A stretch of 45,027 nt of DNA from a virus. Both the position numbers and the translations under genes were made by a program. The notes beneath the pieces are model-generated. The model saw only the letters and a list, made by a program, of their open reading frames with translations. It did not search any database and was not told the origin of the DNA. The first letter of the stretch is position 1; each line of letters starts with the position of its first letter. The stretch lies in the IMG/VR virus record IMGVR_UViG_3300022693_001595, positions 1 to 45,027 of that record. One strand, given 5' to 3'. Positions 1 through 45,027 of the stretch are shown here, piece by piece.

Positions 1-144
1 ACCCATTTTATCGTTGGGTGTTATCTGAATCAACGATGTACGACTCGATTGAATGGAAATGTGTTAGCCCTCGCGGATCAAAAATGGGCGGTGACGATCC
101 AAACCACACTGATTGGTGGTTATTTACTGGCTTAGAATTAGGTG
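1..144. repeat. Left copy of 144-bp terminal overlap
   Basis: These bases are identical to 44884-45027 at the other end of the window. The reading frame entering at position 3 continues the gene that starts at 43998. This is what a circular assembly, or a circularly permuted packaged genome, looks like when opened at an arbitrary point. A true terminal repeat placed inside a coding gene is less likely. Confidence 0.95.
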
Positions 145-611
145 AAGCAATGAATCATGACAGTGATCATAATCGTTTCTTCTTTGAACAGCGCCATAAA
201 TACAATGAAAAATTAACTGGTGCAAACATCAAAGTATTAACTAACAAGGGTAATCACAAAGGATTTACAAGCGCCGTTATTCGTCATGTAAACAAGCCTG
301 AAGATATTACTTATATTAACAAAGGCGATATAATTATTATTCCAAACGCTTCACCAGCTTTTGAAGCAGTTGCTTACAAGTGCGCTGAAAACGATTGTGT
401 ACTTATAACTGAAACAGGTGGCTCATTGTGTCACTTGGCTATTGTAGGTCGTGAATATTCGTTGTGCTTGGTTTTATTACCTAATGCAAGCAAGCGTTAT
501 CCTATGGCAAGCAGCGCAAAAATTAATTTAGAAGAAGGCAGAATTGAAGCGCTTGAAGTTCCTATTGAATTATTGATGAAAATGAAATTAACTGGCATGA
601 GGTATAGATAA
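3..611 (+). CDS. 3' part of phosphohistidine (PEP-utilising mobile domain) protein
   Basis: This is the C-terminal part of the 498-residue protein that starts at 43998 and crosses the contig junction. In full-length numbering, residues about 370-470 look like the swivelling phosphohistidine domain of PEP synthase, pyruvate phosphate dikinase and enzyme I. There is a GDIIIIPNASPAF strand-turn, then CVLITETGG, then SLCHLAIVGRE, with His440 in the place of the phosphorylated histidine of the family signature GGxxSHxAIVARE. In the known enzymes this domain carries phosphate between an ATP-grasp domain and a substrate or PEP domain. Neither partner is visible here, so catalysis alone is unlikely. 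The stop overlaps the start of the next gene at 611. The domain call is good; the role is unknown. Confidence 0.75.
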   Translation, partial: PFYRWVLSESTMYDSIEWKCVSPRGSKMGGDDPNHTDWWLFTGLELGEAMNHDSDHNRFFFEQRHKYNEKLTGANIKVLTNKGNHKGFTSAVIRHVNKPEDITYINKGDIIIIPNASPAFEAVAYKCAENDCVLITETGGSLCHLAIVGREYSLCLVLLPNASKRYPMASSAKINLEEGRIEALEVPIELLMKMKLTGMRYR

Positions 612-808
612 TGGCTAAATCATACCCAAATATCTCAGGCATATTAAAAAAGCCAAAAAATACTTGTGCAACGTGCAAGTGCGGTGAATTGGGTAAATTT
701 ATAATTGTTGTTCAGTTGAATTATTTTCGCGGTGATGATGATTATTTGTGGTCTTGTGATGAACACAAGCGAGACTTAAATTTTTTAATTGGGGATGATA
801 ATGAATAA
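611..808 (+). CDS. Small cysteine-rich protein, probable zinc ribbon
   Basis: This 65-residue protein carries a CATCKC cluster near residue 20 and a later SCDEH pair near residue 50, enough ligands for one zinc site. I do not recognise the family. It overlaps the stop of the phosphohistidine-domain gene by one base and the start of the next gene by 8 bases, so all three are translationally coupled in one + strand operon. Zinc-ribbon proteins of this size are common in phage nin-like regions, but nothing in the sequence says what this one binds. Confidence 0.7.
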   Translation: MAKSYPNISGILKKPKNTCATCKCGELGKFIIVVQLNYFRGDDDYLWSCDEHKRDLNFLIGDDNE

Positions 809-1208
809 CGATAAAGTATTAATGCCAAGTGAATTAACGGCTGAAAACGGCGCTAAAGAAATTTTTAGAGGTGAGTTTGTAGAGCAAATAAAAATACAGT
901 GTGGTTGGTGCGAGGGAACTGGTCACGACAAAGAAATGAGTACCGAATGCCAAACTTGTGACGGTACCGGTTCAGAAAGTATTGATGTTGCTATTCCTTG
1001 GGACACCATTAAAAAAATTTACGCTTTAGCAGTTGAAAAATTATCAATCAAAACAAAGCGAAGTGATAAACATATTATAGCGCCACTAGAGCCGACTGAA
1101 GCAATGATAATCGCGGCTGCTGGTCAAGGATATTCATTAGAAGATAAAGAGAATGTAACTAATGAATATAAAGCAATGATGGCAACTTTAAGGAACGATA
1201 ATGGCTAA
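801..1208 (+). CDS. Hypothetical protein with DnaJ-type CxxCxGTG zinc motif
   Basis: I start this at the ATG at 801, which has GGGG seven bases upstream, rather than the in-frame TTG at 789. The protein is 135 residues. Its N-terminal half has CGWCEGTGH and CQTCDGTGS, two CxxCxGTG repeats like those in the DnaJ central zinc domain and in many small phage proteins. The second half contains the phrase PTEAMIIAAAGQ, which recurs in phage proteins of unknown function. It is probably a small zinc-stabilised accessory protein. It overlaps both neighbours by 8 bases. Confidence 0.75.
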   Translation: MNNDKVLMPSELTAENGAKEIFRGEFVEQIKIQCGWCEGTGHDKEMSTECQTCDGTGSESIDVAIPWDTIKKIYALAVEKLSIKTKRSDKHIIAPLEPTEAMIIAAAGQGYSLEDKENVTNEYKAMMATLRNDNG

Positions 1209-1548
1209 AAAACAGAAAGTTAATAATATAGTAACGGTAAAGTCATTTAAACATGTTCTTGATTGGTTCGATATCAAAGACGTTCAAATAAACATTGATG
1301 ATTTTTATTGTTTTGAAATTCAAGAAAGGCTTGGTAACTGGTATTTACAGCATTTCATTCTTGAAGATAATAGAAGAAAAGCAGTTTATCAACATGATTT
1401 TCAATTAAGTGAACCTTGGGTAGCCGTTGCTGTTCTTGGTAAAAAAATAAAAGCATTTAATAGTCTTCATGGATCAGTAAAATTTACAGAAGAACTTTCA
1501 TCTCTTCTTTGTAGGGCTGATAAATACAAGTTAACTAATGAAATATAA
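1201..1548 (+). CDS. Hypothetical protein
   Basis: This 115-residue protein has no family I recognise. It is mixed alpha/beta, with aromatic-rich stretches such as WFDIKDVQINIDDFYCF and GNWYLQHF, and has no signal peptide or membrane segment. It overlaps the previous gene by 8 bases and the next by 11, so it is part of the same tightly packed operon leading to NinG. Confidence 0.7.
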   Translation: MAKKQKVNNIVTVKSFKHVLDWFDIKDVQINIDDFYCFEIQERLGNWYLQHFILEDNRRKAVYQHDFQLSEPWVAVAVLGKKIKAFNSLHGSVKFTEELSSLLCRADKYKLTNEI

Positions 1549-1750
1549 CGATATTGCAACAAGAGAAGATCGCAATTTTCAATGGAAATGCAAAAGGGAA
1601 CTTGGCGTTCATCATTATAATAGGTTAATACCAAAAGCGGCTGAAGCATTTAGGCAAGGGCTAAGGCACCCGAACCAGAACAAGCGAGAGAATACAGCGC
1701 GAAGGCTTGCTAATTTAGTTTTTACAAATGCGTTACTTAATAAGGTTTAA
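1538..1750 (+). CDS. Small basic hypothetical protein upstream of NinG
   Basis: This 70-residue, helix-rich protein is strongly basic and dominated by arginine, lysine and asparagine (for example RHPNQNKRENTARRLANL). It lies immediately before the NinG-like gene, as small basic Nin-type proteins do in lambdoid phages. That position suggests nucleic-acid binding, but no motif proves it. Confidence 0.65.
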   Translation: MKYNDIATREDRNFQWKCKRELGVHHYNRLIPKAAEAFRQGLRHPNQNKRENTARRLANLVFTNALLNKV

Positions 1751-1754
1751 TAAA

Positions 1755-2336
1755 ATGGCAAATAGTAAAAGAAAATGTAAATACCACGGTACAGCAACAA
1801 GAGAATATATTGTTGTTAATAACATGGCGTTTTGTTCTTTTGATTTTGCTGTCAAATGGGCTAGTGAAAATAAAAGTATTGGCAAAAAGAAAATACAGGT
1901 TAAGCAACGTAAAAAAGATAAAGTTCGCTTAAAAGAGTTAATGAGTCGATCTGAATGGTACAGCAAGCTTGAAAGACTAGTAAATCAATATGCTAAACAT
2001 GTTAAGGAAAAAAATGAACCTTGCTGCACTTGTGGAGCTTCTAATAATAAAATAGATTCTGGCCATTTTAGATCTGTTGGTTCTTGTCCTGAATTAAGAT
2101 TTGAATTAACAAATATTCATAATCAATGCTCTGTGAATTGCAATCAAATTGGTTCGGGTAAGCGTGCTGAATATAACGAATACATAATTAAGCGTTACGG
2201 TATCGATCATTACAATTGGCTAATAGGAAAACACCCAAGTTTAAAAGAACAGTTTCCAACATGGCAAGATATAGAAAAAGAAATATTAAGATATAGAAAA
2301 TTATTGCGTGATAATGGACTAACGCCGAACGGATAA
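1755..2336 (+). CDS. ninG: NinG-like recombination protein (Rap family)
   Basis: The start is taken at the ATG at 1755, five bases after the previous stop; the frame is open further upstream without a better signal. The 193-residue protein has a basic N-terminal half, then a zinc-binding HNH-like core with CCTCGA, a GHFR motif, the segment NIHNQCSVNCNQ, and a C-terminal helix ending in basic residues. This order matches the NinG/Rap family. In lambda, Rap stimulates recombination at branched DNA. Here it ends the + strand operon that also carries the DUF1367 and phosphohistidine-domain genes, like a lambdoid nin region. Confidence 0.85.
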   Translation: MANSKRKCKYHGTATREYIVVNNMAFCSFDFAVKWASENKSIGKKKIQVKQRKKDKVRLKELMSRSEWYSKLERLVNQYAKHVKEKNEPCCTCGASNNKIDSGHFRSVGSCPELRFELTNIHNQCSVNCNQIGSGKRAEYNEYIIKRYGIDHYNWLIGKHPSLKEQFPTWQDIEKEILRYRKLLRDNGLTPNG

Positions 2337-2341
2337 AAGTG

Positions 2342-2373
2342 CCGATTAATTCCATTTAATCGGTGGGCTTTTC
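2342..2373 (+). terminator. Probable terminator after ninG
   Basis: An 8-bp perfect stem, CCGATTAA with TTAATCGG, encloses a six-base loop and is followed by TGGGCTTTT. It starts five bases after the ninG stop. The U-run is interrupted, so termination may be partial and allow read-through to the propeller gene at 2424. Confidence 0.55.
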
Positions 2374-2423
2374 ATGAAACTGAATTAAACATAGCACTTA
2401 ACCACAAAAAAGCGAGGAAAAAA

Positions 2424-3554
2424 ATGGCTACTAGAACATTAATCAACGGAAGTGAATTAGAAATATCAAAAAGAATACATAATTCTTCATGGTATAAATT
2501 GCCGTGGTGGGATCATAATGGATATCCTAAATACTCCGGCGCTTTATCAACGTATACAGCAAAGCACATTCCTATTGCTGTTAGTGATGGTGAAACGGAT
2601 TATTATATTTTTTCTGATAATACCAGCGGCAACCTTGAAATATTTATTGCTGATAACAAAGGTAATAAAACGCTAGTTCGTACTATTGAAGGTGTAACAG
2701 ATCCGCATGATAACGGCGTTGTAAATATTATTGATGGTTTTATTTACGTTGTCTGTGCTGCTCGTGCAAATAAAAGGATAGGCCATTGTTACCGATCTTT
2801 AAATAAAAATGACATTAGCGAATTTGAATTAATTGATCAAGGTTATTGGGCTTACCCTCAATTATGGCCTAATGCTATGCTATTCACTCGATATACGCCT
2901 GATAATATACGCGAAATTTATTCAAGAGTTAATTGGGCTGAAATAAAACTTGTTTCTGGTGGTCATTATAGTATTTCATCTTATGATGGAGAATGGTTAC
3001 ATTTAGCTTATAACTGGCATGAAGATGATGATTTAGATAAACGAACAAATGTCTATTACATGAAATCGCGCGATGGCTACACATGGTTTAATAGGTGGGA
3101 TGAAAAAATAAACTTGCCTTTATCTCCAGACGATTCAAAAACATTAATTCACAATGTTAGCGGTTATGTTTACATGAAAGATATTGAAGTGATCGACGGT
3201 GAAGTTAAAATTCTTGCTGTTGTTTCAGATTCATTTTATCCCGACGAAGGGCAAAGGTTTTTACATTGCTTTGGCGTAAATAGTAGCTTTATGATTTGTG
3301 AAGTTGGCCACAATTATAATTCAGGCGGCTTTGTTGATGGGTATATATTAACGCCTACTATCGGTGAATCTGGATATTGCGCCGGAGATCTTGAAGTGTT
3401 TGATTTGGATGGAACGCATCAATTAAAGTGTAATTTTAGTTATAAATATAATTACGTAAGAAAGGTTGTTAATGGTAACGGCGCTTACGTTAGTGAAGCG
3501 CCAACATCAATTGTTAATCAAGGTGCTTTTATAAGAAGAGTAAGCATAAAATAA
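2424..3554 (+). CDS. BNR_4-type beta-propeller, putative tail spike or polysaccharide depolymerase
   Basis: This 376-residue protein resembles BNR_4-type propellers. Near residue 90 it has the segment DPHDNGVVNIIDGFIYVV, followed by SLNKNDISEFE, repeated aromatic strands, and a HLAYNWHED segment. Propellers of this kind include ulvan and related polysaccharide lyases of marine bacteria. A role in attacking host or algal polysaccharide is therefore plausible, but I cannot place catalytic residues. The ribosome site GCGAGG lies nine bases upstream. Unlike the other tail tip genes it is on the + strand, facing them across a shared terminator, so it may be expressed with the middle genes or exchanged as a separate unit. 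Confidence 0.65.
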   Translation: MATRTLINGSELEISKRIHNSSWYKLPWWDHNGYPKYSGALSTYTAKHIPIAVSDGETDYYIFSDNTSGNLEIFIADNKGNKTLVRTIEGVTDPHDNGVVNIIDGFIYVVCAARANKRIGHCYRSLNKNDISEFELIDQGYWAYPQLWPNAMLFTRYTPDNIREIYSRVNWAEIKLVSGGHYSISSYDGEWLHLAYNWHEDDDLDKRTNVYYMKSRDGYTWFNRWDEKINLPLSPDDSKTLIHNVSGYVYMKDIEVIDGEVKILAVVSDSFYPDEGQRFLHCFGVNSSFMICEVGHNYNSGGFVDGYILTPTIGESGYCAGDLEVFDLDGTHQLKCNFSYKYNYVRKVVNGNGAYVSEAPTSIVNQGAFIRRVSIK

Positions 3555-3576
3555 TAATAACAAGTGTAATTATTAT

Positions 3577-3610
3577 CCGCCTGTTGTATTAATTTCAGGC
3601 GGCATTTTTT
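3577..3610 (+). terminator. Rho-independent terminator after the propeller gene
   Basis: CCGCCTG (3577-3583) pairs with CAGGCGG (3596-3602), followed by CATTTTTT. It ends the rightward transcript, and its T-run overlaps the stop codon of the last leftward late gene. Confidence 0.85.
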
Positions 3611-3989
3611 ACGACTGAGTTACACGAATTAAAAATTCATCCTCTAATATCAATGTTACATTTAATGCTTCTGTATGAAAGTTAATAGCCTTTTCTGTTA
3701 CATAATAATCAAGCGCTTTGTCTGGTGTAAATGTCCCCGTACCAATGCCGTCTTCAATCGTTATAGAAACATTAGCTACATGTATACCTTCACGATTGAC
3801 AATTGATACTGGTATCGTTGCATTAATTGTTAAATCAGAAAACGTTCCTGTGAAGTTTAGCGTTTCGCCTAGCTGCATAACATTGTAAGATTTATCACCT
3901 TCAATCGTTAAGGTAACTTCAGGCTTTAAAATTCTGTTAACGCTGCACTTATTTGATTGAGTCACTGTAGAGCTATCTAATATTTTCAT
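3609..3989 (-). CDS. Hypothetical virion protein at the end of the late operon
   Basis: This 126-residue, beta-rich protein is the last gene of the leftward structural operon. Its pattern of short strands (VTLTIEGDKS, NFTGTFSDLTINATIPVSIVN, IGTGTFTP) looks like a single immunoglobulin-like or carbohydrate-binding sandwich. Its start overlaps the stop of the Asp-box propeller gene by one base, and position places it in the tail tip or receptor-binding assembly. The function is inferred from position only. Confidence 0.6.
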   Translation of the reverse strand: MKILDSSTVTQSNKCSVNRILKPEVTLTIEGDKSYNVMQLGETLNFTGTFSDLTINATIPVSIVNREGIHVANVSITIEDGIGTGTFTPDKALDYYVTEKAINFHTEALNVTLILEDEFLIRVTQS

Positions 3990-5179
3990 TATTTTATCCT
4001 CAAGTATCCTGTTGCACCACCTATGGTACTGTCTGAAATACCAAAACCATTATCTAAAAATGCAAATACTTGGTTGCTATTTAGTGCATCATAAGTTTTA
4101 GATGCTATAAAAAGTCTACCATTATCTCCCTCAGCAAATCCGATTGGGTCTAACATTTCAACCGTACTAGAAACTTCGCCAATAGTAACACCGAAATCAT
4201 TTGAAGTAGCTATTAGACCTCTATCTAGAGTACCTGAATAGTTTGGCTCACTTGAAACATAAACGACCTTCCCAGCCCCATCAGAAAATATACCAGTAAT
4301 TAACCCGCTAGGAAATATATTATCTGCTGCTGTATATAACGACCAATTCAAACCATCATCAGTAGATATATAGTTCTGACCATCATCAGAAGCTATTATC
4401 CATGTATGACCGCTATTATCACCTAAATATTTTATAGTTCTATGATCACCTGCTGTAGAAGGGATTGCTATCGCTGTGAATGAAGCGCCTGAATTAACAC
4501 TTCTAAAGACAAAATCAATACCAGTTACAATAACAACATTTGTTGTTGAATTATAATCCGAATTATATTTTACACTAGATGTATTCTCTACAGACACCCA
4601 ATTTATTCCGTCATCCGTAGACCTAAACATTTCATTCGTGTTAGATGCTGCAAGCCAAGTAGTAGAGGTAACATATGTTAGTAAGATTAATGTACTAGGA
4701 GCAGCAGCAAGAGTTAACGCTCCAAAGGTAAGTCCATTATTTGAACTTCTTACATACGCCCCAGCACCACCTTCAGGATACAATATCGTACCTGCACCAG
4801 AGTTAATACCACCCTGACCGCTAAGACCAGTTGAAAATCCAAAAACACCTGTAGCAAGCAACTCATTAAACGTTACCCCGTTATTAGTACTTCTAAAATA
4901 TGTGAAAGTCGCCTGACTTGGAATAATGAGAACTGAACTAGAAGCAACTGGTTTACCTAAGTTCTCTATAAATATACTAGTCCCGCCAGTTATACCGTAA
5001 TCTTTAAATGGTACTAAACTTGGGTCTAACTCATTATCATCTGTTTCAGAAGTACCGGACTGTAGCCATACTGAATTATTAGCATCTTGAAATTTAACGC
5101 CAAGTAGTGAAGAAAAATATCTAACTTCTGCTAATTGAGCGCCACCACCAATTATTTTACTTAATGTTTTGTCTGCCAT
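3989..5179 (-). CDS. Tail fibre or receptor-binding protein with Asp-box (BNR) repeats
   Basis: The 396-residue protein contains at least five Asp-box-like repeats: RSTNNGVTF, RSSNNGLTF, RSTDDGINW, RSVNSGASF and ISTDDGLNW. These are the loop signatures of sialidase-type beta-propellers. The first 35 residues (LSKIIGGGAQLAEVRYFSSL) look like a virion attachment segment. No sialidase catalytic set is visible, so binding rather than cleavage is the safer reading. It sits next to the other tail tip genes downstream of the tape measure. Confidence 0.75.
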   Translation of the reverse strand: MADKTLSKIIGGGAQLAEVRYFSSLLGVKFQDANNSVWLQSGTSETDDNELDPSLVPFKDYGITGGTSIFIENLGKPVASSSVLIIPSQATFTYFRSTNNGVTFNELLATGVFGFSTGLSGQGGINSGAGTILYPEGGAGAYVRSSNNGLTFGALTLAAAPSTLILLTYVTSTTWLAASNTNEMFRSTDDGINWVSVENTSSVKYNSDYNSTTNVVIVTGIDFVFRSVNSGASFTAIAIPSTAGDHRTIKYLGDNSGHTWIIASDDGQNYISTDDGLNWSLYTAADNIFPSGLITGIFSDGAGKVVYVSSEPNYSGTLDRGLIATSNDFGVTIGEVSSTVEMLDPIGFAEGDNGRLFIASKTYDALNSNQVFAFLDNGFGISDSTIGGATGYLRIK

Positions 5180-5180
5180 T

Positions 5181-5867
5181 TTATACGACCTCTAGTATAG
5201 ATGAAGATTTAGCTACAAGGTGAACAGTGTCACCAATTTCTAGTATTAGATTGTCACCAGCCAACAACACACCGGTAGCACCTTTTATTGTGAAGTTAGG
5301 GTTTAGAACTCTAACCAAATTTGTAGATATACTTTCGTTGTGAATAATAAATTCTTGCTTGGTAACTATTGTTGCCGGCAAACCACCGTCAACTGTACCA
5401 CCAGAGCCATCAACTAAATAACTCTGTCCGGCGATAATATTAAAATTTGCTGTTTTTGGATCTTGCCAAGTACTACTTGGTATTATTAATTGCCACACCG
5501 CATCGACACTCGGTTCAACTGCCGTTACATCTGCCACGTTGCTTAATAATTCCCATGTAGAATCGTTATGAGCAACACTTGCTGGTACATTTAATGAGCC
5601 AGTTCGCGGCGTACCGTCTGGATTCGTGTCCCATTCGCCTTTGAAGTTGGCGGCTGAAGTTGCTGTGTCTGCTGAAATTGCTGCGGCTGTAGCGTCTAAA
5701 TCAACTTGAATAGCTGTATTGTCTACGGAAGCTGCTAAGGCATTATAATTAGCTGCTAATGGTGCTTGATATGTAAGCCAATCATCGCCATTATCTGCAA
5801 AATCATTAGCTGATTGCGTTCTGTTTGGGACTATACCTGAATAAAGTGGAATCGATGTGTGGGACAT
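5181..5867 (-). CDS. Tail fibre protein
   Basis: The 228-residue protein has an alanine-rich collagen/coiled-type region (DATAAAISADTATSAANFKGEWD) near residues 60-85. It is followed by the phrase GSLNVPASVAHNDSTWELL, which I know from fibre proteins of several phages that bind through small beta domains. The C-terminus is a compact beta region with glycine turns (YLVDGSGGTVDGGLP). It is probably a trimeric fibre or adaptor between the tail tip and the propeller protein encoded just after it. Confidence 0.7.
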   Translation of the reverse strand: MSHTSIPLYSGIVPNRTQSANDFADNGDDWLTYQAPLAANYNALAASVDNTAIQVDLDATAAAISADTATSAANFKGEWDTNPDGTPRTGSLNVPASVAHNDSTWELLSNVADVTAVEPSVDAVWQLIIPSSTWQDPKTANFNIIAGQSYLVDGSGGTVDGGLPATIVTKQEFIIHNESISTNLVRVLNPNFTIKGATGVLLAGDNLILEIGDTVHLVAKSSSILEVV

Positions 5868-6775
5868 TAAACTAATCCTTCTACCTGAATTGTTGCACTA
5901 GTGATTGTCGGTGTGTCTATGTTATTTTGGTAATCTCTATAATAACCGAAAACCAAAGTCGGATCATTTGAACCATCATCACCAATCCAAACGCTAGGAA
6001 TAGTTGTGATTGATGCTAAAGTGTTAAAAACAAAATTAACCTTATCTTTTGGTATTGTAACATCAAAGTCAACTAGTTTGCTTGTTCTTCCTTGTGTTAC
6101 AACTATGTTACCGAATGAATCTTGTTCTTTTCTAGAAAAATCAAGTAGTTGAACGCTTGTTCCGAAGTTTGCAATGCCTAATTCAATTTGATTACCTAAA
6201 ATAAGACTTCCAAATTTTATATCATTACCGTCAACGGTTATTGTAATGGTTGCATCTGGAAAGGCAGGAAGATCAAGAAGAGCAAATTGACTAATATTAA
6301 CAATTGGCGCAAAAAAGTAATAATACCAATCGGCAACATTTGAATTATCGTTCATGTCAACATCACGATTGTAAACTTCACCCTCAACAGGATCATCCAT
6401 TGTTACATTAATTGCATTTGCACCTTCGATGTTAAATCCGGCAACTGAATTAGTTATTTGTCCGGCAGTTATTACAACGACAAGTTGAGTTGTTTCTAGT
6501 GATTGAGTGCTATTAACATTATCAAACATTGCAAATTTATTTGTAGGTGCAACATTAACCCATGTTGGCGGATTAGCATCAACACCAACAACAGGATCAT
6601 CAGTTGTACTTGGATCAGCAACAACTTCATAAACTCTATGCTTTACTGTACTTATAAATCTTTCACCGAGTAACCTAGTTCCGGCTGTCCAGACCGTTTC
6701 ACCGGCGTCCGGTTCTGCAATTGTTGATGAATCAATTATTGATTCATCAATTGTAATTGGCTTAACAACACGCAT
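5867..6775 (-). CDS. Tail tip or distal tail protein
   Basis: This 302-residue protein is encoded directly downstream of the tape measure, where siphophages place distal tail or baseplate hub proteins. It has an N-terminal segment with AGETVWTAGTRLLGERFIS, as in virion proteins that cover a joint, then extended beta structure and a central FGTSVQLLDFSRKEQDSFGN segment typical of tail-ring domains. The C-terminus ends in several strands. The family is not recognised with certainty. Both junctions are one-base overlaps. Confidence 0.65.
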   Translation of the reverse strand: MRVVKPITIDESIIDSSTIAEPDAGETVWTAGTRLLGERFISTVKHRVYEVVADPSTTDDPVVGVDANPPTWVNVAPTNKFAMFDNVNSTQSLETTQLVVVITAGQITNSVAGFNIEGANAINVTMDDPVEGEVYNRDVDMNDNSNVADWYYYFFAPIVNISQFALLDLPAFPDATITITVDGNDIKFGSLILGNQIELGIANFGTSVQLLDFSRKEQDSFGNIVVTQGRTSKLVDFDVTIPKDKVNFVFNTLASITTIPSVWIGDDGSNDPTLVFGYYRDYQNNIDTPTITSATIQVEGLV

Positions 6776-9700
6776 TAATCAATACTCCTAGTGTCGATCC
6801 CGTTAATTTCAATTCTCTGTAAAATTCTAGCGGTTGATTTTGTATTTTTAACAAGTTCACGCTGAACTAATAAATTATCTTCTCTGATGCTTTTTAAAAC
6901 ATTTATTGTTTCTTCTTGCTTAGCTTCTTGGTTATTATTACCATTAACAACAGGAGCGAATGGAGAAGCCGGAATTGATGTTCCGCCGCCACTGCCAGCC
7001 GCTAAAGCGAATATTGAATTATTTAATGCTGTGATAGCTTCAGCAACAGATAGCACACTTGCATCAATACCTAAAGCAGCATTAAGTAATTCTTCATTAT
7101 CATCAAGAATAGCATCAAGGCGTTCAAGTTCATCAGCATAACCTTGTTCATGCAAAGCAAATACTTCATTAGCGCTTTCAACAAGCATATCAAGCTTTTG
7201 CTGTTCTAGGTCATAATTCAAAGAATCTAATTCTTGCTGAGCAATTCCGAATTCATTAATCGCTTCATTAACGCTTAAAACACTGCTATCAATTCCAAGC
7301 AATGAGTTTAATTGTTCTTGAAGTGCTGTTACTTGGTTTTCAGTAAGTTCTCTTATTGCATTTATCTGATTTTCTGAACTTGATTGTGTTGCCTCAATCT
7401 GCATTTCTATTGCTGCAAGCATTCTTTCAGATTCACTTAATTGTGAGCCAGCAAGATCACTAATTTCTTTTAATCGGTTTTGATTTATTGCTTGCTGAAC
7501 AGCTAAATCTTCAGCGCTTGAAAAGCCACTAGGATCAAGTTTTGCTAAACCGGCAACATCTAAAGCTTGGGCTTTTGAAAAATCACCACCTCTAGCCCCC
7601 GCTAAAGCTGCAATTAAGTTAGTGCTTCCGCTTAATCCTAACGATGAATTTATTGTATTAACTAATAACTTCATTGAAGATGCGGTTGCACTTATAGCTG
7701 ATCTTTCATCAGTTAAAGCTTCGACTCTTATGTTCGATATTTCTTGTATTAATGATATTTCAGTATTAGCACTATCTTGAATTCTCTTCATTTCAGCATT
7801 AAAAGAATCATTTAACGCTGATTCAGCACTTGCTAAGTTCTGTTTTCTTAATTCGTTTTCAGCATCTAAAGCAGTCCGTAAATTATCAATGCGTAATATT
7901 TCAGCATCATGAGCCATTTTAGAAATATCAAATATAGCCGTAGCACGTTGCTTTTCTAAATCAATTGCTTTTTCTAACATGCCGAAAGAATTTCTAACTT
8001 CTTGTTGTTGTTCTTTTAGTAATACAATTCTATCTTCTTCAGCAAAAATTAATAATTGAAGCGTTATTAATGATTCATCCATTCCGGCAAGCTGAATTTC
8101 TCTTTGCAACGCAAGCGCCTCTTCAGCGTTTCCTTGAAGTTTTAATAGTTCAATTTGCAAGCTTGTTCTTTGTCTTTCTATTTGCTCTAATTCATCGAAG
8201 AATTCACTTAAAGCGGGGTTTAATTCTAATAGTGCAGCAAATAAAGCTTGTCCTGATTCAGTTGTTAAATCTATGCCTTCAATTAACGCCCTGAATTCTT
8301 CACGACTTCCAGACATTGACAAGCCAAGAGAATCAAAAGCTTCACCTAATGAACTTTCTAATTGTTCAAATTGTTCAGCTTCAGTAAAGAAGTTTTCAAA
8401 GAATGAATTGCTTGCTTCTGTGAAATTATCAAGTCCACCGATCAATTGAATTATTGATTGTGCAACATCAATTTGAATAACATTAGATAAGGCAGATAAA
8501 TCAAAGCCCATTCTTTCAATGTTACTATTGAAAACAACTTGTTCTTTAGTTACTCGCGTTAAGGTATCAAATAAACCTTCACCTATTTTTTGATATTCGG
8601 CAATACTTGGAACTAAGAATTCAGCGATAAGATCAGCTTGCTTGCTAAATACCGCCTGAAGTTCGGCTTCGATTTCTTCACCGCTTAAACCTTCAAGGCT
8701 TACTTTTCCGATATTAACTTGAAACTGTGATAAAGCCTCTTCAAGACTAACTTCAACTTCAGTAAATACAGAAGTAAAGCGACCGATCAAAAAGTCCTTT
8801 ATATTTTCATTATCAAGAAAATCACTTTCACTGAAGCTTTGCTTTAATATAGTTGTTGTTTCAAAGCCGAGTAATTTAGCCGACTGTAAAACTGTATCTC
8901 CTATGAAGCCGAAAATATCAGCCATTTGATTTTGAATAGCTTCATCTATACTTTGAAATTCAGTTTTTAAACTTGTGCTTTTAGATAAACCAAAGAAACT
9001 TGATTTGGTTTTTTCTACGTCAAAGAATGCTTGTGCTTGTAATATGCCACCATCAATAATATCTCCTAATGATTGGCCAATAAAGTTAATACCTTGATCA
9101 ATTACTTTTTTCTTAGTGCTACTAAAGCCAGCAAAAGAACGTGATATTTCACCAGTTTGACCGCCAAACTCGCCAATATTACCAACGACAATTGATCCGG
9201 CAAGTTGAGATATCCCGAGCGATAAAGAATCAAGTGAAGATCTAATACCCCTTAATTCTGAAAGTTGGTCTATTTGTAAATTTTCAAAGCGTTCCTGTGA
9301 TTCAAGTATTGATTGTGATTTTTCGTCACTACCAAAAACGGTTCCTGTACCTTGGGCTTCTTGTCTTGATTCAGTCGCATCAAATGAACCACCACCGCCA
9401 CCACCAAAAGCGCCACCAAGCAAATTAGCCATAATACCAATCATTGCAGCACCAGCAACGAAGTTAATAGGGAAAGGCGCGGCAAAGGCTGAAGTGATAG
9501 CCGTTAAAGCATTAGCACCTTGTTTAGTTGTTTCATTGGCAACATGAACACCGGCCTCAACTGTACCAGCCGCCATTTTTTGGAATGAGAGTGCTATTTC
9601 AGCAATAGTAATAATTTTATTTAATGCGGCAAATGATTTAGCCGCCGCCGTTTTTTCATCAAATAAAGATTCTCCAGCTTTAGAGGCTGCTTTCAATCCA

Positions 9701-11175
9701 CTGAGTTCAGCACCAATACGATCTGATTCAAGCTTGCTCTGTAATCTTGTTATTTCAGCAAAATTAGCACCTTCTTTTTTTCTTGCTTCAGCAAGAGATT
9801 TTTCATTTGATTCAATTTCTCTAAGCTGTGACATGTAATCATTCATAGCATCGGAAATATCACCAAACACATCGACTATAATTGATCCCGTTTTAGTCCA
9901 TGTACCGCCAAAATTATCAATTTCCTTAGTTAACTTTTCAAAGTCTTTAGCTTCTTGCTTTCTTGCAACCTCTAATTTTTTTATGTCTTTGAGGTTATCT
10001 GCCGCTTCTTTTTTGGCTTTTTTAAGCTTGGTTAATGCGTCTATTTGCTTTTGTATTACTTCAGGTATCTTTTTATCTTCAGCAAGCCCAAGGCGCTTAG
10101 CAACAGTGAATTCAAGTGAAGCGTTAGCACCATCACGCAAGGCTATAACTTGTTTTTCAATGCTTGACGTTATATTTCCTACAAGTTTATTTAATGCCGT
10201 TGCTTCTTTTGTCGCTTCTATTTCTTGTTTTTTAGCATCAATTAAATCAAATGTGCTTGATATGGCCAATAACTGAGCAGAGTTTGCGCCCAAAACAGAT
10301 GCTTCAAAAAGTGCAGCAGCGCGCTCATTAGCTCCGTACATGTTCGCTTGTTTTTGTAGCGCTTCAATAGTTTCATCTATTGCGGTTTTATTTACGTTAT
10401 CTTCTGCTAGGGATCGTATTTGCTCAGCTGTTTTTTCTAATTCAATTGATAGCGTTGAAAGTGCAAGTTTAGAAGCGACTAATTCATTGTTAGTTTGTTC
10501 AGGATCAAACATCAAGCTAACAATGCCGCCTCGACGCTCTTGTCTTCTTGATACAACAACTTCTTTTTCTAGTTTTTGAACTTCGTTGAATAACTCGCCA
10601 AACCTCTTAACCTGACCTTTAAGCTCTTCTTGAAGCCCTTGTTGAGCAATAAGTTTTTGTGCATCATTTAACTTGCTAAAGGTTTGTATTAATTTGTCTG
10701 TGTTTTTAGTTAGATTTTCTACTTCTTTATTTGCGCTTAACAAGGTTGGGATTAACAAGCCAATTAATGATGCACTGATACCAGCAACGGCACCAAGTAA
10801 AGGCGCACCAAGTACAATACCTAAATCGGCTGATTGTTGGGAGAATGCAAGCATAATGCCTTGCCCCCCCTGTACTTGTCCAACAAATTGCTGGACCTGT
10901 ATACCAGCTTGACCAAAACCCCTGCTTCTTTTAGCTAATTCTTTTGTAGCTAATTTATGTGCTTTAGCCGTTTCTCTTTCGGCTCTTACCACTTCGGCAG
11001 CTGTTTTACCTACTGCTTTTTCAATACCTTCAAAATCTTTAATGATTTTTTTTGATGAATTATCGGTTCTTTTTTCTGTGGATTCACCAGTCTTGGCGAA
11101 TGAATCAAGGGCTTTTTCACCTTTCTTTAATCCTTGGGTATCAACGGAAAAGCCCAAGCGAGCGATATCAGACAT
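6775..11175 (-). CDS. Tail tape measure protein
   Basis: At 1466 residues this is the largest gene, and it lies between the tail chaperones and the tip genes. It begins with LGFSVDTQGLKKGEKALDSF, a usual opening for tape measure proteins. It then has long charged coiled-coil helices, a hydrophobic membrane-type segment at about residues 118-146, and a second glycine- and alanine-rich hydrophobic block at about 560-600 that ends in a polyglycine run. Near the C-terminus two related helical units (LGIDSSVLSVNEAI and LGIDASVLSVAEAI) form an imperfect repeat. In such proteins, length sets tail length and the hydrophobic parts help DNA cross the inner membrane. At about 1.5 angstrom per residue it suggests a tail near 200 nm. 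Confidence 0.95.
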   Translation of the reverse strand: MSDIARLGFSVDTQGLKKGEKALDSFAKTGESTEKRTDNSSKKIIKDFEGIEKAVGKTAAEVVRAERETAKAHKLATKELAKRSRGFGQAGIQVQQFVGQVQGGQGIMLAFSQQSADLGIVLGAPLLGAVAGISASLIGLLIPTLLSANKEVENLTKNTDKLIQTFSKLNDAQKLIAQQGLQEELKGQVKRFGELFNEVQKLEKEVVVSRRQERRGGIVSLMFDPEQTNNELVASKLALSTLSIELEKTAEQIRSLAEDNVNKTAIDETIEALQKQANMYGANERAAALFEASVLGANSAQLLAISSTFDLIDAKKQEIEATKEATALNKLVGNITSSIEKQVIALRDGANASLEFTVAKRLGLAEDKKIPEVIQKQIDALTKLKKAKKEAADNLKDIKKLEVARKQEAKDFEKLTKEIDNFGGTWTKTGSIIVDVFGDISDAMNDYMSQLREIESNEKSLAEARKKEGANFAEITRLQSKLESDRIGAELSGLKAASKAGESLFDEKTAAAKSFAALNKIITIAEIALSFQKMAAGTVEAGVHVANETTKQGANALTAITSAFAAPFPINFVAGAAMIGIMANLLGGAFGGGGGGSFDATESRQEAQGTGTVFGSDEKSQSILESQERFENLQIDQLSELRGIRSSLDSLSLGISQLAGSIVVGNIGEFGGQTGEISRSFAGFSSTKKKVIDQGINFIGQSLGDIIDGGILQAQAFFDVEKTKSSFFGLSKSTSLKTEFQSIDEAIQNQMADIFGFIGDTVLQSAKLLGFETTTILKQSFSESDFLDNENIKDFLIGRFTSVFTEVEVSLEEALSQFQVNIGKVSLEGLSGEEIEAELQAVFSKQADLIAEFLVPSIAEYQKIGEGLFDTLTRVTKEQVVFNSNIERMGFDLSALSNVIQIDVAQSIIQLIGGLDNFTEASNSFFENFFTEAEQFEQLESSLGEAFDSLGLSMSGSREEFRALIEGIDLTTESGQALFAALLELNPALSEFFDELEQIERQRTSLQIELLKLQGNAEEALALQREIQLAGMDESLITLQLLIFAEEDRIVLLKEQQQEVRNSFGMLEKAIDLEKQRATAIFDISKMAHDAEILRIDNLRTALDAENELRKQNLASAESALNDSFNAEMKRIQDSANTEISLIQEISNIRVEALTDERSAISATASSMKLLVNTINSSLGLSGSTNLIAALAGARGGDFSKAQALDVAGLAKLDPSGFSSAEDLAVQQAINQNRLKEISDLAGSQLSESERMLAAIEMQIEATQSSSENQINAIRELTENQVTALQEQLNSLLGIDSSVLSVNEAINEFGIAQQELDSLNYDLEQQKLDMLVESANEVFALHEQGYADELERLDAILDDNEELLNAALGIDASVLSVAEAITALNNSIFALAAGSGGGTSIPASPFAPVVNGNNNQEAKQEETINVLKSIREDNLLVQRELVKNTKSTARILQRIEINGIDTRSID

Positions 11176-11242
11176 AGTAAAAATCCAAATAGAAGAAGGT
11201 GAAATAAATATAAATCCATTCTAGCACCTATTGGTTGCTTTA

Positions 11243-11280
11243 TAAATAAATGTTGATTTGTTACTGAGTTGGGTTACACT
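11243..11280 (+). promoter_or_regulatory. Island promoter A (copy of the 14359 element)
   Basis: This 38-bp element differs from the one at 14359-14396 at only about seven positions. It has a -35-like TTGATT (11253-11258), a 16-base gap and a -10-like TACACT (11275-11280). GTTAC occurs twice, 13 bases apart, the second copy overlapping the -10. It lies just upstream of the first island gene and points away from the late operon. The repeated GTTAC may be a regulator site. This is inference from conservation and spacing. Confidence 0.65.
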
Positions 11281-11309
11281 ATATATAATTAATCGGATGG
11301 AGTTATATC

Positions 11310-11618
11310 TTGGCCAATGTCATAAGAAGAGAAATAGAGTTAAACGAATACGACCAAATTACTAATGTTATTGATCACCCTTCAACATTTGAAGAAGCTG
11401 AAAAAATACAAGGTGAAAAATTAGATAGACGCATGAATTACGGGATTGTAAAAGGCGTGGTTAGTCGCTTGTACTGGAATACTAGTTCGTGTTCTGGCTG
11501 TTCTGATGATAGTGAGTATTCTTGCGCTAGTCGTGGTTGTGGCTGTAGTGAGTGTGGTTATCATGGCGTTGTTCGTAGTGGCACTTACATTCCTTTAAAC
11601 GGTTTTAGTGGGGAATAA
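11310..11618 (+). CDS. Hypothetical protein with cysteine-rich centre
   Basis: The start is TTG at 11310, supported by GGAG seven bases upstream; the nearby ATG is out of frame. The protein has 102 residues. Its centre has SSCSGCSDDSEYSC and RGCGCSEC, at least seven cysteines, suggesting metal binding. The family is not recognised. It is the first gene of the first + strand island, which lies opposite to the surrounding late genes and starts at promoter A. Confidence 0.75.
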   Translation: MANVIRREIELNEYDQITNVIDHPSTFEEAEKIQGEKLDRRMNYGIVKGVVSRLYWNTSSCSGCSDDSEYSCASRGCGCSECGYHGVVRSGTYIPLNGFSGE

Positions 11619-11620
11619 TG

Positions 11621-11758
11621 ATGGCAATAACTGAAAAAGAATGCGCTTGCGGCTGTGGTCAGAAATTCTACGGGACTAAGCGAAGAGTTTATTTTAACCC
11701 TGCCTGTAAAATGCGCCAACTTAGAAGGGATAAAAAAAAGGAAGAATCATGTTTATAG
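11621..11758 (+). CDS. Small zinc-ribbon-like protein, paralogue of the gene at 14421
   Basis: This 45-residue protein is closely similar to the one at 14421-14555. Both have CACGCGxKFYGTKRR followed by FNPACKMR and a lysine/arginine-rich tail, so four cysteines could bind one zinc ion. The ATG at 11621 is chosen over 11618 because the GGGG ribosome site then lies seven bases away. The next gene starts inside it, ten bases before its stop. The copies are found in two islands with copied promoters, which makes chance unlikely. Confidence 0.75.
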   Translation: MAITEKECACGCGQKFYGTKRRVYFNPACKMRQLRRDKKKEESCL

Positions 11759-12384
11759 AAAAGCCAGCAAACAAAACTTCTATATCAGGAAGAAAAACAA
11801 TTTTAGGTGTCGGTATTAATGATGCTGATTATGTAACACAAGACCATACTGGCGATAAAATAAAAACTTGCCCGTTTTATCGTAGATGGAAGAATATGCT
11901 TCAGCGCTGTTATTCTGAAAAATTTCAAAAGCAATACCCAACATACAAAGATTGTTCTGTTTGTGATGAATGGCTTTTATTTTCTACCTTTAAAAATTGG
12001 ATGATCAAGCAAGATTGGCAAGGCAAGCATCTTGATAAAGATATTTTGATAACTGGTAATAAAATTTATTCGCCTGAAACGTGCTTATTTGTAACGTTAG
12101 CAATAAATAATATTTTATTAGAAAGGCAAAATGATAGAGGCGCGTTACCTTTGGGTGTTTCTTTATGTGACAGAAGAAAGAGGTATGCTGTAAAAAGAAG
12201 GTACAAAGGTAAATATGTTCAAATAGGTACGTACATGACGACAGAAGAAGCGAGCCAAGCATACGATAAGTTCAAATCAAAAATAGTTCATGAAACGGCA
12301 CTAGAACAATCAGAACCTTTGCGTTCAGCACTAATTAGAATATCTAAAGAAATATTAATAAACCAAACGGCAAAAGGAACTTAA
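11749..12384 (+). CDS. HNH-like/AP2-domain phage protein
   Basis: The N-terminal half of this 211-residue protein has a block of conserved phrases found in many phage proteins: YRRWKNMLQRCYS, PTYKDCSVCDEWL, LDKDILITGNKIYSPETC. It is shared with the protein at 31106. The C-terminal part, RRKRYAVKRRYKGKYVQIG followed by TTEEASQAYDKF, looks like an AP2-type DNA-binding domain of the kind joined to HNH homing endonucleases. A clear HNH catalytic site is not visible, so this may be a degenerate homing endonuclease or a DNA-binding protein. It starts ten bases before the stop of the previous gene. Confidence 0.7.
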   Translation: MFIEKPANKTSISGRKTILGVGINDADYVTQDHTGDKIKTCPFYRRWKNMLQRCYSEKFQKQYPTYKDCSVCDEWLLFSTFKNWMIKQDWQGKHLDKDILITGNKIYSPETCLFVTLAINNILLERQNDRGALPLGVSLCDRRKRYAVKRRYKGKYVQIGTYMTTEEASQAYDKFKSKIVHETALEQSEPLRSALIRISKEILINQTAKGT

Positions 12385-12388
12385 AACG

Positions 12389-12553
12389 ATGAAAAAATCA
12401 ATAGCATTTGAACAAGGCAAGAAGGCTGCTAGTTTAGGAGTTCCACTAGAACAAAGCGGATTAGTTAATTTACACCCTGATAGTGATCGTTACGATGAAT
12501 TTATAGATGGATATGATTCTTATAAAGCGAATGAAAAGGATGATAAATCATGA
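12389..12553 (+). CDS. Small acidic hypothetical protein
   Basis: This 54-residue protein is too short to be found by usual length limits, but it is framed by neighbouring genes and its stop overlaps the next start as ATGA. The spacing FEQGKKAASLG, then NLHP, then YDEFIDGYDSY recalls the ribosome modulation factor/CrpP fold (GxxA..., NPY, ...GW). That resemblance is weak and unproven. Confidence 0.65.
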   Translation: MKKSIAFEQGKKAASLGVPLEQSGLVNLHPDSDRYDEFIDGYDSYKANEKDDKS

Positions 12554-12819
12554 ACGGTGAATTGCTTGGCGTAACAATACTGATTGGTGTGATTTTGTTT
12601 GTGATCGTTTTTGTTTACGTCATTTATTTAATAGATAAGCGGCGAGAGGCAAAGAGGGATGAGGCTTATTATAAGGCTAATCCACCCGTTAACTATCACA
12701 GCGCCGATAAATTAGACGCAATAAGATGTGATCACCATGTACTTGACCATATAGCTAACCTTATAATTGAAATAAGAGAGCTTCGGGCTGAAATATTTAA
12801 ATTAAAGGATGATAAATAA
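12550..12819 (+). CDS. Small single-pass membrane protein
   Basis: This 89-residue protein has one strong transmembrane segment at about residues 5-28 (LGVTILIGVILFVIVFVYVI), followed by a positively charged stretch (KRREAKRDE) and a helical C-terminus rich in glutamate and leucine. The positive residues after the segment indicate an N-out, C-in topology in the host inner membrane. In an island it could act on infecting competitors (superinfection exclusion) or on lysis timing, but nothing shows which. Confidence 0.7.
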   Translation: MNGELLGVTILIGVILFVIVFVYVIYLIDKRREAKRDEAYYKANPPVNYHSADKLDAIRCDHHVLDHIANLIIEIRELRAEIFKLKDDK

Positions 12820-13151
12820 TGAAAATGTCAGAAGTGTTTAAGCTACCAATTCACGATAATATGATTAGTATACTTCCATTCGTAAAAGAGCCATACACTG
12901 AAATAGGTGTAATTGCACCAACAATACTAGCAATAAACAATCATGATGCTTTGGTTGAAGCGTTAACTGAAGTTATTAAGCACACTAATCATTATGGTAC
13001 CTGTGAACACTGTCAAATAAGTATTGGAATAGATGAAGAGGATAGAGCGGGCTGGCCTGATGGTGAAAGCCCTTATCATGAGCATGCTGAAGATTGCAGT
13101 ATATTAAAAGCTATAAACTTACTAGACAAAATCAAAGGTGAATCAAAATGA
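12819..13151 (+). CDS. Hypothetical protein with Cys/His cluster
   Basis: This 110-residue protein has NNHDALVEALTEVIKH near residue 40, a pattern common in small phage proteins of unknown function. It is followed by CEHCQISIG and a later HEHAEDCS, together a possible zinc site. The ribosome site AAAGGA lies eight bases upstream of the ATG at 12819. It overlaps its neighbours by one and four bases. Confidence 0.7.
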   Translation: MKMSEVFKLPIHDNMISILPFVKEPYTEIGVIAPTILAINNHDALVEALTEVIKHTNHYGTCEHCQISIGIDEEDRAGWPDGESPYHEHAEDCSILKAINLLDKIKGESK

Positions 13152-13333
13152 AGAATGTTAACTTAAAGCTTTATATAAAGGCAATGGCTGTAATGGTTCG
13201 TGTTGATGGTATGAAGTCTGAAAATAAAGCAAGAGAGCAATTAGATTTGTCATTAGCTTACCAAGAAGATAGCTTTGAACTAATGGCGCAAGATTTAGAC
13301 CGCATTTCAAGAGGCATTGATCCTGAAGATTAA
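13148..13333 (+). CDS. Small hypothetical protein, last gene of island 1
   Basis: This 61-residue helical protein begins in an ATGA overlap with the gene before it and is followed at once by a bidirectional terminator. It has no recognisable motif. Confidence 0.6.
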   Translation: MKNVNLKLYIKAMAVMVRVDGMKSENKAREQLDLSLAYQEDSFELMAQDLDRISRGIDPED

Positions 13334-13344
13334 TAACACGCAAT

Positions 13345-13376
13345 AAAAAAGGGCTTTAATTAAGCCCTTTTATTTT
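13345..13376. terminator. Bidirectional terminator between island 1 and the tail chaperones
   Basis: AAAGGGCTT and AAGCCCTTT form a perfect stem with an A-run on the left and a T-run on the right, so it can stop transcription both ways. It separates the converging genes at 13333 and 13370. The leftward late operon must read through it to reach the tape measure gene, which suggests antitermination or a separate promoter. Confidence 0.85.
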
Positions 13377-13825
13377 ACCTTTAAGTTTCCGCTGAATGAC
13401 TCCCATTGTTTGGCCACTTTATCACGCATCTTTTGCTTCATATCTTCAGCATTGTAACCTTCCTGATATGGAGCAGGGCAATTTACATCAGCGCCCTTTG
13501 ATAGCATGTAACAATAATCACGGCTCATTTTAATAAGATGCTCAGATTGCCAGCCGGTAAGCTGATAACCTGAACCATGTGCAAATGAATTGACTTCAGA
13601 CCATGTTAAAGGTATTGCACCCATTGCACCCATTAAGCAAAAACCAGATAATTCAAAACACATTGATAAATAACTATCAACTTCGGGCAATCTTCTTGCT
13701 GGATTCTCTTTATCAAGTGTACTTAATCTGCTTTTTGGGCTTTCATCTTTGTTGTTTTGTTTTGGCGCGGAATGAAGCCACGCCAATTGTTTTGCATAAA
13801 GACTAAGCTGATCGCTTAGCCCTTG
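13370..13825 (-). CDS. Tail assembly chaperone GT extension, reached by -1 frameshift
   Basis: The frame is open from the slippery site at 13825-13831 down to the stop at 13370 and adds 151 residues to the first 140 residues of the upstream chaperone. No ATG starts it; a TTG at 13786 exists but has no clear ribosome site. Its position just upstream of the tape measure gene (separated by island 1) and its relation to the shorter G-like protein match the lambda G/GT arrangement, in which G and GT coat the tape measure while the tube polymerises. The C-terminus is helical and charged. Confidence 0.85.
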   Translation of the reverse strand, partial: QGLSDQLSLYAKQLAWLHSAPKQNNKDESPKSRLSTLDKENPARRLPEVDSYLSMCFELSGFCLMGAMGAIPLTWSEVNSFAHGSGYQLTGWQSEHLIKMSRDYCYMLSKGADVNCPAPYQEGYNAEDMKQKMRDKVAKQWESFSGNLKVK

Positions 13826-13831
13826 AAAAAA
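13801..13831 (-). promoter_or_regulatory. Programmed -1 ribosomal frameshift site with stem-loop
   Basis: On the - strand the zero-frame codons are CTT TTT TTC, giving the slippery heptamer TTTTTTC. It is followed after three bases by GGCTAAGC, a five-base loop and GCTTAGTC, an 8-bp stem with one G-U pair. The stop of the G frame lies inside the stem. Slipping back one base enters the open GT frame. Confidence 0.85.
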
Positions 13832-14244
13832 AGCTCTGTTTCTTCAAGTGCCTCAGCTAATTGCGGATAAATCCATGACGTTTTTTCATCAGATAAAATA
13901 TCTAAAATAACTTTATTACTAAATTTAACCTTTTTACCGTCCATGAAAAGATTGCAATCAGTAACAGTACCGGCTTTTATTTCAATTTCTGACTCATCAT
14001 TTTTTTCAGCTATAGAAACAAGCTCTTCAATACTTAACTTGTCAATATTTAGCTTTTTATTTCTTTTTGCGTTTGCAAAGCCTATTTTTCGAGACATTGC
14101 CTTATACTGGTTAGTATGTGTACCCATGACTGTTAGTGTCATTGGTTGTGGTGGCGTTGATTCATCCATAAGGATATCGCCAGTGTTCGGGTGTTTTAGT
14201 TCAATTACGGCTGAGCCGCTTGCAAATACGCTATTTAAATCCAT
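13816..14244 (-). CDS. Tail assembly chaperone (gpG-like)
   Basis: The 142-residue protein lies between the tail tube and tape measure genes. Its first half has IELKHPNTGDILMDE and LTVMGTHTNQYKAMSRK, as in siphophage chaperones that resemble the tube fold. The second half is helical. It ends at the frameshift signal as ELFFKG; a minority of ribosomes slip there and make the longer GT form. Island 2 follows upstream of it and interrupts the path from the tube gene. Confidence 0.85.
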   Translation of the reverse strand: MDLNSVFASGSAVIELKHPNTGDILMDESTPPQPMTLTVMGTHTNQYKAMSRKIGFANAKRNKKLNIDKLSIEELVSIAEKNDESEIEIKAGTVTDCNLFMDGKKVKFSNKVILDILSDEKTSWIYPQLAEALEETELFFKG

Positions 14245-14358
14245 AATTCATGCCTCGCATTATCATCCGAAAAAGTGGGTGGCTGACAGGGGATGGAGCC
14301 TGTCTTTTCGGTTACGTTAACCTAGCCAAGTTGATTGTAGCACTGATTAAATCAATTC

Positions 14359-14396
14359 TAAATAAATATTGACTTGTTACCCAATTGAGTTACACT
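14359..14396 (+). promoter_or_regulatory. Island promoter B (copy of the 11243 element)
   Basis: This 38-bp element matches the one at 11243 at about 31 positions. It has TTGACT (14369-14374), a 16-base gap and TACACT (14391-14396), again with GTTAC repeated 13 bases apart. TAGCAC occurs 18-26 bases before both copies. It drives the + strand genes at 14421-15236. Confidence 0.65.
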
Positions 14397-14420
14397 TTAA
14401 TCAATTAAATAGGAAATAAA

Positions 14421-14555
14421 ATGTCAATAATTGAAAGAGTATGCGCTTGCGGTTGTGGCAAGAAGTTCTACGGTACTAAGCGAAGAATGTTTTTTAATCC
14501 TGCATGTAAGATGCGTAAACGTAGAAGCGATAAAAAGGATATTAATAATGATTAG
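14421..14555 (+). CDS. Small zinc-ribbon-like protein, paralogue of the gene at 11621
   Basis: This 44-residue protein shares CACGCGKKFYGTKRR and FNPACKMR with its paralogue. A ribosome site AGGAAA lies upstream of the ATG. It is the first gene after promoter B, and its stop overlaps the start of the next gene by eight bases. The four cysteines and basic tail suggest a zinc-bound nucleic-acid-binding protein. Confidence 0.75.
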   Translation: MSIIERVCACGCGKKFYGTKRRMFFNPACKMRKRRSDKKDINND

Positions 14556-14883
14556 CTTTCCGTGGTTAAAAAAACAAAGATTAAACGAACAATTAAAATT
14601 CTTTAGCGCTAAAAGGTTTGTTAGTGTTTACGCTAAAAAGCCTAGAATCAGAGTTGTCGTTGATGATCTAAAGATTTACAGTGATAATTTTGAGTATGCA
14701 CTTGTCACTCACAACCCTCTATCTGCCGGTAATATTATAAAATATAGAGGGTCAATACCAAATAGAAACACTGACAAGCCTGATGTTTTTTCTAAAAATG
14801 CTCGCGCATGGCTAGATTTCGATAATGACATCATAAATGCACATAACTGCTCAATGGCAACATTAAACAAAAAAGGATGGTAA
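14548..14883 (+). CDS. Hypothetical protein
   Basis: The frame is open upstream, but I start it at the ATG at 14548, which leaves an 8-base overlap with the previous gene; the upstream TTG would run through almost all of that gene. The 111-residue protein has a basic N-terminus and a C-terminal half with KIYSDNFEYALVTHNPL and ARAWLDFDND. I do not recognise it. Confidence 0.7.
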   Translation: MISFPWLKKQRLNEQLKFFSAKRFVSVYAKKPRIRVVVDDLKIYSDNFEYALVTHNPLSAGNIIKYRGSIPNRNTDKPDVFSKNARAWLDFDNDIINAHNCSMATLNKKGW

Positions 14884-14885
14884 CG

Positions 14886-15236
14886 ATGAAATACTTAATT
14901 TTAATACTGTTAACGCTTAGTTTAAATACTCTGGCCAACCAAGAAGATTGTAAAAAGGTCGGAGATAAAGCGTCTGAAATAATGATTAAAAGGCAAGCAC
15001 AAGAAGATATCTTTAAAATTTTACCGTTATATAAAGAAGATCAGCAAATGGTTTTTGCTGCTTATGAAATACCGATTTATGATGGATTTAAATATTTAGC
15101 CAACGCCATTAACGCAAGAAATAAAATCATCAAGGCAGACGAAAAAAGAAAGTATGAAGAAGAAAATGAAAAGTATAAAAGAGCAATCAGCCAATTCAAG
15201 TTGAAGTATATAAAGCTTTGCATTAAATCAATTTAA
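14886..15236 (+). CDS. Secreted or periplasmic hypothetical protein
   Basis: From the ATG at 14886 (AGGA eight bases upstream) the protein begins MKYLILILLTLSLNTLANQE, a clear signal peptide with a probable cut after residue 15-17. The mature part is about 100 residues, mostly helix with lysine- and glutamate-rich stretches, and has one cysteine near each end (ECDKK-like start, LCIKS end) that could form a disulphide in the periplasm. An envelope protein made from an island with its own promoter suggests superinfection exclusion or interference with lysis; this is inference. Confidence 0.7.
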   Translation: MKYLILILLTLSLNTLANQEDCKKVGDKASEIMIKRQAQEDIFKILPLYKEDQQMVFAAYEIPIYDGFKYLANAINARNKIIKADEKRKYEEENEKYKRAISQFKLKYIKLCIKSI

Positions 15237-15244
15237 CCAGAAAC

Positions 15245-15276
15245 AAAAAAGCCGCTTAATTATTAGCGGCTTTTTA
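15245..15276. terminator. Bidirectional terminator after island 2
   Basis: AAAAAGCCGCT pairs with AGCGGCTTTTT around an eight-base loop. A-run and T-run flank it, so it works in both directions, ending island 2 and the leftward operon from 15647. Confidence 0.85.
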
Positions 15277-15293
15277 ATGCGTGTATTAAAATA

Positions 15294-15647
15294 TTATGCG
15301 TATTCTAATAACTGCGCTTCCATTGCATCACCACCGGTTAAAGTGATAGTTCCTTTTAAATATGCTGAAATGCTATCTAATGGAATTGCAACTTGAACGC
15401 CAGTACCGACCGAAGCCAATTGAAAACCAGTTGATAAATCAATACCACCAACACCAGCACAAGGAAAATCACTTGAAGCGGCATCACCAGTGATCAAAGG
15501 CGTTAATGCGCCACCTGAAACATTATTTAACACAAGTGTTGCATTTACATTGGGCGTGAATTCAAATGTATCACCAGCGCTCAAAGTTGTTACTGTAATT
15601 ACTTTTTCACCTGAACCGGTAACTGAAGTTTTTGCTATAACTGCCAT
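15294..15647 (-). CDS. Small beta-rich virion protein downstream of the tail tube
   Basis: This 117-residue protein is nearly all beta strand with glycine turns (MAVIAKTSVTGSGEKVITVTTL, VLNNVSGGALTPLITGD). It follows the tube gene and could be a decoration or an immunoglobulin-like tail protein. I do not recognise the family; the virion role is from position and composition. Confidence 0.6.
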   Translation of the reverse strand: MAVIAKTSVTGSGEKVITVTTLSAGDTFEFTPNVNATLVLNNVSGGALTPLITGDAASSDFPCAGVGGIDLSTGFQLASVGTGVQVAIPLDSISAYLKGTITLTGGDAMEAQLLEYA

Positions 15648-15665
15648 GATATTTTTACCCCTTTA

Positions 15666-16112
15666 TTATGGCGCTGCTTTAGGAACAATATTATTATCAA
15701 TTTCTAATTGAATGGTGCCCGACTCGATAGAATCAACACCACCAATTGAAGTTGTAAATGACATTACCTGTGAAGTAAAGTAATCAATAGCGCCGTTTTG
15801 CTTGGTCACTCTGATACTAAAACTATCATCAGATTCTAAAGCTGCGGTTGCTGATATTTGACCAGCATCATCTTCATCAATGGCAAGTTGTAGAGTTGTC
15901 GAGCCATTATTAAATGAGCCTTTTTTCTTTACTGTTTGACGTGTTGCTAACGGGTTATGTGTAACAAGATTAAAAACCTTGCCATATTCCCCGCCGTCTG
16001 TGATTTCACCGATAGTAGCGAAATCGGGAACCGCATCAAAACCGGCTAAATCCTGTGTTGCAGGAGCCGCGCCGATTGCGATCAGCGTTCCTGCGGAAGT
16101 CCTAGAACTCAT
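15666..16112 (-). CDS. Major tail tube protein
   Basis: This 148-residue protein starts MSSRTSAGTLIAIGAAPATQ and contains the phrases FATIGEITDGGEYGKVF and GTIQLEIDNN, which match the tube proteins of many siphophages. It forms the hexamer rings of the tail and lies between the tail terminator and the chaperones, the usual order. A strong -10-like box and a 16-bp palindrome lie in its leader. Confidence 0.8.
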   Translation of the reverse strand: MSSRTSAGTLIAIGAAPATQDLAGFDAVPDFATIGEITDGGEYGKVFNLVTHNPLATRQTVKKKGSFNNGSTTLQLAIDEDDAGQISATAALESDDSFSIRVTKQNGAIDYFTSQVMSFTTSIGGVDSIESGTIQLEIDNNIVPKAAP

Positions 16113-16127
16113 AATATGTACCTCAAT

Positions 16128-16161
16128 ATTTTAACGTTAAAATTATCATCCTTTAATTATA
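16128..16161 (-). promoter_or_regulatory. Possible tube-gene promoter and palindrome
   Basis: On the - strand TATAAT is found at 16161-16156, and 16143-16128 is the perfect 16-bp palindrome ATTTTAACGTTAAAAT. Both lie in the 78-base gap upstream of the tube gene. No good -35 box is seen (closest is CTCATT at 16 bases), so the promoter would need an activator. The palindrome may instead form a hairpin at the start of the mRNA. Confidence 0.4.
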
Positions 16162-16190
16162 GTATCATAATTAATCAAATGAGCTAAATC

Positions 16191-16607
16191 TTAGTTAATC
16201 ACACTATAATCAATACTTAGTATATGGATATAATGTGTTTTACTTTGCATCATTGTCGCTAATGTTACATTTTTTATTCTTATCGTTTGACCGCCATCTT
16301 CAAGTTCTAAGCCTTTTCTAAATGCGGTTTGAAAAACGCCAATAATTGTTAGACCGTCCCATTTACCACTTGCTTCAGCTTGTGGCGTATTGACGTTAAT
16401 TTGATAAAATCCAAATTGAATATCACTTGAAGCATCACTTAGACCAATACTATTATCACCGCCATAAACAACCATTTCTTCAATATAAGTTTCATTAGGA
16501 TCTGATTCGTGATTTTCGCCCTCTCGAATAAGCACATAAGAATTATCGCTTGCTACTTGCTTCGCTTCGTTTAACAGGGCTTTAGCAATATTTTCTTTAT
16601 TGATCAT
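16191..16607 (-). CDS. Tail terminator protein
   Basis: This 138-residue protein has the middle motif FGFYQINVNTPQAEASGKWDG, typical of the DUF4128-like tail terminator family (compare lambda gpU), which caps the tube once the tape measure length is reached. It overlaps the preceding neck gene by 11 bases, in the normal head-to-tail gene order. Confidence 0.75.
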   Translation of the reverse strand: MINKENIAKALLNEAKQVASDNSYVLIREGENHESDPNETYIEEMVVYGGDNSIGLSDASSDIQFGFYQINVNTPQAEASGKWDGLTIIGVFQTAFRKGLELEDGGQTIRIKNVTLATMMQSKTHYIHILSIDYSVIN

Positions 16608-16989
16608 TTATAACTGGCCTATTTATGAATGTAGTTGTTATTTTGTTAACAGTGAACGGAAACTTGGCAACAGCTAATCTTACCATCCCATTTGGCGCTT
16701 GATCACTCCAACCAAATTCCAAGCGTAAAGCGTAAGGCTGATTATTAGTAAAAAAGAAAACATCACCTATCTTCATTTTATTAGCAACTGGTATTAATCC
16801 AGCGCCAGCGTTCCGATCAATAGATAAATCAGGAACGTTTAAGGCAGCGTTCCAGCTTTCTATGAATTGCCTAGTGTCAATGGGTGAACCTTTAATAACA
16901 TCTTTACCAATGCTTTTAACGGTACGCTTAACAACACCAAGCATTTTAGCTTTGTTTCTTGTTGATATTTTCGCCCATTGACTAGCCAT
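16597..16989 (-). CDS. Neck/tail completion protein (HK97 gp10-like)
   Basis: The 130-residue protein has SPIDTRQFIESWN at about residues 36-48 and PYALRLEFGWSDQAPNGMVR at about 86-105, the two signatures of the HK97 gp10 family. These proteins join tail to head. It lies with the connector genes as expected. Confidence 0.85.
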   Translation of the reverse strand: MASQWAKISTRNKAKMLGVVKRTVKSIGKDVIKGSPIDTRQFIESWNAALNVPDLSIDRNAGAGLIPVANKMKIGDVFFFTNNQPYALRLEFGWSDQAPNGMVRLAVAKFPFTVNKITTTFINRPVINDQ

Positions 16990-16993
16990 TTAA

Positions 16994-17254
16994 CTAGACC
17001 GGCAAAGGAGTTAACGAAAACCCATGCAATAACGCTATTTGCTCAATCGTTACTGTTGAAAGCAAGGCGTGTATATTTTCCATTTGCTCAATTTCATGTA
17101 CGTCAATAGTGAATTCAGCCTGAACAATCTTATCCTTTATTATATTGATACTTATTGCATCTATATCCGTGATCTCGCTGCCAGAATCATTAAAAACTCT
17201 AGTTGCTGCGCCCACACTATTTCCGCCCTGTGGTAACTGTATTTTAACGCCCAT
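16994..17254 (-). CDS. Hypothetical small virion or neck protein
   Basis: This 86-residue protein is beta-rich (AATRVFNDSGSEITDIDAISI) with a helical C-terminal half (VHEIEQMENIHALLSTVTIE). It lies between two neck genes in the same direction, with four-base gaps. I do not recognise the family. Confidence 0.6.
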   Translation of the reverse strand: MGVKIQLPQGGNSVGAATRVFNDSGSEITDIDAISINIIKDKIVQAEFTIDVHEIEQMENIHALLSTVTIEQIALLHGFSLTPLPV

Positions 17255-17257
17255 TTT

Positions 17258-17629
17258 TTATTTCCTTAATTGTAAGCGAGTGTAAATGTTTATATCATCA
17301 ACTGATGATAGTGTTTCAATACCCTTAACGCTGAAAGGTTTACTGTTAATGGTTGTCTGCATATCAATCTCAATATCAATATTGCTTTCAGTGTGGAAAT
17401 AAGCCCAAGCATCACCAACAATGATTGATTTACCGTCTATTTCTTTAGTTTCATATTCTATTAGCGGGGTAATTATTCCAATAATAGTTATATCAGGCGT
17501 GTTAGCTATTGGATCACCGTCTCTATCTTTTCCGCTAGTGATGCCTTTTTTAACTAATGATGAATCCTCACCGTATTTAGTTATTATTTTTTTTGCTCTT
17601 TTTCTTGCGCCAGTATAATTAAATGCCAT
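17258..17629 (-). CDS. Head closure / stopper-like protein
   Basis: This 123-residue protein shows the head-completion pattern: a basic N-terminus (ARKRAKKIITKYGED), a central IIGIITPLIEYETKEIDG, then DAWAYFHTES, and a C-terminus with LQLRK. The position between the connector adaptor and the gp10-like gene fits a stopper. The family is inferred from fold pattern and order. Confidence 0.65.
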   Translation of the reverse strand: MAFNYTGARKRAKKIITKYGEDSSLVKKGITSGKDRDGDPIANTPDITIIGIITPLIEYETKEIDGKSIIVGDAWAYFHTESNIDIEIDMQTTINSKPFSVKGIETLSSVDDINIYTRLQLRK

Positions 17630-17632
17630 AAT

Positions 17633-18004
17633 TTACACCGTAAAAAATGAAACTGATCTATCATCCGAGTTGGCCAAACACCCGCCCGATAATCGATTTG
17701 CTTGCTGACCGTAAACGGTTGAGTTTATCAATTCTTCAGAAACCGCCACCGATTTCATGTATTCAGTTTCAAACCCTTTCAGACCTTCTTTTTTAATTTC
17801 GTTTCTAACATCAGAATCAAGCATTCCAACATTATGAGCAGATAAAAATAATTCAATTTGAGTTAATAGATCTTCATCGCCGCCGATACATTCAGCGTTA
17901 GCGGTCACAATTGTATTAGCCGCATCAATCCAAATTTGAATTTGTGTATCGGTTAAGTCCGTGTCAATAATCGCTTTTACTTCTTCAGGTATTACTCTGC
18001 TCAT
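17633..18004 (-). CDS. Head-tail connector adaptor (gp6-like)
   Basis: The 123-residue, largely helical protein begins with TDLTDTQIQIWIDAANTIV, the opening helices of gp6/gp15-type adaptors that sit under the portal. The next gene downstream is the stopper candidate. This matches the usual order capsid, adaptor, stopper, neck, tube. Confidence 0.75.
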   Translation of the reverse strand: MSRVIPEEVKAIIDTDLTDTQIQIWIDAANTIVTANAECIGGDEDLLTQIELFLSAHNVGMLDSDVRNEIKKEGLKGFETEYMKSVAVSEELINSTVYGQQANRLSGGCLANSDDRSVSFFTV

Positions 18005-18008
18005 TATC

Positions 18009-18332
18009 TTAATCCCAAGCTATACATAATTGCACTTTTATCCCGCCATACGGTCTATTCTTAACATTACAAGATACTCTATAACCCCTTGTCTTCAAGG
18101 CATCTTCAATATCATTAAGGTTTAAGTGTGATCGGTCAGATTGTTCTAGCTGAACAATATTTTTTTCTATTCTTGCTATGAAAACAAATGATGCCTTAAA
18201 AGATCCATTTCCAGATTGTATTGCAACTTCGGTGTTTATATCGCCCAAGAGTAAACTATTAAAAATAGCCCCTTCAGCTGGTTTATTTGTAGTCGAACTA
18301 GTTGCTGATTCTGTCGCGTTAATTAAAGACAT
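18009..18332 (-). CDS. Hypothetical head-region protein
   Basis: This 107-residue protein has a disordered, Thr/Ser-rich N-terminus (TESATSSTTNKPAEG) followed by a compact alpha/beta domain (ASFVFIARIEKNIVQLEQ, VQLCIAWD). Family not recognised. It begins one base from the stop of the large virion protein before it, and is probably structural or an assembly factor. Confidence 0.6.
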   Translation of the reverse strand: MSLINATESATSSTTNKPAEGAIFNSLLLGDINTEVAIQSGNGSFKASFVFIARIEKNIVQLEQSDRSHLNLNDIEDALKTRGYRVSCNVKNRPYGGIKVQLCIAWD

Positions 18333-20057
18333 TTATATATCCTCAGACCATGATAATGTGGCTTGCATATCAGATGAAGCACCGCTTGCTATCTGCGCTG
18401 AAATAGTTAGTACTGAATTAGGTAATAAAATACTATCTAGATTATTAGTACGGTTAAATCTTATTGTGCCACTTCCATCAGGGGCTATAGTTGCAGAGCC
18501 TATCTCTAAACCACCGATAACAGGCACCGAATCTGTGGCTATTTCAGTTACGGAAGTTTCGAAATCTAAATAGGAAAAATCAAGATCACCACCAAATGTT
18601 GGATTAATTAGAAATTTAAAGAAGGTTGATTTATTTGCTTGCGATGAGAAAGTTAAAAGCAAAGGTAAAATCTCAACTCTGTTTACTTTTCCTGAAAAAT
18701 GTATTCTATTTCTAAGGGTAATAATATTAGTTAATGTCAACCCTACTGAAAGCTGGTTGTTACTAGCTGATCTAGGTGGTTTACTTAATCTAAGTTCACC
18801 CTCTAAAAATCCACCAGCAGAAGATCCAGATATAGTAACATTCGATGTATTGCCGAGATTCTGCGCCAGCCATCCTAATCTATAAGTCGGATTGGTTGCA
18901 CTTGCGATTGTGTTTAGGTTAGCGAATTCAATAACGTGAACTAAAACCAGCCCCCCTGTTTTAGAGTCTTCTATATAAAATTTTACTGCTCCAAACCACG
19001 GTTGGATTTTTATCTGATAGATATTGCCCTTTAGTGGATTTAATTTTTCTTGATCTGAACCTAATAACCTTGTGTCTCTATTCCAAGTTGACTGAGGTAT
19101 AAAATCTAATGTTTGAGTTACACCTTCATGCTGTTGCACCCAGTTACCCTCTGCCGTATTGCTTGTGAATAAAAAATCACCTTGAGGTCCGGATAATAAA
19201 GATTGTGCAGAAACTAGATTATCATTAGATGTGAAATTATAATTTGAAACTTGAGCAGTTAAGCTATTTGCTATTTCAAATGCGTTATGTTGAACAGTGC
19301 CAGCCGTTAAAGGGACATTAAAAGCAACATCATTAACAGTGATAATTGCCGTTTCAGATCCTGCCGCTGGCGTAGTTATAAAAAGTTCTTGATTTTCATC
19401 TACTCCACCATGAGCATGAGCTATTCCGAAAGCTGTTCCAGCAAATGCGAACACAAATGAATTGGTAGAGGTTATAAGTCCAGCGGCTTGCTGGCTTCCT
19501 GCAATACCTGTAGAAAATATTGCATCTAATCTAGCTAAAGTTCCTTGAGCGGCTCTGTTTTTTAATTGTCTTAAAGATAAAATACTAGCGAGTCCATCAG
19601 CTGCGGCTCCAGTTTGACAGGTGAATTTATCATCAACTACCGTGTTAGTTCCGGATCCTGTAGAATCAACCACTGTTAATACTTGTCCAAGTAAACCGTA
19701 TTCAGCAGAAAATTGAATTACTGTGTGCAGGGTTTCGGCACTAGCATTGCCGAAAGCTGTTTTAGTTTCTATGGTGGTATCTATTATCGTTTCTTTAACG
19801 TTAACGAGTCCGTTGGATTGCGGGCTAAACACCCATACGCTCGGATCTCGGTCAGAAAAACTTACAATTTCACCACGCTTGATTATTCGATATTTATCGC
19901 TATCTATTGCGGGTTCTGTTGTTGAAATAGAATAATACAGATCAGTACAACCGTTATTCTGGACGGTTATTTGAAAGCCTGAAGTGATAAGCGAAATCAC
20001 ATAAACATCAAGCCATTTTTCCGCTTTAACAGGGATATTTGATAAAGTTTCAGACAT
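18333..20057 (-). CDS. Large virion protein, probable head fibre or decoration protein
   Basis: The 574-residue protein has three visible parts: an N-terminal beta domain (1-85), a central domain (about 90-390) with LASILSLRQLKNRAAQG and, later, NPLKGNIYQIKIQPWFGAVKFYIED followed by VHVIEFAN, and a C-terminal beta region. The central motifs recur, as I recall, in surface proteins of marine phages and some giant viruses. It sits between capsid and connector genes rather than with the tail fibres, so a capsid-attached fibre is the better guess. It may bind carbohydrate, but no catalytic residues are clear. Confidence 0.6.
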   Translation of the reverse strand: MSETLSNIPVKAEKWLDVYVISLITSGFQITVQNNGCTDLYYSISTTEPAIDSDKYRIIKRGEIVSFSDRDPSVWVFSPQSNGLVNVKETIIDTTIETKTAFGNASAETLHTVIQFSAEYGLLGQVLTVVDSTGSGTNTVVDDKFTCQTGAAADGLASILSLRQLKNRAAQGTLARLDAIFSTGIAGSQQAAGLITSTNSFVFAFAGTAFGIAHAHGGVDENQELFITTPAAGSETAIITVNDVAFNVPLTAGTVQHNAFEIANSLTAQVSNYNFTSNDNLVSAQSLLSGPQGDFLFTSNTAEGNWVQQHEGVTQTLDFIPQSTWNRDTRLLGSDQEKLNPLKGNIYQIKIQPWFGAVKFYIEDSKTGGLVLVHVIEFANLNTIASATNPTYRLGWLAQNLGNTSNVTISGSSAGGFLEGELRLSKPPRSASNNQLSVGLTLTNIITLRNRIHFSGKVNRVEILPLLLTFSSQANKSTFFKFLINPTFGGDLDFSYLDFETSVTEIATDSVPVIGGLEIGSATIAPDGSGTIRFNRTNNLDSILLPNSVLTISAQIASGASSDMQATLSWSEDI

Positions 20058-20081
20058 TACGATCCTTGAGAATTGATAACG

Positions 20082-20131
20082 AAGCGCACTAATTACACTA
20101 ATTAAGTACGCTTTATATAAACTCTAAAGAG
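20082..20131 (-). repeat. Tandem 9-bp repeat and hairpins in the leader of the large virion gene
   Basis: The 75-base gap holds CACTAATTA twice in tandem (20087-20104), inside an interrupted inverted repeat from AAGCG (20082) to CGCTT (20113). A short perfect hairpin CTCTAAAGAG lies at 20122-20131. No U-run follows, so this is not a usual terminator. It may modulate read-through after the capsid genes. Confidence 0.45.
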
Positions 20132-20132
20132 A

Positions 20133-20459
20133 TTAACCTTCAAGTTTTGCTTTAGCTTCCGCTAATGCTTCACCTAATGATTTAGTATCTTCTTCAGTTT
20201 CAGAAGCGGCTAATTTAGCCGTTAATTCTTCAACTTCAGATTCAAGCTTTTTCTTCTGTGTTGCCGTGAGTTTCTTTTCAGAACCACCAACATCAACGGT
20301 TTTGTTTTTACCTTGGACTAAAACTTTACCTTGTTTGAGTAGGCTTTCAGCATGTTTTTCATCAAGAGAAACTTCAGTTCCCTTTTCAACATGAGCAAGA
20401 CGGCCTTTAACTTTCATGTAGAGCTTAGGATGAGTAACTACGAATGTTTTCTTAGCCAT
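20133..20459 (-). CDS. Small charged protein downstream of the capsid gene
   Basis: This 108-residue protein begins with FVVTHPKLYMKVKGRLAHVE followed by a turn-rich stretch, then a long lysine- and glutamate-rich helix (KKLESEVEELTAKLAASE) to the end. The first part resembles a small binding domain found in head-region proteins; the second would form a coiled coil. It lies two bases after the capsid gene. Role unknown. Confidence 0.6.
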   Translation of the reverse strand: MAKKTFVVTHPKLYMKVKGRLAHVEKGTEVSLDEKHAESLLKQGKVLVQGKNKTVDVGGSEKKLTATQKKKLESEVEELTAKLAASETEEDTKSLGEALAEAKAKLEG

Positions 20460-20461
20460 GA

Positions 20462-21538
20462 TTAATCCTTAGCGCTCATTGCACAAGTATTGTTAAAGAA
20501 ATCAGTTCGAACTTCCCAACCGATAGCCGATGCAACAATGAAGTCATAATTTGCATTATAGACTTGTCTAGGTTGCGCGATTACAGATGTACCCATACCA
20601 ACTAACGGACGAACTAAACCATTCATAGGTAAAGCCATTAATTCATTGCCGGCAGTAGCAGCGGCAGAACCAAGCTTACTTGATGCTTTAATGCCAGCAA
20701 CACCGCGAAGCTGCATAAGTTCGGCTTCAATGGTTTTAGCATCGTACTGAGTAGAAAATTTGCGTTCAAAGTTAGAAGCAATTTCTTCTGAAACGTAGTA
20801 CATCAAATCAACAGTACATTTATTCGTGATCCGCATTGTGTCGCGAATTTGAATGAATGCGTTTTTGATTTCATCACCTGTTTTAGTTTGATCTGTGAAG
20901 TCGAAGTTAATTCCGCCTACACCAAGATCAATCTGTGCAACACGCGCATCATTTCGCATACCTTCCCATTTACGAGTGTCAACAACGATAGTCTGACCGT
21001 TTTTGTCTAAATGCCCGTCTAAGAATGTATCGGCTAAATGATTACGATGAGCAGAAACGTTTTCACGTTGATCATCAATCAAAGCATCAAAGCCTTCTGA
21101 AGAACCAGCTGAGAATTCACGCCAATTGCGAGAAAAACCGTTATCATGAACAGGGATGATTGTTCCATCAATGGAGAAATCAACACTATCAAACTTAACG
21201 CCAATTTGACCGGTCATTGAAGTTTGTACATTACCAGCATCAGAAGCACGACGATTTTCAAACGTCAACTTACCGATAGGTAAAGAACGCGACATTGGCA
21301 TTAAGTCATTTAAGAAAGCATCACCTTCATCTAACTTCATACGCTCAACTGTCACATTATCGAATTCGCGAAATACTTCATCAGGAATACGACCGGCATT
21401 AGCTTTTAAACCATGCGCTTTCATTTCAGCATTAAATCGAGCTTCGTTCATATTAAAACAGCTTCGGATCGCATCACGCTCTCTTAACTGGTTCTTAGCA
21501 CAAATACTATTCGCAACTAAAGATTTATTAAAAATCAT
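20462..21538 (-). CDS. Major capsid protein
   Basis: This 358-residue protein sits directly after the cement and protease-scaffold genes, the expected capsid slot. It has an N-terminal charged helical arm, the DAFLNDLMPMSRSLPIGK segment, LTFENRRASDAGNVQTSMTG and a C-terminal strand-helix region with GWEVRTDFFNNT. The pattern fits an HK97-fold capsid. It lacks a long cleavable N-terminal delta domain, in keeping with a separate scaffold on the upstream gene. Confidence 0.8.
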   Translation of the reverse strand: MIFNKSLVANSICAKNQLRERDAIRSCFNMNEARFNAEMKAHGLKANAGRIPDEVFREFDNVTVERMKLDEGDAFLNDLMPMSRSLPIGKLTFENRRASDAGNVQTSMTGQIGVKFDSVDFSIDGTIIPVHDNGFSRNWREFSAGSSEGFDALIDDQRENVSAHRNHLADTFLDGHLDKNGQTIVVDTRKWEGMRNDARVAQIDLGVGGINFDFTDQTKTGDEIKNAFIQIRDTMRITNKCTVDLMYYVSEEIASNFERKFSTQYDAKTIEAELMQLRGVAGIKASSKLGSAAATAGNELMALPMNGLVRPLVGMGTSVIAQPRQVYNANYDFIVASAIGWEVRTDFFNNTCAMSAKD

Positions 21539-21548
21539 GATAAGCCCC

Positions 21549-22019
21549 CTAAGCTATAATAACAGTTACAAGCTCAACGCCTGTAGTTGTCACGATTTCA
21601 TCAGAATACGCTAAAATTTCTTCGCTTGTTGCGCCTACTACAGCAGGAGTAACAGCGATTTTTAACGTGCCATCACCATTAGAACTTAATGGTGTGCGTC
21701 TTTTGGTGATTGCTTGACCAGTAGCAACAAGAACATTAAGGAATTCACCCGAACGCGCTTGAATAGCAACCATGTTTTCATTAATAAGCCAATCATCATC
21801 AACAGTTTTTGAACGTTGCTGGTCTTTATCAGCCCACAAGCGAGAAGCACCAAATATAGTAGCCGCAACAGCGTTTTCATCTAAGCCAGTAGCAGCCTCG
21901 GACAATAAAGCACCAGCACGAACAGCACCTAATGCTTTTCCCTCTACATTCAGAGGCTTTCCAGCATGACCGTGATCAGCTGGCCCAACATAAATAACGC
22001 GTTTACCTTTAATAGCCAT
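21549..22019 (-). CDS. Capsid cement/decoration protein
   Basis: The 156-residue protein begins VIYVGPADHGHAG, is mostly beta, and has NENMVAIQARSGEFLNVLVATGQAI, which matches structural cement proteins that stabilise capsids at the threefold axes. It lies between the protease-scaffold and the capsid gene. Confidence 0.65.
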   Translation of the reverse strand: MAIKGKRVIYVGPADHGHAGKPLNVEGKALGAVRAGALLSEAATGLDENAVAATIFGASRLWADKDQQRSKTVDDDWLINENMVAIQARSGEFLNVLVATGQAITKRRTPLSSNGDGTLKIAVTPAVVGATSEEILAYSDEIVTTTGVELVTVIIA

Positions 22020-22030
22020 TTCAACTACTC

Positions 22031-23398
22031 CTATTCAGGTAACTTGTCAATATCTGTAACGATATTGTCAGAGTTAGTATTGTTATTAAGGTGCATTGTA
22101 TTACCAACACTCGAAGAAAAACCGCAATTAGCAGCAATTTTACGGACTGCATTAATACCCAACGCTTTTAAGTCGTCAAGTTCAAATTCAGTGCGTTTTT
22201 TAGTACTAACAACAAATTGTGAAAGCTCTTCTAATTCTTTATCGGAATTAGCTGTTAATTGAGTTTCTAAGTTGCTAATTTTATCGGTTAAAGGTTTGTT
22301 TGCTTCTTTTACTGCGTTAGCAACAATTTCAGCAAGTCCTTCTGTGCTATTTGAGTCACCAGCGCCTATATTGGCGGCTAGTTTTTCTTTGTACTGCGCC
22401 AATAAGTCAGCATCGGAAATGTCGGCGTTAACCTTCATTCCTAGCTCACCAAGTAAGGCAATGATTGAATCACGCATAGCGCTATCCTCTTCTGTGTCGG
22501 TAGTATTTATAGGTCTAAATTCAACAACACGCTCTACCGGTAAACGTGTATCCTGAATGCTTACATTATCTAATTTATCAACTGTGTAATTAGATTCGAA
22601 CATTTCGCCGTCGCTAGTTTTAAAGACAAAAGTATCGTTAAATACGGCAACAATCCAGCTAAAATTTTCTTCTAATCCTTTATTCAATTCATGCCATAAA
22701 GAATGCTCTATGTCTGAAAAAGATAATTCATTAGTCAAGTAATTGACAGCTTTAACTTCTCGTTCATTATCAGAAGCGACAATAAAATGACTAACTTTTA
22801 ATTGTTCTTTATTAATTCCGATACCTGTTCCTTGATCTGGCGTACTTGCGCCAACAGTATCAAGCAATATAGCATCATGATCAAAAATCATATCACGGGC
22901 AATCCATGTGAATTCCTGCCCTCTATCGTTTTTTTGTAATTCGACTTCTTCAACGTCAACAAAAACACCAACGCTTGTGTGCATTGGACGAGCATTTTCA
23001 TTTGTTTCAAGCTCTTCAATGCGATCAAGTAATCGTCTGCCCTTTTCGGTTTTACGCGCTTTTTGAACGTTGATTACTTTATCTAAGGCAATACGACCAT
23101 CATCAAGTTTACGAGCATTTTCATTGAAAGCACCAAAACGAAAATCAAAGTCTATTTCAGGATCGTTAGCAGAAACAAACATTCCATCTATTTCAGGGTG
23201 TTCAACTGTAACCGGAGTTCGGTTTAATGATAAAAATGATTTGTCGATTTCTTCAGAAGAGTAAAGACCTCCATTCATTACTATGTTTGGCGGCAAAGTG
23301 AAAGAGGTTAAAATTATATGCTCTACGTCTTTTCTAATTTCACGCCTAATATGCTTACTATTAACGCGGTGTGTGCAAAAGTGTAGCTTTTTAAGCAT
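22031..23398 (-). CDS. DUF2213-type head maturation protease fused to scaffold
   Basis: At 455 residues this is longer than a simple protease. Residues about 25-190 have the DUF2213 pattern: LPPNIVMNGGLYSSEEIDKS, RTPVTVEHPEIDG, RPMHTSVGVFVDVEE and DHDAILLDT. This is a predicted prohead protease of the herpes/HK97-like S-H type; H in VEHP and S in HTSVG are candidate catalytic residues. From about residue 310, a coiled-coil scaffold-type region follows (RDSIIALLGELGM, AVKEANKPLTDKISNLETQL) up to the stop. A fused protease-scaffold is cut out after assembly. It is upstream of the cement and capsid genes. Confidence 0.75.
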   Translation of the reverse strand: MLKKLHFCTHRVNSKHIRREIRKDVEHIILTSFTLPPNIVMNGGLYSSEEIDKSFLSLNRTPVTVEHPEIDGMFVSANDPEIDFDFRFGAFNENARKLDDGRIALDKVINVQKARKTEKGRRLLDRIEELETNENARPMHTSVGVFVDVEEVELQKNDRGQEFTWIARDMIFDHDAILLDTVGASTPDQGTGIGINKEQLKVSHFIVASDNEREVKAVNYLTNELSFSDIEHSLWHELNKGLEENFSWIVAVFNDTFVFKTSDGEMFESNYTVDKLDNVSIQDTRLPVERVVEFRPINTTDTEEDSAMRDSIIALLGELGMKVNADISDADLLAQYKEKLAANIGAGDSNSTEGLAEIVANAVKEANKPLTDKISNLETQLTANSDKELEELSQFVVSTKKRTEFELDDLKALGINAVRKIAANCGFSSSVGNTMHLNNNTNSDNIVTDIDKLPE

Positions 23399-23463
23399 TA
23401 GATATACCTTGTTTGTTTATATGATTGATTCTAACACCCTTTTAATGTATTTCAAAATAACAC

Positions 23464-23492
23464 TTGATAACATGCAAATGATGAACTATATT
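23464..23492 (+). promoter_or_regulatory. Promoter of island 3
   Basis: TTGATA (23464-23469) and TATATT (23487-23492) are separated by exactly 17 bases, a good sigma70 match. It lies 32 bases upstream of the ATG at 23524, inside the leftward head operon but pointing rightward. Confidence 0.7.
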
Positions 23493-23523
23493 AATGCAAA
23501 CAATGCAAATACATCGAGGTTAT

Positions 23524-23934
23524 ATGAAAATTAAAGATAAGTTCAAATCAAAGTGTTTCGATTTTGTGGTGACGAACTACAAGAAGGTTTCTAGTGACAA
23601 AATAAAAAAGCCAAGCTTCGCCCTTAGCAACTCGTCTTGCCATGTCAACGCCGTTGCTGCTGTTAGCGGTGAAAGAGCAGATAAGGTATGGATGGTTTGG
23701 GGCGGAAAAAATAACGGATGCGTTCACTTTATAAATTCGATTAGCGGTGTGTTTTTTGATGAAACTTGGGCTTATTGCGAGCATCAGAGTTATTACATCA
23801 TAAGACAGGTTATGCCGTTTGAATTTGAGGACATTGGCGATCTGCTTGATTCATCAAAGCGAATGCTTATTAATTTAAACGGTAATTTAATTGAGCGATT
23901 TTATGCCAGAAGAAATTTACACAGGTGGATTTAA
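23524..23934 (+). CDS. Putative papain-like (Cys-His-Asp) protein of island 3
   Basis: The ATG at 23524 has GAGG nearby and is preferred over in-frame starts upstream. The 136-residue protein has SCHVNA (Cys39), then VHFIN (His68) and FFDETW (Asp79), in the order Cys, His, Asp of papain and transglutaminase folds. The spacing of 29 and 11 residues is short but seen in small phage and bacterial proteins with CHxNA...HxWN...DxT motifs. It could be a protease, amidase or a cysteine-dependent host-modifying enzyme; catalysis is not shown. The two genes after it are coupled to it. Confidence 0.55.
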   Translation: MKIKDKFKSKCFDFVVTNYKKVSSDKIKKPSFALSNSSCHVNAVAAVSGERADKVWMVWGGKNNGCVHFINSISGVFFDETWAYCEHQSYYIIRQVMPFEFEDIGDLLDSSKRMLINLNGNLIERFYARRNLHRWI

Positions 23935-24095
23935 TGAACAAGTTAACACGAAAGATTAGAAACAAAGGCTATACGATTTTAGAATTTTGTGAACATATCG
24001 GATATTCATTGCGCTGGTATCGTGAGCATTGCAAGCAAAACAACAAGCAGAACGAATTAATTAAAACTGAGATTGAATCTATAAAGGAGAAGTAG
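23934..24095 (+). CDS. Small helix-turn-helix-like protein
   Basis: This 53-residue protein overlaps the previous stop (TAATG). KGYTILEFCEHIGYSLRWYREHCK reads like the DNA-reading half of a helix-turn-helix (stretch shown shortened: KGYTILEFCEHIGYSLRW). The tail is basic and ends in a lysine-rich helix. Similar very small HTH proteins occur in phages, but function is unknown. Confidence 0.65.
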   Translation: MNKLTRKIRNKGYTILEFCEHIGYSLRWYREHCKQNNKQNELIKTEIESIKEK

Positions 24096-24096
24096 A

Positions 24097-24696
24097 ATGA
24101 AAAGTTTAGCGATAGAAACAAATAAAATAACACTTCCATTAATTACTGGTGAGTATTCAATGATTCCATTTTGTTTAAAAACATTAGATGGTCTTACTGG
24201 TGAATTTAAAGAGATAGTTGACAATATGCTTAAGGGTATAAATCAAAGAAAAGGGACTGCATATTTTACATTTCACGGTAAAACCTTAAAGAAAGGGGGA
24301 ACACTTCGAAGGGGTGGCGCTCATACGGATGGCAACTATGAACCTGTAAATATGTCTTTTGGCAGTGGAGGCGGGGGCGGATGGAAGGTCGGAGAGAATG
24401 GCGCACCAATAAATACAGCAATGCACGATCGACAATATGTAAACCCGCTAGGAGGTATTATCCTAGCCTCTAACTATGAAGCATGTAATGGCTGGGTAGG
24501 TGAATATGATAATACCCCTAAGATGGGCGGTGATTGCTCTCACATAAAACTAGATGAGCCTTTCAAACTTAAAGTCAACCAAGTGTATTATGGAAATAAT
24601 CATTTTATCCATGAGTCTCTACCAATGTCTGATGATGTGCATAGGGTTTTTGCAAGGATTACATTGCCAGAAAACCACGAATATAAAGCTAATTAG
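24097..24696 (+). CDS. Putative 2OG-Fe(II) oxygenase-like protein
   Basis: This 199-residue protein carries GGAHTDGNY with His76-x-Asp78, a glycine-rich loop (GSGGGGGW at about 89-96), GGIILASNYEACNGW at about 119-133, and YYGNNHFIHESLP with His172, followed by Arg183 or Arg187. HxD, a distal His and an Arg about ten residues later are the iron and 2-oxoglutarate ligands of double-stranded beta-helix oxygenases. The fit is by pattern only. AAGGAG lies seven bases upstream of the start. Its end overlaps the converging MuF gene by eight bases. Confidence 0.5.
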   Translation: MKSLAIETNKITLPLITGEYSMIPFCLKTLDGLTGEFKEIVDNMLKGINQRKGTAYFTFHGKTLKKGGTLRRGGAHTDGNYEPVNMSFGSGGGGGWKVGENGAPINTAMHDRQYVNPLGGIILASNYEACNGWVGEYDNTPKMGGDCSHIKLDEPFKLKVNQVYYGNNHFIHESLPMSDDVHRVFARITLPENHEYKAN

Positions 24697-25624
24697 ACTT
24701 AAACCAATCCTTACCGCGCTTGATAACCTTGTCTTGCGCGTCCTTATCTTCAATCGTTCCATCTTTGTTCAATACAATTGCTCTTGTGCTGCAATGGCAA
24801 TTTATACGATTTGTTGAAGTGTCCCACCATTGGCGCTGTTGTTCTGGTGTATATCCTTTGCCATGCCTAGCAGCGTGATTTTTTCTAGTTGTAGTTAATA
24901 AGGCTGATAAATGCTGAACACCCAATGGAGCGCCAAACTGTCTATAAATCTCAACGGTGTTCATTCTTGCATTGTTATATGCCTTGTTTATCTCAGTATT
25001 AACTATTCTTCTCGATGAAGATTTTGCTACTTGAAATCGGTTTGTTATTTGTCTTTGTATGGCAGCTTTGCCAAGTCCGGCAGCCATACCACGATTGATA
25101 ACGTCAAATACTTGTCGGCTAGTTGTGGCGGATAAATTTTTAAGTAGGCGATAATTATCCTCAATAACTGAGATTAAAAACGTTTGATAACTAACAGAGG
25201 ATAATAAAACAGCATTGGCAATAGTAGCAAAAACCAAACCAGCAAGTAAAACCTCTATCCATGAGTTTTCCTGAATAACTCCGCCTCTTGTTGCTTGCTC
25301 GACGTATTGCGAGTAATACCAGTTAAACGGGGACTCTAGTTGCTCAGTTTCCATTTCACTATTGATGATAGATTCAATTTCAAGGCTTAATCTCTCTAAG
25401 TCATTAGGGGTTAAATCATAGACGTAAAAATCTAAAGTCTCGTTAACTACTTGTTTTCTAACTGTTTTCTTTGAATCTACGTCACGCCAAAGTGCCAATA
25501 CCTGTTTGTTAGCGTTATTTAAACGAGTAGTATTATCTTGATTGGCCTTCTTTCTATTAGCGGCTTGGTGTGTTGGATCCTGCTCACTTCTGGTGGCCTG
25601 TTGATTAAGTTTCAACATCATCAT
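24689..25624 (-). CDS. MuF-like minor head protein
   Basis: I use the ATG at 25624, one of three clustered ATGs; a TTG lies six bases upstream. The protein has about 311 residues. The C-terminal half has the SPP1 gp7/Mu F signature: SSSRRIVNTEINKAYNNAR, then KNHAARHGKGYTPEQ, and INCHCSTRAIV near the end. Proteins of this family bind the portal and often carry the ejection or head-assembly role. It overlaps the portal gene by 20 bases. Confidence 0.85.
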   Translation of the reverse strand: MMMLKLNQQATRSEQDPTHQAANRKKANQDNTTRLNNANKQVLALWRDVDSKKTVRKQVVNETLDFYVYDLTPNDLERLSLEIESIINSEMETEQLESPFNWYYSQYVEQATRGGVIQENSWIEVLLAGLVFATIANAVLLSSVSYQTFLISVIEDNYRLLKNLSATTSRQVFDVINRGMAAGLGKAAIQRQITNRFQVAKSSSRRIVNTEINKAYNNARMNTVEIYRQFGAPLGVQHLSALLTTTRKNHAARHGKGYTPEQQRQWWDTSTNRINCHCSTRAIVLNKDGTIEDKDAQDKVIKRGKDWFKSN

Positions 25625-26987
25625 CTTCAATTAAATCATCATTGATATCTTCACTAGGCATTTCAAATTTAGCTTTCTTATGACCTGAAGCCTCACGAAT
25701 TTCATCTTCTGTAAATGCAGGGGACATACCAGACTTAAATAGTTTCTCGTTAATGCCGGCCATTTTATCACCCAATGATAATTTATCATCATCAGAAGTA
25801 GACAGTAAATCATCCCATTCTATTTCATAAGGAGAAGGTGGTAATACTTGATGCAATATCATCCAATCAATAACATTAGTTAATAATTCAGTTAAGAAAT
25901 TTTCACGCCTTGATTGCATTCTAGTTAATGTTGCTTTGCTATTTTTATCACCAGCAAGAACACCTGTTTGTGTTCCACGTAATTCATCCGAAGAAAGCTT
26001 ACTACCTGCACTAATATTAGCCCAAGCGTTTTCAGCGAATTCTTTAGGGTTATCTAGTGAGATATTAGGATAGTTAAACTCTAAACCGCTGGTTACGAAT
26101 TTCTTTTGCCACTTACCAAGGAAATCATCTATTTGCTTCTCTAGTGCATCTTTATCTTTTTGTTTTGTCGGTGCTTGATACCCTTCTTTAGTGGTGATTA
26201 CCGGTGCGCTACGTGTATTTTGATAGAAACCTTCGCCACCCGCACCGCTAATTTTTCTCAAATCCATTAAATCATTAAAGATATTTTCTAATGAACTAAT
26301 GCCATATATTGAACCATCATCAGCACCTTCAGCAGCTATAATTAATCTACTAGGATGAACTTGACCGCTAAAGGTTGATTCGTCGTTTCTGTCACCTGTA
26401 GCACCTGAATTATAAGTGTACATGGTGGGCTGATCGAAGGTGTCGCTTTGCTGGTCTTTGTCAGTAGTTGAAACTTCAAGTTGACCTTCATAGATAGGCT
26501 TTAGGTTTACCACGGTATTAACACCACTAAGCGATCCAACAGGGTCACTCAATTTTAGATTATCTCTAACCTGAATTAACAGTCCGGCATATCTACCGAC
26601 ACGCTGCCTTTTATCTAAACCTTTAAGTCTATTCCAAAGATTAGTTCTTTTAACTAGAACTTCGAATTCTTTATCGAAAGACTTGGATCCTTTTATTTCT
26701 GGCGGTGATAGCCAACAAATATCAGCCGGCATTTCAACAACAGCTGAAGCAACACCAAAACGGCGGAACATATTCCAAAAGTTAAAGAAATTTAATTGAC
26801 AAGGATAACCAAAATCTTCAAATACATTGTGTAATGTATCTGCTTGATCATAACTACCACCTTGAAACCTTGCGAAGAATCCGGTTCTTTCAGTGCTGCT
26901 ATTTATTTGAATAAGCAAATCTTTCAATTCTGATTGGTATTTACTTTGTAATTTAAGTTGTTTTTCTGCTATTGATAAACCAAACAT
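25605..26987 (-). CDS. Portal protein (DUF1073 type)
   Basis: The start is the ATG at 26987 (GGGG seven bases upstream); a GTG lies six bases before. The 460-residue protein has FFNFWNMFRRFGVASAVVEMPADICW near the N-terminus (shortened here: FNFWNMFRRFGVAS), SLENIFNDLMDLRKISG in the middle, and the stem/crown helices LRGTQTGVLAGDKNSKAT near residue 340. This is the pattern of DUF1073-type portals. It follows the large terminase gene and precedes MuF, the standard packaging order. Confidence 0.85.
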   Translation of the reverse strand: MFGLSIAEKQLKLQSKYQSELKDLLIQINSSTERTGFFARFQGGSYDQADTLHNVFEDFGYPCQLNFFNFWNMFRRFGVASAVVEMPADICWLSPPEIKGSKSFDKEFEVLVKRTNLWNRLKGLDKRQRVGRYAGLLIQVRDNLKLSDPVGSLSGVNTVVNLKPIYEGQLEVSTTDKDQQSDTFDQPTMYTYNSGATGDRNDESTFSGQVHPSRLIIAAEGADDGSIYGISSLENIFNDLMDLRKISGAGGEGFYQNTRSAPVITTKEGYQAPTKQKDKDALEKQIDDFLGKWQKKFVTSGLEFNYPNISLDNPKEFAENAWANISAGSKLSSDELRGTQTGVLAGDKNSKATLTRMQSRRENFLTELLTNVIDWMILHQVLPPSPYEIEWDDLLSTSDDDKLSLGDKMAGINEKLFKSGMSPAFTEDEIREASGHKKAKFEMPSEDINDDLIEDDDVET

Positions 26988-27005
26988 TATCACGCCCCTG
27001 TAGCG

Positions 27006-28532
27006 TTAAAAGAATAAACCAGCCGTTTTTTTACTGTCTTGTGGAGCATAACACATGTGAACAGAATCAGCGATATTAGGCGATTTCTGTCCTGTTCTTT
27101 TCTCCATTGCTTCTTTGCTTTCAACTTGCTTTTTACTGTTGGTTCTTGATTTAACCCATAAAGGACAAGATAGTTCTTTAACTAGATTATTGAAAACAAC
27201 ATCATCTTCAATATCAATACTAATCATATCATCGGGATCAATATCTTCTTCACCCAAAACAACAAATCTAAATGTGTTATATAATTTTTGTGCGGTGATC
27301 ATGTGGGCTTGTGCTTTGGCATTAGCGCACCTTTCACCCCACGTTTTACCAGTACCGGCAATTTCATCATCAGGATTAACAACACTACCACCAGCATCAA
27401 AGGCGAATATATTTCGCTCTTCTTCTCTGCCAATAGCGTATTCAACCTGCCTGATTTCTTCTTGCGTGGTTGTTTTCTCTTCACCCATTTCATCAATAAC
27501 AAGATCACGCTTATCATCAATAAAAACACTTACACCATCACCCAAGCCGCCACAAGTATCATAAATAAATGAATCAGCATCTAATTCAATAGAATGATTG
27601 TAAGCACGATAACTAGCTTCCCTTAAATCATCAGATTTAACCCATTCGTCAATCATCTTGATAATATTGCCATCGGCAAAAACAACGGCGTTTGAATCTC
27701 TACCTTGACCAGCTGGATCGTAAGCGACTTTTTTAAGTCCTGATTTGATGAATCCTTTTTTCTTGCTGGCGAATCTTGCGGCCCTTACCCATTCACGCTG
27801 TATGATTACATCTGCACTAGCTGATTTTGGCTTACCTTCCCAATCGTGTTCATGATCTGATAACGGCCTAGTCTTTAATGAATGAAGGCGCATTTCCTCT
27901 AAATTTTCAGGAAAGTATTTATTGTCACGCCAGTTTATCAACTTTACACAGCTTCTAGGCGGCGGATTAATAATGAAACGCTGATAAGTATCATCTAGTT
28001 CATCATCAGGATTAAATATAACTATGATGATTGGTCGTTGCTTTCTTCCGCCAAATGGTTTTCTAGGGCGAATAGATGGAAGTAATTTATCCCAAGAATT
28101 TTTACTAACATTTTCTGATTCTTCACATAGGACAATATCAACATCACTAATCGACTTAATATTTTTGATATTGTTCTTGATACCCTTGAACATGAATTTA
28201 GAACCGTTAAGCCCTACAATTTGTTTTTCGGTTATCTTGAAGAAATGACTTAGCCCACGATCAACAATAGCAGCTTCAATTTCAGCCTTGATTGATTCGT
28301 CAATAGATAATTGTATTTCACGGGTGCAAAGTATTCTGACAGGACGAAGAGCAGCTTCAACAACACAAGCATCAATAAAGGTAAATGATTTAGCAGAGCC
28401 ACGACCGCCATAAGGCACAAAATAAGTCAGTGATTCAATGAATACTGTTCGCTTGGCAATTATTTCTTCAGCGGTTGTATAGAAGAAATCAGAAAATGCT
28501 TCTTGCGGCTTCCAATCTAAGACCGCGCCCAT
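27006..28532 (-). CDS. terL: Terminase large subunit
   Basis: This 508-residue protein has the Walker A motif GGRGSAKS at residues 42-49, a Walker B-like DIVLCEESE at about 132-140 and a nuclease domain with KVAYDPAGQGRDSNAVVF at about 266-283 and further acidic residues at 317 and 479. It powers packaging by ATP hydrolysis and cuts the DNA. The sequence style is of the PBSX/P22-like group often linked to headful packaging, which would suit the circular contig. It overlaps the small subunit stop by one base. Confidence 0.95.
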   Translation of the reverse strand: MGAVLDWKPQEAFSDFFYTTAEEIIAKRTVFIESLTYFVPYGGRGSAKSFTFIDACVVEAALRPVRILCTREIQLSIDESIKAEIEAAIVDRGLSHFFKITEKQIVGLNGSKFMFKGIKNNIKNIKSISDVDIVLCEESENVSKNSWDKLLPSIRPRKPFGGRKQRPIIIVIFNPDDELDDTYQRFIINPPPRSCVKLINWRDNKYFPENLEEMRLHSLKTRPLSDHEHDWEGKPKSASADVIIQREWVRAARFASKKKGFIKSGLKKVAYDPAGQGRDSNAVVFADGNIIKMIDEWVKSDDLREASYRAYNHSIELDADSFIYDTCGGLGDGVSVFIDDKRDLVIDEMGEEKTTTQEEIRQVEYAIGREEERNIFAFDAGGSVVNPDDEIAGTGKTWGERCANAKAQAHMITAQKLYNTFRFVVLGEEDIDPDDMISIDIEDDVVFNNLVKELSCPLWVKSRTNSKKQVESKEAMEKRTGQKSPNIADSVHMCYAPQDSKKTAGLFF

Positions 28533-29014
28533 TACTTATCATCTTTTAACGGATCAACTGAAGCTTTTATTTCACCCCACGGACAAACTTCACCACCTGA
28601 TTTAATGCTTAGGTTTTCATTGAATGCTTGAACATCGATATGCTTGCCAATTATTTCAAGAGATTTATTTGCACCAGCGGCTTCAAATTTAAATTCACCT
28701 GTGCCTCTTCCTTTTATCTTAATCTCTTCTTCCTGCATACACCTATGATAAACTTTTTTAGCCTGTCTAAGCACCCAAGTAGCATCAATTTTAAAGTCTT
28801 CCTCTGCAACCTCTCTAACTTTTGCTGATAATTCCTTGATCCTTGATTGAACCTTGTCTAAAGAATGAAGTCTTGAAGCTTTCTCATGAATGCTTTTTCC
28901 TTTAGCTTTACTCTTAGGAAATGCTTCACGCCATGCGTTTGATTGCTCACCATATAAAACAAAATGACCTGAGTATTTATCTATTTCTGATTCGGTTGGG
29001 TTCGCTTGGCTCAT
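28532..29014 (-). CDS. terS: Terminase small subunit
   Basis: The 160-residue protein lies directly before terL. Its N-terminus has FVLYGEQSNAWREAFPKSKAKGKS, a helix-turn-helix DNA-recognition region of the Terminase_2 type (written in part: QSNAWREAFPKSKAKG), then SRLHSLDKVQSRIKELSAKV for oligomerisation. The C-terminus probably binds TerL. It recognises the packaging start on the concatemer. Confidence 0.85.
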   Translation of the reverse strand: MSQANPTESEIDKYSGHFVLYGEQSNAWREAFPKSKAKGKSIHEKASRLHSLDKVQSRIKELSAKVREVAEEDFKIDATWVLRQAKKVYHRCMQEEEIKIKGRGTGEFKFEAAGANKSLEIIGKHIDVQAFNENLSIKSGGEVCPWGEIKASVDPLKDDK

Positions 29015-29280
29015 GGTTGATGCCTACGCTTTGCTGCATTGATTTCACCAGATGAATAGCCGATAACTTTACTCTTAAATAGTTTCCATTCTTTTAATGC
29101 TGTTTTGTTATCTGAATCTTTTGTTACTTCATAGTAATGCTTTAACTCTTCATCAAGATAAGTAAGTCGCATAACTGGTTTAAAGATACAAGAATGCAAG
29201 TTTTTAAATGCAGCTGATGAACTTCTAGCATCTATAACACCTAAAAAATTATGATTTCCATCACCTATTAAATAATTCAT
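29011..29280 (-). CDS. Hypothetical protein upstream of terminase
   Basis: This 89-residue protein overlaps the small terminase gene by four bases. It has a compact N-terminal beta segment (NYLIGDGNHNFLGVIDARSS) and a helical C-terminus. Family not recognised. Confidence 0.6.
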   Translation of the reverse strand: MNYLIGDGNHNFLGVIDARSSSAAFKNLHSCIFKPVMRLTYLDEELKHYYEVTKDSDNKTALKEWKLFKSKVIGYSSGEINAAKRRHQP

Positions 29281-29441
29281 ACATCACCTTCCATCCAATT
29301 ATTAGATAAGTAATCAGCTTATCTTTGTTTGCTAAAATTCTTTTATATATCCGTAGTGTTACTTTATTCAGTTAATATTCAGTAATTTTTGTATGTCGAC
29401 GCAATAACCTTATACTTTATTCATTATTAGTGAATGATTAA
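29281..29441 (-). other. 161-bp intergenic region upstream of the packaging genes
   Basis: No gene is visible. On the - strand it holds direct repeats of CTGAATA and a perfect 14-bp palindrome AATGATTAATCATT (29433-29446) that overlaps the holin gene stop. This could be a weak terminator or an operator. A convincing -35/-10 pair is not seen. It is the longest gap in the head part of the late operon and a candidate for the packaging or late promoter site. Confidence 0.4.
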
Positions 29442-29723
29442 TCATTTTACTTGTCGTTCATTCTCAAGCCTAAGGTTAGAAAGTTGAAATTTTAACTCCG
29501 CTTGCCCCTTTATTAACTTATCTACTTCTTCTTTGTGTTTATTGTCTTTTTTAAGTAATGCTTTTTGAAAGTAGATATAAGCAATACAGGTTATTACGGT
29601 ACATATAGCACCAACACCGGCAGCGTTAGTTTGGAACCAAGCCATAACGAATGTACTAGTCCCCATCACGCCTGTTAATTTCGCTGTGATTTGCGTTGAT
29701 GCCTTTGCTGTTTCTATATTCAC
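29442..29723 (-). CDS. Probable holin
   Basis: This 93-residue protein starts with GTG. It has two predicted membrane segments, at about residues 15-30 (KLTGVMGTSTFVMAWF) and 34-52 (AAGVGAICTVITCIAYIYF), then a positively charged C-terminal coiled coil. The arrangement fits a class II holin related to the HP1-type family. It lies in the lysis cluster between the multi-pass membrane protein and terminase. Confidence 0.65.
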   Translation of the reverse strand: MNIETAKASTQITAKLTGVMGTSTFVMAWFQTNAAGVGAICTVITCIAYIYFQKALLKKDNKHKEEVDKLIKGQAELKFQLSNLRLENERQVK

Positions 29724-29725
29724 GC

Positions 29726-30286
29726 CTAACCCTCACTCTTTTTATTTTTTTGTGGGTTTCCCATCCTGCAAACACAAGAAACGAAAAACCCGACAAAAGA
29801 CCTTTGTGTAAACCTAAAAAATTCAACAATCCTTGAAATAGATCCCATAATTCCATTGCATGACACCATAATCTGAATAATACTTGCTATTATTATCAAC
29901 TCATCGAAATAGCTATATAATAATGGCTGAGGCGATACCGTATAGTGCCATGTTAGCATAGAATTTATCAGTATGATAAAAGCCAGTATAAGCGAGTGTT
30001 TGAACGCCTTACCATCAAATGGAACCATTGAAAACATTGACATCATACCAGCGCCAGCAATAAGTATTATTATAAATAACGCTTCAATATATTCCTCGCG
30101 GTATTCAATTTTGCTTAGTGAGCTATCAATATCATCGATCATAAAGTATAGCGCGCATACACAGCAAATTATTAGAGAGTGCTTTCTATCTTTGCTCTCG
30201 CCGCCGATTAATTTCATAACGAAAAATATCGCAGTTATTACAGGAAAGTAATAACGTGCGATATGTATAGCATCAGAATAATTCAT
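29726..30286 (-). CDS. Multi-pass membrane protein of the lysis cluster
   Basis: This 186-residue protein has about four hydrophobic stretches: ARYYFPVITAIFFVMKLIG, HSLIICCVCALYFMI, ALFIIILIAGAGMMSMF and LILAFIILINSML, with a weaker one near residues 133-146. It could be a second holin-like or antiholin protein, or a pore regulator. The family is not recognised. Its stop lies three bases before the holin start. Confidence 0.6.
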   Translation of the reverse strand: MNYSDAIHIARYYFPVITAIFFVMKLIGGESKDRKHSLIICCVCALYFMIDDIDSSLSKIEYREEYIEALFIIILIAGAGMMSMFSMVPFDGKAFKHSLILAFIILINSMLTWHYTVSPQPLLYSYFDELIIIASIIQIMVSCNGIMGSISRIVEFFRFTQRSFVGFFVSCVCRMGNPQKNKKSEG

Positions 30287-30309
30287 TTATTCCCATTATT
30301 CTATTGTTG

Positions 30310-30462
30310 TTATGGCTTTGGGCCTTTAGGCCCGATTGCTGCCATCATTTGGATTACTTGGATTTCTTTGATTTGGTTTTCTGCTTCCATTGCGCTTAAA
30401 TCGCCGGCTTCAACTTCTTCCAATACGTTCGTAATTGTTCTAGTCGGTTGGTCATTTGACAT
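30310..30462 (-). CDS. Small acidic-to-proline-rich hypothetical protein
   Basis: A 50-residue protein that starts MSNDQPTRTITNVLEEVEAG and ends with IGPKGPKP. The middle is one amphipathic helix (MEAENQIKEIQVIQMMAA). GGAG lies eleven bases upstream. Its place between the two membrane protein and hydrolase genes suggests a lysis accessory part, but there is no direct evidence. Confidence 0.65.
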   Translation of the reverse strand: MSNDQPTRTITNVLEEVEAGDLSAMEAENQIKEIQVIQMMAAIGPKGPKP

Positions 30463-30533
30463 TTTTATACTACTCCAAATAATTAAAATACAATCGGTTG
30501 ATTGATGTTCATTATACCTAAATTATGCCAACT

Positions 30534-31103
30534 TTACGAATCTTGCTGATCAAGCCATGTATCTATTATATTCATAACGATCGGTAAATTCTCTTCACTA
30601 AAATAATCACTGTGATCATCAATCAAATCACCTAGATAAATTTTAGTCACTCTTTTGTCATTGCCGGTGTAATTGTCAGTCCCCATAGAACCCCATATAT
30701 CAGGAATAAACCAGCCGATAACCGGTACTGAATCAAAAAATCTAGCGGCTTTAGTTGCCTTATCTTTTTTGGTTGACAAAACTAGAATGTTTTTTATTGA
30801 TTCAGGGAATATTATATCTCTATTTAATGCAGCAGCTATACAGATAAAATTTTCTATTTTAGCACTGTATTTTTTAGCCGCGATAACTGAAATAGCGTTA
30901 CCATTTGAGTGAGCGTATACAGTATTTTTATTGCCATGTAATAAACCGGCCAAATTTTTTGCTATTGATTTATTTCTCCATAAAGCACCTAATACACCAA
31001 TGTAACCATAATTAAATGAACGAGCATTTTTAACGTATGGCTTTAATTTGCCAATTGAATCGTCGGGATCACTAACAAGTATTCCATGAATTAAAACATC
31101 CAT
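30534..31103 (-). CDS. Alpha/beta-hydrolase fold protein in the lysis cluster
   Basis: From the ATG at 31103 the protein has 189 residues. VLIHG near the N-terminus is an oxyanion-type strand-loop; VYAHSNGNA gives Ser66 in the nucleophile elbow (xHSxGx); TKKD gives Asp114; and DDHSDYF gives His164, a full Ser-Asp-His set in the expected order. The fold is that of esterases and lipases. Phage members act on lipids or on esters of cell wall polymers, so it could cleave mycolyl-, acetyl- or other surface esters or work beside the endolysin. The substrate cannot be told. Confidence 0.7.
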   Translation of the reverse strand: MDVLIHGILVSDPDDSIGKLKPYVKNARSFNYGYIGVLGALWRNKSIAKNLAGLLHGNKNTVYAHSNGNAISVIAAKKYSAKIENFICIAAALNRDIIFPESIKNILVLSTKKDKATKAARFFDSVPVIGWFIPDIWGSMGTDNYTGNDKRVTKIYLGDLIDDHSDYFSEENLPIVMNIIDTWLDQQDS

Positions 31104-31105
31104 TA

Positions 31106-31765
31106 TCAATGCGCCTCTTGGTTTAATACTTTAAATTTCGATAAATCCAACATCAAACACCCGTTAGAATTTACCACGTCTCTTGTTTTTTGGTAATCCA
31201 AACCAAACGATAAGCAAAACTTTTTTAAGTTATTAACAGTTAACGTCCCACCAAGAAAATCATTTAAAACCCAATCCTTAGATAGTGCGCTAACTACATT
31301 TTCATTCTTACTTACAAATAAACACATGTCAGGGCAATAAACCTTATTACCCTTAACTAAAATATCTTTATCAAGTTCACAACCATCTACATAATTACTA
31401 TCAAACCACTCAGCAAATACTTGGAAATTATGCCAATCATCGCATACTGTACAACCTATGTATGTTGGATGTCTTTTATGCCAAAACTTAGAGTAGCATC
31501 TTTGCATCATCCCTTTCCATGTTTGGTATTGCTTTGTGTGAGACCTATTAACTGATGCCTTATAACTGCCGACACCAACAAACCCAACGCCAAATGTCTT
31601 TTTCGCCATAAAATCCCTAACAACTCCCTTTCTTATATTTCCAGCACTAGACACTACTACGCTACCTGTATCCAAAAATTTAATTTTTATTTTGTTATGT
31701 CCATCAATTTGCAGTACTTCAATATTGCCGCAAGATCTGGTTTTTAATATATCCCCAATATTCAT
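31106..31765 (-). CDS. HNH-like phage protein, paralogue of the gene at 11749
   Basis: I start this at the ATG at 31765 (GGGG six bases upstream), not the TTG at 31792. The protein has 219 residues. Its middle shares with the 11749 protein the block YQTWKGMMQRCYS, PTYIGCTVCDDWHNF, LDKDILVKGNKVYCPDMC. The N-terminal part (VGVGSYKASVNRSHTKQ) and C-terminal part differ; there is no AP2 domain. The frame lies inside the lysis cluster, where such genes often insert as homing endonuclease relatives. Catalytic residues are not clear. Confidence 0.7.
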   Translation of the reverse strand: MNIGDILKTRSCGNIEVLQIDGHNKIKIKFLDTGSVVVSSAGNIRKGVVRDFMAKKTFGVGFVGVGSYKASVNRSHTKQYQTWKGMMQRCYSKFWHKRHPTYIGCTVCDDWHNFQVFAEWFDSNYVDGCELDKDILVKGNKVYCPDMCLFVSKNENVVSALSKDWVLNDFLGGTLTVNNLKKFCLSFGLDYQKTRDVVNSNGCLMLDLSKFKVLNQEAH

Positions 31766-31813
31766 ATAAAACCCCAAGTAACAATTAATCAATTACCTTA
31801 TTATAGCTATATT

Positions 31814-32194
31814 CTACAGGTAAGTCCACATCACAAGTCTTTCGCCTTTTCTATAACCAAAATGAACAAATGTTTTAGCTACTCCAATGGCATTGAACCC
31901 ATTAATCAAAGCAATCGCTACAAGCTCCCCTCTTTGCTCCCCTCCAGCACAAGCAATATCAATTCCTATTCCTTTTTGATGATCTGCCGGCGTTGTGCGA
32001 TTAATTTCGTCGGGATGGTTAGGGCACCTACCGCCTGACGTTACCGTTAAACCTCTAACTACATCATCACGAACCATTTGCATTCTATTAAGGGTATCTT
32101 GGTTAACGCTTCGTTTATCGCAATCAGCATGACCACAAGTACAAAGCAATTTAGTATCAGTTTCAGGATTGAAGTTTTCAGTTTTAATTGTCAT
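31814..32194 (-). CDS. Endolysin, M15 peptidase (L-Ala-D-Glu/D-Ala-D-Ala type)
   Basis: This 126-residue protein has LTVTSGGRCPNHP at about residues 49-61, DHQKGIGIDI with His72 and Asp79, and FVHFGYR with His111. These are the zinc ligands and conserved turns of the M15 peptidases that cut peptide bridges of Gram-negative peptidoglycan. No signal peptide or wall-binding domain is seen, so a holin should be needed for export, matching the candidate at 29442. It is the first complete enzyme of the lysis cluster. Confidence 0.85.
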   Translation of the reverse strand: MTIKTENFNPETDTKLLCTCGHADCDKRSVNQDTLNRMQMVRDDVVRGLTVTSGGRCPNHPDEINRTTPADHQKGIGIDIACAGGEQRGELVAIALINGFNAIGVAKTFVHFGYRKGERLVMWTYL

Positions 32195-32337
32195 AAATCA
32201 CCTTTAATTGTAGTCTGCTCAGTCATTACAACGTTATCATAATAAGCGAGATATTCTTTCTTAACATCTAAAGCCAATTGATCAAGGGCTTTATCATGGG
32301 CTATTGAATAATTATTAGTTTCAACAAAATATTCCAT
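32191..32337 (-). CDS. Small hypothetical protein upstream of the endolysin
   Basis: From the ATG at 32337 the protein has 48 residues and ends in an ATGA overlap with the endolysin start. The frame stays open to 32397, where an ATT codon lies six bases after a strong AAGGAG. An ATT start would give 68 residues with a basic N-terminus. Which start is used is not known; the ATG has AAGGAG 15 bases away, which is too far. Confidence 0.5.
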   Translation of the reverse strand: MEYFVETNNYSIAHDKALDQLALDVKKEYLAYYDNVVMTEQTTIKGDL

Positions 32338-32434
32338 AGCGACAATATTTCTTGGCGCTCTCCTTTTTGTCGGAAAGAAAACCTTGATTAAATTAATTAC
32401 TTACTCCTTATTAGTGTTGGTTACTGTTATATTT

Positions 32435-32596
32435 CTAAGGATTAACTATACATTCTAGTTCAAAAACCTCATTTTCTAATTCTGATATTATTGGGTACAT
32501 TTTAATCCATAATTTTTTTATATTATAGTGTTGTGCGTCGGACGTTGCAGACCATCCTGATAATTCAAGTTCTTTTATAAAATCATCAAATCTCAT
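32435..32596 (-). CDS. Small hypothetical protein
   Basis: A 53-residue protein starting MRFDDFIKELELSGW, with GGAG and AGGA just before the ATG. It is helical, with tryptophans at 15 and 30. No family recognised. Confidence 0.65.
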   Translation of the reverse strand: MRFDDFIKELELSGWSATSDAQHYNIKKLWIKMYPIISELENEVFELECIVNP

Positions 32597-32621
32597 TCCT
32601 ACTCTCCGTTATGTGTTTAAA

Positions 32622-32771
32622 TTATTCATCGTTAATTATTTCGGCATCTTCAAAAAGTTCACTTTCAATCAGCTTATGTGCGGTAGACTCTTTCATTGAA
32701 TCAGTTAGAACCCACCTACCAGATTCCATGTTGTCTTGCCTCCAGTGTCTTATTTTAACCATGACTTCCAT
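32622..32771 (-). CDS. Small hypothetical protein
   Basis: A 49-residue protein with RHWRQDNMESGRWVLTDSMK and an acidic C-terminus. GGAATT lies six bases upstream of the ATG. It lies in a run of small - strand genes, each with its own ribosome site. No family recognised. Confidence 0.65.
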   Translation of the reverse strand: MEVMVKIRHWRQDNMESGRWVLTDSMKESTAHKLIESELFEDAEIINDE

Positions 32772-32801
32772 TTTAATTCCTTATAGCTCTATATGTATTA
32801 A

Positions 32802-33002
32802 TTATTTAGGTGGTTCTGGTAGTGGCATCCAGTGAGTAATATCATCAATCGGTTCACTTGGCTTTCCACTTGGCTCTAACCATAACCTTAGCCTACCTCT
32901 TGTTTCAAAATGTAACTCTGCAACAGTATCGCCATCACTAGCAAGGTAAGAGCCAGATTTTTCAGGGAATCTATCTTTAACACTTAACCATTTATCAGTC
33001 AT
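32802..33002 (-). CDS. DUF551 family protein
   Basis: The 66-residue protein begins WLSVKDRFPEKSGSYLASDG and ends DDITHWMPLPEPP. Both ends match DUF551, a family found in many enterobacterial phages and prophages with no known role. Typical members have the same length. Confidence 0.85.
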   Translation of the reverse strand: MTDKWLSVKDRFPEKSGSYLASDGDTVAELHFETRGRLRLWLEPSGKPSEPIDDITHWMPLPEPPK

Positions 33003-33032
33003 TATATTCCTTATCCCCTCTTATGAGAGTTG

Positions 33033-33260
33033 TTAATTAACTGATATATATCGCCTGTAGCATCGATCTATATGATTATTTAAGCTGTGATCCCCTTCTG
33101 CCGAGCTATAAACTTCATCTATTGGTATTTCGTGTTCAACAGCAAGCTTGATAAACTCCTCTACAATTCCTTTGTAATATGATGCCTCCGTTGCCGCAGA
33201 ATTCATTTGCTTAGTTAAGAAAGCTATTTCTATTCTGTCTCTTTTCGCTTTATTTTTCAT
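33033..33260 (-). CDS. Hypothetical protein
   Basis: A 75-residue helical protein. AFLTKQMNSAATEASYYKG is followed by VEEFIKLAVEHEIPIDEVYSS (shortened here: EEFIKLAVEHEIP). The C-terminus is polar. No family recognised. Confidence 0.6.
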   Translation of the reverse strand: MKNKAKRDRIEIAFLTKQMNSAATEASYYKGIVEEFIKLAVEHEIPIDEVYSSAEGDHSLNNHIDRCYRRYISVN

Positions 33261-33309
33261 ATCATCCTGCTTTAAAAGAGTTGTTACCGCTTCCTTATGG
33301 TTGCGGTGT

Positions 33310-33651
33310 TTATCGGCAATGAGTTACCATATGTAGCTGCATATCTGCTTCAATGTCTAACTCCATTTTTACTTGTTCTTTAACTCTATCTTTAAACTTC
33401 TTGTTTAGTTTTGGTATTTCAAAGCTTTCAAGCATCTCATGATTTTCTGATTTAGCTAGACATTCACCTATATAAATATACTCTCCATTCATCCCATCAA
33501 ATAGGCAGTGCAATCCGTTATTATTCATATCTGGTTTAAACGCGTTATCTTCAAACTTTTCAAATTTCTCATAATCTCCATCATTAGAAACATGTTCGCT
33601 GTATTCTAGTTTTGCGCCATACATTAAATATTGGTTTATTTGTGTACTCAT
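33310..33651 (-). CDS. Hypothetical protein
   Basis: A 113-residue, acidic-to-mixed protein with HCLFDGMNGEYIYIGECLAK in the centre and a charged helix at the end (NKKFKDRVKEQVKMELDIEA). It lies next to the DUF1351-like gene. No family recognised. Confidence 0.6.
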   Translation of the reverse strand: MSTQINQYLMYGAKLEYSEHVSNDGDYEKFEKFEDNAFKPDMNNNGLHCLFDGMNGEYIYIGECLAKSENHEMLESFEIPKLNKKFKDRVKEQVKMELDIEADMQLHMVTHCR

Positions 33652-33676
33652 TCTTTCTTTCCTCTATTATGGTTAT

Positions 33677-34366
33677 TTAATAATTGATAGTTAAGTTAGG
33701 CAACAAGCCTTTAGCGGCTAATGTAACAACCTTTTTTGCTATCAATGTACCGATATCGTTTTCTTCTAGTACATCAAGGATTGCTCTATTTACTGCTCTT
33801 ACATGCTCAGTGTTTGCTAATCTTGCGTTTTCAGCGTTAATTTTATCGCGTTCTTTAGCTTCTGATAGCTTTTGTTGTTGGTCAATTGCTTTAATAGCAG
33901 CTTCATCCGCTATTTTTTGATCATGATCAGACTTAGCTTTTAACTCTTGTTCGCGGTCATATTCAAAGGTTTTGTTTAGCAGTAAAGCGAATTCATGATC
34001 GCCTTCAAATTTAACCTGATCTTCAATAGCCTGTTTACGTGCTTTTTCAGCATCAAGAATAAGTTTTCGCTCTGCCTTGTAATCATCTTCAAGAATAGTG
34101 AAAGGCGCGTTAGCTGCTTCTAGCCTGTCAACTATTAACTTGCACTCATTGTTTGTCTTGGTGGTGTTATCCTTGTTAATTTTGATTCTAGCCGCTTCAA
34201 GCTCTTTGATTATACCTTTGATATCTGATGAACTTTCTTTAACTAGTTTACGCTCTGGTGCGTTATTCATATCAGCATAAAAACCTTCATGATACTTTTT
34301 GCTGTTTTCTTCTATTGAGACAATAACGCCCTCGGTTGTTATCTCTTTAAATATTGTGATTTCCAT
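33677..34366 (-). CDS. DUF1351-like protein of the recombination operon
   Basis: The 229-residue protein is mainly long charged helices. It has EARIKINKDNTTKTNNECK, then APFTILEDDYKAERKLILDAEKARK, and a C-terminal globular end (ALLPNLTINY type). This resembles DUF1351 proteins that lie beside ERF or RecT annealing genes and may help load them. It overlaps the ERF gene end by one base. The name is a family match by pattern; the role is inferred. Confidence 0.65.
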   Translation of the reverse strand: MEITIFKEITTEGVIVSIEENSKKYHEGFYADMNNAPERKLVKESSSDIKGIIKELEAARIKINKDNTTKTNNECKLIVDRLEAANAPFTILEDDYKAERKLILDAEKARKQAIEDQVKFEGDHEFALLLNKTFEYDREQELKAKSDHDQKIADEAAIKAIDQQQKLSEAKERDKINAENARLANTEHVRAVNRAILDVLEENDIGTLIAKKVVTLAAKGLLPNLTINY

Positions 34367-34896
34367 TATAATAAGCCTCTAATATATTCTTTGTATTCGC
34401 CCGATAAATTCGGATCGTCTATTGTTGTTTGACCTGATTTTATAGCGTCAACCCATGATAAATCGTCGTCGCTTGGATTACTCGGCTTGCTTGGTTTGGT
34501 TGATCTTTGCTTACTTGCTGCATTTCCGTCATCATCTTCACTCGGAATACCTGCCACCGCTTGCAATCCATATCTACGACAATATGTAATCGCTGAACCT
34601 GCCCCTTGTGCGTCCTGCTTAGTTAACTGAACCGTAAAGGAGTTTGATAGCCATTCACCGCTAGAGTGCATTAAAATAGTTTCTATGCCTATTCTTCCAC
34701 CTTCCTCAATAGGGAACTGAACATAACTCAACCCGTTGTCAGCGAAAGGTGTTTTGATTGCTTCAATCACCGCCTTTAAATCGGCGTACTTAGCTTTAAA
34801 GAAAGGATTGGTTTTTGATTTAGCTGCGCCTGTCATTTCTGATTGCGCCTTATTCATTGCGACAGCTATATTTTTAATGGAGTCTGACTTATCCAT
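34366..34896 (-). CDS. ERF-family single-strand annealing protein
   Basis: From the ATG at 34896 (a GTG at 34911 is possible) the protein has 176 residues. The core has MNKAQSEMTGAAKSKTNPFFKAKYADL, typical of ERF (written in part: AAKSKTNPFFKAKYADL), and SAITYCRRYGLQAVAGIPSEDDDGN, the ERF end motif (in part: TYCRRYGLQAVAGI). It then has a Ser/Pro/Lys linker and a C-terminal module from LSWVDAI to the last residues YKEYIRGLL. That module resembles the end of the SSB at 36476. ERF proteins anneal single strands during phage recombination. Confidence 0.85.
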   Translation of the reverse strand: MDKSDSIKNIAVAMNKAQSEMTGAAKSKTNPFFKAKYADLKAVIEAIKTPFADNGLSYVQFPIEEGGRIGIETILMHSSGEWLSNSFTVQLTKQDAQGAGSAITYCRRYGLQAVAGIPSEDDDGNAASKQRSTKPSKPSNPSDDDLSWVDAIKSGQTTIDDPNLSGEYKEYIRGLL

Positions 34897-35221
34897 GATT
34901 AAATTGCTCACTTGATTGATTGTCTAGCTTAGCGTCATGCTCGTACAGCTCAGCTTTAACGTGATCAACACCAAACTCTAAACACTTATCAATAAATTCA
35001 ATTTCATTGTATATAGTGCCAGTAACGTAACCGCTAACTGATAAATCATACTTAAACTTATCAATTAAACCTTTAAGTACATTTCTTTTTGCTACTAATG
35101 CTATTTTTCTGCTTGGTTCATCTGCTGGTAATTTATCGAAGTCCATTATTTTATCCTCTTGTAATACATGCGCCATTGCTATAACTAATTCAGTCTCATT
35201 CATTAACTCTTTACTAGTCAT
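34889..35221 (-). CDS. Hypothetical protein, first gene of the recombination operon
   Basis: A 110-residue helical protein. It starts with a good GAGGG ribosome site and overlaps the ERF start by eight bases, so it is coupled to ERF. The middle has RNVLKGLIDKFKYDLSVSGY, and the end is acidic. No family recognised; it is the first gene leftward from the divergent region. Confidence 0.65.
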   Translation of the reverse strand: MTSKELMNETELVIAMAHVLQEDKIMDFDKLPADEPSRKIALVAKRNVLKGLIDKFKYDLSVSGYVTGTIYNEIEFIDKCLEFGVDHVKAELYEHDAKLDNQSSEQFNHG

Positions 35222-35438
35222 AATAAAATCCCTCTATTAAATTAGTGCAGCAATGTAAGCCCATTTTGATATTTAGACAGGTTGTGTGGTCTGCGCCCTA
35301 ATCACCTGATTGACTTAATCTTAAACTAATAAAATTATATTGCAAGCGTTTTATCAAACTATTTAGATTATCGGCATATTTGCATATTACGTACAGTTAT
35401 AGTAAGGTATGTGTAATTCAGCAAAACAAGGAAATATA
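35222..35438. promoter_or_regulatory. Divergent regulatory region between ERF operon and Cro-like operon
   Basis: No gene is found here. Rightward, TATAGT at 35398-35403 is a good -10 but lacks a well-spaced -35 (TTGCAT lies only 12 bases away), so activation may be needed. TTGACT at 35310-35315 is an isolated -35. Leftward, TTGATA with a TATAAT 12 bases on is also badly spaced. The two operons read away from each other. Confidence 0.5.
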
Positions 35439-35645
35439 ATGACAAACTGTAAAGAGTTACGAACGATAGTTAGAGATGCGGCAGATGATGAGAATGTAAG
35501 TGGTGTCATGGCTCTTACTGAGCTATGTACTGACTTAACTTATGAAAGAGTAGCTAAGGTATGGCATGGCAATACATCAGCTAAGTTTTGCGATGTAGAG
35601 TATGTGTTAAGTATTTTAAATATAAAAGTTAGATGGAGCAAGTAA
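35439..35645 (+). CDS. Cro-like helix-turn-helix regulator
   Basis: The ATG at 35439 has AAGGAAA upstream; the earlier ATG at 35409 has none. The protein has 68 residues. VMALTELCTDLTYERVAKVWHGNTSAKFCDVEYVLSILNI (in parts: LTYERVAKVWHG, then VEYVLSILNI) follows the Xre/Cro fold: recognition helix, glycine turn, then the fifth helix. It probably binds the divergent region beside it. No CI-like partner with a cleavage domain is present. Confidence 0.65.
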   Translation: MTNCKELRTIVRDAADDENVSGVMALTELCTDLTYERVAKVWHGNTSAKFCDVEYVLSILNIKVRWSK

Positions 35646-35956
35646 TGAGTACAGTTAAAGAAGAATTTGAGTTTTGTGATAACTCAGGAACCCACAGTAT
35701 CACATCTAACACTATTTTGTGTTGCGCTGAGACTGGTAGAGTCGTTGCTGTTTTTTATAATGAAGATGATTTACGTGCAGCTACAGGATTAATTAAAAAT
35801 GTAGAGTTAATAGATGGTAAGGCTTATCAGTTTGATCATATTGATAGTAAGAATCTTTTAGGTTTTTATGTTTCGGAAACAGATGAGCTTAATGTTAACG
35901 GCAACCATTTTTCATCTGAGCATAGCACTAACATTCAATTACTAGAGGTTAAATAA
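35645..35956 (+). CDS. Hypothetical protein
   Basis: This starts at the ATG at 35645 in a TAATG overlap with the regulator stop, with GGAG six bases upstream. The 103-residue protein is beta-rich (NTILCCAETGRVVAVFYNED) and has no family I know. Confidence 0.65.
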   Translation: MSTVKEEFEFCDNSGTHSITSNTILCCAETGRVVAVFYNEDDLRAATGLIKNVELIDGKAYQFDHIDSKNLLGFYVSETDELNVNGNHFSSEHSTNIQLLEVK

Positions 35957-35957
35957 A

Positions 35958-36245
35958 ATGAGCGAACCTAAATTTACTAAAGGCCCGTGGGAAATATTTG
36001 GCGATTGGGGCATTAAGGCTGAAGGGGCGAAAGATTGTCTAGCTACATTTGAGAATCAAATATCAGACAAAGGTGAGAACGAGGGTTTTGCCAACGCACA
36101 CTTAATAGCTTCAGCTCCTATTGGCTTTGCTCTTGGTGAGCTTGTTATTAAGATGTGTGATCATCACGAAGGATTAAGCCCTACCGAAGTAGGTATTCTA
36201 TACGAAGCGGCTGCATCATTTGTTAAAAAAGCAAGGGGCGAATAA
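35958..36245 (+). CDS. Conserved phage hypothetical protein
   Basis: This 95-residue protein has the phrases FTKGPWEIF near the start and FANAHLIASAP in the centre, a pair recurring in small proteins of many phages (TPGPW...ANAxLIAAAP). Function unknown. It follows the previous gene by one base and overlaps the next. Confidence 0.75.
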   Translation: MSEPKFTKGPWEIFGDWGIKAEGAKDCLATFENQISDKGENEGFANAHLIASAPIGFALGELVIKMCDHHEGLSPTEVGILYEAAASFVKKARGE

Positions 36246-36445
36246 TGGAAATAAACTACGAACCAAACAAAAACAGAATTATCAATAACTGTATAGCTGC
36301 TCTTGATAATCCAAAAATTATTATTGTTGATAGTCAATCATCTGGCTATCTTAAAAATAGAGAGTTAGCTGATGTTAACCTGGAGCGTAAATTATTAACT
36401 AGCTGTGTTGATAATGCAGCTTATTATGATGAACTAATGAAGTAA
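36245..36445 (+). CDS. Small hypothetical protein
   Basis: A 66-residue protein, one-base overlap with the previous stop. NNCIAALDNPKIIIVDSQSS and a helical end (AAYYDELMK). No family recognised. Confidence 0.6.
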   Translation: MEINYEPNKNRIINNCIAALDNPKIIIVDSQSSGYLKNRELADVNLERKLLTSCVDNAAYYDELMK

Positions 36446-36475
36446 CTTTAATTAAACTAAAAGAGAGTAGAGAAT

Positions 36476-36991
36476 ATGCACAGTATTACAGGTAAATTAA
36501 ATAAAGACGCTCAAGTATTTCAAGCTGGCGATTCAACTGGTTTTAGTATTCGTTTAGGCGTTAAAGCTAGAAACCCTAAAACAAAGGAAGATGAGTGGGC
36601 CAACTACCAAGCGGTTATTTTTGCTAAGTCACCCGGTCAAATTGATTTTTATCAAAGCGCATTAATTGAAGGATCGGTTATCGAAGTTTCTTGTGAAGCT
36701 TTATTGATTGAGTCGTTCGATGGTCAAAACGGAACCGTACTTACATTAAACATGATTAACGCTCGTCTTGGTTATGTTCATTCAAGCGGAGCTAAGTCGC
36801 CATCACAAGCACCTCAATCAGCACCACAGAAACAAGGTGGTTTTGCGCCACAAGCTCCACAACAAGCTCCAGATAAAAAGATTCCGACTCCTGAAGATAT
36901 GGCTTGGGTAAAGGCAATTAACGAAGATGGCTCTTACCTTAAAGATATAACCGATCCAACTTACCGTGCATATATTGAATCTATTCTTTAA
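36476..36991 (+). CDS. ssb: Single-stranded DNA-binding protein
   Basis: This 171-residue protein has an OB-type core at about residues 1-100 (SITGKLNKDAQVF, FSIRLGVKARNPKTKEDEWANYQAV, then LNMINARLGY; middle shown shortened as FSIRLGVKARN), then a disordered linker rich in proline, glutamine and alanine, and a C-terminal module (140-171) with MAWVKAI and YRAYIESIL. It lacks the acidic DDDIPF tail of bacterial SSBs; the end module resembles that of ERF at 34366 instead. It is the last gene of this + operon, before a terminator. Confidence 0.8.
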   Translation: MHSITGKLNKDAQVFQAGDSTGFSIRLGVKARNPKTKEDEWANYQAVIFAKSPGQIDFYQSALIEGSVIEVSCEALLIESFDGQNGTVLTLNMINARLGYVHSSGAKSPSQAPQSAPQKQGGFAPQAPQQAPDKKIPTPEDMAWVKAINEDGSYLKDITDPTYRAYIESIL

Positions 36992-37009
36992 CCAACACCC
37001 ACAAACAAC

Positions 37010-37034
37010 AAAGGACCGTAACTGGTCCTTTTTA
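37010..37034 (+). terminator. Rho-independent terminator after ssb
   Basis: AAAGGACC pairs with GGTCCTTT across a six-base loop, followed by TTTATT. It ends the Cro-SSB operon 19 bases after the ssb stop. Confidence 0.9.
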
Positions 37035-37054
37035 TTGCCTACTCTTTAGTGTGT

Positions 37055-37288
37055 TTATTCAGATATTGATTTAAGAATTAGCCTTGATGTTTCTATTCCG
37101 TTAAATGCAATCTTGAACATGTTAGGATCCATTTGAATAACTTGATAATTCTCAATCTCATTAACTGGCTCTAAAATAATACCGTTACAAAATGGACTAA
37201 TTGCTTTTATAGTAAAAATATTACCGGTGGGAACTGTTGTTTTTTGGTCTAATTCAATCGGATATTTATTTGTGTATAGTTCAGTCAT
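37055..37288 (-). CDS. Hypothetical protein, last gene of the replication operon
   Basis: A 77-residue, beta-rich protein (FTIKAISPFCNGIILEPVNE). It is the last gene leftward and converges on ssb. No family recognised. Confidence 0.65.
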   Translation of the reverse strand: MTELYTNKYPIELDQKTTVPTGNIFTIKAISPFCNGIILEPVNEIENYQVIQMDPNMFKIAFNGIETSRLILKSISE

Positions 37289-37321
37289 TCTATTTACCTC
37301 TCTGTTATATGGTTATGTTAT

Positions 37322-37483
37322 TTAAATATCATCTTCGTAGTATGTATTTTCACTACCATCACTAAAAGTGTCTTTGCATTCGTTACACATCCAAACAGAG
37401 TCTCCTACATGGTATATGCTTTCTTCCTCTCCGCAATCTGGACATTTAACCTCTATCGGATCATCTGGCTCTAAATAAATCAT
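37322..37483 (-). CDS. Small zinc-ribbon protein
   Basis: A 53-residue protein with CPDC at residues 14-17 and CNEC at 33-36, a plain four-cysteine zinc ribbon; flanks are acidic. AAGAAG lies just before the ATG. Such proteins in phages often bind RNA polymerase or DNA, but no specific evidence is present. Confidence 0.75.
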   Translation of the reverse strand: MIYLEPDDPIEVKCPDCGEEESIYHVGDSVWMCNECKDTFSDGSENTYYEDDI

Positions 37484-37534
37484 TCTTCTTACCCTTATTT
37501 ATTTAGTGTTCTTTAGTGTATTAGCTATGTGTTT

Positions 37535-37774
37535 TTAACCTGCTGTACTAGCAACGCCAAAAGGAAATATTAAGCAAGCCAATTCAGAGTCAGAATCATC
37601 AACGTCAACACAAACATCTTTACCATTATCAATAAATTTATTTTTATCAAATATAGTTATGTCTGGGTCTCCTATTGTGAAAGAATCAGCACGATCACTT
37701 AAACTTTTCGGGCAAGCATCTAAGGCTTTTTGCACTCTATCAATCCATTTTTGTTCTGCTTTATTTAAACTCAT
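37535..37774 (-). CDS. Hypothetical protein
   Basis: A 79-residue protein with an N-terminal helix (EQKWIDRVQKALDACPKSL) and an acidic strand-rich end (DVCVDVDDSDSELACLIF). No family recognised. AAGGAT lies ten bases before the start. Confidence 0.65.
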   Translation of the reverse strand: MSLNKAEQKWIDRVQKALDACPKSLSDRADSFTIGDPDITIFDKNKFIDNGKDVCVDVDDSDSELACLIFPFGVASTAG

Positions 37775-37802
37775 CTTTATTTATCCTTTATGTTTAATTA
37801 AA

Positions 37803-38393
37803 TTATCTAATACTTATACTGCCACTAACTTCATTGCCGAATACGTCCCACCCTTCTCTCGAATCTCTAGCGAACATTTCCAACTTATTACCTGCAGGTG
37901 AAACATCTTCTATCATTTCAGCAAAACAATCTGGCTTTTTACTGTGGCAAGGATAACCATTAACATATTGCCTTTTTGCATCAATCACACTTTCAGGGAT
38001 TGTGCCTGCAGCTTTTAAATTTCCTCTTCTGCAAAACAATAAATGCTCACTTGTTATCCTTACTACTCCACCTAAACCTCCGCCCATGCGTTTTTTCTTC
38101 CAAGTAATACAAGCTACATACTTAAATCCCCATGCATTTATCACTGGTTCACATTTTAATAGATATTTGTTTGTTACCCACATAAATAAAAAGGCATCAT
38201 CTGCAGCAATGCTCTTAACGTTTATCGCTGCAATATCATCAACACCCATTGTTTTATATGGAAGATTTTCGCTTTTATTAGAAACTGCACTAAACACTTG
38301 CTTGCCATTATTTGTCTTGTATCCTGATAGTTTTCTGCCTGTTTTTTGATCCCAAGGAGGATCGGCATAAATTATTTTATATTCTCTATCCAT
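37803..38393 (-). CDS. MT-A70 family N6-adenine methyltransferase
   Basis: The ATG at 38393 has AAGGA eight bases upstream; the TTG at 38438 is not needed. The protein has 196 residues. Residues 5-15 are YKIIYADPPWD, the strand and DPPW catalytic motif of MT-A70 methylases, which add a methyl group to the adenine N6 of DNA or RNA. AFLFMWVTNKYLL and REGWDVFGNEV complete the family pattern. It probably protects phage DNA. A second, different adenine methylase is at 41906. It lies between the helicase and small genes of the replication operon. Confidence 0.9.
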   Translation of the reverse strand: MDREYKIIYADPPWDQKTGRKLSGYKTNNGKQVFSAVSNKSENLPYKTMGVDDIAAINVKSIAADDAFLFMWVTNKYLLKCEPVINAWGFKYVACITWKKKRMGGGLGGVVRITSEHLLFCRRGNLKAAGTIPESVIDAKRQYVNGYPCHSKKPDCFAEMIEDVSPAGNKLEMFARDSREGWDVFGNEVSGSISIR

Positions 38394-38444
38394 TCTATTT
38401 ATCCTTTTTATTAAGTATCTTAGCCATTCTTTTTTCAATAGCTG

Positions 38445-39821
38445 TTAACTTTCAAATCCTTTAGCTTTTTTTGGACCTAACATTGCAGACTCTCTAATTT
38501 GCATCCTTCCAACAGCTTCAGCACTTAAGGTTTTAAATGAACCGTTAACCTTTTCTAAGTAAATGGTCCCGTTACCGTCATTGTGCCTATCCTTCGCAAT
38601 AATTAGCTCTGTAACTCCTTTTAACTCTGTTTCTGGTTCCACTATTTCCTGCCTATGAACAAACATTATTATGTCAGCATCAGCTTCAATACAGCTTGAA
38701 TCTTTAAGGCTCGACATATTAGGTCTATCTTTTATTGATTGTGGTCTGCGAGATTGAACACAAAGAAAAACAGGTACTTTCATTTCCTTAGATAGCTCTT
38801 TTAAATCTCTTGTTATATTTCCTATAGCTATATCGTGACGGTCTGCCTTACCTAGTTTCATTAGCCCAAGGTAATCAATAAATATAGCTGATAAATCAGG
38901 ATGCTTTATTTTATGCCGTCTAACCTTTGCGCGAATTTGACCAACTGATTGCTTAGGCTCATCCGTTAAGTACAGGCCACTTGTTCTTAATAGTCTTACA
39001 GCGATATCAATTCGCCCTATATCCTCCTTATCTAACCTTGCACTTCTTAATTTATCTGGTCTTATATTGCCAATACCAGAAACAAACCTTTCAAACAATG
39101 AGTTTTCAGACATTTCCATAGAGAAGAACATCACGTTTTTACCTTGGTCGACTCCAACACTTGTTGCTATTGTTTGGCAGAATAAAGTTTTACCCATTGA
39201 AGGGGATCCAGCAATAACTACTAAACATTCATCACCTACACCGTTTATTCTCTCGTCCAACTCATCAATCCCTGTTGACAAACCAGCTATTGAACCACCC
39301 CTATCAGCTCTTGCTTGTAGTTCGTCCAAGAAATCGCCTTCTACGTCTCTTATATGACGTAAATCTTTGCCACTTGAGTTTATAGAGATGTTTTTCAGTT
39401 CAACATCAAGTTGCTCGATTATTTCTGTGGCTTCTACTTTTTGGTTTATTAGCTCGTTAGTATTAATCAATACGGCTGATAAATCTCTGAGCCTTGCGCA
39501 TTTCTTAATTACTGAAACATACGAAGGCAGACTTGAAATACTTATAGCCTCCCTAACAATTCCAGCAAGGTAAAAAAACCCGCCATAATCAAATTCTATA
39601 TTCTCCATTGCTACTTCAACTAGATTTATAGATATATCCTTTTTATTTTCAGTCATGGATTTTATAGTTTTAAAAATATACTGGTTAGCTCTACTGTAAA
39701 AATCTTGAACATCTAAACTATCTAAAGTTTCACGACTATTACTATGAGTCGGATCATAAATTAAAAGCCCTATAACTTGTTGCTCAATCTCTAAATTGAA
39801 AATTGGATCATTTATTATCAT
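38445..39821 (-). CDS. dnaB: DnaB-type replicative helicase
   Basis: This 458-residue protein has an N-terminal DnaB domain (EIEQQVIGLLIYDPTHSN, then DFYSRANQYIFKTI), a linker helix, and a RecA-like domain with Walker A GSPSMGKT at 205-212, Walker B-like AIFIDYLGLM near 320, and an arginine-finger region. It unwinds DNA at the phage fork. The start overlaps the DUF1376 gene by 14 bases. No separate phage loader or primase is seen, so these may come from the host or from the DUF1376 protein. Confidence 0.95.
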   Translation of the reverse strand: MIINDPIFNLEIEQQVIGLLIYDPTHSNSRETLDSLDVQDFYSRANQYIFKTIKSMTENKKDISINLVEVAMENIEFDYGGFFYLAGIVREAISISSLPSYVSVIKKCARLRDLSAVLINTNELINQKVEATEIIEQLDVELKNISINSSGKDLRHIRDVEGDFLDELQARADRGGSIAGLSTGIDELDERINGVGDECLVVIAGSPSMGKTLFCQTIATSVGVDQGKNVMFFSMEMSENSLFERFVSGIGNIRPDKLRSARLDKEDIGRIDIAVRLLRTSGLYLTDEPKQSVGQIRAKVRRHKIKHPDLSAIFIDYLGLMKLGKADRHDIAIGNITRDLKELSKEMKVPVFLCVQSRRPQSIKDRPNMSSLKDSSCIEADADIIMFVHRQEIVEPETELKGVTELIIAKDRHNDGNGTIYLEKVNGSFKTLSAEAVGRMQIRESAMLGPKKAKGFES

Positions 39822-40512
39822 ATTGCCCTTCCACTATTTTTAATAAGCTAGACTTGTTTATAATGAAATCAAAACTAGCTGACCAATCAGAAGTTCTACC
39901 CATTAAAAAATCACTCTCTGAAATGTAATTAAATAACCTAGACCATGTTTCTATTTTGTCAAAGTCATGACCTGAATTTTTAAATTGTTTTATAGATGCT
40001 CTTATATGTGCTTTCCGTTTATCGGATAAAACCTTAACTTGTCCAAGCTCTGATAACTTTTCGTTGTACTCGTCAGTGACTAACTGACATATGTTATTAC
40101 TTGTTTCTTGTTTAGTGTTTAGTGTTTTATGTTTAGCATTGCCTTCGCTATGCGTTCGTAATGCGTTCGCATCAATACTTTTATCTGGTAAGTCTTTGTT
40201 TTTATTCCATCTTGCTTCTGCCGACTTCCTAGCCTTATCGGATTTAGATTGAAAAGCTAAAATTTCCTTATCTGCTCTTATACAATGATAACCATCTTTT
40301 TTTAGAGTGAAGAATTCATGCAATACGATCGCAATGCTTTCGCTATGCGTTCGCATCCTAATCAATCTAGCTATATTCTTCTGATCTTCTGGTAATGGCA
40401 GTTCTTTAGAGTAATAAACATCAAGCATTCTTCTGTATGCTAAATCCTCATTCTCGTCTAGGTGCTGCGTAGAGCTAACGTAGTCACCTATATTAAATTG
40501 ATAGTAATACAT
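39808..40512 (-). CDS. DUF1376 replication protein (helicase loader/initiator-like)
   Basis: The 234-residue protein starts with FNIGDYVSSTQHLDENEDLAY, RRMLDVYYSKELPLP, the DUF1376 signature, a winged-helix type domain. The C-terminus has FDKIETWSRLFNYI, then FLMGRTSDWSASFDFIINKS, like the DnaT/lambda O-P-type region that binds DNA and helicase. It is followed by the helicase, as in many phages without a classic O/P pair. It probably melts the origin or loads DnaB. Confidence 0.85.
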   Translation of the reverse strand: MYYYQFNIGDYVSSTQHLDENEDLAYRRMLDVYYSKELPLPEDQKNIARLIRMRTHSESIAIVLHEFFTLKKDGYHCIRADKEILAFQSKSDKARKSAEARWNKNKDLPDKSIDANALRTHSEGNAKHKTLNTKQETSNNICQLVTDEYNEKLSELGQVKVLSDKRKAHIRASIKQFKNSGHDFDKIETWSRLFNYISESDFLMGRTSDWSASFDFIINKSSLLKIVEGQYDNK

Positions 40513-40540
40513 GTTATAATTACCTTGTGTCTCAACCTTA

Positions 40541-40566
40541 ACAAGCGCCTTGCAGGGCGTTTTTTA
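40541..40566 (+). terminator. GC hairpin with T-run between two - strand genes
   Basis: AAGCGCC and GGGCGTT pair around TTGCA with a following T6 run on the + strand, the form of a rightward terminator. No + gene lies upstream, so it may block antisense transcription, or act as a weak leftward attenuator (AAAAAACGCC...GGCGC) before DUF1376. Confidence 0.55.
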
Positions 40567-40569
40567 TTT

Positions 40570-40767
40570 CTACTTCGATCTAGCGTCATTAACTAAAACT
40601 AAATCAATACCCTTATCAACGTCCCTTGCCGTTAATGTAGCTATCTGCATAAGACCAAGCCTTAAAGCTGCTCTGGCCACCTTACTTTTATCAATACCTA
40701 CAATAGATACGATATCTTCAATCTTTAATACCTGCGTATCGCTAAACTTTACTGGTAACATTTTCAT
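40570..40767 (-). CDS. Ribbon-helix-helix (Arc/CopG-like) DNA-binding protein
   Basis: This 65-residue protein begins with a short strand (MLPVKFSDTQV) and two helices (LKIEDIVSIVGIDKSKVARAALRLGLMQI; in part: SKVARAALRLGLMQI), the RHH fold with the typical SKVxRxALRxGL second helix. RHH proteins bind as dimers to palindromes. A perfect 16-bp palindrome lies 76 bases upstream, in the divergent promoter region. It is the first gene of the leftward replication operon, so it probably represses itself and the + early operon. Confidence 0.75.
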   Translation of the reverse strand: MKMLPVKFSDTQVLKIEDIVSIVGIDKSKVARAALRLGLMQIATLTARDVDKGIDLVLVNDARSK

Positions 40768-40842
40768 TTATTAATTCCTATTACATAAAAGATAGATGGA
40801 GTATGGCACGATAAATTTAAGATGTAAATATAAATATATTAT

Positions 40843-40858
40843 AAAAGTATATACTTTT
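40843..40858. promoter_or_regulatory. Perfect 16-bp palindrome, probable operator
   Basis: AAAAGTATATACTTTT is a perfect inverted repeat. It ends four bases before the -35 box of the rightward promoter and overlaps the likely leftward promoter (TATAAT on the - strand just beyond it). That is where a repressor would control both directions. The RHH protein at 40570 is the candidate binder. Confidence 0.65.
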
Positions 40859-40861
40859 GTG

Positions 40862-40889
40862 TTGACAGGTTATTTTATTCGCGTATAGT
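40862..40889 (+). promoter_or_regulatory. Strong sigma70-type early promoter
   Basis: TTGACA (40862-40867), the consensus -35, is 16 bases from TATAGT (40884-40889). The first + gene starts 33 bases on. This is the best promoter match in the genome and should be read by host polymerase right after entry. Confidence 0.85.
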
Positions 40890-40921
40890 TAATTTCATCA
40901 ACAGCAACTAAAGAGAATATT

Positions 40922-41155
40922 ATGATTAAATCAATTGAATTAGAAATAAAAGAAAATCCAACAATGAAAGATGCTCTAGAGGCTAACGTTGCTTGGCATG
41001 ATGCAGAAAAGAACACTATTGGTAACCTTGAAGATAGATGTGATTTATGTAGCTATTCGGAATGGGCGTCTAGAAAGGCTTTAGGTCAAGATGTAGGTTT
41101 ATGGGTTGGGTTAGATCGCTTTGAGTTAGTTCTTAATCATGCAGAAGCAAGTTAA
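40922..41155 (+). CDS. Hypothetical early protein
   Basis: A 77-residue protein. EIKENPTMKDALEANVAWH, DRCDLCSYSEWASRKALG and a hydrophobic end. First product of the strong early promoter, so a host-takeover role is possible. No family recognised. Confidence 0.65.
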   Translation: MIKSIELEIKENPTMKDALEANVAWHDAEKNTIGNLEDRCDLCSYSEWASRKALGQDVGLWVGLDRFELVLNHAEAS

Positions 41156-41182
41156 TTACTTTAACGAATGAGGGGATAGAAG

Positions 41183-41575
41183 ATGAATAGAGTAATAAAG
41201 TTTCGCGTTTGGGATGGTAAGGAAATGCTATACCCATCAGCCATGAACCCTGCGATAACTATAGCTCCTGAGTGTGATGATAGTTCTCTTATATATGTAT
41301 TAGAATGGGATGCGGATGGTGATATGGAAACCGCAAAGATTTCCGTTATTAATGGTGCGTGTATGCAGTTTACAGGGTTAACCGATAATAACGGTGTTGA
41401 TATTTATGAAGGAGATATTATTGAGAGGAAATTAAATTGCATGATTGACAAAGGAAATATTACCGAAGAAGTTAATTTTTCTCATGGTAAATTTAACTCT
41501 GGTGATGCAGATTTACATAATATCATTAAATTATTTAATGGCGTTGTTATAGGTAATATTCACGAAAATAATTAA
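41183..41575 (+). CDS. YopX family protein
   Basis: This 130-residue protein opens RVIKFRVWDGKEMLYP and has MQFTGLTDNNGVDIYEGDII, the two signature segments of YopX, a small beta-barrel-like family found in phages and prophages. The function is unknown. AGGGGA lies upstream of the ATG. Confidence 0.9.
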   Translation: MNRVIKFRVWDGKEMLYPSAMNPAITIAPECDDSSLIYVLEWDADGDMETAKISVINGACMQFTGLTDNNGVDIYEGDIIERKLNCMIDKGNITEEVNFSHGKFNSGDADLHNIIKLFNGVVIGNIHENN

Positions 41576-41603
41576 TTACAACACATATATAGGCGGATAA
41601 AGA

Positions 41604-41861
41604 ATGAAAATTAAAACAAACGATCAAGGCGTAACTTTTGAGAAAAGCAAAACGGTAGAATTTCATTTAACACAAGAGCAATTAGCTAAAGCTTTTTGGG
41701 AAATGGATAGTTACAGCCAAGCTTTATTTTTTAATCATATAGCTAAACTTGCAGAAGGCTCAACGCTTAACTTTCAGTTACAGCACATAGTTGACGAAAA
41801 AGTATTCGTTGGTGGTAAAAAAGTATTTAAAACAATCGCTGACTATGCTGAGCAGTTTTAA
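41604..41861 (+). CDS. Hypothetical protein
   Basis: An 85-residue protein. KTVEFHLTQEQLAKAFWEMDS, then SQALFFNHIAKLAEGSTLN (polar end). It looks like a small alpha/beta protein; no family recognised. It lies between YopX and the Dam-type methylase. Confidence 0.65.
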   Translation: MKIKTNDQGVTFEKSKTVEFHLTQEQLAKAFWEMDSYSQALFFNHIAKLAEGSTLNFQLQHIVDEKVFVGGKKVFKTIADYAEQF

Positions 41862-41905
41862 CACAACGCTATCAATCATAGCGCTTAACTAAAAGGATAA
41901 TAGAG

Positions 41906-42484
41906 ATGAGTATAGAAAATAGTTTATGTACCAAAGATGTTATTAGTTCTGATTTAGATGCTGATATGAAAAATAGTTGGGGTACGGATCCTGTGATATT
42001 TAATGCAATGAACAAAGAGTTTAATTTTGGGTTGGATGCTGCAGCTAATAAAGATAATCATAAATGTAAGTGGTACCTAACTAAAGAAACTAATTCATTA
42101 ACGCTTAATTGGGCTGATTCAATGGATCGTTACGATAGAACTTATCCAGTTAAAATTAATAGAACTGTATGGATCAACCCTCCGTATGGTAAAGGATTAA
42201 TTAAACAGTTTATGCAGAAATGTATTGAACAAAAAGAATTAGGCGTAACTTCTGTTTTATTGGTGCCTGCAACTTTAGATGCTCAATGGTTGCCGATCAA
42301 TGAAATATCTGAAATTAGAATTGTTACAGGTGGTCGATTAAGTTTTTATCATCCTGAAACCAATAAAAAGGTTAACGGAAATACTAAAGGATCCATGTTT
42401 GTAATATTCAGACCTTCAAAAATGCCTTGTATCGTAAGAATGATTGATAGAAATGAATTGTTAAAGTTAGGTACCAACAAATAA
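41906..42484 (+). CDS. dam: Phage Dam-type N6-adenine methyltransferase
   Basis: The 192-residue protein has GTDPVIFNAMNKEFNFGLDAA at 26-46, CKWYLTKETNSLTLNW, and WINPPYGKG at about 89-97 (NPPY catalytic motif), the pattern of the phage-type Dam family. It should methylate adenine in GATC. GATC sites are not avoided in this genome; three lie within the first 170 bases. It differs from the MT-A70 enzyme at 37803. Confidence 0.9.
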   Translation: MSIENSLCTKDVISSDLDADMKNSWGTDPVIFNAMNKEFNFGLDAAANKDNHKCKWYLTKETNSLTLNWADSMDRYDRTYPVKINRTVWINPPYGKGLIKQFMQKCIEQKELGVTSVLLVPATLDAQWLPINEISEIRIVTGGRLSFYHPETNKKVNGNTKGSMFVIFRPSKMPCIVRMIDRNELLKLGTNK

Positions 42485-42486
42485 AA

Positions 42487-42514
42487 AGCCGCTAAGCAAT
42501 AAAACTTAACGGCT
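42487..42514 (+). terminator. Hairpin after dam, weak terminator or processing site
   Basis: AGCCGCTAAG can pair with CTTAACGGCT with one mismatch, around an eight-base loop. No T-run follows, so it may slow or process the transcript rather than end it. Confidence 0.45.
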
Positions 42515-42563
42515 ACAACGCAAAACATACTAATTAGCCATAATCAGTCAGGGGATAATAGCA

Positions 42564-42947
42564 ATGATCACATCTAAAACACAAGTTAAACCAATTAACG
42601 GATTTATGTTGGTGGCAGGATTTAACCTTACACCTAAAGTAAAGCCTAATCCTGAAGTTAAAGTTGCAACTAAAGCTGAAAAAGAAGCCAAAACAAAGCA
42701 AAACAGAATCAGGTTAACCAATAACATCAAGCGCCAAAAGAAAATGGTTCTAGGTGTTTTTAATGGAATAAATACAACTGATAAAGCAAAAGAAGTTTCA
42801 AATATGTCAAGCTTACCGTTGTTAAGAATGTATTTTAAACGCCTTTCTGATGATGGTTATTTATCTAAAATTAAAGCTTTAAGAAGTCGAGAATATACTT
42901 ATTCAGTAACCGAAAAAGGGATTGAATTTATAGGTGGTGAAAAATGA
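42564..42947 (+). CDS. Winged-helix DNA-binding protein
   Basis: This 127-residue protein has a basic, disordered N-terminal half (KVATKAEKEAKTKQNRIRL), then a winged-helix domain from about residue 65: FNGINTTDKAKEVSNMSS, PLLRMYFKRLSDDGYLSKI, and the wing EYTYSVTEKGIEF. Wing and TEKG motifs are typical of MarR/PadR-like regulators. In the early operon it may act on middle genes. Confidence 0.7.
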   Translation: MITSKTQVKPINGFMLVAGFNLTPKVKPNPEVKVATKAEKEAKTKQNRIRLTNNIKRQKKMVLGVFNGINTTDKAKEVSNMSSLPLLRMYFKRLSDDGYLSKIKALRSREYTYSVTEKGIEFIGGEK

Positions 42948-43156
42948 AAGCATCAAAGATAATTAGTCAATCATGTTGTGGTCAGGGTTTGCCTATTGAT
43001 GCAACAAAGCCAAAACTTGTTGTTATGGTTGAAAACATTGAACGCGAAAATGAAAGGCTTATTGTTGAATTGGCTGAATTGAATGAAGCTAAAAAGAATC
43101 GATTTACTTTCTTTGTTTGTTTCTGGTTCTTTTTTTGTTTGCTGGTTATTACCTAA
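42944..43156 (+). CDS. Small membrane-anchored coiled-coil protein
   Basis: A 70-residue protein. A helix with KLVVMVENIERENERLIVELAELNEAKK (in part: RENERLIVELAELNEAKK) is followed by a hydrophobic end (FTFFVCFWFFFCLLVIT) that would sit in the inner membrane as a C-terminal anchor. It overlaps the preceding stop by four bases and the DUF1367 start by one. Role unknown. Confidence 0.65.
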   Translation: MKASKIISQSCCGQGLPIDATKPKLVVMVENIERENERLIVELAELNEAKKNRFTFFVCFWFFFCLLVIT

Positions 43157-43743
43157 TGGCTGAAGTTAATTTCATAAAAACATCAACTGGCCTTGTTCCG
43201 GTATCTGAAGCTGATAAAGAAATTTATGATAAGTGGAAACTTGGCCGCGTTATTTGTGGCAAGTTTACGCAATCAAGGAACTATAAATATCATAAAAAAT
43301 TCTTCGGCCTGTTGAATTTGGCATTCAATTATTATGAACCCTCTTCCGGTGTTTTAACTAACGATGAAAAGCGCATTGCAACAAAGATATTTCAAACGCT
43401 TGATTCAGCTTCAAAAGGTAGCGGCGTAATGCTTGATTGGGGGCGTGAGTTCATGAGGACTGAAAGCCAGTTAAGAAAATCACAAATAGAAAACATTCAA
43501 AAAGCCTTTGAACCATTCCGCGAAGAAATGACTATTGCCGCCGGATATTATGACGAGGTGAGGACACCTGTAGGTATTAAAAAATACGCGCGTTCAATAT
43601 CCTTTGCTTCAATGGATGAACTGCAATTCCGTGAGCTATACAAGGCTTTATTCAACACGCTTTGGCGTTTCGTCCTATCAAGATACTTTAAAAATGAAGC
43701 TGAAGCTGAAGATGCTGCTTTGATGATGTTAAATTACGTTTAA
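43156..43743 (+). CDS. DUF1367 family protein
   Basis: The ATG at 43156 overlaps the previous stop (TAATG); upstream in-frame starts encode part of the membrane gene. The 195-residue protein has FIKTSTGLVPVSEADKEIYDKWKLG (in part: STGLVPVSEADKEIYDKW), SRNYKYHKKFFGLLNLAF and ARSISFASMDELQFRELYK, matching DUF1367. This family lies in nin-like regions of lambdoid phages and may bind DNA in recombination; no function is proven. Confidence 0.85.
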   Translation: MAEVNFIKTSTGLVPVSEADKEIYDKWKLGRVICGKFTQSRNYKYHKKFFGLLNLAFNYYEPSSGVLTNDEKRIATKIFQTLDSASKGSGVMLDWGREFMRTESQLRKSQIENIQKAFEPFREEMTIAAGYYDEVRTPVGIKKYARSISFASMDELQFRELYKALFNTLWRFVLSRYFKNEAEAEDAALMMLNYV

Positions 43744-43827
43744 TTATCAATAGGTTGTCTGGTCGGAGCAGAGAATTCAATAAAGTGTGGTTTAATAGGT
43801 TCATCAAAAACAACCTAAGGCGATTAC

Positions 43828-43995
43828 ATGAAAAAACAACGCCCTTTTTTACACGAAAATAAAGATAATTTAAAACCTATGTTTGTTTATTCTGCTAATA
43901 GCTTATTTGATATAAATAGCATTCTTGGCAATAAATCAAAAGTCTACCACGCAACATTACAATCAGGTTTATTGATTGTTTTTTACAAGGATTAA
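43828..43995 (+). CDS. Small hypothetical protein
   Basis: A 55-residue protein starting MKKQRPFLHENKDNLKP, with CTAAGG eight bases upstream. It is polar at first and strand-rich at the end (YHATLQSGLLIVFYKD). It lies three bases before the phosphohistidine-domain gene. The 84-base gap before it contains a long-range inverted repeat (AGGTTGT / ACAACCT). Confidence 0.6.
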   Translation: MKKQRPFLHENKDNLKPMFVYSANSLFDINSILGNKSKVYHATLQSGLLIVFYKD

Positions 43996-43997
43996 TC

Positions 43998-45027
43998 ATG
44001 AATGTTAATTTTACAGTTGAGGGTGATTTTATTACTGATCACTTTCGCTCCCTTATTCGTGAAGAAAATTATCGTGGTGCAATTGATGATTTAAAATCTT
44101 CCATGATTGGAATGAATAGCGATCAGGCTATTGAAATTCTTTCAGGTAAAGCACAATTAACAAAAGATAATTTCTTTGTTGAAGATGATAAATATAAATG
44201 TGACGAATGGTTAAGGAAACAATACTTTCCTTATTTTTATAATGTTGTTTACCGTAATAAAAAGTTTTATAAGGCTTATGGCGAAGTTAAAAGCCTTAAC
44301 AAGAGTGATGTTGATGTGGCAATGGGTTTGCACAAGTATGAAACATTACCATTTGACAAAGGCGGTCTTGATTACTGCTTAAACTTCAATAGCCAACGTG
44401 CAGAGACATATTTAAAAAACTTTGGTGACATTGCCGTGTTTACTGAAAGTGGTCACAAGTGGCTTTTAATGCAGGAAGTTAATGTTGATTACCCTATTTG
44501 GCTAAAAGGCGAAGAACTAAACCACGTTGTTGATTTATTAATGAGAGATAGCTATTCATTTGATGGTTCTGATCTTGATGAAATTGAAGAAATACGAAAA
44601 CTTGTAGAAGCTGAAAGAAGCGCTGAAATGTATGACATAGCAGGAGGAAACGCATTAAATCAATTAGGTATTGATGTTGACGCAATGAATACCAATGCAA
44701 TGATCCAATCCACTAACGTTGTTGATGAATACCTTAAAGATTCTAGAAAAGTAGATATGATCAATGAATCTGATGGTGGTTGGGATCATATTAAATCGGC
44801 AATAAGCGCACAATCTGAAAATCATGGCGGTTGGTTGACGTTAAAAAATTCTTACAACAAAGCTGAATATACAATACCTAAAAACCCATTTTATCGTTGG
44901 GTGTTATCTGAATCAACGATGTACGACTCGATTGAATGGAAATGTGTTAGCCCTCGCGGATCAAAAATGGGCGGTGACGATCCAAACCACACTGATTGGT
45001 GGTTATTTACTGGCTTAGAATTAGGTG
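43998..45027 (+). CDS. 5' part of phosphohistidine (PEP-utilising mobile domain) protein
   Basis: The ATG at 43998 starts a 498-residue protein whose frame runs off the window and continues at base 3. The N-terminal half (about residues 1-300) is not a known kinase: there is no ATP-grasp loop or PEP-binding barrel. It has DEWLRKQYFPYFYNVVYRNK, an acidic helical region (DLDEIEEIRKLVEAERSAEM) and, before the junction, SENHGGWLTLKNSYNKAEY. The histidine domain is at 370-470 (see the entry at 3-611). The unit may accept phosphate from a host or separate enzyme, or it may bind a host phosphocarrier. Confidence 0.75.
   Translation, partial: MNVNFTVEGDFITDHFRSLIREENYRGAIDDLKSSMIGMNSDQAIEILSGKAQLTKDNFFVEDDKYKCDEWLRKQYFPYFYNVVYRNKKFYKAYGEVKSLNKSDVDVAMGLHKYETLPFDKGGLDYCLNFNSQRAETYLKNFGDIAVFTESGHKWLLMQEVNVDYPIWLKGEELNHVVDLLMRDSYSFDGSDLDEIEEIRKLVEAERSAEMYDIAGGNALNQLGIDVDAMNTNAMIQSTNVVDEYLKDSRKVDMINESDGGWDHIKSAISAQSENHGGWLTLKNSYNKAEYTIPKNPFYRWVLSESTMYDSIEWKCVSPRGSKMGGDDPNHTDWWLFTGLELG
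44884..45027. repeat. Right copy of 144-bp terminal overlap
   Basis: Identical to bases 1-144. It shows the ends of the contig are the same molecule position. The frame of the gene at 43998 passes through it without change, so there is no real break in that gene. Confidence 0.95.

Follow-up and report, generated by a model that had tools for sequence, protein, structure and literature searches.

A head-plus-swivel protein family of phages that points to an undescribed phosphate-transfer enzyme

Cells employ swivel dikinases in central metabolism, to inactivate antibiotics and to break down aromatic compounds. The motif T/SxxGGxxxH is the reported signature of the swivel domains of these enzymes (PMC12167813). 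In the two-component dikinase HpeHI, HpeH carries a head and a swivel domain while HpeI is a lone ATP-grasp, and changing the swivel histidine to glutamine abolishes activity (PMC12167813). Rifampin phosphotransferase (RPH), by comparison, fuses ATP-grasp, RIF-binding and His domains in a single chain (PMC4844700). Here we compare with these systems a protein of a marine phage, encoded at the ends of the IMG/VR virus contig IMGVR_UViG_3300022693_001595; this whole stretch of 45,027 bases is called the window below.

Bases 1-144 of the window are an exact repeat of bases 44884-45027. Identical contig ends usually indicate that an assembly is circular or terminally redundant, and the record is probably a complete genome of one of these two kinds. 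The original prediction correctly recognized that the gene of interest crosses the contig ends, but it placed the second segment at 3-611 and so included the duplicated bases 1-144. Because the 144-base overlap is exact, the gene in fact runs from 43998 to 45027 and continues at 145-611. The joined gene is open across the contig ends for 498 codons, with zero interruptions, and yields a protein of 498 aa. Its first segment encodes the head, which consists of an N-terminal helical part, a variable middle and a helix/hairpin region and includes an invariant K/D/H/D/W motif; the bases of this motif recur at 81-116 of the window through the terminal overlap. A small open reading frame lies directly upstream and may be co-transcribed with the swivel gene. 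The features, with the source of each in brackets, are as follows.

43828-43995, plus strand: small ORF of 55 aa directly 5' of the swivel gene (ORF listing)
43998-45027, plus strand: 5' part of the joined gene, its first 343 codons and one base (terminal overlap, family alignment)
44964-44999, plus strand: head motif, codons 323-334, KMGGDDPNHTDW (alignment of 37 sequences)
145-611, plus strand: 3' part of the joined gene, the end of the head and the C-terminal swivel domain (terminal overlap)
318-476, plus strand: core of the PF00391 mobile (phosphohistidine swivel) domain (profile matches, folds of homologue models)
408-434, plus strand: TETGGSLCH, codons 432-440, with the His440 codon at 432-434 (translation of the joined gene)

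The protein is a member of PF00391 by its score, its T/SxxGGxxxH motif and the swivelling beta/beta/alpha fold of homologue models. PF00391 matches residues 402-454 with E 1.4e-5 and 25 bits, against a curated cut-off of 23.1, and reaches 28.7 bits in a whole-genome scan of the window. TETGGSLCH fits T-x-x-G-G-x-x-x-H and puts His440 in the active place, which bears out its first reading as the mobile phosphohistidine signature of PEP synthase and PPDK. Searches of the PDB with family profiles matched the swivel domains of PEP synthases (E 1.8e-8 and 2.6e-12) and also RPH and pyruvate kinase C-domains, which together with PEP synthases lie at E 1e-10 to 1e-12; only the swivel was matched in these searches, and nothing was found for the head. 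The family thus joins PEP-synthase-type domains rather than an unrelated group, and GG435-436 and His440 are present in 37 of 37 aligned members although most of the swivel domain has diverged. His440 is the predicted site of phosphorylation.

Statements about fold rest on models made for two homologues, with mean pLDDT of 70 and 82. In these two models the swivel matches aconitase X, Enzyme I, RPH, pyruvate kinase and PPDK, and likewise UPF0107. With the improved model (pLDDT 82) RPH is the best match (E 5e-5) and PPDK is matched too, the cleaner matches covering 94-104 columns at 2.7-3.7 A. RPH, PPDK and pyruvate kinase are matched over the swivel only, and the head fold has no match among solved structures. 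A search of a viral fold library with the head returned family members and a few weak matches, some of them apparently other swivel proteins. Weak swivel-fold matches in BFVD, namely G3MBK5 (Gp139 of Bacillus phage G, 365 aa), A0A2H4PQU5 (118 aa) and A0A411BJN5 (399 aa), suggest that there may be more lone-swivel phage families.

These matches bear on whether the swivel is catalytic at all, since the GG-x3-H loop might instead have a structural or ligand-binding role while the protein works through its head, as a binding or regulatory protein. The extension of Geobacillus stearothermophilus pyruvate kinase is among the best matches both by sequence profile (E 2e-11) and by fold (rank 3), and such extensions can keep the His region without a clear catalytic role (PMC12428139). 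Aconitase X (its small subunit) and UPF0107 match by fold as well, and a partner ATP-grasp is missing from most carriers. However, pyruvate kinase extensions are reported to be always fused to the kinase and never free-standing (PMC12428139), and no pyruvate kinase domain was found in our protein. The retention of the histidine in every aligned member of an otherwise diverged domain also speaks against a purely structural loop, as does a catalytic-looking ATP-grasp that adjoins the swivel gene in one relative. We therefore consider a non-catalytic swivel unlikely, yet the strongest competitor to a catalytic one.

The head is conserved in its own right. In an alignment of 37 family sequences with a median pairwise identity of 28%, the residues that never change (37 of 37) are P294, W301, W314, K323, D327, H331, D333, W334, G435, G436 and H440, and they fall into two groups, one being the phosphohistidine loop and the other a site within the final ~100 head residues. 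The constancy of the head motif is partly selected for among the metagenomic members, which were fetched by head-motif patterns, but nine members found by tblastn (L002, L004, L005, L007, L008 and L050-L053) also keep the head and His invariants, and the His loop never served as a search seed. Shortened members (L022, L052, L070 and L085) retain just the C-terminal ~100 residues of the head together with the swivel; thus the region that holds the two sites is the working core.

By sequence, the head has no relative in the PDB, Pfam, NCBIfam or PADLOC. Weak matches to RdfA, trypsin and RIB43A were dismissed as apparent products of chance or of coiled-coil similarity, and the PADLOC anti-phage defence models gave zero matches to the protein. 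An ATP-grasp (PF01326) and a PEP-binding barrel (PF02896) are both absent from the protein and from the rest of the 45-kb genome. The head is therefore as it was first described, of unmatched fold and devoid of ATP-grasp and PEP-binding domains, and the absence of any obvious pathway from the genome also holds. Calling the protein a lone carrier, on the other hand, was too narrow: the carrier domain is real, but it is joined to a conserved head with a second invariant site, and two relatives encode an ATP-grasp.

Stand-alone PPDK_N ATP-grasp genes occur in 2 of ~38 carrier records, which we label G029 and G009; the window genome encodes none. In G029 the ATP-grasp gene (L045:6562-7392) begins 6 bases beyond the stop codon of the swivel gene (L045:5059-6552), on the same strand, and its product of 277 aa matches PF01326 with E 7e-48 and contains the GGK, VRSS, IEW and LQxR motifs. 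The ATP-grasp of G009 (247 aa) is encoded elsewhere in the genome from the swivel gene. In a scan of 2.9 million contigs this stand-alone type turned up in just 22, so that with ~30 carriers the chance expectation of co-occurrence is ~0.0002, or roughly tenfold more, a few thousandths, if the large contigs are allowed for, figures that are a rough guide and not a test because both co-occurring ATP-grasp genes were used to build the query. As for other donors, no PEP barrel (PF02896) was found in any carrier record tested and no HPr (PF00381) in 28 carrier records. PPDK_N is widespread, being present in 13 of 14 control genomes. Since the window phage has no ATP-grasp of its own, the host would need to supply the donor.

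The reading we favour, and to which we give somewhat better than an even chance, is that the protein is a head-plus-swivel phosphotransferase resembling HpeH, or the portion of RPH made up of its RIF-binding and His domains. By analogy, an ATP-grasp of the PPDK/PEP-synthase type would charge His440 in trans, the charged swivel domain would swing back to the head, and the phosphate would pass to a small molecule at or next to K323, D327, H331, D333 and W334. The ATP-grasp would be phage-encoded in a few relatives and host-supplied in the window phage, the latter being the weakest step. An acceptor role for the head and a small-molecule substrate are predictions of the same scheme. The observations on which the proposal is built are the domain, its fold in homologue models, the invariant residues, the linkage of head and swivel, the lack of a PEP barrel and the adjacent ATP-grasp in one relative. 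Against it stand a partner in just two of ~38 carriers, the lack of a conserved neighbour and a head with no detectable relation to the RPH substrate domain or to any solved fold.

It could also be that no ATP-grasp is needed. A self-contained transphosphorylase would bind both an acceptor and, as donor, a phosphorylated metabolite at the head, with His440 shuttling the phosphate between them, and the K/D/H/D site might be used in each of the two half-reactions. HpeH alone moves phosphate from 4-phosphoacetophenone to acetovanillone (PMC12167813), and the rarity of partner genes among carriers fits such a scheme. But the net reaction of HpeHI requires both components, and the gene that adjoins the swivel gene in G029 encodes an ATP-grasp, which leaves this the least probable of the explanations considered here.

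A further alternative is that the phage turns host phosphate carriers to its own ends, the swivel taking phosphate from Enzyme I or HPr of the sugar or nitrogen PTS, or blocking PEP synthase, and so acting as a phosphate sink or decoy to shift carbon metabolism in the infected cell. Enzyme I N-terminal domains do match by fold (E 5e-3 to 8e-3), and most carriers, having no donor of their own, would need a host donor if the histidine is charged. Enzyme I is, however, a far poorer match than PEP synthase, RPH and PPDK; a pure decoy would leave the second invariant site of the head without a role; and the sole partner seen in carrier phages is of the ATP-grasp type, neither HPr nor a PEP barrel having been found. 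This makes a host hijack quite improbable. No evidence turned up for PEP sensing or for a connection between the protein and the host PTS. The conserved head, its second invariant site and the ATP-grasp in two relatives together favour dikinase activity over PEP sensing or PTS theft; among the functions originally proposed, then, small-molecule phosphotransfer in the manner of RPH is preferred and the other two are disfavoured.

The distribution of the family gives a broader context for this phosphotransferase reading. The window protein falls in PHROG 11532 (E 1.5e-34), which is annotated as of unknown function, and tblastn against named phages recovered 40 records, all but two annotated as hypothetical. 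The carriers include the phiCbK group of jumbo Caulobacter phages, in which the phiCbK copy is annotated as hypothetical only, as well as Seuss, Brevundimonas phage Bajun, the Vibrio phages VP-1/VAP7, D93 and 1.232.O, and virus Rctr197k. Scans of IMG/VR yielded ~30 different contigs, with lengths up to 578 kb and including some of the isolates just named, and more distant copies lie on megaplasmids of Pseudomonas, Variovorax, Acidiphilium and Rhizobium. Across 84,980 bacterial and archaeal genomes, scanning by pattern gave just one match (none in the first scan, one in the second), in a Planctomycetota bin, and since its contig carries a VapE-like gene the match is probably phage; a bacterial origin of the family was set aside on these grounds. 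On that contig (L086:9293-10506) the swivel gene is followed by a gene for a 210-aa protein of unknown type and by a weak match to YfbR-like nucleotidases (E 1e-3), with stops and starts that overlap.

Between the closest relatives, L009 and L010, the C-terminal part shows dN 0.041 and dS 0.553, which is clear, strong purifying selection. L010 (6001-7439), which is 91% identical to L009, has a frameshift near residue 237 that may be a sequencing error or decay. A chance match or a misread frame is ruled out by the open join, the PF00391 score, the conservation across 37 members and the dN/dS.

DUF1367/NinB (43150-43743) lies upstream and NinG (1728-2336) downstream, as these neighbours had been named from the start, with Dam farther upstream. 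The clear neighbours common to the window and a Vibrio relative are only the ordinary Dam and NinB genes, and no conserved neighbour genes were found within 6 kb of family members. The large terminase of the window has its closest counterparts in Vibrio phages (54-57% identity). The stretch 816-1208, which lies two genes past the swivel gene, encodes a small protein whose CxxCxGxG zinc motif is DnaJ-like (E 6e-5, under the cut-off). No description of the family was found in the open-access literature; the Seuss genome paper makes no mention of it, and term searches of phiCbK papers were also negative. The suggestion that the function is undescribed therefore holds for the annotation libraries and open-access papers searched. 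Beyond the PHROG 11532 entry, our results add a residue map and a link to ATP-grasp proteins.

Phages also encode swivel proteins of another kind. The Vibrio phage 'PPDK' (phrog_18609; vB_VneS_J26/sm030 type, PMC12038007) resembles our protein in being a phage-encoded swivel protein, but there ATP-grasp and swivel are fused (697 aa), the C-terminal part is different and the neighbour is a dual-specificity-type phosphatase. The idea that the sm030 protein is our head fused to an ATP-grasp was rejected, as a family search of the sm030 record was negative. The sm030 gene (L115:3784-5877), annotated as PPDK, has PF01326 and PF00391 and no PF02896 in its C-terminal part of ~200 residues, and its assignment deserves a check; it adjoins members of phrog_17568 and phrog_20946. 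Two other phage contigs (L120:6633-10679 and L121:6575-10368) carry an operon with a free-standing swivel domain of ~104 aa (PF00391 E 3e-22), a SprT-like protein, a phrog_20946-like protein, a dual-specificity-type phosphatase (phrog_17568), a protein of ~130-190 aa and a stand-alone PPDK_N. Taken together, the genes on these three contigs look like an undescribed phage dikinase-phosphatase module.

Among the described systems, the family comes closest to HpeHI, CreHI and PpsAB (PMC12167813). As in these, all full-length members have a head followed by a swivel with T/SxxGGxxxH and no ATP-grasp in the chain, and as in HpeH a cysteine precedes the histidine (C439-H440 here, C580-H581 in HpeH). 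A separate ATP-grasp is a further likeness to HpeHI, but one limited to G029, where it is adjacent, and G009, where it is distant; the window genome departs from the HpeHI type in encoding no such partner. The head is not detectably like an RPH substrate domain, in a comparison made with RPH structures, and the genes sit on phages and megaplasmids, not in catabolic operons. Since the partner is missing from the window genome and the head is a different one, we do not assign the family to the two-component small-molecule dikinases. Like RPH (PMC4844700), to whose His swivel the improved model is structurally closest, it has a swivel of the phosphohistidine type, but it consists of head and swivel only, and the head is another. 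It shares PF00391 and the place of the histidine with PEP synthase, PPDK and Enzyme I, yet differs from the first two in having neither PF01326 nor PF02896 in chain or window genome, from PTS Enzyme I in the lack of a PEP barrel (in the records tested) and of an HPr partner (in 28 records), and from the pyruvate kinase C-terminal extension in not being fused to pyruvate kinase.

Dozens of phages that are unrelated to one another carry this head-swivel pair with the same key residues, which suggests a phage enzyme of phosphate transfer that is so far undescribed and whose ATP-using half is probably borrowed. A fuller version, in which these are phage-specific split phosphohistidine dikinases with a new head fold that use the ATP-grasp of the host, or in a few cases their own, and phosphorylate a small molecule of host or phage during infection, is tentative and has less than an even chance. 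The presence of the family in the well-studied phiCbK makes its phosphorylation target directly testable, and the gene pair of G029 is a ready in vitro system. If this reading is true, phages have evolved their own branch of swivel-dikinase chemistry, one that is widespread, has a two-site core and is nearly absent from cellular genomes.
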